Below are positions 1 through 34,251 of a stretch of DNA of 34,251 nucleotides, piece after piece. Location: positions 1 to 34,251 of the forward strand of contig CACYSI010000034.1 of NCBI GenBank assembly GCA_902776975.1, written 5' to 3'. Made by a program: the position numbers and the translations under genes. Numbering within the stretch: the stretch's first letter is position 1; the number at the start of each line of letters is the position of its first letter. The notes beneath the pieces are model-generated. The model was not told the DNA's origin. It saw nothing but the letters and a program-made list of their open reading frames with translations, and ran no database searches. The DNA is from an uncultured Ruminococcus sp. Lineage in GTDB: Bacteria; Bacillota; Clostridia; Oscillospirales; Acutalibacteraceae.

Positions 1-82
1 CAAGCATATTGTATCATATCGTTATCATTATGTCAAGTATATTTTACAAATAGTCGCAGATATTTTTACTTGCAGAATCCAC

Positions 83-120
83 AAAAAGCCGCCAAGCAGG
101 AGAATGTCCCACTTGGCGGC
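83..120 (-). terminator. Rho-independent terminator (minus strand)
   Basis: A perfect 9-bp stem (GCCGCCAAG at 88-96 with CTTGGCGGC at 112-120) is followed on the minus strand by TTTTT at 87-83. It lies just past the stop codon of the TnpV remnant and probably was its terminator. Confidence 0.75.
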
Positions 121-128
121 TGTGTTGG

Positions 129-245
129 TTAGTTGTAAATCAACTCTGCATTAACGATTTCCGTTGCACGGTTGCGGATATTGTTCATACGCTGCACCCA
201 CAACATTTGATTATCAGGTTTGATCCGTTCGATTGCGGATAATAA
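129..245 (-). pseudogene. tnpV: TnpV-family transposon protein, C-terminal remnant
   Basis: Read on the minus strand, this stretch gives an open frame of about 38 codons ending in a TAA at 131-129. The residues include the run NQMLWVQRMNNIRNRATEIV and then end in AELIYN. This closely resembles the conserved C-terminus of TnpV, a small protein carried by clostridial conjugative and mobilisable transposons. No start codon or N-terminal two-thirds is present: upstream the frame runs into the hairpin at 250-281 and then into the 3' end of the GMP synthase gene. I read it as a truncated leftover of an integrated element, and no other transposon gene is visible in the window. The family match is from memory of the motif and not from a search. 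Confidence 0.7.
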
Positions 246-249
246 GAAT

Positions 250-281
250 AATAGCAGACAGCTTTAACACTGCCTGCTATT
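250..281 (-). terminator. Hairpin after the GMP synthase gene, possible terminator
   Basis: AATAGCAGACAG (250-261) pairs with CTGCCTGCTATT (270-281) with one mismatch and an 8-nt loop. It starts 27 bases past the stop of the minus-strand GMP synthase gene and is followed on that strand by a moderately T-rich stretch. The U-tract is poor, so terminator function is likely but not certain. Confidence 0.5.
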
Positions 282-307
282 ACAGATAATACATATTGAA
301 TTGCAGA

Positions 308-1288
308 TTATTCCCACTCTATCGTAGCGCAGGGCTTGGGTGTGAGGTCAAAGAGCACGCGGTTTACGCCTGCTACCTCAGCGGTGATGCGGGCGGTGAT
401 GTGCTGCAGCAGACTAAAGGGTACGTCCTCTACCGTAGCGGTCATAGCGTCCTTGGTGTTGACCGCGCGGATGATGACAGACCAGCCCTCGGTGCGCTTG
501 CCGTCGGTAACGCCGACAGACTTGAAATCGGGCACAGCGGTGAAATACTGCCATACCTTGCCCTCAAGACCGTTCTTTGCGAACTCCTCGCGCAGGATGG
601 CGTCGGACTCGCGCACAGCCTCAAGACGGTCGCGGGTGATAGCGCCGAGGCAGCGCACGCCGAGTCCCGGACCCGGGAACGGCTGACGATATACCATGTT
701 GTCGGGCAGACCGAGAGCCTTGCCGACTACTCTGACCTCGTCCTTGAACAGGAGTTTGACCGGCTCTACCAGCTCAAACTGCAGATCCTCGGGCAGACCG
801 CCGACGTTATGGTGAGCCTTTACGCCGTCGGACTCGAGAATGTCGGGGTAGATAGTGCCCTGAGCGAGAAACTCGATGCCGTCGAGCTTGCGGGCTTCTT
901 CTTCAAATACGCGGATGAACTCGGCGCCGATGATCTTGCGCTTTTTCTCAGGCTCGGGAACGTTCGCGAGCTTGTCGAGGAAGCGGTCTACGGCGTCGAC
1001 ATATACGAGGTTCGCGTTCATCTGATCGCGGAACACCTCGATGACCTGTTCGGGCTCGCCCTTGCGGAGCAGTCCGTGGTTAACGTGTACGCATACAAGC
1101 TGCTGACCGACAGCCTTGATCAGCAGAGCCGCGACGACAGAGCTGTCAACGCCGCCCGAGAGGGCGAGCAGGACCTTTTTGTCGCCGATCTGAGCGCGAA
1201 GCTCCTTTATCTGTTCGTCAATAAAGGCTTGCGCCAGCTCAGGGGTAGTGATTCTTTCCATTGTTTCGGGTCTTACATTTCCTTGCAT
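308..1288 (-). CDS. guaA: Stand-alone GMP synthase ATP-pyrophosphatase subunit (no glutaminase domain)
   Basis: 326 aa. It has the ATP pyrophosphatase and dimerisation domains of GMP synthase: the PP-loop SGGVDSS at residues 44-50, AQGTIYPD, the HHN motif, RQPFPGPGLGVR and the family-typical C-terminus ATIEWE. The family makes GMP from XMP with ATP, using ammonia delivered by a glutaminase. The glutaminase (GATase) domain, which normally occupies the first 190 or so residues, is absent. I chose the ATG at 1288 because GGGAGG lies 7 nt upstream; an in-frame start at 1354 lacks such a site. A consensus promoter lies directly upstream. A full-length bifunctional guaA is at 7432-8964, so this is a diverged paralogue. 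It could use free ammonia, borrow a glutaminase encoded elsewhere, or act on a related substrate. All catalytic motifs I can recognise are intact. Confidence 0.93.
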   Translation of the reverse strand: MQGNVRPETMERITTPELAQAFIDEQIKELRAQIGDKKVLLALSGGVDSSVVAALLIKAVGQQLVCVHVNHGLLRKGEPEQVIEVFRDQMNANLVYVDAVDRFLDKLANVPEPEKKRKIIGAEFIRVFEEEARKLDGIEFLAQGTIYPDILESDGVKAHHNVGGLPEDLQFELVEPVKLLFKDEVRVVGKALGLPDNMVYRQPFPGPGLGVRCLGAITRDRLEAVRESDAILREEFAKNGLEGKVWQYFTAVPDFKSVGVTDGKRTEGWSVIIRAVNTKDAMTATVEDVPFSLLQHITARITAEVAGVNRVLFDLTPKPCATIEWE

Positions 1289-1339
1289 ATTTACCTCCCA
1301 AAAGTGAATTGATACTATATGTAGTATTCGATTATTAAG

Positions 1340-1368
1340 ATTATAGCAAAACACGGTAGAATCGTCAA
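1340..1368 (-). promoter_or_regulatory. Sigma-A type promoter for the stand-alone GMP synthase gene
   Basis: On the minus strand TTGACG (1368-1363) is followed after exactly 17 nt by TATAAT (1345-1340). Transcription would start near 1333 and give a leader of about 45 nt with a GGGAGG ribosome binding site. Confidence 0.8.
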
Positions 1369-1381
1369 TATTTTACATAGC

Positions 1382-1407
1382 AAAAAATCCCCGTTTTTCG
1401 GGGATTT
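1382..1407 (-). terminator. Rho-independent terminator
   Basis: AAATCCCC pairs with GGGGATTT around a short loop and is followed on the minus strand by TTTTTT. It separates the lipoprotein gene (1602-2285) from the GMP synthase promoter. Confidence 0.75.
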
Positions 1408-1432
1408 CAGCGTGTCGAAAAGTACGAACCGT

Positions 1433-1574
1433 GTCATACCGAGCGGAGCGGGGGCTCTTGCGTCATAAGCGGTCGAAGGATCTTGAGGCGCTTTCTTTCC
1501 GGATTTATCATCCTTTTCCGATATGATCTATAGAAAAAGGTCGTCAAAAGATCCCTCGGCAAGCTCGGGATGAC
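1433..1574. repeat. Inverted-repeat extragenic element of GTCATxCCGAGC type
   Basis: The left end reads GTCATACCGAGCGGAGC and continues to GGATCTTGA. The right end, read in reverse, is GTCATCCCGAGCTTGCC and continues to GGGATCTTTTGA. The two arms of about 35 bp are imperfect inverted copies flanking an AT-richer centre. This GTCATnCnGAGC pattern is a familiar dispersed extragenic repeat in gut Firmicutes. A single related arm is present at 25262-25288. Confidence 0.6.
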
Positions 1575-1601
1575 AAAGCTTCAGGGTTTCTGTTAAAGGA
1601 C

Positions 1602-2285
1602 TCAGCCGGCGTTATTCATGAGCTGTTCAAGCTCGGCGTCGGTTTTTCCGTCCAGTTCGCTCTCGGCATAGAGCCTGATCACCACAGACGCGACAGGCTT
1701 GTGGTCTGCAGTGATAACGAGATCATAAAGTCCCGCGGGCCAGTCCTCGGGATTCAGATAGAGCGATCCCCATAAGTAGCCGTCCTCTTCAGGCTTTTCC
1801 AATTTGACCGACGGGGCGTCCTCGGGAGTCTTGACAGAGTTTTTGTATGCTTCGGGATCGTCGGAATGGGGTACGACAACGGCTGCGAGTCCTGTCTGAA
1901 CTTTTGTTTCGGGATAGATCTCGATCCACTCGTTAAGCTCAAAGACAGAGCGGATATTATCCGTCGACGGTTTTTTGCCGTTGATACCTTCTCCCGTGCC
2001 CGCGCGGTTGCCGGTCAAACGCAGTCCCGTAATGATCGGCTCTCCGTCGCCTTCTTTTTCGGTATAGCTGATAAGCTTGCCCAAAACCGCCTCCTGCACT
2101 GCTGCGGTATTATCCTGAGCAAGGGTCTCGGCGTTGGTTTCGGCGGGCTTTTCTGTTTGCTTTACGGTTGCCTGTGTACCCTCTGTCGGCTGAGTCGTCG
2201 GTTCTCCGTCAGTCTTTTTGCTGCCGCAGGCAACAAGCGCGAGAATGATGATCAATGCCAGGGATAAACATAACAGACGTTTCAT
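1602..2285 (-). CDS. Putative lipoprotein of unknown function
   Basis: 227 aa. The N-terminus is a lipoprotein signal: charged MKR, a hydrophobic stretch, then the lipobox LVAC with the modified Cys at residue 20. Residues 22-60 are a Thr/Glu/Lys/Gln-rich linker of the kind that tethers a folded domain away from the membrane. The rest has no motif I recognise. It is mixed alpha/beta in composition and includes a region resembling a beta-rich extracellular domain (GLYDLVITADHKPVASVVIR). The start at 2285 follows a GGAGG-like site, and a consensus promoter lies at 2318-2346, so it is probably monocistronic. The product is presumably anchored to the outer face of the membrane. I cannot assign a function. 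Confidence 0.85.
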   Translation of the reverse strand: MKRLLCLSLALIIILALVACGSKKTDGEPTTQPTEGTQATVKQTEKPAETNAETLAQDNTAAVQEAVLGKLISYTEKEGDGEPIITGLRLTGNRAGTGEGINGKKPSTDNIRSVFELNEWIEIYPETKVQTGLAAVVVPHSDDPEAYKNSVKTPEDAPSVKLEKPEEDGYLWGSLYLNPEDWPAGLYDLVITADHKPVASVVIRLYAESELDGKTDAELEQLMNNAG

Positions 2286-2317
2286 AATAGAATCAACCTC
2301 CGTATCAAAGTGTATTT

Positions 2318-2346
2318 ATTATAATGTAGGCCAGTGAATCAGTCAA
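2318..2346 (-). promoter_or_regulatory. Sigma-A type promoter for the lipoprotein gene
   Basis: On the minus strand TTGACT (2346-2341), a 17-nt spacer and TATAAT (2323-2318) lie about 35 bases upstream of the lipoprotein start codon. Confidence 0.75.
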
Positions 2347-2415
2347 TAGTATATTCCGATATTAATTAGCTGTATTGCATATTAATATGTATACCCGCGT
2401 GTCATGCCCGACAGC

Positions 2416-2724
2416 TTATCTCCCGTCCCAGAGATATTTTTCCAGGTCTACTCTGCCGTCGATGAAGGCTACGCCCTCGTTTTGCAGCAGAGTTATCTGC
2501 TCGTTTACGCCGCCGAAGGCGAAGGCGCGCGACGGCTCGCCGAGGCGGTTTACTACCCTGTAGCACGGGATATGATCGGGGTCGGGATTGACATGCAGGG
2601 CGTAGCCCACTACACGGCTCCAGCGCGGGTTGCCCGCGAGCATGGCTACCTGTCCGTAGGTCGCCACCCTGCCGTAGGGTATGCGCCTTACGACGTCATA
2701 TATCAGCTCAAATGAATTTTTCAT
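2416..2724 (-). CDS. Small MGMT-family protein (alkyltransferase-like)
   Basis: 102 aa. The protein corresponds to the DNA-binding, active-site half of O6-methylguanine-DNA methyltransferase: the helix-turn-helix region RIPYGRVATYGQVA, the arginine-finger region SRVVGYAL, then IPCYRVV and the C-terminal FAFGG. The family's PCHR active-site motif appears here as PCYR. The acceptor cysteine is kept but the following His, which activates it, is Tyr. Classical alkyltransferase-like (ATL) proteins replace the Cys, usually by Trp, so this is a different variant and catalytic activity is uncertain. It lacks the N-terminal domain of full-length Ada/Ogt. Two adjacent ATGs occur at 2727 and 2724. I chose the second because AAAGG then sits 6 nt away. 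It follows the DUF6062 gene by 18 nt, probably in one operon, and it has the DNA glycosylase gene close by on the other strand. Confidence 0.85.
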   Translation of the reverse strand: MKNSFELIYDVVRRIPYGRVATYGQVAMLAGNPRWSRVVGYALHVNPDPDHIPCYRVVNRLGEPSRAFAFGGVNEQITLLQNEGVAFIDGRVDLEKYLWDGR

Positions 2725-2742
2725 CATTCACCTTTTGAAGAG

Positions 2743-3444
2743 TTATTTCAGATTCTCGTCTACGGGGTAAGAGGTCAGGAAGCTCACGCTGCGCTCGATG
2801 CTGTCCTTGCTGTTCTTATAGTCACCGCCGCGGTTGCGGTAGTCGTACATTGACGCGAAGTGGGTCACATCGTCGTAAAGCGTGTCGGCGTAGCCCTTAG
2901 ACAGAGTATTGGTCGCCTCATAAAACTCGATGAGAGTCTTTTTGTCCATAGCCTTTTTGTTTACGCTCGACATCAGCAGGGCGTAGTGCTCGAGGCAGAT
3001 GAAATCCTGCGCCTTGTAACGCTCCCGAAAGTCGGGATCTGAGCCGAACTGCACATATACGGTGCTGAGCAGATGCAGGATATCATGCTCCACACGGTCG
3101 CATACATAGCAGGTGCGCGCGTTCTCGCGGATAGCCGCGAGCATCTTTTTGTCGGGGGTGTCTGTGTTCTTTTTGGGGAAAACTTTTTTACGCAGCTCGT
3201 CGATATGGGTCTGCAAGAGCAGAGCGTTGGAGAGCCTGGGACCCGAGTTGACCATCATCGAGAAGTGACGGTGACAGAAGCCGGTGCGGTTGGTCTGTAC
3301 GCGGACGTCGGGAGCCATCATCGCCGCGCCGGTCACATACTCGGCGTACTGCTCCTCGAGCATATCCCTCATGCGGCATACGGGACAGCCTGTTGTTTCG
3401 GAAAAAAGCTCCGTGATCGGGATAGTGGTGATATTGGGTTTCAT
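2743..3444 (-). CDS. DUF6062 family cysteine-rich protein
   Basis: 233 aa. Two copies of a Cys/His pattern can be seen: C20-x2-C23 with C57-x2-H60, and C112-x2-C115 with C150-x2-H153. This duplication suggests two metal (probably zinc) sites built the same way. The sequence resembles the DUF6062 family common in Clostridia, for which I know no established function. There is no signal peptide or membrane segment, so it is probably cytoplasmic. The start at 3444 is preceded by AAGGAGG at good spacing. The MGMT-family gene begins 18 nt after its stop, and the two are likely co-transcribed. A TATAAT-like box (3503-3498, minus) lies upstream but no convincing -35 was found. Confidence 0.85.
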   Translation of the reverse strand: MKPNITTIPITELFSETTGCPVCRMRDMLEEQYAEYVTGAAMMAPDVRVQTNRTGFCHRHFSMMVNSGPRLSNALLLQTHIDELRKKVFPKKNTDTPDKKMLAAIRENARTCYVCDRVEHDILHLLSTVYVQFGSDPDFRERYKAQDFICLEHYALLMSSVNKKAMDKKTLIEFYEATNTLSKGYADTLYDDVTHFASMYDYRNRGGDYKNSKDSIERSVSFLTSYPVDENLK

Positions 3445-3564
3445 CTTGTCCTCCTTGCAAGGCGGTGAAAAAAAGTGCGGACGATTGTTTACAAATTATT
3501 ATAGCATATTGTTTTTTATTATGGTATACTGTATCTGATAAATTTCAAACTTTTTGAGGCAAAT

Positions 3565-4377
3565 ATGAGCATAGTTTTTGAAAATATAAGCGATCTCGAT
3601 CTGCGCGAGACCCTCGATTGCGGTCAGTGCTTTCGCTGGAAAGAGAACGATGACGGTTCTTTCTCGGGCATAGTGCGCTCAAAGTACGCGAGGGCGAGGC
3701 TCGGGGACGGCTCTCTGATACTCGACGGAGCAGATGAAGAAGATCGGGATATGTGGTTCGACTACTTCGACCTCGGGCTTGACTACGGCGAGGTCAGGCG
3801 GCAGTTGTCAGAGATACATCCCGTCATGGCAGAGGCGGCGAGGTTCGCGCCGGGCATCCGTATACTCAGGCAAGAGCCTTTTGAGGCGCTGATCAGCTTT
3901 ATCATCTCGCAGAACAACAATATCAAGCGTATCGCCGGCATCGTGGACAGGCTGTGCGAGGGCTTCGGCGAGAGGATAGGGGAGGGGCTGTACAGCTTTC
4001 CGACAGCGGAGAGGCTCGCGGCTCTCGAGCCCGACGATCTTGCGCCCATACGCGCGGGCTTCAGACACAGATATATCATAGACGCCGCCCGCAGAGTAAG
4101 CTCGGGAGAGATTGACCTCGAGGCTCTGCGTGAGCTGCCGTATGACGAGGCTAAAAAAGAGCTGATGAAGATAACCGGAGTCGGCGTCAAGGTAGCCGAC
4201 TGCGCTCTGCTCTACGGTTTGCACAGGCTCGACGGTTTTCCCCTCGACGTATGGATGAAGCGCGCCATGGCGGCGCTGTTTGACGGCATGGATCCGTCTG
4301 CCTTCGGCGAGTACGCCGGTATAGCTCAGCAGTATATCTTCCATTATTCGCGCATGAATCCGGATTTGTTTTATTGA
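3565..4377 (+). CDS. ogg: 8-oxoguanine DNA glycosylase/AP lyase (OGG family)
   Basis: 270 aa. The N-terminal region (about 1-110) has the OGG-type pattern starting LDLRETLDCGQCFRW. It is followed by a helix-hairpin-helix GPD glycosylase domain with ITGVGVKVADC, in which Lys209 is the expected Schiff-base nucleophile, and FPLDVWMKR with the catalytic Asp228. These match human OGG1 Lys249 and Asp268 in context. The family removes 8-oxoguanine paired with C and then cleaves the abasic site. The length fits bacterial OGG (clostridial Ogg about 270-300 aa). The start codon at 3565 lies divergent from the DUF6062 gene, with about 120 bp of shared upstream region. Confidence 0.95.
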   Translation: MSIVFENISDLDLRETLDCGQCFRWKENDDGSFSGIVRSKYARARLGDGSLILDGADEEDRDMWFDYFDLGLDYGEVRRQLSEIHPVMAEAARFAPGIRILRQEPFEALISFIISQNNNIKRIAGIVDRLCEGFGERIGEGLYSFPTAERLAALEPDDLAPIRAGFRHRYIIDAARRVSSGEIDLEALRELPYDEAKKELMKITGVGVKVADCALLYGLHRLDGFPLDVWMKRAMAALFDGMDPSAFGEYAGIAQQYIFHYSRMNPDLFY

Positions 4378-4400
4378 TACGGTTGTATAACATTTTTCGG

Positions 4401-4429
4401 TTGAAAAAGACAAGCCGCTGTGGTATAGT
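4401..4429 (+). promoter_or_regulatory. Promoter at the left edge of the 180-bp foldback element
   Basis: TTGAAA (4401-4406), 17 nt, TATAGT (4424-4429). The -35 lies outside the foldback element while the -10 is the first six bases of its inverted end. Transcription would begin near 4436 and run through the foldback into the small membrane protein gene. Confidence 0.55.
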
Positions 4430-4603
4430 AGACACTGATTAATTCGGGTGCGCAAATTGCGCCAGTAGATTTTTCGTCAGTTTGGTCAAACAATCGGTTC
4501 GCATACTGACGTATGGGTGCCGATTTTTGGGCGAAATGGCGGAAAAGATACAAGCAAGTTGCGTGCCCGGCCCTTAGGCGTGAATTAATCAGTGGCTACT
4601 ATA
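4424..4603. mobile_element. 180-bp foldback element (MITE-like, or structured RNA gene)
   Basis: The outer 22 bp are inverted copies with one mismatch (TATAGTAGACACTGATTAAT at the left; the right end read in reverse has TATAGTAGCCACTGATTAAT). The pairing continues inward: GGG..CGCAA.TTG pairs with CAA.TTGCG..CCC, the GTAGATTTTTCG area pairs with CG..AAAAGATAC, AATCGG (4491-4496) pairs with CCGATT (4520-4525), and the apex is CATAC/GTATG. The whole unit is therefore one long imperfect hairpin with no coding capacity. A miniature inverted-repeat element is the simplest reading. A 6S-like rod-shaped RNA is the alternative, because a good promoter sits exactly at its left edge. Confidence 0.65.
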
Positions 4604-4637
4604 GTATTACAAATGATTTGAAAAGGTGTATGAAAAC

Positions 4638-4856
4638 ATGAAAGATAAAAAGAAGTTCAACTGGAAAGAATGGCTCATATCCCTGACAGTCACTCTGGTG
4701 ATGTTAGCGTTGGTAATGGGCGCGCAGTACTGGTATACGAGCGTCACCGGCATAGAGCTGGACACTAAGTTCGTATGGATAGGCAACCTTGTAGGCGGAG
4801 TTATGATGCTGTTCATCGTGCATCACTTCGTCAAAAAGCCGAAAGACACTGATTGA
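4638..4856 (+). CDS. Small two-helix membrane protein, unknown
   Basis: 72 aa. A Lys-rich cytoplasmic start (MKDKKKFNWKEW) is followed by two hydrophobic segments, about residues 13-32 and 46-62, and a short Lys-rich tail. The positive-inside pattern suggests that both ends are cytoplasmic. I chose the ATG at 4638 because AAAGGTG lies 9 nt upstream; a GTG at 4626 is in frame but overlaps that site. The gene has its own downstream terminator and is transcribed from the foldback-associated promoter or from a TATAGT box in the foldback's right end. No family recognised. Confidence 0.7.
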   Translation: MKDKKKFNWKEWLISLTVTLVMLALVMGAQYWYTSVTGIELDTKFVWIGNLVGGVMMLFIVHHFVKKPKDTD

Positions 4857-4857
4857 A

Positions 4858-4890
4858 AAAACGGCGCTTCCGTATCGGGAGCGCCGTTTT
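4858..4890 (+). terminator. Rho-independent terminator of the small membrane protein gene
   Basis: ACGGCGCTTCC pairs with GGGAGCGCCGT around a short loop and is followed by TTTTTGC. It begins within a few bases of the stop codon. Confidence 0.85.
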
Positions 4891-4908
4891 TGCTGTTATT
4901 GGGCTTTC

Positions 4909-5050
4909 ATACTAATTTCAAATAAAACCCTTTAACATCTATTGCGTTAAATTCCGCATAGCTGCGTTGTCGATCTTGACAGGCGCCAGCCTGCCTGCGA
5001 TCTCCGCTTCCGCAAATATCTTGTTTAAGCGTTTTAATTGAAATTAGTAT
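4909..5050 (-). repeat. Short inverted-end repeat element, copy 1
   Basis: 142 bp with inverted ends: ATACTAATTTCAAATAAAAC at the left and, read in reverse, ATACTAATTTCAATTAAAAC at the right. The interior contains the shared core TTGACAGGCGCCAGCCTGCC. Three related copies occur in this window (14017-14136, 14548-14741, 34155-end). The strand given is the one on which the element reads as the peptide tail seen fused to spoVAE. Compared with copies 3 and 4 it lacks about 16 nt near the GCGGAGATCGC segment. It sits between two convergent genes and disrupts neither. Confidence 0.85.
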
Positions 5051-5066
5051 CAAAAGCTGTATATGA

Positions 5067-5579
5067 TCATTTATACTCAAAGCAGTAGCGGCAGATCTCT
5101 CTTTGCTCGCCCTGATAGTCGCCGATACCCTGATACTCAGGTACAAAGCCGCATTTTTCCATTACCTTTTTGGACGCGATGTTTTCGGCAAGGCAAACGC
5201 CTGCTATTTTTGCGATACCGATCAATTTCATTATAACGGGCAGGAACGCCTTTAAGGCTTCGGTTGCGTAACCGCGCTTTGTATATCGGGCTCCGATGTG
5301 GAAGCCTGCTTCCCATGTATCATCATCAAGCGGCACTGCCTGAACATAGCCGATGTCGGTACCGTCCTTCAGCAGCACGGGATACACCAGCGGACCGTTG
5401 CAGCCGCCGTACTGCGACATCAAAAAATCAATGGTTTCAGCGGCGTCCTCAACGGTCTCAAATACCTCGTCGGGCACAAAACGGCGAGTATCCTCGTCAA
5501 GCGAGTTTTCGTGGACAGCCTGCGCCATGTCGGGCGTAAACTCCGTGATCGTAAGTCTTTCGGTCTCTAATAAAAACAT
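5067..5579 (-). CDS. GNAT-family N-acetyltransferase (RimJ/RimL-like)
   Basis: 170 aa. It opens with the LETERLTITEFTPDMA pattern typical of RimJ/RimL-type acetyltransferases. It then shows GYVQAVPL and WEAGFHIGARYTKRGYATEAL, where the KRGYATEAL segment is the acetyl-CoA pyrophosphate-binding loop (motif A). It ends with NIASKKVMEKCGFVPE, the usual C-terminal motif. These enzymes transfer acetyl groups from acetyl-CoA to protein N-termini or small amines, and the substrate here is unknown. It lies 12 nt downstream of another GNAT gene, suggesting co-transcription, and repeat copy 1 starts just after its stop. Confidence 0.88.
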   Translation of the reverse strand: MFLLETERLTITEFTPDMAQAVHENSLDEDTRRFVPDEVFETVEDAAETIDFLMSQYGGCNGPLVYPVLLKDGTDIGYVQAVPLDDDTWEAGFHIGARYTKRGYATEALKAFLPVIMKLIGIAKIAGVCLAENIASKKVMEKCGFVPEYQGIGDYQGEQREICRYCFEYK

Positions 5580-5591
5580 AGTATTCTCCTC

Positions 5592-6041
5592 TCAGTAGTG
5601 TACATACATCCTTGACGGCTCGGGGTCGCTGCCCTGAACCATACAAAGGAACTCCCAGCCGTAACGCTCATAAAAGCCGGTGTGGTCGGTCACCAGATAA
5701 AGCGGCGTTATCCCCTTTGACCGCATATCTTCGACCGCCTTATCCAGGAGCTTTCCGGCGATACCCTGCTTTCGGTGATCGCTCTCGGTATAGACGGCGC
5801 AGACGTTGGGCGCCAGATCCTTTCTCTCGTGAAAGTCATTTTCTATAATGCCTAAACCGCCGACGATCTTATCGCCGTCAAGGCACAGATACCAGCCGTA
5901 CTCGGTTTCTCCGCCGAGATAGCTGTCCATACACTCGAGATACGCTTCTTTGGGCACGCCCCATTTTTCATGGAACCACTGCGCGGCTTTGTCCTTTATC
6001 TCGGGTCGTTCACGAAGGGCGATATATTGATAAGCTTTCAT
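5592..6041 (-). CDS. GNAT-family N-acetyltransferase
   Basis: 149 aa. A GNAT fold is visible: YGWYLCLDGDKIVGGLGIIEN (beta strands 2-4), VCAVYTESDHRKQGIAGKLLDKAVEDM with the acetyl-CoA loop RKQGIAGKLL, and the C-terminal FYERYGWEFL. The start at 6041 has AAAGGAA upstream at suitable spacing. An upstream in-frame start at 6137 would add 32 residues unlike the family and was rejected. The substrate is unknown. The next gene downstream (5067-5579) is a second GNAT only 12 nt away, so the two probably form an operon. Confidence 0.88.
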   Translation of the reverse strand: MKAYQYIALRERPEIKDKAAQWFHEKWGVPKEAYLECMDSYLGGETEYGWYLCLDGDKIVGGLGIIENDFHERKDLAPNVCAVYTESDHRKQGIAGKLLDKAVEDMRSKGITPLYLVTDHTGFYERYGWEFLCMVQGSDPEPSRMYVHY

Positions 6042-6208
6042 TCCGATCTTCCTTTCGGGTTTACTGACATCATCATACCATACGTTTTTATAAAAATCCA
6101 CCTCATAAACAATTATAAAGAAGAAACCGGAAGACAAAATGCCTTCCGATGACCTCCCGCCAGTAATTCTCCGTTAAGGACAACTACAATATCCGGGAGC
6201 GCTTTTTT

Positions 6209-6298
6209 ATTTGACAGGAAACTACAACAAGCTGTATAATTGTTTGTTTACAAAGATAAATTATACAAACTGTATTATTGCGGCAACATCTGTCAAAT
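6209..6298. promoter_or_regulatory. Inverted-repeat region carrying a strong plus-strand promoter
   Basis: Within the 380-bp gap between the acetyltransferase and the epimerase, TTGACA (6211-6216), 18 nt and TATAAT (6235-6240) form a near-consensus promoter pointing right, but no plus-strand gene follows. ATTTGACAG (6209-6217) recurs inverted as CTGTCAAAT (6290-6298), and GTATAATT (6234-6241) recurs inverted as AATTATAC (6259-6266). The mirror-image promoter would point left with a worse spacer. The purpose is unknown. Confidence 0.5.
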
Positions 6299-6318
6299 TA
6301 AAAAATATTTATAGTCCC

Positions 6319-6394
6319 CGCTCAGTAGCGCACTGCGTGCGCACGAGCGATGGGTAGACGAAATCGCGCGCTTGGTGCGCACGCTTTCTTGTAA
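6319..6394. repeat. GC-rich palindromic extragenic sequence
   Basis: Two copies of GTGCGCAC (6337-6344 and 6375-6382) and several CGCTC/GAGCG and GCGC palindromes occur in an otherwise AT-rich gap downstream of the epimerase gene. It can form more than one hairpin. It lacks a clear U-tract and looks like a dispersed palindromic repeat rather than a terminator. Confidence 0.4.
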
Positions 6395-6421
6395 GTTGAG
6401 CTGATAATGCTGTTTATCTCA

Positions 6422-7348
6422 TTAGCCTTGTATTATCATACTGCTTTTTGCCAAATTATTATCTATAAATCCTATATACGGCTTGCGGTTATAAACGCTG
6501 TCGAGGTTGTTTCTGTACCATTCGAATTCTACTTTCAATCCCTGTTCGAGAGTAACGGTGTCGGGCATAAGCTCGTTTTGCCTACTGATGTCAAGCACAT
6601 ATTCATAGTCATAGAAGCAAAAGTAGTCTCGCTGCGGGATGTTTTTGTCCACGCTTATGAATTCAGCGGTCTTGCCGACTGCCTTATAGCATAACCCGAC
6701 CCATTCCTTAACGGTTACGATTTTCTTGTTTCCTACATTGAAAATGTGATTTGTCGGATGCTTATCTATAAGGATATCAATAAATCGACAAAGGTCGGAT
6801 ACATTGAAAAATTGCAGCTTCATTTCGCCGTTTTGCGGAAGATAGAATGGTCTGTTCTGCATAGCGCAGTCGAACGGAAAAGCCTCACGGTAGAGGTTTT
6901 CATATATGCCGTAGAAATACGGCGGACGGAGGATATACGCGTTCGGTACATTTGCCTGCAAGTATCGCTCCGCTTTCAGTTTATTTATACCGTAATCGCC
7001 CCAGACGGAGTTATGACCGCAGGATTGTTCCTCAGAAAACGGCTGAGAGTTAGTTTCGGGATAGACAGCGCTTGAGCTGATGAAAATGTAATTATCAAAG
7101 CTGACGCCTGAGTCGAGCAGAGTTCTGATATGCTCTTGTGTATAAGCGGTGATATCAAGGATGAGGTCAAAGCGCTTGCCGCTCAGCGTGTCGCCTAAGG
7201 CTGTCCGATCACAGTTGATATGTGTTACGCCTATGATCTGCGGTCTGCTGCCGCGATTGATGACCGTAACATCGTTGCGCTTTGAAACAAAATGCTCAGC
7301 CGCGTACCTGCTGACAAAGGTCGTACCGCCTGTGATAAGGATCTTCAT
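6422..7348 (-). CDS. NAD-dependent epimerase/dehydratase (extended SDR)
   Basis: 308 aa. The Rossmann nucleotide-binding motif is at the N-terminus (MKILITGGTTFVSRY), followed by DITAY, SSSAVYPE and the catalytic pair Tyr119/Lys123 in DYGINK, as in extended short-chain dehydrogenases such as UDP-glucose 4-epimerase. RPPYFYG and the C-terminal half form the substrate domain. Proteins of this family act on nucleotide sugars or related compounds, and the exact substrate cannot be read from the sequence. The glycine motif is GGTTFVS rather than the usual GGxGFIG, as in the atypical or ribonucleoprotein-like SDR subgroup. The start at 7348 has AAAGGAG 5 nt upstream; an in-frame start five codons earlier has none. 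It is oriented as the last gene after the purine cluster but is separated from guaA by paired hairpins. Confidence 0.88.
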   Translation of the reverse strand: MKILITGGTTFVSRYAAEHFVSKRNDVTVINRGSRPQIIGVTHINCDRTALGDTLSGKRFDLILDITAYTQEHIRTLLDSGVSFDNYIFISSSAVYPETNSQPFSEEQSCGHNSVWGDYGINKLKAERYLQANVPNAYILRPPYFYGIYENLYREAFPFDCAMQNRPFYLPQNGEMKLQFFNVSDLCRFIDILIDKHPTNHIFNVGNKKIVTVKEWVGLCYKAVGKTAEFISVDKNIPQRDYFCFYDYEYVLDISRQNELMPDTVTLEQGLKVEFEWYRNNLDSVYNRKPYIGFIDNNLAKSSMIIQG

Positions 7349-7398
7349 AGCCGCTCCTTTCAATATCTGATATGATTCCGCTATGCGTCAGTTATGAT

Positions 7399-7434
7399 AT
7401 GAGCGCCTGCGCTCATGGTTGAGCCTGCGGCTCA
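7399..7434 (-). repeat. Paired hairpins at the 3' end of guaA
   Basis: ATGAGCGC-CT-GCGCTCAT (7399-7416) and TGAGCC-TGC-GGCTCA (7420-7434) are two adjacent palindromes. The second includes the guaA stop codon. They could attenuate or protect the 3' end of the purine transcript, but no U-tract follows. Confidence 0.45.
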
Positions 7435-8964
7435 CTCCCACTCCACTGTGCCGGGAGGCTTGCTTGTGATATCGTACACTACGCGGTTGACCTTGTCTAC
7501 CTCGTTGATGATGCGGTTGGATACTCTGCCGAGGATGTCATAGGGTATCTGCGCCCAGTCTGCCGTCATGAAGTCGTCGGTAGTGACCGCGCGGATGGCT
7601 ACAAGCTCGCTGTAGGTGCGCTCGTCGCCCATGACGCCAACGGTCTTGACTCCCGGCAGTACGGCAAAGAACTGGCTCATTTTTTCTGCGTAGCCGCATC
7701 TGTCCATCTCGTCGCGCAGTATAGCGTCGGCGTCCTGCAGTATCCTTACCCTCTCGGCAGTGACCTCGCCGATGACTCTCACGCCCATGCCGGGTCCCGG
7801 GAACGGCTGACGCCATACCAGCTCTTTCGGCAGACCGAGCTTTTCGCCAACCGCTCTGACCTCGTCCTTGAACAGGTCTCTCAGCGGCTCGATGATCTTC
7901 TCAAATTTGATGTCCTTAGGGGGATTGACCAGATTATGGTGGGTCTTGATCTTGGCGGCGTCGCCCTTGCCGCTCTCGATGCGGTCGGGATATATGGTGC
8001 CCTGAGCGAAGCAGCAGCTCTTTTCGCTCTCGCGGATATATCCGAAGAAAGCGTTGTAGAACTCTTCGCCGATTATATTGCGCTTGGTCTCGGGCTCGGT
8101 AACGCCCTTGAGCTTAGAGAGAAATCTATCCTGACAGTTGAGTCGGACAAAGTTCATATCAAAGAGCTGTGTGAAGGTCTGCTCCACAAAGTCACCCTCG
8201 TCCTTGCGCATCAGACCGTGGTCGATGAACACGCAGGTCAGTCGCTTGCCTATCGCCTTGCTTATCAGGGCTGCGGCTACCGAGCTGTCTACTCCGCCCG
8301 ACAGACCGAGCACTACTCTGCTGTCGCCGACCTGCCCGCGTATCTCGGCGACGGCTGAGTCGATGAAGCTGTCCATCTGCCAGTCGCCCTTACAGCCGCA
8401 GATCCTGTACAGGAAGTTGCGCAGGATATCTTTGCCGTACTCGGTGTGAGTAACCTCGGGGTGGAACTGGACGGCGTATATCTTGCGCTCTTCATCACAG
8501 AAGGCGGCTACGGGGCATTTATCTGTTATGGCTATAGTCGTAAAGCCCTTGGGAGGATGAGGGATGAAGTCGTGGTGGCTCATCCAGCACACGCTTTTGG
8601 ACGGTACATCGGTGAACAGAACGTTGCTCCTCGCGTATACGTCTATCTTGCCGTACTCGCTGCTGTCATCGGCGCTCTCTACTCTGCCGCCCGCCATATA
8701 GGCTATGAGCTGACAGCCGTAGCATATGCCGAGTATAGGTATTCCGGCGTCAAGTATCGCGGGATCGTAATGCGGCGATTCGGGATCGTATACGCTGTTG
8801 GGACCTCCCGTAAAGATGATGCCGCTGTAGCCCTGTGCTTTGATCTCATCTACCGTGATCTTGTTGTACGGCTTTATCTCGGCATAGATGCCCTGATCGC
8901 GTACTCTGCGGGCTATGAGCTGATTATACTGTCCGCCGAAGTCGAGCACTAATATTTTTTCCAT
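7432..8964 (-). CDS. guaA: GMP synthase (glutamine-hydrolysing), full length
   Basis: 510 aa, the normal length for bifunctional GMP synthase. An N-terminal class I glutaminase domain carries Cys81 in GICYGCQ and His168/Glu170 in FHPEV. It is followed by the ATP pyrophosphatase domain with SGGVDSS at 222-228, AQGTIYPD, RQPFPGPGMGVR and the terminal GTVEWE. It converts XMP, ATP and glutamine to GMP in the cytoplasm. The start at 8964 has AGGAGG 7 nt upstream. It lies downstream of purB and purA in the same direction, so the cluster covers both exits from IMP: AMP via purA/purB and the last step to GMP via guaA. A repeat hairpin separates it from purB. Confidence 0.98.
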   Translation of the reverse strand: MEKILVLDFGGQYNQLIARRVRDQGIYAEIKPYNKITVDEIKAQGYSGIIFTGGPNSVYDPESPHYDPAILDAGIPILGICYGCQLIAYMAGGRVESADDSSEYGKIDVYARSNVLFTDVPSKSVCWMSHHDFIPHPPKGFTTIAITDKCPVAAFCDEERKIYAVQFHPEVTHTEYGKDILRNFLYRICGCKGDWQMDSFIDSAVAEIRGQVGDSRVVLGLSGGVDSSVAAALISKAIGKRLTCVFIDHGLMRKDEGDFVEQTFTQLFDMNFVRLNCQDRFLSKLKGVTEPETKRNIIGEEFYNAFFGYIRESEKSCCFAQGTIYPDRIESGKGDAAKIKTHHNLVNPPKDIKFEKIIEPLRDLFKDEVRAVGEKLGLPKELVWRQPFPGPGMGVRVIGEVTAERVRILQDADAILRDEMDRCGYAEKMSQFFAVLPGVKTVGVMGDERTYSELVAIRAVTTDDFMTADWAQIPYDILGRVSNRIINEVDKVNRVVYDITSKPPGTVEWE

Positions 8965-8980
8965 ATTTACCTCCTAAAAG

Positions 8981-9070
8981 GCCCCCTTTTCTAAGGGGGC
9001 TGTCTGCGATAGCTGACAGGGGGTTGACAACCCTCCGTCGCTACGCGCCACCTCCCTTAGGAAAGGGAGG
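8981..9070. repeat. Extragenic hairpin repeat between purB and guaA
   Basis: Three hairpins lie in tandem: GCCCCCTT/AAGGGGGC (8981-9000), TGTCTGC/AGCTGACA (9001-9018) and CCTCCCTT/AAGGGAGG (9051-9070). The composition matches a dispersed repeat I know from gut Firmicutes intergenic regions. On the minus strand the last hairpin ends in CCTTTT right before the guaA ribosome binding site, so it may modulate read-through into guaA. Confidence 0.55.
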
Positions 9071-9074
9071 CTGA

Positions 9075-10490
9075 TCATATATTTATCTCCGCGTTCTCGC
9101 GGCTCGCGCCCGCAAAGAGCGGCTTTGTCTTGTTTACCAGAGCCTGTACCTGCTCGGGACATCTGCCTATATAGGCGGCCGGGTTGAGTACGTCTGTCAT
9201 CTCGGCTTCGCTGAGCGGGAAGTCGGGATCCTCGGCGAGCATCTTGAGCAGGTCGCACGGCTCGCCCTTATCCATGGCGGCTATAGCCTGCATGGAGCAG
9301 CGGCGGATGATCTCATGCAGAGACTGGCGGTTGCCGCCGCGCTTTACGCCCTCCATCATCAGATTCTCGGTAGCGATAAAGGGCAGGTATGTCATGACGG
9401 TCTTGTTGATGACGTCGGTGTTGACGTAGATGTCCGCGGTAACTTTTTGCAGTATACGCAGTACCGCGTCAGCGCAGAGAAAGCCCTCGGGAATAGATAC
9501 CCTGCGGTTTGCGCTGTCGTCGAGAGTACGCTCCATCCACTGTACGGATATCGTCATGGGAGCGTTGAGGGCGTCCGCCATGAGATAACGCGACAGTGAG
9601 CATATGCGCTCGCACATCATCGGATTGCGCTTGTAGGGCATGGCTGAGGAGCCGACCTGAGTCTTCGCGAACGGCTCAAAGAGCTGTCTGTCATGCTGCA
9701 GCAGACGCATATCGGTAGCAAACTTATGCGCGGACTGAGCTATTGAGGAAAGAGCATTGAGGATTCGCGAATCCACCTTGCGGGGGTAGGTCTGTCCCTG
9801 TACGTCAAAGATCTCGTCAAAGTCAAAGGCTGAGGCGATCTTTTTATTGAGCGCGTTTATCTTGTCCGAGTCGCCGTCAAAAAGCTCCACAAAGCTCGCC
9901 TCACTGCCCGTAGTGCCGCGGCAGCCGAGGAACTTGACGTTTTTGAGCGCGAAGTCTATCTCGTCGAGGTCGGATACAAAGTCCTGCAGCCATAAAGCGG
10001 CGCGCTTGCCGACGGTCACGAGCTGAGCGGGCTGATAGTGGGTATAGCCGAGGGTCGGCATAGACTTGTATTTTTCACAGAAGTCTGTCAGGTTGGCGAT
10101 GACCTTCAAGAGCTCACCGCGTATGTATAACAGGGCGTCGCGGTACAGCACGAGATCGGCGTTGTCGGTGACATAGCACGAGGTCGCGCCGAGGTGGATT
10201 ATGCCCGCCGCTGACGGCGCCTCTTTGCCGTAGGCGTGGATGTGCGCCATTACGTCATGGCGAAATTCTTTTTCTTTTTCAGCCGCGTACTCAAAGTCGA
10301 TATCCGAGATATGCGCTTCAAGGTCGGCTACCTGCTCTTTTGTTATGGGCAGACCGAGCTCACTCTCGGCACGCGCGAGCTCGACCCACAGTCTGCGCCA
10401 TGTCTCGATGCGTGTCTCGGCTGAAAACAGCGATGTCATATACTGCGACGCGTAACGCGCCGAAAACGGACTTTCGTAGTTACCTCTCAT
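9075..10490 (-). CDS. purB: Adenylosuccinate lyase
   Basis: 471 aa. It has the fumarase/aspartase superfamily pattern with signature GSSAMPYKRNP at residues 280-290, GATSCYVTDN near 101-110 and the PTLGYTHYQPAQ region at 145-156, which holds a catalytic His. It splits SAICAR and adenylosuccinate, releasing fumarate, in IMP and AMP synthesis. The start at 10490 follows AGGAGC at good spacing. purA ends 36 nt upstream in the same direction, and the pair carries out the two steps from IMP to AMP. The length and motifs are normal. Confidence 0.97.
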   Translation of the reverse strand: MRGNYESPFSARYASQYMTSLFSAETRIETWRRLWVELARAESELGLPITKEQVADLEAHISDIDFEYAAEKEKEFRHDVMAHIHAYGKEAPSAAGIIHLGATSCYVTDNADLVLYRDALLYIRGELLKVIANLTDFCEKYKSMPTLGYTHYQPAQLVTVGKRAALWLQDFVSDLDEIDFALKNVKFLGCRGTTGSEASFVELFDGDSDKINALNKKIASAFDFDEIFDVQGQTYPRKVDSRILNALSSIAQSAHKFATDMRLLQHDRQLFEPFAKTQVGSSAMPYKRNPMMCERICSLSRYLMADALNAPMTISVQWMERTLDDSANRRVSIPEGFLCADAVLRILQKVTADIYVNTDVINKTVMTYLPFIATENLMMEGVKRGGNRQSLHEIIRRCSMQAIAAMDKGEPCDLLKMLAEDPDFPLSEAEMTDVLNPAAYIGRCPEQVQALVNKTKPLFAGASRENAEINI

Positions 10491-10526
10491 AATTAGCTCC
10501 TGAAATTAGTGTATGATTGATGTCAT

Positions 10527-11801
10527 TTATCTGATGATTATACTTTCTCTCTCGGGGCCTACCGACACATACTTGATGAAGCAGCCGATCTGCTTTTCTA
10601 TGTACAGCACATAGTCTCTCGCCGCCTTGGGCAGATCCTCAAAGAGTCTTACGCCCGATATATCCTCGCCCCAGCCGTCGAGATACTCGATGACCGGCTC
10701 GGATTTGTCAAGCAGACTCGGGAAGGGAAATTTGTCTGTGACGGTGCCCTTGACCTTATACTTAGTGCATACGGGGATCTTATCCATGTAGCTGAGCACA
10801 TCGAGCTTAGTCAATGCTATAGCCGTAGCGCCCTGCACCTTTACTCCGTAGCGGGTAGCGACCGCGTCAAAGGCTCCCACCCTGCGAGGTCTGCCTGTCT
10901 TGGCGCCGTACTCGTCGCCCGCCTCTCTGAGTTTGTCCGCCTCTTCGCCGAACCACTCTGAGGTGAACGGCCCCTCGCCTACGCAGGTCGAGTATGCCTT
11001 GACCACGCCGATGATATCATCGAGCCTGAGGGCGGGAGCGCCCGCGCCTACGGGAGCGTAGGCGGCTATTGTAGAGGATGAGGTGGTGTAGGGGTGGATG
11101 CCGTAGTCTATATCTCTGAGCGAGCCGAGCTGCGCCTCAAACATGATGTTCTTGCCGTTCTGTTCGGCTTCGTCATAAAAGTCGGTCAGATCGGTGATGA
11201 AAGGCATCAGCGGCACGCAGTACGCCTCGTACCATTCTTTGAGAGCTTCGCGGGTGGTGGGAGCGGCGTTGTATACCTTTTCGATAGTAAGGTTCTTCCA
11301 CTCCATGATGCCTTCGAGATGCTCAAAGAACGCTTTTTCATCGAAGAGCTCGCCCGCAAGGACTGTCTTCTTCTGATATTTGTCAGAGTAGAAGGGCGCT
11401 ATGCCCTGTTTTGTCGAGCCGTACTTCTTATCGGCTAAGCGCTGCTCTTCCAGACAGTCGAGCTCCTTGTGCCACGGCAGAAGCAGCGAGGCGCGCGAGC
11501 TGACCTTGAGGTTGGCGGGTGTGAGCTGTACGCCCTTTGAGCGTACATAGCGTATCTCTTCGATCAGACTCTGCGGGTCGAGAGCGACGCCGTTGCCTAT
11601 CACCGATACCACATCCTGTCTGAATATGCCCGAGGGCAGCAGATGCAGAGCGAACTTGCCGTACTCGTTGATGACGGTGTGACCGGCGTTGCCGCCGCCC
11701 TGATAGCGTACGACGACGTCGTAGTCGGAGCTGATGAGGTCGACCATGCGGCCCTTGCCCTCGTCGCCCCAGTTGATGCCTACAATAGCGCAGTTTGACA
11801 T
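10527..11801 (-). CDS. purA: Adenylosuccinate synthetase
   Basis: 424 aa, the usual length. The N-terminal GINWGDEGKGRMVD contains the catalytic Asp13, and NAGHTV contains His41, the same numbering as in E. coli. The central QGIAPFYSDK and the C-terminal GRPRRVGAFDAVATRYG are also family-typical. It joins IMP and aspartate using GTP to give adenylosuccinate, the first committed step to AMP. The start at 11801 has GGGAGG upstream. It is the first gene of the purA-purB-guaA cluster. I could not define its promoter with confidence in the 280-bp divergent gap to the dockerin gene. Confidence 0.97.
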   Translation of the reverse strand: MSNCAIVGINWGDEGKGRMVDLISSDYDVVVRYQGGGNAGHTVINEYGKFALHLLPSGIFRQDVVSVIGNGVALDPQSLIEEIRYVRSKGVQLTPANLKVSSRASLLLPWHKELDCLEEQRLADKKYGSTKQGIAPFYSDKYQKKTVLAGELFDEKAFFEHLEGIMEWKNLTIEKVYNAAPTTREALKEWYEAYCVPLMPFITDLTDFYDEAEQNGKNIMFEAQLGSLRDIDYGIHPYTTSSSTIAAYAPVGAGAPALRLDDIIGVVKAYSTCVGEGPFTSEWFGEEADKLREAGDEYGAKTGRPRRVGAFDAVATRYGVKVQGATAIALTKLDVLSYMDKIPVCTKYKVKGTVTDKFPFPSLLDKSEPVIEYLDGWGEDISGVRLFEDLPKAARDYVLYIEKQIGCFIKYVSVGPERESIIIR

Positions 11802-12013
11802 AATTTACCTCCCAAATTTATACCTTCAACACCTTGACGGTGCCATATACTACGATTCTTATAATCTTATATACCGTCTACAGTATATCACAGTCATCAA
11901 AAAAATGGTATAAGTAACGGTAAAAAACGGATATTTTCGGCTATATAACAGAATATCGGATGACAGTTTGAAAAAATTTTATAAAAATAATTCTAAAATA
12001 TCAACAAAACAGG

Positions 12014-12042
12014 TTGTATTTTTAAAAACTTTATGGCATAAT
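12014..12042 (+). promoter_or_regulatory. Probable promoter of the dockerin protein gene
   Basis: TTGTAT (12014-12019), a 17-nt spacer and CATAAT (12037-12042) would give a start near 12049 and a leader of about 33 nt. Both boxes deviate from consensus by one or two bases. Confidence 0.5.
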
Positions 12043-12081
12043 GTATTTGCACCATTATATTCTTTCTTAGGAGGTAAAAGA

Positions 12082-13956
12082 ATGTTCAAGAAAATCATTT
12101 CACTTTTATTGGCTGTTATGATGATAATGTCACTTGTCACCGTAATGGCTACTTCCACCGGCGCTGTTGAGTATGAGAATACAAAGCTGTATTTTGATGT
12201 AAACGGCACAGGCTGGGAAATGGGCGCTAAAGATAAGGTCGGCTTCTATATCTACGGCGACGATTTTGAGCCCATCGCATGGGGCGGCAAGAAGACTCTC
12301 GGCACCAGCGAAGGCGACGGCATCTTCTCGTTTGACCCCGCTGCTAAGAAGATCGAGCTCGAAGAGGGCGTTCAGTACAAAGTCATCTTCACTAAGAACA
12401 TGGGCGAGGAGCAGAGCGCTGATCTGTATTTTGACACCACCTGCTTCGGTCATGTCGCTTACTGCAACGGCGAGATGATCGAGAACACCGTAGACAGCAC
12501 CAAAAAGTCTCAGGTAGCTCTATGGAAAGATCTCGACCCCGAACAGTACGGTCCCGTTAAGGGCATCACCTCTTTAGGCAATGTTGTAGGTACCTGTCTG
12601 CCTCAGGGCAAGACCGATGAGGATCTGTTCAACACATGGCTCATCGAGACAGGCCCTCAGAGCCTGAAGAACGCTATGAAGTACACTGTTCAGCCCGGCA
12701 AAAAGACGTCTCAGCAGCTGGTAGACGATATCGGCGCGGCTCTCGGTCTGACCAAGGATTTCGTTAAGTCGGCTATTGAAGAGAACGCTGCCGGTATCGC
12801 GGAGGCTCTGGCTCTTGACACAACTCTCACAGTTAAATTTGATTGGAAATATGATGATTCTACTCTGCCCTCGGGCGCTCACACCCATACACCCGGCGAG
12901 GCTGTACAGGAGAACGTAGTTCCCGCCTCCTGCAAGGCTGAAGGCAGCTATGACGAGGTAGTATACTGCACAGAGTGCGGTGAGGAGATCTCCCGCGAGA
13001 CTAAGACTATCGACAAGCTCGCGCATACACCCGGTGAGGCTGTACAGGAGAACGTAGTTCCCGCTTCCTGCAAGGCTGAAGGCAGCTATGACGAGGTAGT
13101 ATACTGCACAGAGTGCGGTGAGGAGATCTCCCGCGAGGCCAAGACCATCGACAAGCTCGCGCATACACCCGGCGAGGCTGTACAGGAGAACGTAGTTCCC
13201 GCTTCCTGCAAGGCTGAAGGCAGCTATGACGAGGTAGTATACTGCACAGAGTGCGGCGAGGAGCTCTCCCGCACACCCAAGACTATCGAGTTGGCGGCTC
13301 ATACACTGACAGAGGTTCCCGAGGTACCCGCTACTACTGAGGCTGAGGGCGTTATGGCTCACTATGAATGCTCCGTATGTAAGAAGCTGTTCTCAGACGC
13401 TGAGGGTAAGAACGAAGTTACAGCTGAGGATCTGGTCATCCCCATGCTGCATGTTCATACTCCCGGTGAGGCTGAACAGGAAGACATAGTACCCGCTACC
13501 TGCAAGGAAGCCGGCTCTTACAATCTTGTTGTACGCTGTACAGAGTGCGGTGAGATCATCTCCAGCGATCCCAAGACTATCGAAATGCTCGATCATAACA
13601 TCGAGTTAGTAGAGGAAGTTCCCGCTACTAAGACCGTAGACGGCGTTAAGCAGCACTATAAGTGCACTATGTGCGGCGATCTGTTCTTAGACAAAGAAGG
13701 CACCCAGCCCGTTACTGCTGAGGATCTTGTCATCAAGGCTGAGGCTCTGCGCGGCGACGCTAACGGCGACGGTGTTGTAGATATCGTTGACGTTACTACT
13801 ATCCAGCGCTACTTAGCAGAGTATGAGGTTCCCGTATTTGACGCGACCGCGGCTGACGCCGATCTCGACGGCGAAGTAGATATCATTGACGCTACTCTGA
13901 TCCAGAGAGTTCTGCTCAACATCTGCAACTGGGACAAGGTACCCGCAAACGCATGA
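12082..13956 (+). CDS. Secreted dockerin protein with tandem CxxC repeats
   Basis: 624 aa. A Sec signal peptide (MFKKIISLLLAVMMIMSLVT and on to about residue 30) is followed by a roughly 235-residue N-terminal region with no motif I recognise. From residue 269 come three 46-residue repeats starting HTPGEAVQENVVPASC and each holding CTECGEE, then a HTLTEV unit, another CxxC repeat (HTPGEAEQEDIV) and a further CTMCGD unit. The C-terminus (556-624) is a type I dockerin with two calcium-binding loops, DANGDGVVD and DADLDGEVD, each followed by an I/TxIQR helix. Dockerins bind cohesins on scaffoldins or cell-surface proteins, so the product is probably extracellular and attached to another protein. 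No catalytic domain is evident. AGGAGG at 12069-12074 supports the start. The first three repeats are nearly identical at DNA level. Confidence 0.9.
   Translation: MFKKIISLLLAVMMIMSLVTVMATSTGAVEYENTKLYFDVNGTGWEMGAKDKVGFYIYGDDFEPIAWGGKKTLGTSEGDGIFSFDPAAKKIELEEGVQYKVIFTKNMGEEQSADLYFDTTCFGHVAYCNGEMIENTVDSTKKSQVALWKDLDPEQYGPVKGITSLGNVVGTCLPQGKTDEDLFNTWLIETGPQSLKNAMKYTVQPGKKTSQQLVDDIGAALGLTKDFVKSAIEENAAGIAEALALDTTLTVKFDWKYDDSTLPSGAHTHTPGEAVQENVVPASCKAEGSYDEVVYCTECGEEISRETKTIDKLAHTPGEAVQENVVPASCKAEGSYDEVVYCTECGEEISREAKTIDKLAHTPGEAVQENVVPASCKAEGSYDEVVYCTECGEELSRTPKTIELAAHTLTEVPEVPATTEAEGVMAHYECSVCKKLFSDAEGKNEVTAEDLVIPMLHVHTPGEAEQEDIVPATCKEAGSYNLVVRCTECGEIISSDPKTIEMLDHNIELVEEVPATKTVDGVKQHYKCTMCGDLFLDKEGTQPVTAEDLVIKAEALRGDANGDGVVDIVDVTTIQRYLAEYEVPVFDATAADADLDGEVDIIDATLIQRVLLNICNWDKVPANA
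12886..13299 (+). repeat. Three tandem 138-bp coding repeats
   Basis: Units at 12886-13023, 13024-13161 and 13162-13299 encode near-identical 46-residue CxxC modules and differ by only a few bases, except for a more diverged end in unit 3. The period is a whole number of codons, so unit gain or loss by recombination would keep the frame. Confidence 0.93.
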
Positions 13957-13973
13957 TCTTGAATCAACCTATT

Positions 13974-13999
13974 ATCCCCGAGGCTCAGCCTCGGGGATT
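13974..13999 (+). terminator. Rho-independent terminator of the dockerin gene
   Basis: ATCCCCGAGGCT pairs perfectly with AGCCTCGGGGAT and is followed by TCTTTTGTTG. It lies 18 nt after the stop codon. Confidence 0.88.
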
Positions 14000-14014
14000 C
14001 TTTTGTTGATGAAC

Positions 14015-14452
14015 TTATACTAATTTCAAATAAAACCCTTTAACATCTGTTGCGGAGAATTCCGTATAACTTTGTTGTCGGACTTGACAGGCGCCAGCCT
14101 GCCTGCGTCCTCCGCCGCGTTCTACGAAATTCTTCAGTGACAGCACTATCGCGGCGCTTATGCCGGCGGCTGAGGCGCTCAGCGCGCCGGTCAGAATGCC
14201 CATGGCGCCGTCCTTATCCACCGCCTCGCGTACACCCTGTGCCATAAGATGCCCGAAGCCTGACAGCGGTACGCTCGCGCCCGCTCCGGCGAAGTCCGCG
14301 AGAGGTCCGTACAGTCCTACGGCTGACAGCAGGACTCCGGACACGACAAAGCCGGTGAGTATCCTCGCCGGAGTCAGCGAGGTCTTGTCTATCAGTATCT
14401 GTCCGATCAGGCACAGTGTGCCTCCGATCAAAAAAGCGTATAAATACTGCAT
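14015..14452 (-). CDS. spoVAE: Stage V sporulation protein AE-like, with repeat-derived C-terminus
   Basis: 145 aa. Residues 1-103 match SpoVAE/SpoVAEB: a start YLYAFLIGGTLCLIGQ, the LTPARILTGFVVSG segment, LADFAGAGASVPLSGFG and GILTGALSASAAGISAAIV, with several membrane helices. In Bacillus this protein belongs to the SpoVA channel that moves dipicolinic acid into spores. The normal last helix (about 15 residues in B. subtilis, total 116) is missing. From about residue 106 the protein is encoded by repeat copy 2 (tail with RRQAGACQVRQQSYTEF and ending YLKLV). The stop codon TAA straddles the element edge, with its T from the element and AA from flanking DNA. The start follows GGAAGG. No spoVAC or spoVAD is adjacent, which is unusual. 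Function may be lost or altered. Confidence 0.85.
   Translation of the reverse strand: MQYLYAFLIGGTLCLIGQILIDKTSLTPARILTGFVVSGVLLSAVGLYGPLADFAGAGASVPLSGFGHLMAQGVREAVDKDGAMGILTGALSASAAGISAAIVLSLKNFVERGGGRRQAGACQVRQQSYTEFSATDVKGFYLKLV
14017..14136 (-). repeat. Short repeat element, copy 2 (one end only), fused to spoVAE
   Basis: The left end ATACTAATTTCAAATAAAAC and the core TTGACAGGCGCCAGCCTGCC match copy 1, and similarity fades around the CGAAATT near 14127-14136, where spoVAE coding begins. The opposite inverted end is absent. The element supplies the last roughly 40 codons of spoVAE. Confidence 0.8.
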
Positions 14453-14547
14453 ATTGTCCTTCCTTTTCTTTTATAAAGTGTGTTCGATCCTCACTTCAGG
14501 ACAGAATAATCGCTGAGAAAGGATGAACAGCTTTCAAATGATGACTA

Positions 14548-14741
14548 ATACTAATTTCAAATAAAACCCTTTAATATCTATTGCGTTAAATTCCGCATAG
14601 CTGCGTTGTCGATCTTGACAGGCGCCAGCAGTGACACTAAGCCAATCGCTTCGCTCTTGGAGTGTTGTTGCATGATCTCCGCCTTGCTCTGCGAAATTTT
14701 CCGCAAATATCTTGTTTAAGCGTTTTAATTGAAATTAGTAT
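14548..14741 (-). repeat. Short repeat element, copy 3 (long form)
   Basis: 194 bp with both inverted ends (ATACTAATTTCAAATAAAAC at the left; ATACTAATTTCAATTAAAAC in reverse at the right). It shares the TTGACAGGCGCCAGC core, then carries an extra segment (about 14629-14677, including CAATCGCTTCGCTC) not present in the other copies. It lies in the 600-bp gap between spoVAE and rnfC, upstream of both. Confidence 0.85.
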
Positions 14742-14779
14742 AAAGAATATCGGTCTTTTACAAGTTATTTATTTAACAA

Positions 14780-14810
14780 GTATTTTTTGTTGAAAAAAGC
14801 TCCGTATAAT
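14780..14810 (+). promoter_or_regulatory. Possible rnf operon promoter
   Basis: TATAAT at 14805-14810 follows a T-rich stretch (TATTTTTTGTTG) that could serve as a weak -35. If used, the leader of rnfC would be about 235 nt and would contain the whole MITE at 14843-15010. Confidence 0.4.
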
Positions 14811-14842
14811 GTTATTATATATTAATAGCGTGATTTAATACA

Positions 14843-15010
14843 TTAAGGGCACCTCTAAAAATATCTGTAGCCCGATAGCGCTATATCTTCACGCCGCATT
14901 TTTATTCAAAAAGATTTGAAATACGACAGTATTCCTGCACTTTTTTCATAAAAATCCGGCATAAATCTACGGCACTCTCTGACCACATGTATTTTTAGAG
15001 GTGCCCTTAA
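14843..15010. mobile_element. MITE with perfect terminal inverted repeats, upstream of rnfC
   Basis: About 168 bp bounded by perfectly inverted 21-bp ends starting TTAAGGGCACCTCTAAAAAT. If the leading TTAA is a target-site duplication, the inverted repeat itself is the 17 bp starting GGGCACC. There is no coding capacity. GGGCACCTCTAAAAA ends are familiar from IS-derived miniature elements, though I cannot name the parent insertion sequence. It ends 40 bp before the rnfC start codon. Confidence 0.85.
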
Positions 15011-15049
15011 ATCCATAAATTGATTATATATCTCAAAGGAGGAATATAA

Positions 15050-16420
15050 TTGTCAGAGCTCAGCTTTCCCAAGCGGCCGTACCGCACACACGGCGGCGTA
15101 CACGCTCCGCATAACAAGAACACTGCTCACAAAGAGAGCCTCGTTATGCCCGCGCCTGCCATGGTAGCGCTGCCTATGACTCAGCATATAGGCGCCCCCT
15201 GCAAGCCCTTAGTAAAGGTAGGAGATACCGTAGACTTAGGTCAGTGTATCGCGAGAAGCGACGCCTTTGTCAGCGCGCCTATCCACGCCAGCGTGTCGGG
15301 TAAGGTCAAGAAGATAGACAAGATCACTATGCCCGACGGAGGCAAGGTGGACGCGATATTCATCGAGAGCGACGGCGAACAGCGTCTCTCGCCCGATATA
15401 CATCCGCCTAAGGTGGAGAGCCTCTCCGATCTCATCGGAGCCGTGCGCGACAGCGGACTGGTGGGTCTCGGCGGCGCGGGCTTCCCCACATCCGTCAAGC
15501 TCAATATCCCTTCGGACAAGAACGTCGATACGCTTATCATCAACGTAGCCGAGTGCGAGCCGTATATCACCTCCGATCACCGCGAGATCCTCGAGAACTC
15601 ATGGGATGTTGTCTCGGGCATCATCACGGTCAAGGATTTTCTCGATATCCATCGCGTCATCATCGGTATAGAGGACAACAAGCCCGACGCTATCAAGGCT
15701 CTGCGCGAGATAGCCGACAGCTCGGTCGATCCCAAGGATGAGATCCGTGTGCTGCCGATCAAGGCGTCATATCCCCAGGGCGCTGAGAAGATACTCATCA
15801 AGGCGTGTACCGGCAGAGAGGTGCCCGTGGGCGGTCTGCCCTCAGACGCGGGCTGTCTGGTGATGAACGTCGGATCGATAGCCTTTATCTCCCGCTATCT
15901 CAAGACAGGCATACCGCTCGTATCACGCAGGCTGACTATAGACGGCGGCTGTATCGAGAATCCCGTCAACGTCATCGCGCCTATAGGTACGCCTATCAAA
16001 GAGGTCATCGACTTTGTCGGCGGCTATAAGGAGCAGCCCTACAAGCTGATAATGGGCGGACCCATGATGGGTATAGCCCTTCCTAACGACGATCTGTACG
16101 TCCTTAAGCAAAACAACGCTATCCTCGCTCTCTCCGAGAAAGAGGCTAAGCATAACGAGCCCTCGGCGTGCATACGCTGCGGCAAGTGCCTCGACGCCTG
16201 CCCCATGCGCCTCCAGCCGCTGGAGCTTTCGAACGCCGCGGACCGCGGCGATACAGACGCGCTCAAGTTCTATAATGCCATGAACTGTATGGAGTGCGGC
16301 TGCTGCTCATTCGCCTGCCCGGCCAAGCGCCATCTGGTCCAGAATATCCGTGTGGGCAAGGCGCTTCTCAATAAGGCTAAACGCGAGGCTATCGCGGCGA
16401 GTAAAGGAGGTAAGAATTAA
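15050..16420 (+). CDS. rnfC: Rnf complex subunit C (ferredoxin/NADH-binding iron-sulfur flavoprotein)
   Basis: 456 aa. It begins with the RnfC barrel-sandwich region. The Rossmann-like NADH/FMN region carries GLVGLGGAGFPTSVKL (about 137-151) and NVAECEPYI. Two [4Fe-4S] motifs follow, CIRCGKCLDACP at 374-385 and CMECGCCSFACP at 413-424. RnfC is the peripheral subunit that passes electrons to NAD+ in the Rnf complex. The start is a TTG at 15050, supported by AAAGGAGG 7 nt upstream and by the normal N-terminal sequence. It is the first gene of rnfCDGEAB, the gene order usual in Clostridia, and its stop overlaps the rnfD start by one base. Confidence 0.96.
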   Translation: MSELSFPKRPYRTHGGVHAPHNKNTAHKESLVMPAPAMVALPMTQHIGAPCKPLVKVGDTVDLGQCIARSDAFVSAPIHASVSGKVKKIDKITMPDGGKVDAIFIESDGEQRLSPDIHPPKVESLSDLIGAVRDSGLVGLGGAGFPTSVKLNIPSDKNVDTLIINVAECEPYITSDHREILENSWDVVSGIITVKDFLDIHRVIIGIEDNKPDAIKALREIADSSVDPKDEIRVLPIKASYPQGAEKILIKACTGREVPVGGLPSDAGCLVMNVGSIAFISRYLKTGIPLVSRRLTIDGGCIENPVNVIAPIGTPIKEVIDFVGGYKEQPYKLIMGGPMMGIALPNDDLYVLKQNNAILALSEKEAKHNEPSACIRCGKCLDACPMRLQPLELSNAADRGDTDALKFYNAMNCMECGCCSFACPAKRHLVQNIRVGKALLNKAKREAIAASKGGKN

Positions 16421-17370
16421 TGGAAAATATGCTTCATGTATCCTCCTCTCCTCATTTCAGGAGCAACGACTCTACACGCAGGATCATGCTCGACGTAATC
16501 ATCGCGCTGATCCCTACATCAATAGCCGCCTGCGTTATCTTCGGCCTGCGCTCGCTGATACTCATAGGAGTCTGCGTCGCGACCTGCGTGCTGCTCGAGT
16601 ATGTCAGCCGTAAGATAATGAAGCGCGATACCACTATCGGCGATCTCAGCGCTGTTGTCACGGGTCTTTTGCTCGCGCTCAACCTGCCCGTTGACATCAA
16701 CCCGCTGATAGCCATGTTCGGCTGTCTGATCGCTATAGTAGTGGTAAAGCAGATGTTCGGCGGTATCGGCATGAATTTCGTCAACCCCGCTCTGGCGGCG
16801 CGTATCGTTCTGCTGGTATCCTTCCCCGGTCCCATGATGCACTGGGTCAAGGCTCTCGGCGCTCCCGAGGCGGCGGCTGTCGACGCTACTACCGCGGCTA
16901 CTCCCTTAGCCGCCGAGCCCGGCACATACTCCTACATAGATCTGCTCATCGGCCGCTGCGGCGGCTCAATCGGCGAGGTCTGCGCCGCGGCACTCATCCT
17001 CGGCGGTATATATCTGGTAATCCGCAGGGTCATCTCTCCGATCATCCCCTGCGTATATCTCGCTACAGCGGCTGTGATGTCGCTGATAGTCGGTCTTGAT
17101 CCGCTGTATCAGCTGCTCTCGGGCGGTCTGATGCTCGGCGCGATCTTCATGGCGACCGACTACACCACCTCGCCCGTTACTAAGTGGGGCAAGGTCATCT
17201 TCGCCTGCGGATGCGGTATATTCACTATTCTGCTCAGAGCTTACTCAAATATGCCCGAGGGCGTATCGTTCTCGATACTGCTTATGAACATACTCGTGCC
17301 GCTCATCGAGCGCATGACTGTTCCGCGTACCTTAGGCTTTGTCAAAAAAGCAAAGGGGGAGAAGAAATGA
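16420..17370 (+). CDS. rnfD: Rnf complex subunit D (membrane flavoprotein)
   Basis: 316 aa. It has multiple membrane helices in the pattern of the RnfD/NqrB family, with the conserved SSSPHFRSNDSTRRIM start and GMNFVNPALAAR. The covalent FMN site that reads SGAT in many homologues appears here as ATTAAT-P at 156-162, with Thr161 as the expected attachment residue. RnfD forms part of the ion-translocating core. ATG at 16420 overlaps the rnfC stop (TAATG), indicating translational coupling. Confidence 0.96.
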   Translation: MENMLHVSSSPHFRSNDSTRRIMLDVIIALIPTSIAACVIFGLRSLILIGVCVATCVLLEYVSRKIMKRDTTIGDLSAVVTGLLLALNLPVDINPLIAMFGCLIAIVVVKQMFGGIGMNFVNPALAARIVLLVSFPGPMMHWVKALGAPEAAAVDATTAATPLAAEPGTYSYIDLLIGRCGGSIGEVCAAALILGGIYLVIRRVISPIIPCVYLATAAVMSLIVGLDPLYQLLSGGLMLGAIFMATDYTTSPVTKWGKVIFACGCGIFTILLRAYSNMPEGVSFSILLMNILVPLIERMTVPRTLGFVKKAKGEKK

Positions 17371-18059
17371 GATATAAGATCACCCCTAAAGCGGTGTTGA
17401 TACCGACGATATCATTGTTTTTGATCTGTATCTTCGTCACGGCGGCTCTCGCGCTGACAAACAGCGTCACTGCCGATAAGATAGCAGCTAACGAAGAACA
17501 GAGCAAGCAGGAGAGTATGAAGACCGTCTGCCCCGACGCGGCGGATTTTGAGGAGATTATCCCCGATATCATGTACGCGGGCAAGGACAGCTCCGGAAAT
17601 ACCGTGGGCTATGCCATAGCTACGGCGACTCAGGGCTACGGCGGTCAGGTCAAGGTCATGACAGGTATAGCCGACGACAAGATCATCGCCGTAGACGTAT
17701 TCTATAATGATGAAGAGACTCCGGGCCTCGGCAAGAACACCTCTAACGAGAGCTTCCGCGATCAGTACAAGGGTCTGAGCATCAATGAAGAGATAGTTGT
17801 CAGCAAGGACGCCGGCTCAGGCAACGCCCAGACAGTAGACGCTGTAACCTCGGCGACGATCAGCTCGAGAGCCGTCACGAAAGCAGTCAACGCGGCTGTA
17901 GAGATATATAATGAAAATGTCAGCGGAGCTTCCGCTTCTTCAACGGGCGGAGTTGATGATTCTTCAGTCACAGCTGCAGACGGAGACGACAACGGTTACA
18001 CCTCCGTTGCCGACAAGCACAGTAAGGAATCCGCGGAAAACGCAAAGGAGGGTGAGTAA
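17367..18059 (+). CDS. rnfG: Rnf complex subunit G (covalent FMN subunit)
   Basis: 230 aa. One N-terminal membrane helix (about 9-31) is followed by an extracytoplasmic FMN-binding domain. The flavinylation motif DAVTSATISS places Thr164 as the residue that would carry FMN, with Ser instead of the more usual Gly before AT. ETPGLGKN is the other family hallmark. Residues 186-230 form a Ser/Asp/Glu-rich tail of low complexity, which is not a usual part of RnfG and probably is disordered. The start at 17367 overlaps the rnfD stop as ATGA; earlier in-frame starts lie inside rnfD and were rejected. AAAGGGGGAG precedes it. Confidence 0.95.
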   Translation: MRYKITPKAVLIPTISLFLICIFVTAALALTNSVTADKIAANEEQSKQESMKTVCPDAADFEEIIPDIMYAGKDSSGNTVGYAIATATQGYGGQVKVMTGIADDKIIAVDVFYNDEETPGLGKNTSNESFRDQYKGLSINEEIVVSKDAGSGNAQTVDAVTSATISSRAVTKAVNAAVEIYNENVSGASASSTGGVDDSSVTAADGDDNGYTSVADKHSKESAENAKEGE

Positions 18060-18754
18060 TGGCTAAGAGAAGTCTGTTTCAGGAATTCAGCAAGGGCATC
18101 ATAAAAGAGAACCCGGTTCTCTGCCTTGTGCTCGGTACCTGTCCCACCCTCGCGGTGACCACCTCCGCGTTCAACGCTATAGGCATGGGCGTAGCGGCTA
18201 CGGCTGTACTGGTGTGCAGCAACGCCGTTATCTCACTGCTCCGCAAGGTCATCCCCGACAAGGTGCGTATCCCCGCGTACATCACCATCATAGCTGGCTT
18301 TGTATCGGTGGTCCAGATGCTCGTCAAGGCGTTCGCTCCCGCTATCAACGCGTCGCTGGGCATCTTTCTGCCGCTGATAGTCGTAAACTGTATCATCTTA
18401 GGTCGCGCCGAGATGTTCGCCGGCAAGAACCCCGTCCTCCCGTCCATACTCGACGGCCTCGGCATGGGCGTGGGCTTTACGGCGGCGCTGTTGTGCATGG
18501 GCATCATCCGTGAGCTTCTCGGCTCCGGCTCTGTGTTCGGCGTTCAGGTACTGCCCTTCCAGATACTCATATTCATCCTGCCTCCGGGTGGCTTCTTCGT
18601 CTTCGGTATGCTGATCATGCTCGCCAACAAGCTCAATACACGCGCGGGCAAGAAGGTCAAGACTACCCCCTGCGACGGCTGTCCGATGGCTAAAAACTGC
18701 GCCGATAAAAAGTGCGCCGATATGAAGAAGGAGGCGACGGTAAATGCTGATTAA
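18059..18754 (+). CDS. rnfE: Rnf complex subunit E (membrane subunit)
   Basis: 231 aa. A member of the RnfE/NqrD family with about six membrane helices, including KGIIKENPVLCLVLGTCPTLAVT at the start and the IVVNCIILGRAEMFA motif, whose Cys is one of the residues that hold the intramembrane iron-sulfur centre between RnfA and RnfE. The cytoplasmic tail is Cys-rich (CDGCPMAKNCADKKCADMK), a feature seen in some clostridial homologues that may bind metal. ATG at 18059 overlaps the rnfG stop (TAATG), and the gene overlaps rnfA by 11 bases. Confidence 0.95.
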   Translation: MAKRSLFQEFSKGIIKENPVLCLVLGTCPTLAVTTSAFNAIGMGVAATAVLVCSNAVISLLRKVIPDKVRIPAYITIIAGFVSVVQMLVKAFAPAINASLGIFLPLIVVNCIILGRAEMFAGKNPVLPSILDGLGMGVGFTAALLCMGIIRELLGSGSVFGVQVLPFQILIFILPPGGFFVFGMLIMLANKLNTRAGKKVKTTPCDGCPMAKNCADKKCADMKKEATVNAD

Positions 18755-19367
18755 GTCACTTGTCGCCGTGTTCCTCGCGGCTATCCTAACAGAGAACTAT
18801 GTCCTGTCAAAGTTCCTCGGCATCTGCCCCTTCCTCGGCGTAAGCAAAAAGCTCAATACCGCGGTAGGTATGAGCGTAGCGGTCACCTTCGTCATGGTGC
18901 TCGCTACCGCCGTCACCTTCCCGATATATACCTATCTGCTCGTGCCTATGGGCATGGAATATCTGCAGACCGTGCTGTTCATCCTTGTCATCGCGGGTCT
19001 GGTACAGCTCGTAGAGATTGTACTGCGTAAGTACATCCCCTCGCTGTACAACTCACTGGGTATTTATCTGCCCCTTATCACCACTAACTGCGCCGTGCTG
19101 GGCGTTACCATGCTGGTACTGCAGAAGGTGGATTCCACCACAGCCTACACCTACACCTACGGTCACGCTCTTGTCAACGCCTTCGGCGCCGGTATCGGCT
19201 TCTTAGTTGCTATGGTCATGTTCGCGGGAGTACGCGGCAGACTCGAGAGCGCCGATATCCCCAAGTCCCTCAAGGGGCTGCCTATCACTCTGGTAGCGGC
19301 TGCTCTGGTATCTCTGTCATTCCTCGGGTTCGCGGGCTTTGTCGATAAGCTCATCCCCTTGGGTTAA
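18744..19367 (+). CDS. rnfA: Rnf complex subunit A (membrane subunit)
   Basis: 207 aa. A member of the RnfA/NqrE family with about six membrane helices. LTENYVLSKFLGICPFLG at 17-34 and ITTNCAVLGV carry the conserved cysteines that pair with RnfE to hold the membrane iron-sulfur centre. The start at 18744 lies inside the end of rnfE, preceded by GAAGGAGG, so the two are translationally coupled. It is followed 12 bases later by rnfB. Confidence 0.96.
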   Translation: MLIKSLVAVFLAAILTENYVLSKFLGICPFLGVSKKLNTAVGMSVAVTFVMVLATAVTFPIYTYLLVPMGMEYLQTVLFILVIAGLVQLVEIVLRKYIPSLYNSLGIYLPLITTNCAVLGVTMLVLQKVDSTTAYTYTYGHALVNAFGAGIGFLVAMVMFAGVRGRLESADIPKSLKGLPITLVAAALVSLSFLGFAGFVDKLIPLG

Positions 19368-19379
19368 AAGGAGGCTGAC

Positions 19380-20171
19380 ATGAACGGTATTTTGATCGCT
19401 GTCTGCCTCGTGGCGGGCATAGGACTGCTGATAGGACTCATCCTGTCCATAGCCTCTATCATCATGGCTGTGCCTAAGGATGAAAAGGCTGAGAAGATAC
19501 TTGAGGCTCTTCCGGGAGCAAACTGCGGCGCCTGCGGCTACTCGGGCTGCTCGGGCTACGCCGCCGCCCTCGCCAAGGGCGAGGCTGAGCCGGGCTTATG
19601 CGCTCCGGGTGGACTGAGCTGTACCAAGGCTGTGTCCGAGATCCTCGGCGTGGCTGCCGGCAACATGGAGCCTAAGACAGCCGTGGTAAAGTGCCTCGGC
19701 TCGCTCGACAACACCTCTTACAAGGCTGAGTATACGGGCATACGCAGCTGCGCCGCCGCCATGAAGATCGGCGGAGGTCTCACCGCCTGCTCTTACGGCT
19801 GTATGGGTCTGGGCGACTGTCAGGCTGTATGCGCCTACGACGCTATACATGTCTGCAACGGCGTAGCCTACGTCAACTCCGACAAGTGCCGCGCCTGCAC
19901 CCTGTGCGTCAAGGCTTGTCCGAGGGGCATCATCGAGATAGTGCCCAAGAAGGATATGGCGCTGGTGCGCTGCTCCAATCACGATAAGGGCGGCGTGACG
20001 CGCAAGCTGTGTACCGCCGGCTGTATCGGCTGTAAAAAGTGCGAGAAAGCCTGTGAGCAGGGCGCCGTCAAGGTCACGGACTTCTGCGCCTACGTCACCC
20101 CCGAGCTCTGCACAAACTGCGGAGCCTGTGTAGAGACCTGCCCCCAGAATTGCATCACTTATTTTAAATAA
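19380..20171 (+). CDS. rnfB: Rnf complex subunit B (ferredoxin-accepting iron-sulfur subunit)
   Basis: 263 aa. The N-terminal membrane anchor (about 5-28) is followed by the Fe-S domain with NCGACGYSGCSGYA, then a run of ferredoxin-type clusters: the CSYGCMGLGDCQAVC, CRACTLCVKACP, CTAGCIGCKKCEKAC and CTNCGACVETCP motifs. RnfB accepts electrons from reduced ferredoxin and feeds the membrane core. It is the last gene of the operon and is followed by a strong hairpin. AAAGGAGG precedes the start. With all six subunits intact, the cell can couple ferredoxin oxidation by NAD+ to ion export. Confidence 0.96.
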   Translation: MNGILIAVCLVAGIGLLIGLILSIASIIMAVPKDEKAEKILEALPGANCGACGYSGCSGYAAALAKGEAEPGLCAPGGLSCTKAVSEILGVAAGNMEPKTAVVKCLGSLDNTSYKAEYTGIRSCAAAMKIGGGLTACSYGCMGLGDCQAVCAYDAIHVCNGVAYVNSDKCRACTLCVKACPRGIIEIVPKKDMALVRCSNHDKGGVTRKLCTAGCIGCKKCEKACEQGAVKVTDFCAYVTPELCTNCGACVETCPQNCITYFK

Positions 20172-20187
20172 TTTGTTCCTACATTAT

Positions 20188-20217
20188 GGGCTGTCACGCT
20201 TTTGAGCGCGGCAGCCC
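20188..20217 (+). terminator. Terminator of the rnf operon
   Basis: GGGCTGTCACGCT pairs with AGCGCGGCAGCCC with few mismatches, followed by TGTTTGTT. It lies 16 nt after the rnfB stop. Confidence 0.75.
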
Positions 20218-20328
20218 TGTTTGTTCACATAAAATTCATCGTATTATCAGATAAATCACTGGATTATGGTTTTATAATGTGTTATAATCTAAGATGGCAA
20301 TTTATGAAATCCGTAAGGAGAAATGCAT

Positions 20329-21251
<923 letters not shown>

Positions 21252-21252
<1 letters not shown>

Positions 21253-21956
21253 TGTCCGCGATAATCAAAAGAGAGCTTAGCTCATATTTCAACTCGGCTA
21301 TCGGCTATATCGTCCTCGCCGTGTTCTACTTCTTCTCGGGTCTGTTCTTCTATATGTACTGCCTGATGTCCAACACCGCCTCCATGAGCTATGTGTTCCT
21401 GTCCATGCTGATGATAGTCATGCTGACTATACCGATCATCACCATGCGCAGCTTCTCCGAAGAGAAAAAGCAGCGCACCGATCAGGCTCTGCTGACGGCT
21501 CCCGTCAGTATCACCGAGATAGTCTTAGGCAAGTTCTTAGGAGCTTTCCTGCTCTACTGCCTGTGCAACGCCATATATGTGGTCTATGTGATCATCTTAG
21601 CGTGCTACGCTTCTCCCGATTGGGCGGTGTTCCTGACTACCATGCTCGGCATGCTGCTCATGGGCGGCGCGCTGATAGCTATAGACCTGTTCATATCGGC
21701 TCTCACCGAGAGCCAGATCATCGCAGCCGTGCTCTCTATCGGCATAGGTCTGCTCATATATATGCTCGACTCTCTCGCGGGCATGCTCAGCGTTGACTGG
21801 ATCACAAGTCTTTTCCACAATATTTCTTTCGACGCTCATTTCACTAACTTCATCAACGGAATAATCAATTTAACCAGCGTGCTGTTCTTCGTCTCTGTCA
21901 TAGCGGTCTTCCTCTTCTTATGTGTCAGAGTGATCGAGAAGCGCCGCTGGAGCTGA
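21252..21956 (+). CDS. ABC-2 type permease (GldF-like)
   Basis: 234 aa with six predicted membrane helices. It starts with the amphipathic KRELSSYFNSAIGYIVLAVF pattern of ABC-2 permeases, followed by MRSFSEEKKQRTDQALLTAPVS, the cytoplasmic loop with the conserved EEK and LLTAPVS motif. The ATG at 21252 overlaps the ATPase stop (TGATG), which shows translational coupling. The gene product should form the membrane channel for the ATPase upstream. Confidence 0.92.
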
Positions 21957-21967
21957 GGAGGTGCGAC

Positions 21968-23485
21968 ATGAATAAAGATAAAAACACCACCCCCAAGGCT
22001 AAAAAAGGCTTTTTCAAATCGCGCTCAGCCCGCAGAGGCGCGGCGTCTATCGTCATCACCATACTGTTCATAGCGGCTGTAGTGCTCGTCAACCTCATAG
22101 TTGCGGCGATCACAAACAGTCATCCGCTGTATATCGACGTCACCGAGAACTCGTCCTTCAAGCTGCAGAGCGCGACCACGGACTATCTCGATACCGTTGA
22201 TAAGCCTGTCGCTATCTATATCCTGCAGAGTGAATCGGATTTTGAAAACAGCGACAGCACTAACTATAAGTATTTTGTACAGGCTAACAAGCTCATCCGC
22301 AGCATAGCGGGCAGCTCGGATAAGATCGACCTGCATTATATCGATCTTACAGCCGATCCGACCTTTACCTCGGATTATAACAAGGTCGACTGGACCAAGA
22401 GCCATATCGCTCTGGTAGTCAGCGGCGATCAGTACCGCGCTATCGATCTTACGGATATCTTCGGCTATGATCAGCAGCAGTATCAGTATTACGGCACCTA
22501 TGTGATCAACTCACAGAAGGTCGAGCAGGCGTTTTTGACCGCGATCATGAACGTTACTTCTGAGGAAAAGACCAAAGTGACCGTACTGAGCGGTCAGGGC
22601 GAGCAGGATATGACCGCTCTGAGGACACTGCTCGAGAACAACGCTTATGAGATCGAAGAGGTAAGCCTGCTCAACGGCGAGATCTCGGCTGACAGCGAGT
22701 TCGCGGTCATCTTCGCCCCCGAGGTCGATATCGACGAAAAGATCTACTCCACGCTCACCAAGTGGCTCGATAACAACGGCGAGTACGGTCATCATATCAT
22801 CTACTTCCCCAACGATCAAAAGGATATATCGGAGTTCCCCAATCTCAACACCCTGCTCGCCGACTACGGCATGAAGCTCAGATACGGTTATATATATGAG
22901 AACAGCACCGATCATCTTCTGCCCGGAGGCAACCACTATGTGTCGGTGTTCGATTACACCAAGGACGATACGACCTTCACCGAGGATCTGCGCTCGAGCT
23001 CTATACCGATAGTCATGAGTCTTGTCATGCCGGTCGAGATAGCCGACGACTCTCTGGCTAAGCCCATGCTCACCTCATCCGACAAGGCTATGTTCTTCCC
23101 CAAGGATCTGTCCGAGGATGAAGCAGTCGATTTTGATCCCAAAACCGAGATGATGTACGGCGCCGCGTACGGACAGCGTAACGCCGGTACAGAGAACGGT
23201 AAGAGCTCTTCTGTGGTCGTAATAGGCTCATATGACGCTGTACAGCCTAACTATCTAAGTATCAGCTCATATAACAACGCGGCGTACTTTGTCAATGTCT
23301 TCAACACCCTGTCCGCTAAGGATGACGTCAGCGTGATCATCGAGGGCAAGGACCCCTCCGCAAACGATCTCGGACTCACCTCGGTAAGCGAGATACAGTT
23401 CCCGGCTATTCTGGTCAGATTTGTCATCCCGATAGGAGTACTGATAGCGGGACTTATCATCTGGATACGCAGGAGGCATAAGTGA
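21968..23485 (+). CDS. GldG-like ABC transporter auxiliary protein
   Basis: 505 aa. A Lys/Arg-rich cytoplasmic start is followed by a membrane helix (about 28-50) and then a long extracytoplasmic region. This has the ABC-type auxiliary pattern: FKLQSATTDYLDTVDKPVAIYILQ, VINSQKVEQAFLTAIMNVTSEEKTKVTVLSGQGEQD and a C-terminal membrane helix (about 480-500, RFVIPIGVLIAGLIIWI) ending RRRHK. The layout matches GldG and other uncharacterised ABC-transport auxiliary proteins. The start at 21968 has GAGGAGGTG upstream; an in-frame start at 21920 lies inside the permease gene and was rejected. Its stop overlaps the next start by one base. Confidence 0.88.
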   Translation: MNKDKNTTPKAKKGFFKSRSARRGAASIVITILFIAAVVLVNLIVAAITNSHPLYIDVTENSSFKLQSATTDYLDTVDKPVAIYILQSESDFENSDSTNYKYFVQANKLIRSIAGSSDKIDLHYIDLTADPTFTSDYNKVDWTKSHIALVVSGDQYRAIDLTDIFGYDQQQYQYYGTYVINSQKVEQAFLTAIMNVTSEEKTKVTVLSGQGEQDMTALRTLLENNAYEIEEVSLLNGEISADSEFAVIFAPEVDIDEKIYSTLTKWLDNNGEYGHHIIYFPNDQKDISEFPNLNTLLADYGMKLRYGYIYENSTDHLLPGGNHYVSVFDYTKDDTTFTEDLRSSSIPIVMSLVMPVEIADDSLAKPMLTSSDKAMFFPKDLSEDEAVDFDPKTEMMYGAAYGQRNAGTENGKSSSVVVIGSYDAVQPNYLSISSYNNAAYFVNVFNTLSAKDDVSVIIEGKDPSANDLGLTSVSEIQFPAILVRFVIPIGVLIAGLIIWIRRRHK

Positions 23486-25140
23486 TGGCTGACCCTAAAG
23501 ATACCAAAGTCAAGACTGAGACGACCCCTGACGCGGACAAGGCTCTCGAGAGCTTTCTGAACAGGGATCAAGGTACCGAGTCTGCCGAAAAGCAGACTAA
23601 ACCCGATACCGATAAAAAGAAGATAAATAAACGCATCCTCATCATAGCTATAGCTGTAGTCGCCGTAGCGGCTTTGGTCGCGCTTTTGATCTTTACCCGC
23701 TCACAGACTAAGAGCGAGTACAACGAGGATGAGGCTACCGTTCATCCTGCCGATATCACGCTTGGCGTCAACGCCGACGGCGAGCATACGGCTCAGGTAG
23801 CCTTGGATGAAGACGGCAACATCAAGAAGAACGGCAGCGGCAATCTGGTCAGCTATGTTCCCGCGGACATCAGCCGCATAGACGTCGAGAACACCGACGG
23901 CTCGTTCTCGGTCACATCTAAAACTCCCGAGGGCGAGGCTACGGTTTATACTCTCGTCGGCTTTGAGGATTATCCCATGCAGAGCGGCATAGCCGACGGT
24001 ATCGCTACCGACGCCTCCGCTATGGCGTTCACTAAGATCATCTCTCCTGACGGCAACCTTGCCGACTACGGTCTCGATAAGCCGAAAGCCAAGGTCAAGG
24101 TGGCTTTTCAGGATAAGACCGCCGCTCAGCTGCGTGTAGGCAGCGAGGCTCCCGGTGAGGCGGGCACCTATATAGCCTTCGGCGACTCGGACGCGGTGTA
24201 TCTGGCGGCTAAAGACGCGGTAGACTCATTCATGTACAGCGTCAACGACTTCATCAGTCTTGCCGTGACCGATACCCCCGAGGATTCAGATAACTCCACC
24301 TTCAAGACTCTTACCGTATCGGGCTCCCGTTACAGCGAGCCTATCACACTTGAGCCTAATAAGGATAAGGCTGTGGACGCCGCGTATATCGTCACAGCGC
24401 CCCGCAGGATGTACGCCAACGCCGTAGAGAGCTACGATATAGCCGGCTCCGTACGCGGACTGTACGCCGCTAAGGTTGTATGCGTCAATCCGAGCGACAG
24501 CCAGCTCGAGGACTACGGCTTAGCCGAGCCTTACGCCGAGGTAGACGCCGTATATCCCGATGCCGAGATCAAGCTCTCGGCGTCACAGGCTGACGACAGC
24601 GGCAACGCCTATCTCTTTAATCCCGCTAAAAAGATCGTCTACTCTATCCAGCAGGCGACGCTGAGCTGGGCTAAGACGAGCGTCGAGGCTCTCATGCCGC
24701 AGTATGTCTTTGCCGTCAAGCTCGACGCTGTAAGCGGCATCAAGTTCAGCTCCGGCAGCGACAGCTATACTATAGACGTCAGCACGACCACCGAGCAGCA
24801 GGATGATGAAGAGGGCAACACTCAGGATGTACAGGTCACTACAGCAACCTGCGACGGCAAAAAGCTCGACTCTGATAATTTCCAAGTCTTTTTCCAAAAC
24901 CTCAACGCTATCGAGAACAAGGGCGATAACGGCTCCGGCGGCGACGAGGTACTGAGCTTCACATACAGCTACAGCACCGACAGATCGGACGATACCGTCA
25001 AGGTATACGACACAGGCTCCGCCCAGTACGCGGTCACGCTCAACGGCGATATCGTAGGCTCCGCGAGCAAGTCGTATATCGACAGCCTCATATCACAGCC
25101 TGCCGCTCTGATAAAGGGCGACCCCGTAAATACTCTTTAA
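23485..25140 (+). CDS. DUF4340 domain-containing membrane-anchored protein
   Basis: 551 aa. A charged cytoplasmic N-terminus (1-48) and one membrane helix (about 49-69) precede a large extracellular region. The repeated beta-rich modules (DISRIDVENTDGSFSVT, YGLDKPKAKVKVAF, LRVGSEAPGEAGTYIAFGDSDAVYL, FISLAVTD) are characteristic of DUF4340, which typically accompanies GldFG-like transporters. There is a Gln/Asp/Glu-rich loop near 430-450. ATG at 23485 overlaps the preceding stop (TGATG) with AGGAGG upstream. It is the last gene of the set and is followed by a strong terminator. Function is unknown; binding a transported substrate or cell-wall component is an inference. Confidence 0.87.
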   Translation: MADPKDTKVKTETTPDADKALESFLNRDQGTESAEKQTKPDTDKKKINKRILIIAIAVVAVAALVALLIFTRSQTKSEYNEDEATVHPADITLGVNADGEHTAQVALDEDGNIKKNGSGNLVSYVPADISRIDVENTDGSFSVTSKTPEGEATVYTLVGFEDYPMQSGIADGIATDASAMAFTKIISPDGNLADYGLDKPKAKVKVAFQDKTAAQLRVGSEAPGEAGTYIAFGDSDAVYLAAKDAVDSFMYSVNDFISLAVTDTPEDSDNSTFKTLTVSGSRYSEPITLEPNKDKAVDAAYIVTAPRRMYANAVESYDIAGSVRGLYAAKVVCVNPSDSQLEDYGLAEPYAEVDAVYPDAEIKLSASQADDSGNAYLFNPAKKIVYSIQQATLSWAKTSVEALMPQYVFAVKLDAVSGIKFSSGSDSYTIDVSTTTEQQDDEEGNTQDVQVTTATCDGKKLDSDNFQVFFQNLNAIENKGDNGSGGDEVLSFTYSYSTDRSDDTVKVYDTGSAQYAVTLNGDIVGSASKSYIDSLISQPAALIKGDPVNTL

Positions 25141-25151
25141 ACCGAATATGG

Positions 25152-25198
25152 CAAAGAAATCCCCGCACTGTAAAAAAACAGCGCGGGGATTTCTTTGT
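25152..25198 (+). terminator. Rho-independent terminator of the ABC set
   Basis: A very long stem, CAAAGAAATCCCCGC.CTGT paired with ACAG.GCGGGGATTTCTTTG, is nearly perfect. Both strands can form it, so it may also block antisense read-through. Confidence 0.9.
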
Positions 25199-25261
25199 GC
25201 ATTATGTATAAAAAGAACCTTTCTTTTTTGTGTTGCGGAATAGTGGGCAAAGGATTAGTAT

Positions 25262-25288
25262 AAGATACTTCGCTTTGCTCAGAATGAC
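25262..25288. repeat. Single arm of a GTCATTCTGAGC-type extragenic repeat
   Basis: On the minus strand it reads GTCATTCTGAGCAAAGCGAA and runs on to GTATCTT, the same kind of sequence as the arms at 1433-1574. Only one arm is present, within the 220-bp gap between the ABC set and khpA. Confidence 0.5.
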
Positions 25289-25312
25289 AAACTTACAAAA
25301 CAAAAAGAAAAG

Positions 25313-25332
25313 CGCATCTCCCGTGAGATGCG
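25313..25332 (-). terminator. Terminator of the ylxM-ffh-rpsP-khpA operon
   Basis: CGCATCTC and GAGATGCG form a perfect 8-bp stem with a 4-nt loop, followed on the minus strand by CTTTTCTTTTTG. It lies 32 nt past the khpA stop. Confidence 0.85.
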
Positions 25333-25363
25333 TTCTCTTGAAAATGTGCTATGGAACGTGGAA

Positions 25364-25597
25364 TCAGTCGATCTCTACCATAACCTTCTCGTTTTTGCGG
25401 ATAGCCGCGGAGCGGGCTACTGTGCGGATAGCCTTGGCGATTCTGCCCTGCTTACCGATGATCCTGCCCATATCTCCCTCTGCTACATGGATGTGGTATA
25501 TGGTTGTACCCTCTTCGTTAGGTTCGTCTACAGTAACGCTGACAGCGTCGGGTTCTTCTACCAAGCCCTTTGCAATAGTAAGAAGTAAGTCTTTCAT
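25364..25597 (-). CDS. khpA: KH-domain RNA-binding protein KhpA (YlqC)
   Basis: 77 aa, a single KH domain with the GRIIGKQGRIAKAIRTVAR segment holding the GxxG loop (GKQG). KhpA binds RNA, usually as a dimer with KhpB/Jag, and affects cell elongation and translation in Firmicutes. The length is typical. It follows rpsP by 37 nt, the normal neighbour order, but the usual next genes rimM-trmD-rplS are not present; a terminator follows instead. Confidence 0.95.
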   Translation of the reverse strand: MKDLLLTIAKGLVEEPDAVSVTVDEPNEEGTTIYHIHVAEGDMGRIIGKQGRIAKAIRTVARSAAIRKNEKVMVEID

Positions 25598-25634
25598 AAT
25601 TATGGTCCTTTCGCAATGATAATTACAATTACTA

Positions 25635-25874
25635 TTAAATAATGCCTGTGTTCTTTAATAATGCCTTTACGGTATCGGTCGGCTGCGCGCCCTTGGCGAT
25701 CCATTCCTTGACTTTGTCGGCGTCAACCTTTACCTCTGAGGGCTCAGTGGTGGGATTGTAGGTGCCGATTTCTTCGATGAAGCGACCGTCACGAGGATAA
25801 CGTGAGTCAGCTACAACGATGCGATAAAAAGGGTTCTTTTTAGCGCCCATTCTTCTGAGTCTGATCTTTACCAT
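25635..25874 (-). CDS. rpsP: 30S ribosomal protein S16
   Basis: 79 aa. [25 protein letters not shown] and [14 protein letters not shown] are the S16 hallmarks. S16 binds 16S rRNA early in 30S assembly. GGAGG precedes the start. It lies between ffh and khpA as in many Firmicutes, with 111 bp separating it from ffh. Confidence 0.98.
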
Positions 25875-25985
25875 GTTTCTTACCTCCTGTCTTAATTAGC
25901 TTATATAAACAATATAGCCGTAGTTTATCTGATCGGATCTCTCCGTTATCAGCTGTTATTGCCTTCTCCTCAAGGGGAAGTCTCT

Positions 25986-27356
25986 TTACATCCCCGGAAA
26001 GCCTCCGCCCATTGGCGGCATACCGCCGTTGCCTGAGAGCATCTTTCTGAGCTGCTTGCCCTTCTTGCTGTTAGAGGTGAACTGCCTCATCATCTTCTGG
26101 GTCTGTTCGAGCTGCTTTATCAGACGGTTGACCTCTTCTACCGGTCTGCCCGAGCCTGCCGCTATCCTGCGCTTACGCGAGGGGTTGAGCTTGCCCGGAT
26201 GCGAGCGCTCCTCGGGAGTCATCGAGAGGATGATAGCGCGGTTCCAGTCCAGCACGCGCTCGTTGATATCCATATCGTCGACCTTGTTGCCCAGTCCGGG
26301 CAGCTTGCTGAGGATGCCCTTTATGGGGCCCATGTTCCTCACTTGGTCGAGCTGATCGAGCATATCGTTGAAGTCCATTTTGTTTTTGAGCATCTTTTCG
26401 GCGAGCTCTTCAGCCTTTTTGGCGTCGAGCTTCTGCTCCGCCTCTTCGATGAGGGTCAGCACGTCGCCCATGCCCAGTATACGGGACGCCATACGGTCGG
26501 GGTGGAAGGCCTCGAGATCCTCGAGCTTCTCGCCCGTACCCGAGAACTTGATAGGTCTGCCGGTGACAGCCCTTACGCTCAGCGCGGCGCCGCCTCTGGT
26601 GTCGCCGTCGAGCTTGGTCAGTATCACGCCCGATATGTCAAGAGCCTCGTTGAAGGTCTTGGCTACGTTTACCGCGTCCTGACCTGTCATTGAGTCGATG
26701 GTCAGCAGTATCTCATCGGGCGATACCTCAGCCTTGATGTCGCGCAGCTCCTGCATGAGCTGCTCATCTATGTGCAGTCGACCCGCCGTATCGAGTATGA
26801 CTATGTCGTTGCCGTGATCTCTGGCGTATTTGATAGACTCTTTGGCTATCTTGACGGGGCTTTCGGTGCCCATCTCAAAGACGGGTACCTCTGCCTTGGC
26901 TCCTACGACCTTGAGCTGCTCGATAGCCGCGGGTCTGTAGATATCGCAGGCTACCAGCATCGGACGGTGGTTCTGAGCCGTGAAGTATTTGCCGAGCTTA
27001 GCGGCGTGGGTGGTCTTACCTGCGCCCTGTAAGCCGCACAGCATGATGACTGTGGGGGGCTTTGAAGCGTATTCGATGCGGGAGTCGTCCTCACCCATGA
27101 GGTTTACGAGCTCCTCGTTGACTATCTTGATGACCATCTGAGCGGGAGTCAGACTCTCCATTACATCGGCGCCTATGGCGCGCTCGGTGACCTTGTTGGT
27201 GAAGTCCTTGGCTACCTTGAAGTTTACATCAGCCTCGAGCAGAGCGAGCCTGACCTCGCGCATAGCTTCTTTTACATCAGCCTCTGTAAGTTTGCCCTTA
27301 TTCTTAAGTCTTTTGAACGAGTTGGTCAGCTTATCGGACAAGCTCTCAAACGCCAT
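25986..27356 (-). CDS. ffh: Signal recognition particle protein Ffh
   Basis: 456 aa. The N domain (MAFESLSDKLTNSFKRL, with the ALLEADVN motif) is followed by the NG GTPase domain with GLQGAGKTT at 108-116, DTAGR and TKLDGDTRGGAAL. The methionine-rich M domain ends with a GGMPPMGGGFPGM tail. It binds SRP RNA and signal peptides and targets membrane proteins with FtsY. I chose the ATG at 27356 since MAFE is the canonical start and AGGGAG is then 9 nt upstream; an ATG three codons earlier abuts that site. It overlaps closely with the end of ylxM. Confidence 0.98.
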   Translation of the reverse strand: MAFESLSDKLTNSFKRLKNKGKLTEADVKEAMREVRLALLEADVNFKVAKDFTNKVTERAIGADVMESLTPAQMVIKIVNEELVNLMGEDDSRIEYASKPPTVIMLCGLQGAGKTTHAAKLGKYFTAQNHRPMLVACDIYRPAAIEQLKVVGAKAEVPVFEMGTESPVKIAKESIKYARDHGNDIVILDTAGRLHIDEQLMQELRDIKAEVSPDEILLTIDSMTGQDAVNVAKTFNEALDISGVILTKLDGDTRGGAALSVRAVTGRPIKFSGTGEKLEDLEAFHPDRMASRILGMGDVLTLIEEAEQKLDAKKAEELAEKMLKNKMDFNDMLDQLDQVRNMGPIKGILSKLPGLGNKVDDMDINERVLDWNRAIILSMTPEERSHPGKLNPSRKRRIAAGSGRPVEEVNRLIKQLEQTQKMMRQFTSNSKKGKQLRKMLSGNGGMPPMGGGFPGM

Positions 27357-27357
27357 A

Positions 27358-27705
27358 TCAGTCATCTCCCTTCAGCAGAGTTTCTATATCGTCCAGCAGC
27401 GATACAGCCTCAGCCGTATCGTCGGAATTTTTGATCTTTTTGATGATATCCCTTATGCGGCCGTCGCGCTCGCGGCGCGCCCTGTATGCCTTGAGCAGAC
27501 CTAACTTGGCCTCGTACTCGGCAAGCTTTCGCTCGGCTCGCGCGAGTGAGTCGCGAACTCCCTGACGGCTGATACCAAGTATCTGAGCTGTCTCTGACAG
27601 CGACAGGTCGTCGTTGACATACAGCTCGATCACCCTTTGCTGTGATGCCTGCAGCAGCTCGCCGTAGAAGTCGTAAAGCAGTGATATTTCCGGTTTGCTG
27701 TTCAT
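27358..27705 (-). CDS. ylxM: YlxM/p13-like DNA-binding protein
   Basis: 115 aa. A sigma-70 region 4-like helix-turn-helix is visible (VIELYVNDDLSLSETAQILGISRQGVRDSLARAERKL). The family sits directly before ffh in Firmicutes and is thought to regulate or assist the SRP pathway. The gene's stop lies 1 nt before the chosen ffh start. AAAGGA is about 12 nt upstream of the start, which is a long spacing. It is the first gene in its operon and is driven by a consensus promoter. Confidence 0.92.
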   Translation of the reverse strand: MNSKPEISLLYDFYGELLQASQQRVIELYVNDDLSLSETAQILGISRQGVRDSLARAERKLAEYEAKLGLLKAYRARRERDGRIRDIIKKIKNSDDTAEAVSLLDDIETLLKGDD

Positions 27706-27725
27706 TTAAGGGGATCCATCCTTTC

Positions 27726-27746
27726 TGTAAAGCAAAGAGCTTTACA
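27726..27746 (-). promoter_or_regulatory. Leader stem-loop before ylxM
   Basis: TGTAAAGC-AAAGA-GCTTTACA is a perfect 8-bp stem with a 5-nt loop, located in the short leader between the promoter and the ribosome binding site of ylxM. It could stabilise the message or modulate translation. Confidence 0.5.
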
Positions 27747-27754
27747 CCTCGGCT

Positions 27755-27783
27755 ATTATATCATCATATCGCGCGGATGTCAA
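27755..27783 (-). promoter_or_regulatory. Consensus promoter of the ylxM-ffh-rpsP-khpA operon
   Basis: On the minus strand TTGACA (27783-27778), exactly 17 nt, then TATAAT (27760-27755), a perfect sigma-A match. Confidence 0.9.
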
Positions 27784-27802
27784 GTATTTTTCTTTACAGA
27801 CG

Positions 27803-27830
27803 CAAAACAGCCCCGATGCTGCATCGGGGC
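27803..27830 (-). terminator. Terminator of the second lipoprotein gene
   Basis: GCCCCGATGC and GCATCGGGGC form a perfect 10-bp stem, followed on the minus strand by TGTTTTGC. It lies 9 nt past the lipoprotein stop. Confidence 0.85.
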
Positions 27831-27839
27831 GTAATCTGT

Positions 27840-28844
27840 TTACTTATCATTTGTCGGCTCAGTTGCGGTCTCCGCGGCTTTTTCGGCCTCGGTAGGCGGA
27901 GACTTGAGCTCTACGCTGATCAAATCGGTAGAGTCAATGGTCTTCCAGCTCTCGGCGTCTTTGATCTCAAACGAGACCTTGATGCTGTCTATCTCGTCTA
28001 TGCTGTATTCGTCCAGATCCTGAGCGTATAAGGTGACTGCGTCTACAGCGCGCTTATCGGGCAGTACCGAGCGGTTCATGACCGAGGTCATATCGTAGCC
28101 GTTGACCTTTACATCGCCTGTCTGTACGGCTATCGCGCGGTTTGTGCCGTTATACATATACACTAACAGCTCTGAGCCGTCGGGGGTCACGCGGGTAGCT
28201 GTAACGCCCTTGATGACTATCTTGATACCGTTATCATCGTATACTGTCTGACCGCTCTCGTCACATGCTGATGTATCCTTTTTTTCCGAAGAGGTCTTGA
28301 CGGTTATCAGATCAGTTTTGCATATTGGGTTATAGCTCTTGGACTCTACAGCCCTCAGCGAGAACTCTATCTCGTTAAGAGAGGTTATATCTGCCATGGC
28401 GAGGTAGTAGTACGGCAGAGCGAGGGTGCCTTCGCCGCTTTTGGCGTAGGGGATCTCAACGCTCATATCGGGCTTGACCATATAGCCGTTGACTACGGCA
28501 TACGGTGCCTGTACCGTTATATCCTTGCCGAAGTTGTTTTTAAAGCTGAGCTTAAGCTCGGGGCCGGAGGCGGGGGTGTAGTCGATACCCAGCGCCTTTA
28601 CCTCCATGTCGGCGTCTTTATATACGATCTTTTCATCTACACTTGCCGTGGTGTCAAATCGTTTTATAAAACTCTTGAGTCCGCGTCTTCCGATCCGCTG
28701 TGTCGGCTTGACGGTCTCCGCCGCCGTTTCGGTTACCGCGGCGGTCTCGGAGTCGGGCGTAGACCCTGATTTGCTGTTGTCATCGCAGGCGCAGACCGAT
28801 ATCGCTACCAAGGCGCACAGTGCGAGACATATGATACGCTTCAT
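27840..28844 (-). CDS. Putative lipoprotein with two related extracellular domains
   Basis: 334 aa. The lipoprotein signal MKRIICLALCALVAISVCAC places the modified Cys at residue 20, after which comes a Ser/Thr/Glu-rich linker. The rest contains two segments with similar layout, each with LxxxxxNNxGKDITVQ or LVYMYNGTNRAIAVQ, a VNGYxM step (VVNGYMVKPDM and VKVNGYDMTSVM) and an ending SLNEIEFSLR or SIDEIDSIKVSFEI. This suggests a duplicated beta-sandwich domain. No function is recognised. ATG at 28844 has AAGGAG 8 nt upstream, and in-frame TTG codons just before it are rejected. It has its own promoter and terminator. Confidence 0.87.
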   Translation of the reverse strand: MKRIICLALCALVAISVCACDDNSKSGSTPDSETAAVTETAAETVKPTQRIGRRGLKSFIKRFDTTASVDEKIVYKDADMEVKALGIDYTPASGPELKLSFKNNFGKDITVQAPYAVVNGYMVKPDMSVEIPYAKSGEGTLALPYYYLAMADITSLNEIEFSLRAVESKSYNPICKTDLITVKTSSEKKDTSACDESGQTVYDDNGIKIVIKGVTATRVTPDGSELLVYMYNGTNRAIAVQTGDVKVNGYDMTSVMNRSVLPDKRAVDAVTLYAQDLDEYSIDEIDSIKVSFEIKDAESWKTIDSTDLISVELKSPPTEAEKAAETATEPTNDK

Positions 28845-28925
28845 CAACAAAACTCCTTATGATGCGGATTGATCCGTTTGCTAAAGCCCTCTTAAAACGG
28901 ACTTGCGGTAAGATCACCACCCGCT

Positions 28926-28955
28926 ATTATACAATAATCGCTTTGAAAAAGTCAA
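28926..28955 (-). promoter_or_regulatory. Promoter of the second lipoprotein gene
   Basis: On the minus strand TTGACT (28955-28950), 18 nt, TATAAT (28931-28926), with a leader of about 75 nt. Confidence 0.7.
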
Positions 28956-29036
28956 TAATAAGCTACAAAATGAGCTCGTACTATATATATTACATAAATT
29001 TTATGAAAAAGATATTAATTTTTTGTGAAAAAATAG

Positions 29037-29064
29037 TTGATTTTATATTTTTTTGTGCTATAAT
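29037..29064 (+). promoter_or_regulatory. Promoter of phoH
   Basis: TTGATT (29037-29042), 16 nt, TATAAT (29059-29064), about 45 bases upstream of the phoH start codon, in an AT-rich stretch. Confidence 0.7.
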
Positions 29065-29108
29065 AAACTTACTTATAATATGGATAGGTATACTATCACA
29101 GAGGTTAC

Positions 29109-30068
29109 ATGGAACAGATCATCAATATAGACCGCATGGAGCACGCCGCCGCGCTGTTCGGCAGCTTTGACTCCAATATCAAGATAATCGAGGATGAGTT
29201 CTCGGTACGCGTACACGCCCGCGACAGCGAGCTTAAGATATCCGGCGAGGCTGAGGGAGTCCTCAAAGCGACTAAGGTCATAGACAGCCTGCTCAATCTG
29301 CTCAACCGCGGCGAGCAGCTCAGCGAGCAGAACATCACATATTGTATCTCGCTTGTCAACGAAGGCAGCGAAGAAAAGATAGAGACCCTCGCCTCCGACT
29401 GTGTGTGCGTCACTTCAAAGGGCAAGCCCATCAAGCCTAAGACTATGGGGCAGAAGAGGTATTGCTCGGCTATAGAGGACAACACCATCACCATAGCCGT
29501 CGGCCCCGCGGGTACAGGCAAGACCTATCTCGCCGTAGCTATGGCTGTAACGGCGTTTCGTTCAAAAGAGGTCAACCGCATCATCCTGACCCGTCCCGCG
29601 GTAGAAGCGGGCGAAAAGCTCGGCTTTCTGCCCGGAGATCTGCAGAGCAAGGTCGACCCGTATCTCAGACCGTTGTATGACGCTCTGTTCGATATGCTCG
29701 GCGCCGAGACCTACCAGAAGTATCTTGAGCGCGGCAATATCGAGGTAGCTCCGCTCGCCTATATGCGCGGACGTACCCTCGACGACAGCTTCATCATCCT
29801 CGACGAGGCGCAGAACACCACCTCCGAGCAGATGAAGATGTTTCTTACCCGACTGGGCAACAACTCCAAGATGGTCATCACGGGCGACATCACCCAGATA
29901 GACCTGCCGTCGGGAGCTAAGTCCGGGCTCAAAGAGGCTGTCAAGATCCTCAAGGGCATCAAAGGCATCGAGAGGCTGACCTTCTCCGAAAAAGACGTAG
30001 TACGCCACAGACTGGTACAGGATATCATCAAGGCATATGAGCGCGCTCAGGAGAGAGGACGCTCTTGA
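29109..30068 (+). CDS. phoH: PhoH-family ATPase
   Basis: 319 aa, the usual length. A KH-like N-terminal region (about 20-110) is followed by the PhoH NTPase domain with Walker A VGPAGTGKT at 131-139, LTRPAVEAGEKLGFLPGDL, and Walker B FIILDEAQNTT, and ends with the QIDLPSGAKSGL and LTFSEKDVVRHRLV motifs. The family is linked to RNA metabolism, and the gene normally neighbours ybeY and era, as here. Function in ribosome or RNA quality control is inferred from that conserved context. Confidence 0.95.
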   Translation: MEQIINIDRMEHAAALFGSFDSNIKIIEDEFSVRVHARDSELKISGEAEGVLKATKVIDSLLNLLNRGEQLSEQNITYCISLVNEGSEEKIETLASDCVCVTSKGKPIKPKTMGQKRYCSAIEDNTITIAVGPAGTGKTYLAVAMAVTAFRSKEVNRIILTRPAVEAGEKLGFLPGDLQSKVDPYLRPLYDALFDMLGAETYQKYLERGNIEVAPLAYMRGRTLDDSFIILDEAQNTTSEQMKMFLTRLGNNSKMVITGDITQIDLPSGAKSGLKEAVKILKGIKGIERLTFSEKDVVRHRLVQDIIKAYERAQERGRS

Positions 30069-30143
30069 TCTAAGGATTATAGCGGACAGTTTTTATGTTC
30101 CGTATAATAAAGAATATTAGCAGTTTAAGTTAGTTTTACCGTT

Positions 30144-30293
30144 ATGTCGATTGGTTACCTGACCTACGCTACGCGATGTTCTCACAGGCTTTATACCGAT
30201 ATACGGTATTGGTATTACACCCCCTTGCTCGATATCGAACAGCTTGTCATATTTGAGTTATCCGACGTATCCGAGCGAGTCAAAAGAGAGTAG
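30144..30293 (+). CDS. Possible small ORF between phoH and ybeY
   Basis: An ATG at 30144 opens 49 codons ending in a TAG at 30291-30293. The predicted product starts MSIGYLTYATRCSHRLYTDI and ends with a charged stretch, SDVSERVKRE. No ribosome binding site is seen before the ATG, and the stop overlaps the ybeY ribosome binding site. In many Firmicutes a membrane HD-domain phosphohydrolase gene lies in this gap, but nothing like it is visible. Either a leader peptide or chance, with chance more likely. Confidence 0.2.
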   Translation: MSIGYLTYATRCSHRLYTDIRYWYYTPLLDIEQLVIFELSDVSERVKRE

Positions 30294-30302
30294 GAGATTT
30301 TT

Positions 30303-30788
30303 ATGGTACACGACAAGGTAAGAGTAGTCATCACCGACTCGCAAAAGAAGATACGCATACCCACCGGGCTGCGTATGCTCATCAGGCGCGCCTGTACAGC
30401 GGTGCTGCGCAACGAGGGCTTCAAGGGTCATGCCGAGGTATCCGTCACCTTTGTCGATAACGAGGAGATACGCAGGCTGAACGCCCGATTCAGAGACAAG
30501 GACACCGAGACTGACGTGCTGTCGTTTCCGCTGGGTGAGAACGGCGAGTACGATATCAATCACGATACCGGCGCCAAGCTGCTCGGCGATGTAGTCATCT
30601 CTATGGAGAAGGCGGACGAGCAGGCTCGGACCTTCGGCCACAGCTTTGAGCGTGAGGTGTGTTACCTCACGGTGCACAGTATGCTGCATCTGCTCGGCTA
30701 CGATCATATGGAGCCGGAGGAAAAGCGCGTCATGCGCGTCAAGGAAGAGAGCGTCATGACCCAGTTGGGGCTGGGAGCGTCTTTCTGA
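30303..30788 (+). CDS. ybeY: Endoribonuclease YbeY
   Basis: 161 aa. The zinc site HSMLHLLGYDH has His125, His129 and His135. The upstream RLNARFRDKDTETDVLSFPL is the conserved substrate-side motif. YbeY is a metal-dependent RNase required for 16S rRNA 3' maturation and ribosome quality control. The start at 30303 follows TAGGAG by 6 nt. It sits between phoH and era as in many Firmicutes, although the dgkA and cdd genes often found before era are absent. Confidence 0.95.
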   Translation: MVHDKVRVVITDSQKKIRIPTGLRMLIRRACTAVLRNEGFKGHAEVSVTFVDNEEIRRLNARFRDKDTETDVLSFPLGENGEYDINHDTGAKLLGDVVISMEKADEQARTFGHSFEREVCYLTVHSMLHLLGYDHMEPEEKRVMRVKEESVMTQLGLGASF

Positions 30789-30810
30789 CAGGGCTATATA
30801 GCTGTTTACG

Positions 30811-30836
30811 GGGTTGCCGTGTTACCGCGGCAGCCC
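30811..30836 (+). terminator. Hairpin after ybeY
   Basis: GGGTTGCCG pairs with CGGCAGCCC including one G-T pair, followed by TTAATATTTG. The U-tract is weak. It directly precedes the era promoter. Confidence 0.6.
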
Positions 30837-30843
30837 TTAATAT

Positions 30844-30871
30844 TTGACAAAATGGATTTATCGGGTATAAT
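30844..30871 (+). promoter_or_regulatory. Promoter of era
   Basis: TTGACA (30844-30849), 16 nt, TATAAT (30866-30871). Both boxes are exact. Transcription would start about 22 bases before the era start codon. Confidence 0.85.
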
Positions 30872-30899
30872 CAAAACAGCAAAAAATCGAGGTATTTAT

Positions 30900-31814
30900 A
30901 TGGATAATAAAAAGAGAAGCGCCTTTATAACTATAGTCGGCATACCCAACGTAGGCAAGAGCTCTGTGCTCAACCGTATCTTAGGGCACAAGATAGCCAT
31001 AGTATCGTCTAAGCCCCAGACTACCCGCAACCGTATCACGGGCATATATACCGAGGGAGACGACCAGCTGGTGTTCATCGACACCCCCGGTCTGCACAAG
31101 CCCCGGACCGAGCTGGGCGAGTATATGGTCAAGGCGATAAACGAGAGCGTTCAGGGCGGAGATCTCGCCGTGCTGGTCGTCGAGGCGGCAGGAGGCGTAC
31201 GCAAGGGCGAGACGAGCCTTATCGAAAAGCTCCGGAAGTCTCAGATGCCCGCTATCCTGGCGATCAATAAGATAGATACGCTCAAAAATAAAAAAGAAGA
31301 GCTCATGGAGGCTATACTCGCCTACAGCGGTATGTATGATTTTGAGGCTGTCGTCCCGATATCCGCCGAGACGGGCGAGGGCTTTCCCGCACTTTTAGAC
31401 GAGCTCAAAAAGCACTGTATCGAGGGCGGCCATTTCTTTGATGACGACGCGGTCACCGATCAACCCGAAAAGGTCATCGTCTCCGAGATCATCCGCGAGA
31501 AGATACTCAGACTCTGCGACAAGGAGATCCCCCACGGCACAGCCGTAGTGGTCGAGAGCATGAGAGAGCGCGATGACAGCGGTATCATGGATATCGAGGC
31601 GGTCATCTACTGTGAGCGCGACTCGCACAAGGGCATCATCATCGGTAAGAAGGGCGCTATGCTCAAGAAGATATCGACATATTCGAGACAGGATATCGAG
31701 AGGTTCTTCGGCATTAAGGTCAACCTGCAGACATGGGTCAAGGTCAAGGAGGACTGGCGCAACCGCCGAGCCCTGCTGACCAACTTCGGCTATGATAAGA
31801 ACAATTTTGAATGA
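30900..31814 (+). CDS. era: GTPase Era
   Basis: 304 aa, the usual length. G1 is GIPNVGKS at 14-21, G2 the TTRNRITGI region, G3 DTPGLHKPR and G4 NKID, followed by SAETGEG. The C-terminal KH domain carries IIGKKGAMLKKIS. Era binds the 3' end of 16S rRNA during 30S maturation, which fits its place next to ybeY. The start at 30900 follows GAGGT by 6 nt; an in-frame start at 30819 overlaps the promoter and was rejected. Confidence 0.98.
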   Translation: MDNKKRSAFITIVGIPNVGKSSVLNRILGHKIAIVSSKPQTTRNRITGIYTEGDDQLVFIDTPGLHKPRTELGEYMVKAINESVQGGDLAVLVVEAAGGVRKGETSLIEKLRKSQMPAILAINKIDTLKNKKEELMEAILAYSGMYDFEAVVPISAETGEGFPALLDELKKHCIEGGHFFDDDAVTDQPEKVIVSEIIREKILRLCDKEIPHGTAVVVESMRERDDSGIMDIEAVIYCERDSHKGIIIGKKGAMLKKISTYSRQDIERFFGIKVNLQTWVKVKEDWRNRRALLTNFGYDKNNFE

Positions 31815-31832
31815 TATTCAGTGTTAGTATAA

Positions 31833-31861
31833 AAGCTCCCGGGCATTGCGCTCGGGAGCTT
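31833..31861. terminator. Bidirectional terminator between era and the FN3-repeat gene
   Basis: AAGCTCCCGGGC pairs with GCGCTCGGGAGCTT with one mismatch. On the minus strand it is followed by TTATACTAA and on the plus strand by GCTCTTTAT. It serves two convergent genes. Confidence 0.75.
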
Positions 31862-31876
31862 GCTCTTTATAGCCTA

Positions 31877-33997
31877 TTATGGATTATATGTGATCTTGAA
31901 GCCGTCGGTGTAGTAGTAGCTCAGGTGCTGATCGCTTGAGTTCATACAACGGATAGTGTATACATAAGATGTGCCCTCGGTCACGCTTGTATCGACATAC
32001 GATGTTGAGGTGGTATCGGTCAACTTAGCCCAGCCGTTCGTACCCTTGCGGTATACGCGGTACTTAGCGGCGCCGGCTACAGCGTTCCACTTGATGTTTA
32101 CGCCGTTTGCGGCGCTCGACAGCGTCAGCTTGGGAGCGGCTACATACAGTATCTTTTTGCCTGCTCTGAAGTTTGATGTGAAGGCGGTGCTGTCCTTGTT
32201 GACGCAGCGAACCGTGTAGGTGAAGTTGTGGTTTGACGATACATCCTTGTCGATGAAGGAGGTCTCGGTGGTTTCGGTGAGCCTTGTCCAGCCCTTGCTG
32301 CCGTAGTAGTATACGCGGAATTTTTCAGCTCCCTCGGGCTTGTTCCACGATATCTTTACGCCGTCCGCGACGTTTGACAGGCTGACCGTAGGCGCGCTGA
32401 CAAAGTCGATCATAAAGCCGTCGGTGTAGTAGTAGCTCAGATGTTGATTGCTCGAGTTCATGGCGCGGATAGTGTAGATGTAGCTCTTGCCCGATACTAC
32501 GTCGTTGTCCGTGCATGAGGTCGAGGTCGTATCAGTGATCTTTGTCCATCCGTTGGTGCCTTTGACATATACGCGGTACTTGGCGGCTCCCGCTACGGCG
32601 CTCCACTTGATGTCTACGCCGTCCGCGGCGGGGGAGAGGGTCAGCTTAGGCGCCGCTACATACAGGATGCTGTTGCCCGAGCGGAAGTATGAGGTAAAGG
32701 CGGTAGCGTCCTTGTTGATGCAGCGTACCGTATATGTGTAGTTGTGGTTTGATGATACGTCCTTGTCGATATAAGAGGTCTCGGCGGTATCGACCATACG
32801 CGTCCAGCCCTTGCTGCCTTTGTAATAGACGCGGTACTTTTCGGCTCCGTCGAGCTTCTTCCACGATATCTTGACGCCGTCGGCGACGTTTGACAGACTT
32901 ATCTCGGGCGCGCTGAGGTATGTCAGCTTGAAGCCGTCCGCATAGTACGAGCTTAGCAGCGAGCCGCTCGAGTTCAGAGTGCGGATGGTGTAGGTATAGG
33001 TGTTGCCCGATGATACGTTGGTATCCGAGTAAGAGGTGGAGGCGGTATCTATGACCCTTGTCCAGCCGCTGCGCTCCATACGGTACAGGCGGTATTTTGA
33101 CGCGCCCGATACAGCGCTCCATTTTATGCCGATAGAGTCCTCGTCGGCAGACAGGCTGAGCTTGGGCGCGGGATAGTATACAGCCGACTTGCCCGACCTG
33201 TCATAGTCGCTGGTAAAGCGCTTTTTGTCCGCGGACAGACAGCGTACCGTGTAGGTATAGCGTGTGCCGCCCTTAACGTCGGTATCGAGGTACGAGGTCT
33301 CGGTGGTATCGACCATACGCGTCCAGCCGTTGCTGCCCTTGTAGTATACGCGGTATACTGCGGCTCTTGGCACAGGCTTCCATGATATTTTCATGCCGCC
33401 TGCGGCTGTAGCTACGCTTATGGAGGGTGTGTCGAGATTCACGGACTCGAGCTTTTCGGTATAGCTGAACTTGACGCCCGCGTTATTCTTATAGTTCTTG
33501 TCAACTATCGTGTTTCCGGCTATATCCTCTACATATCTTATCTTGGCGGCGAGGTCATATGAGCCTGCCTTTTCTACCGAGAAGATAAGCGAGAATACCG
33601 CTTTTGAGGTAGTGAACGAATATCCGTTGGGGTTTGCAAAGTTCATCACATAACCCTTAAGCCCAAAGCTGTTCTTTGTGTCTGAGCGCAGGCATACCGA
33701 GCTTGTAGTCGAGACAGGGGCTATCTCCGATATGAAGGCGTCGGCTTCGCTCTGCGTGTAGCTGTTCAGCCCGCCGAAGTCTACCGGCAGCTCTATCTGA
33801 CCCGTAGTCAGCTTCTGTCCGACATAGGTCATGGACAGAGTGTATTTGAAGAACTCACCGACCTGTACGGTGTGCTTTTCTCCGCCTACGGTTACGGTAG
33901 CCGTGTCTGTGGCAGCCGATACGCTGACGGCGCCAAAGCCGAGTACCGACAGCGCCAGAGTCAGCGCGAGTATTATGCTTATGATTCGCTTGCTCAT
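31877..33997 (-). CDS. Secreted protein with cohesin-like domain and six FN3-like repeats
   Basis: 706 aa. A signal peptide (about 1-29, ending SVSAA) is followed by a beta-rich domain (about 32-190) with the VQVGEFFKYTLSMT start and FSLIFSVEKAGSYDL pattern that resembles cohesin-type domains, though I am not certain. Then come six fibronectin type III-like modules of about 85-90 residues in alternating A and B forms. Form A reads KISWKK..GAEKYRVYYKGSKGWTRMVDT and ends with TSYFRSG; form B reads IKWSAVAGAAKYRVY and ends with SYYYTDGF. The A-B pair occurs three times. No catalytic domain or sortase anchor is seen. ATG at 33997 has AGGAGG upstream; an in-frame start at 34027 was rejected. It is likely a cell-surface or extracellular adhesion or scaffolding protein. 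Confidence 0.88.
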   Translation of the reverse strand: MSKRIISIILALTLALSVLGFGAVSVSAATDTATVTVGGEKHTVQVGEFFKYTLSMTYVGQKLTTGQIELPVDFGGLNSYTQSEADAFISEIAPVSTTSSVCLRSDTKNSFGLKGYVMNFANPNGYSFTTSKAVFSLIFSVEKAGSYDLAAKIRYVEDIAGNTIVDKNYKNNAGVKFSYTEKLESVNLDTPSISVATAAGGMKISWKPVPRAAVYRVYYKGSNGWTRMVDTTETSYLDTDVKGGTRYTYTVRCLSADKKRFTSDYDRSGKSAVYYPAPKLSLSADEDSIGIKWSAVSGASKYRLYRMERSGWTRVIDTASTSYSDTNVSSGNTYTYTIRTLNSSGSLLSSYYADGFKLTYLSAPEISLSNVADGVKISWKKLDGAEKYRVYYKGSKGWTRMVDTAETSYIDKDVSSNHNYTYTVRCINKDATAFTSYFRSGNSILYVAAPKLTLSPAADGVDIKWSAVAGAAKYRVYVKGTNGWTKITDTTSTSCTDNDVVSGKSYIYTIRAMNSSNQHLSYYYTDGFMIDFVSAPTVSLSNVADGVKISWNKPEGAEKFRVYYYGSKGWTRLTETTETSFIDKDVSSNHNFTYTVRCVNKDSTAFTSNFRAGKKILYVAAPKLTLSSAANGVNIKWNAVAGAAKYRVYRKGTNGWAKLTDTTSTSYVDTSVTEGTSYVYTIRCMNSSDQHLSYYYTDGFKITYNP

Positions 33998-34047
33998 ATT
34001 TTCCTCCTGTAAATACAGAATGATCATGTATATAATAATACAGTCTA

Positions 34048-34076
34048 ATTATATACTACGCGAGAGCTAAAAACAA
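34048..34076 (-). promoter_or_regulatory. Promoter of the FN3-repeat gene
   Basis: On the minus strand TTGTTT (34076-34071), 17 nt, TATAAT (34053-34048), with a leader of about 45 nt. Confidence 0.65.
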
Positions 34077-34110
34077 GGACAATATGTAAACAAATTATTA
34101 CACAAAAATA

Positions 34111-34143
34111 ACAGGCGATACCGTTTTTCGCGATATCGCCTGT
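34111..34143. terminator. Hairpin near the right end, probable terminator of a gene beyond the window
   Basis: ACAGGCGATA pairs perfectly with TATCGCCTGT, with further pairing possible inside the loop. On the minus strand it is followed by TATTTTTGTG. Confidence 0.6.
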
Positions 34144-34154
34144 TGTACTCTGTT

Positions 34155-34251
34155 ATACTAATTTCAATTAAAACGCTTAAACAAGATATTTGCGGAAAAT
34201 TTCGCAGAGCAAGGCGGAGATCGCAGGCAGGCTGGCGCCTGTCAAGATCGA
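34155..34251 (+). repeat. Short repeat element, copy 4 (runs off the window)
   Basis: It starts with ATACTAATTTCAATTAAAAC and proceeds to the core GGCAGGCTGGCGCCTGTCAA, the inverse orientation of copies 1-3. It keeps the segment (GAAAATTTCGCAGAGCAAGG) missing from copy 1. On the plus strand it would read as the peptide tail ENFAEQGGDRRQAGACQDR. Confidence 0.85.

Follow-up and report, generated by a model that had tools for sequence, protein, structure and literature searches.

Protein ends that derive from MITEs have already been published, and the principle was described as early as 2007 (PMC2759123). In the enterobacteria the repeat RU-1 is described as removing the stop codon of the amidase gene ECA3499 and extending it, and an N-terminal case, that of RU-2 at wbbJ, is described in the same paper (Delihas 2007, PMC2759123). 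In Coxiella the element QMITE2 is reported to give EnhC 33 C-terminal residues, with a stop codon immediately downstream (PMC5896051). In-frame MITE fusions, the Rickettsia palindromic elements (RPEs) included, have been reviewed (PMC10969869), and members of the IS1031 subgroup of IS5 are reported to duplicate a 3-bp TNA target (PMC12016507).

The spoVAE gene of an uncultured Ruminococcus sp., analysed here, resembles RU-1/ECA3499 as described in that a short mobile repeat is involved, the normal stop codon is removed and the protein gains a C-terminal extension past its conserved domain (PMC2759123). It differs in repeat family and host, and also in that a truncated copy of the repeat is involved, the protein lacks 11 native residues and a target duplication serves as stop codon. 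QMITE2 likewise is a MITE that supplies C-terminal residues with a stop directly after them; it belongs to another family, however, and gene and element are linked there by an indel as reported, whereas at spoVAE a probable rearrangement accompanied by loss of host codons is involved (PMC5896051). Like the repeat at spoVAE, RPEs are palindromes of about 150 bp that are read in frame with host genes. In the review, however, RPEs are found in frame in many genes, whereas the intact form of the present repeat closes nearly all frames and only broken copies of it were seen in frame with genes that have Pfam matches (PMC10969869).

The window, that is the whole stretch of 34,251 nucleotides that was analysed, is contig C34 of a 2.14 Mb genome in 65 contigs (97.75% complete). 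Its features are collected in Table 1.

Table 1. Positions of the features discussed, in window coordinates.
Feature	Position	Strand	Description	Basis or precision
Repeat copy 1	4909..5050	plus	142 bp, internally shortened	
Convergent neighbour	11968..13956	plus	repeat-rich protein with dockerin-like segments	named by eye
spoVAE ORF	14015..14452	minus	145 aa	ORF list and Pfam/TIGRFAM profile matches
Stop codon TAA	14015..14017	minus	3-bp TNA target duplication at the intact repeat end	
Truncated repeat copy 2	14017..14134	plus	encodes SpoVAE residues 107-145 on the minus strand	
spoVAE/repeat junction	14132..14137	.	codons CTG/AAG on the minus strand	placed within about 1-2 bases
Host-derived part of spoVAE	14135..14452	minus	codons 1-106; last 11 native codons of relatives missing	
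Repeat copy 3	14548..14741	plus	194 bp, about 95 bp upstream of the spoVAE start, before rnfC	
rnfC-like divergent neighbour	15050..16420	plus	adjacency to spoVAE kept in 13 of the 14 relatives with neighbourhood read	
Repeat copy 4	34153..34251	plus	cut by the contig end	

In profile searches PF03862 matched SpoVAE residues 2–106 with 113.4 bits (cut-off 25), and TIGR02839 matched residues 3–105, corresponding to profile positions 1–103 of 114, with 125.8 bits. Both matches place the product in the SpoVAE family, and the native C-terminal end at about 117 aa is absent. The final 11 positions of TIGR02839 are likewise missing and the score falls below the curated equivalog cut-off of 131.1. 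Nucleotide identity with the relatives ends at CTGTCACTGA/AGAATTTCG, and the junction from spoVAE to repeat reads CTGA/AGAATTTC. The outer end of repeat copy 2, beside the stop codon, is intact, while roughly 39 bp of its spoVAE-side end are gone (model positions 1–119 of 158 being present). The sequence-only reading, in which the frame leaves its family and runs on through copy 2 so that a repeat element provides the C-terminus of SpoVAE, was accordingly borne out, with 106 family residues followed by 39 repeat codons. By itself an open frame of 39 codons is unsurprising, the probability under a first-order random model of copy 2 being about 0.14.

The gene was found in 152 of 161 genomes of the genus (protein search, E up to 1e-30), and its 3' end was read in 69 relatives, a first set of 29 (22 from the genus, 7 from the order) and a second of 40, all from the genus. 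In all 69, SpoVAE is 116–118 aa long and keeps its native end, typically ...LSLIAGLVSRPKEK; the repeat tail was carried by none of them (62 genus, 7 order). Among the matches listed in the genus-wide protein search, this genome alone gave an alignment over residues 1–145. Alignments reaching past residue 120 with a stop inside were given, among the matches listed, by G138, G130, G007 and G136; upon reading, the first three proteins were seen to end at 117, 117 and 118 aa.

The closest relative, G155, shares 87% SpoVAE protein identity. Over codons 1–106 the dN/dS relative to G155 is 0.075/0.92, a value that is silent on the period after the fusion since the fusion is far younger than the split from G155. 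The 117 bp at 14017–14133 are 100% identical to repeat copies in G039 (locus L217) and G045 (L201), meaning that no change has occurred since the join and that there is no basis on which to judge selection on the tail. Full matches to the 117 bp are also present on two named contigs, L114 and L137, but these have the same flanks as the two copies and appear to be the same two loci. The best 19-residue mean hydrophobicity of the last membrane segment of SpoVAE is lowered to 1.67, relative to 1.84 in G155. Repeat copy 3 sits inside spoVAE–rnfC intergenic DNA that is otherwise common to G155. The hydrophobicity drop and this upstream copy fit a spoVAE that is altered or weakening, although neither proves it. 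A search of solved structures with SpoVAE gave no convincing match (best E 0.26). Also upstream of rnfC, at 14843–15010, is an inverted repeat with 82-nt arms that are 74% complementary.

SpoVAC and SpoVAD are both found in the same genome as the fused spoVAE. Several other members of the genus have a spoVAD that is split at a single site, GAAMAP/A(A)ADTI, as compared with the whole gene of G017 (L257). Both parts were seen in G012 (L225, L226, L251, L252), G023 (L253, L254) and G005 (L255, L256), and the front part only in G021 (L258). In G012 the two parts share a strand and are separated by 74 kb. Large serine recombinases are found near a split end, at a distance of about 2 kb in G012 and about 1 kb in G023. 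Judged from sequence, this looks like a skin-type intervening element; none in spoVAD was met in the literature among the matches listed.

The repeat is near-palindromic and MITE-like, with three further copies in the window beside copy 2, and it also occurs in other genomes of the genus. This genome gave 79 raw matches, and 49 repeat pieces, some of them halves of one copy, were counted in the stretches of it that were examined; several contig ends of the genome fall within the repeat. Its exact outer 20-mer occurs in 13 of the 161 genomes, 20 times in this one. Among named contigs the repeat end was found in 52 stretches, 40 of which are titled Ruminococcus (for example the goat-reticulum isolate RGIG3405) and the other 12 Clostridia, Clostridiales, Ruminococcaceae, Erysipelotrichaceae, Lachnospiraceae or Caloramator. 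The target duplication was read from 38 two-ended copies among 100 distinct copies with flanks. The flanks read T-N before the element and N-A after it, with T in 37/38, A in 37/38 and the same N in 32/38. The target duplication is therefore TNA and the element proper is TACTAA...TTAGTA. Element length is 156 bp in 23 of the 38 copies, and the 29-nt ends are 90% alike. The repeat thus has the properties of a MITE: it is short, multi-copy and without a transposase, with terminal inverted repeats and a target site duplication that is identical on both sides in 32/38 copies. The TNA duplication is that expected of an IS1031-type MITE and is shared with the IS1031 subgroup as described (PMC12016507). 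No transposon with the ends of the repeat was met in the DNA examined, the transposase family search having been made with PF13340 alone in 20 genomes. The one DUF4096 transposase above cut-off, in G155 (L243), was considered as an autonomous partner and rejected on account of its own ends, GGGCTTGTTTAA. This insertion sequence (L243 about 1421–2282; G155:C1) encodes its DUF4096-type transposase in two overlapping frames and itself lies inside a repeat copy. No Rfam match was found in the window at gathering threshold, and no MITE of this kind in Ruminococcus was found in the literature among the matches listed.

In G155 spoVAE is followed by a convergent ORF of 51 aa and a hairpin terminator. 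This downstream DNA is matched in the present genome on a separate contig, at C2:1371–1696 (75%, E 1.2e-55), where homology stops just short of the point at which the last codons of spoVAE would begin. Adjoining the displaced DNA is a repeat copy that has both its ends and is flanked by TAA on either side (C2:1199–1342). In the window, the segment 307–2736 is inverted relative to G155, and spoVAE is instead faced by the convergent neighbour, behind which a hairpin was seen by eye at about 13976–14003. No match to this neighbour was found within 4.8 to 8 kb behind spoVAE in G155, G138, G045, G056, G017 and G012, while G053, G130 and G048 are uninformative because their contigs end within about 0.3 kb behind the gene; in G048 there is a weak partial match on the other side, beyond rnfC. 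Taken together, the displaced downstream DNA, the inversion and the unmatched neighbour mark the end of spoVAE as a rearrangement point. Repeats also land close behind spoVAE elsewhere, as seen from an insertion in G023, 119 nt past the first base of the stop codon, and, by eye, from the end of another repeat subfamily at most 10 nt from the stop codon in G048 (L167). Two guaA-like genes, named by eye, are located at 308–1354 and 7432–8964 of the window; the shorter resembles residues 199–510 of the longer, as judged via the match of the longer to the G155 orthologue of the shorter.

We consider it probable, at roughly 0.8, that spoVAE was cut behind codon 106 in a genome rearrangement and fused to an interior point of a MITE-like repeat copy. 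The last 11 codons and the native stop codon would have been removed in this event, and spoVAE would have been separated from the small ORF and terminator found behind it in G155. The join would have fallen in the open frame of the repeat by a one-in-three chance, and translation would then run for 39 codons to the intact end of the repeat, where the TNA duplication (N being A on the spoVAE strand) would be read as the stop codon TAA. We infer this order of events and a non-homologous joining, perhaps helped by a breakage-prone palindrome. The change in SpoVAE was presumably not selected, but either tolerated or slightly harmful. Nowhere else were the missing 39 bp of the repeat found together with the missing spoVAE end, so that a reciprocal junction is lacking.

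An unlikely alternative is direct insertion of the repeat into spoVAE, with the TGA of ...CACTGA... as target, followed by a loss of about 40 bp from the start of the repeat and by a later exchange with another copy that altered what lies behind it. The junction reads CTGA, so that TGA would fit the TNA target, and unlike duplications such as TGA here and TAA on the far side are expected after exchange between two copies; internally shortened copies are moreover common (C23:22619, C30, C35, C44, C58). This history, however, requires three steps as opposed to one or two, and it is not unusual for a TNA to occur at a join by chance. Very unlikely is an assembly error by which spoVAE was joined to a repeat copy from another place. 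The join is known from one draft assembly, in 65 contigs with several contig ends in the repeat, and the outer 20-mer is common to many copies. As this 20-mer occurs 20 times in the genome, a misjoin is possible at the far end of the repeat, the source of the stop codon. The join of spoVAE to the repeat, however, lies mid-contig and outside shared sequence, and the former downstream DNA was found separately at C2.

The effect of the repeat on frames that enter it was investigated further in the 38 two-ended copies. As 156 bp plus 3 make 53 codons, the codon after the ...YLKLV frame, the one that ends SpoVAE, is the target duplication. The stop codon of spoVAE is therefore not one element base and two host bases, as had been supposed, and lies wholly within the duplication. 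Behind the YLKLV frame the duplication is TAA or TGA in 14/38 copies (left-side duplications TTA in 9 and TCA in 5, reversed) and a sense codon in 24/38. Upon entry from the left, a stop was met within 10 codons in 38/38, 36/38 and 34/38 copies in the three phases, and upon entry from the right in 38/38, 36/38 and 15/38; 2 of the 38 copies are open throughout in one phase. Intact copies mostly cap an entering frame with 0–9 residues: an immediate stop, or LY, xTNFK or ILISNKTL followed by a stop. The YLKLV frame is closed to outside entry through an intact copy because the entry edge reads TNA TAC TAA. A tail of 39 residues therefore needs a copy that lacks its outer end, as copy 2 does. The sequence-only reading had other copies keeping most of the frame, which holds mainly for copies of the same subfamily, while many of the listed matches carry 1 to 3 stops.

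Other genes joined to the repeat were sought by a tail search of 18 genomes that gave 534 matches, of which the best about 150 were listed; 20 stretches chosen from these matches and from those of the outer 20-mer were read. This genome was covered by searches and fetched stretches. The 49 repeat pieces of this genome are entered by 20 ORFs with a length of 45 codons or more. Pfam matches among them were limited to spoVAE and an asparagine synthase, the latter gaining no residue. The synthase gene (L013:38–1501; G000:C58) ends exactly at the repeat edge, where the target duplication forms its stop codon TAA. As this gene illustrates, a host stop codon TAA or TGA stays intact when the repeat inserts into it. 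In a wider survey of 126 distinct repeat pieces in 107 loci, spanning all DNA examined, 6 ORFs (at least 60 codons outside) enter the repeat for at least 12 codons, and only spoVAE among these has a Pfam match. An 80-codon ORF of C30 and a 160-codon ORF of C23 with repeat tails were rejected as they have no Pfam match and, by their flanks, are antisense to likely genes. A 340-codon frame of G045:C30 was likewise rejected, having no Pfam match and being antisense, by eye, to an elongation factor Ts-like ORF. At L007 about 1652 (G000:C23:6513) a response-regulator-like frame was seen by eye to abut a repeat minus its last 7 bases, with no start codon seen at the usual place.

In the opposite direction, 4 ORFs start inside the repeat and run at least 100 codons out of it, and the only one with a Pfam match is an RpiR-type regulator in G121 (L202:1585–2562; G121:C17), in which in-frame repeat sequence replaces the native start. 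There the repeat frame passes from ...TEFSAT to LLVRIDL. In 11 of 12 other homologues NLLVRID is read with a start codon a few codons before it, the twelfth (G125) being distant, and the native start of the G121 regulator is therefore gone. This fusion uses the repeat frame seen in spoVAE but has a breakpoint of its own; it mirrors the spoVAE event and is comparable to the N-terminal RU-2/wbbJ fusion as described (PMC2759123). It is the one result that favours more than one capture of the frame, in another genome and at the other end of a gene.

The remaining proposal, that the repeat is a recurrent maker of C-termini that ends host genes with a standard tail, of which that of SpoVAE would be one of many and possibly useful, is highly improbable: SpoVAE does end in the repeat frame, the duplication behind that frame can be a stop codon and the frame recurs in the G121 regulator, but intact copies close most entering frames, the duplication is no stop in most copies, spoVAE stands alone in both surveys as an entering ORF with a Pfam match and gained residues, and its tail is without change relative to other copies. 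No other protein with this ending was found in the searches and fetched stretches of the genome, an outcome that the sequence-only reading had itself named as refuting and that counts against recurrence. It is similarly very doubtful that the TNA target rule serves as a built-in stop by which genes tolerate repeats at their 3' ends and broken copies give stop-terminated tails, with that of SpoVAE a working one. Instead, the breakage of spoVAE and its joining to a repeat interior appear to be a single accident of a type already known.

As such, SpoVAE is a clean and young case of a fragment of a mobile repeat serving as the end of a conserved spore-membrane protein, and the DNA that once lay downstream of the gene was traced to another place in that genome. 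The TNA target rule of the repeat can make a target duplication the stop codon of the host gene, and the weight of the case lies in its detail, not in the principle.
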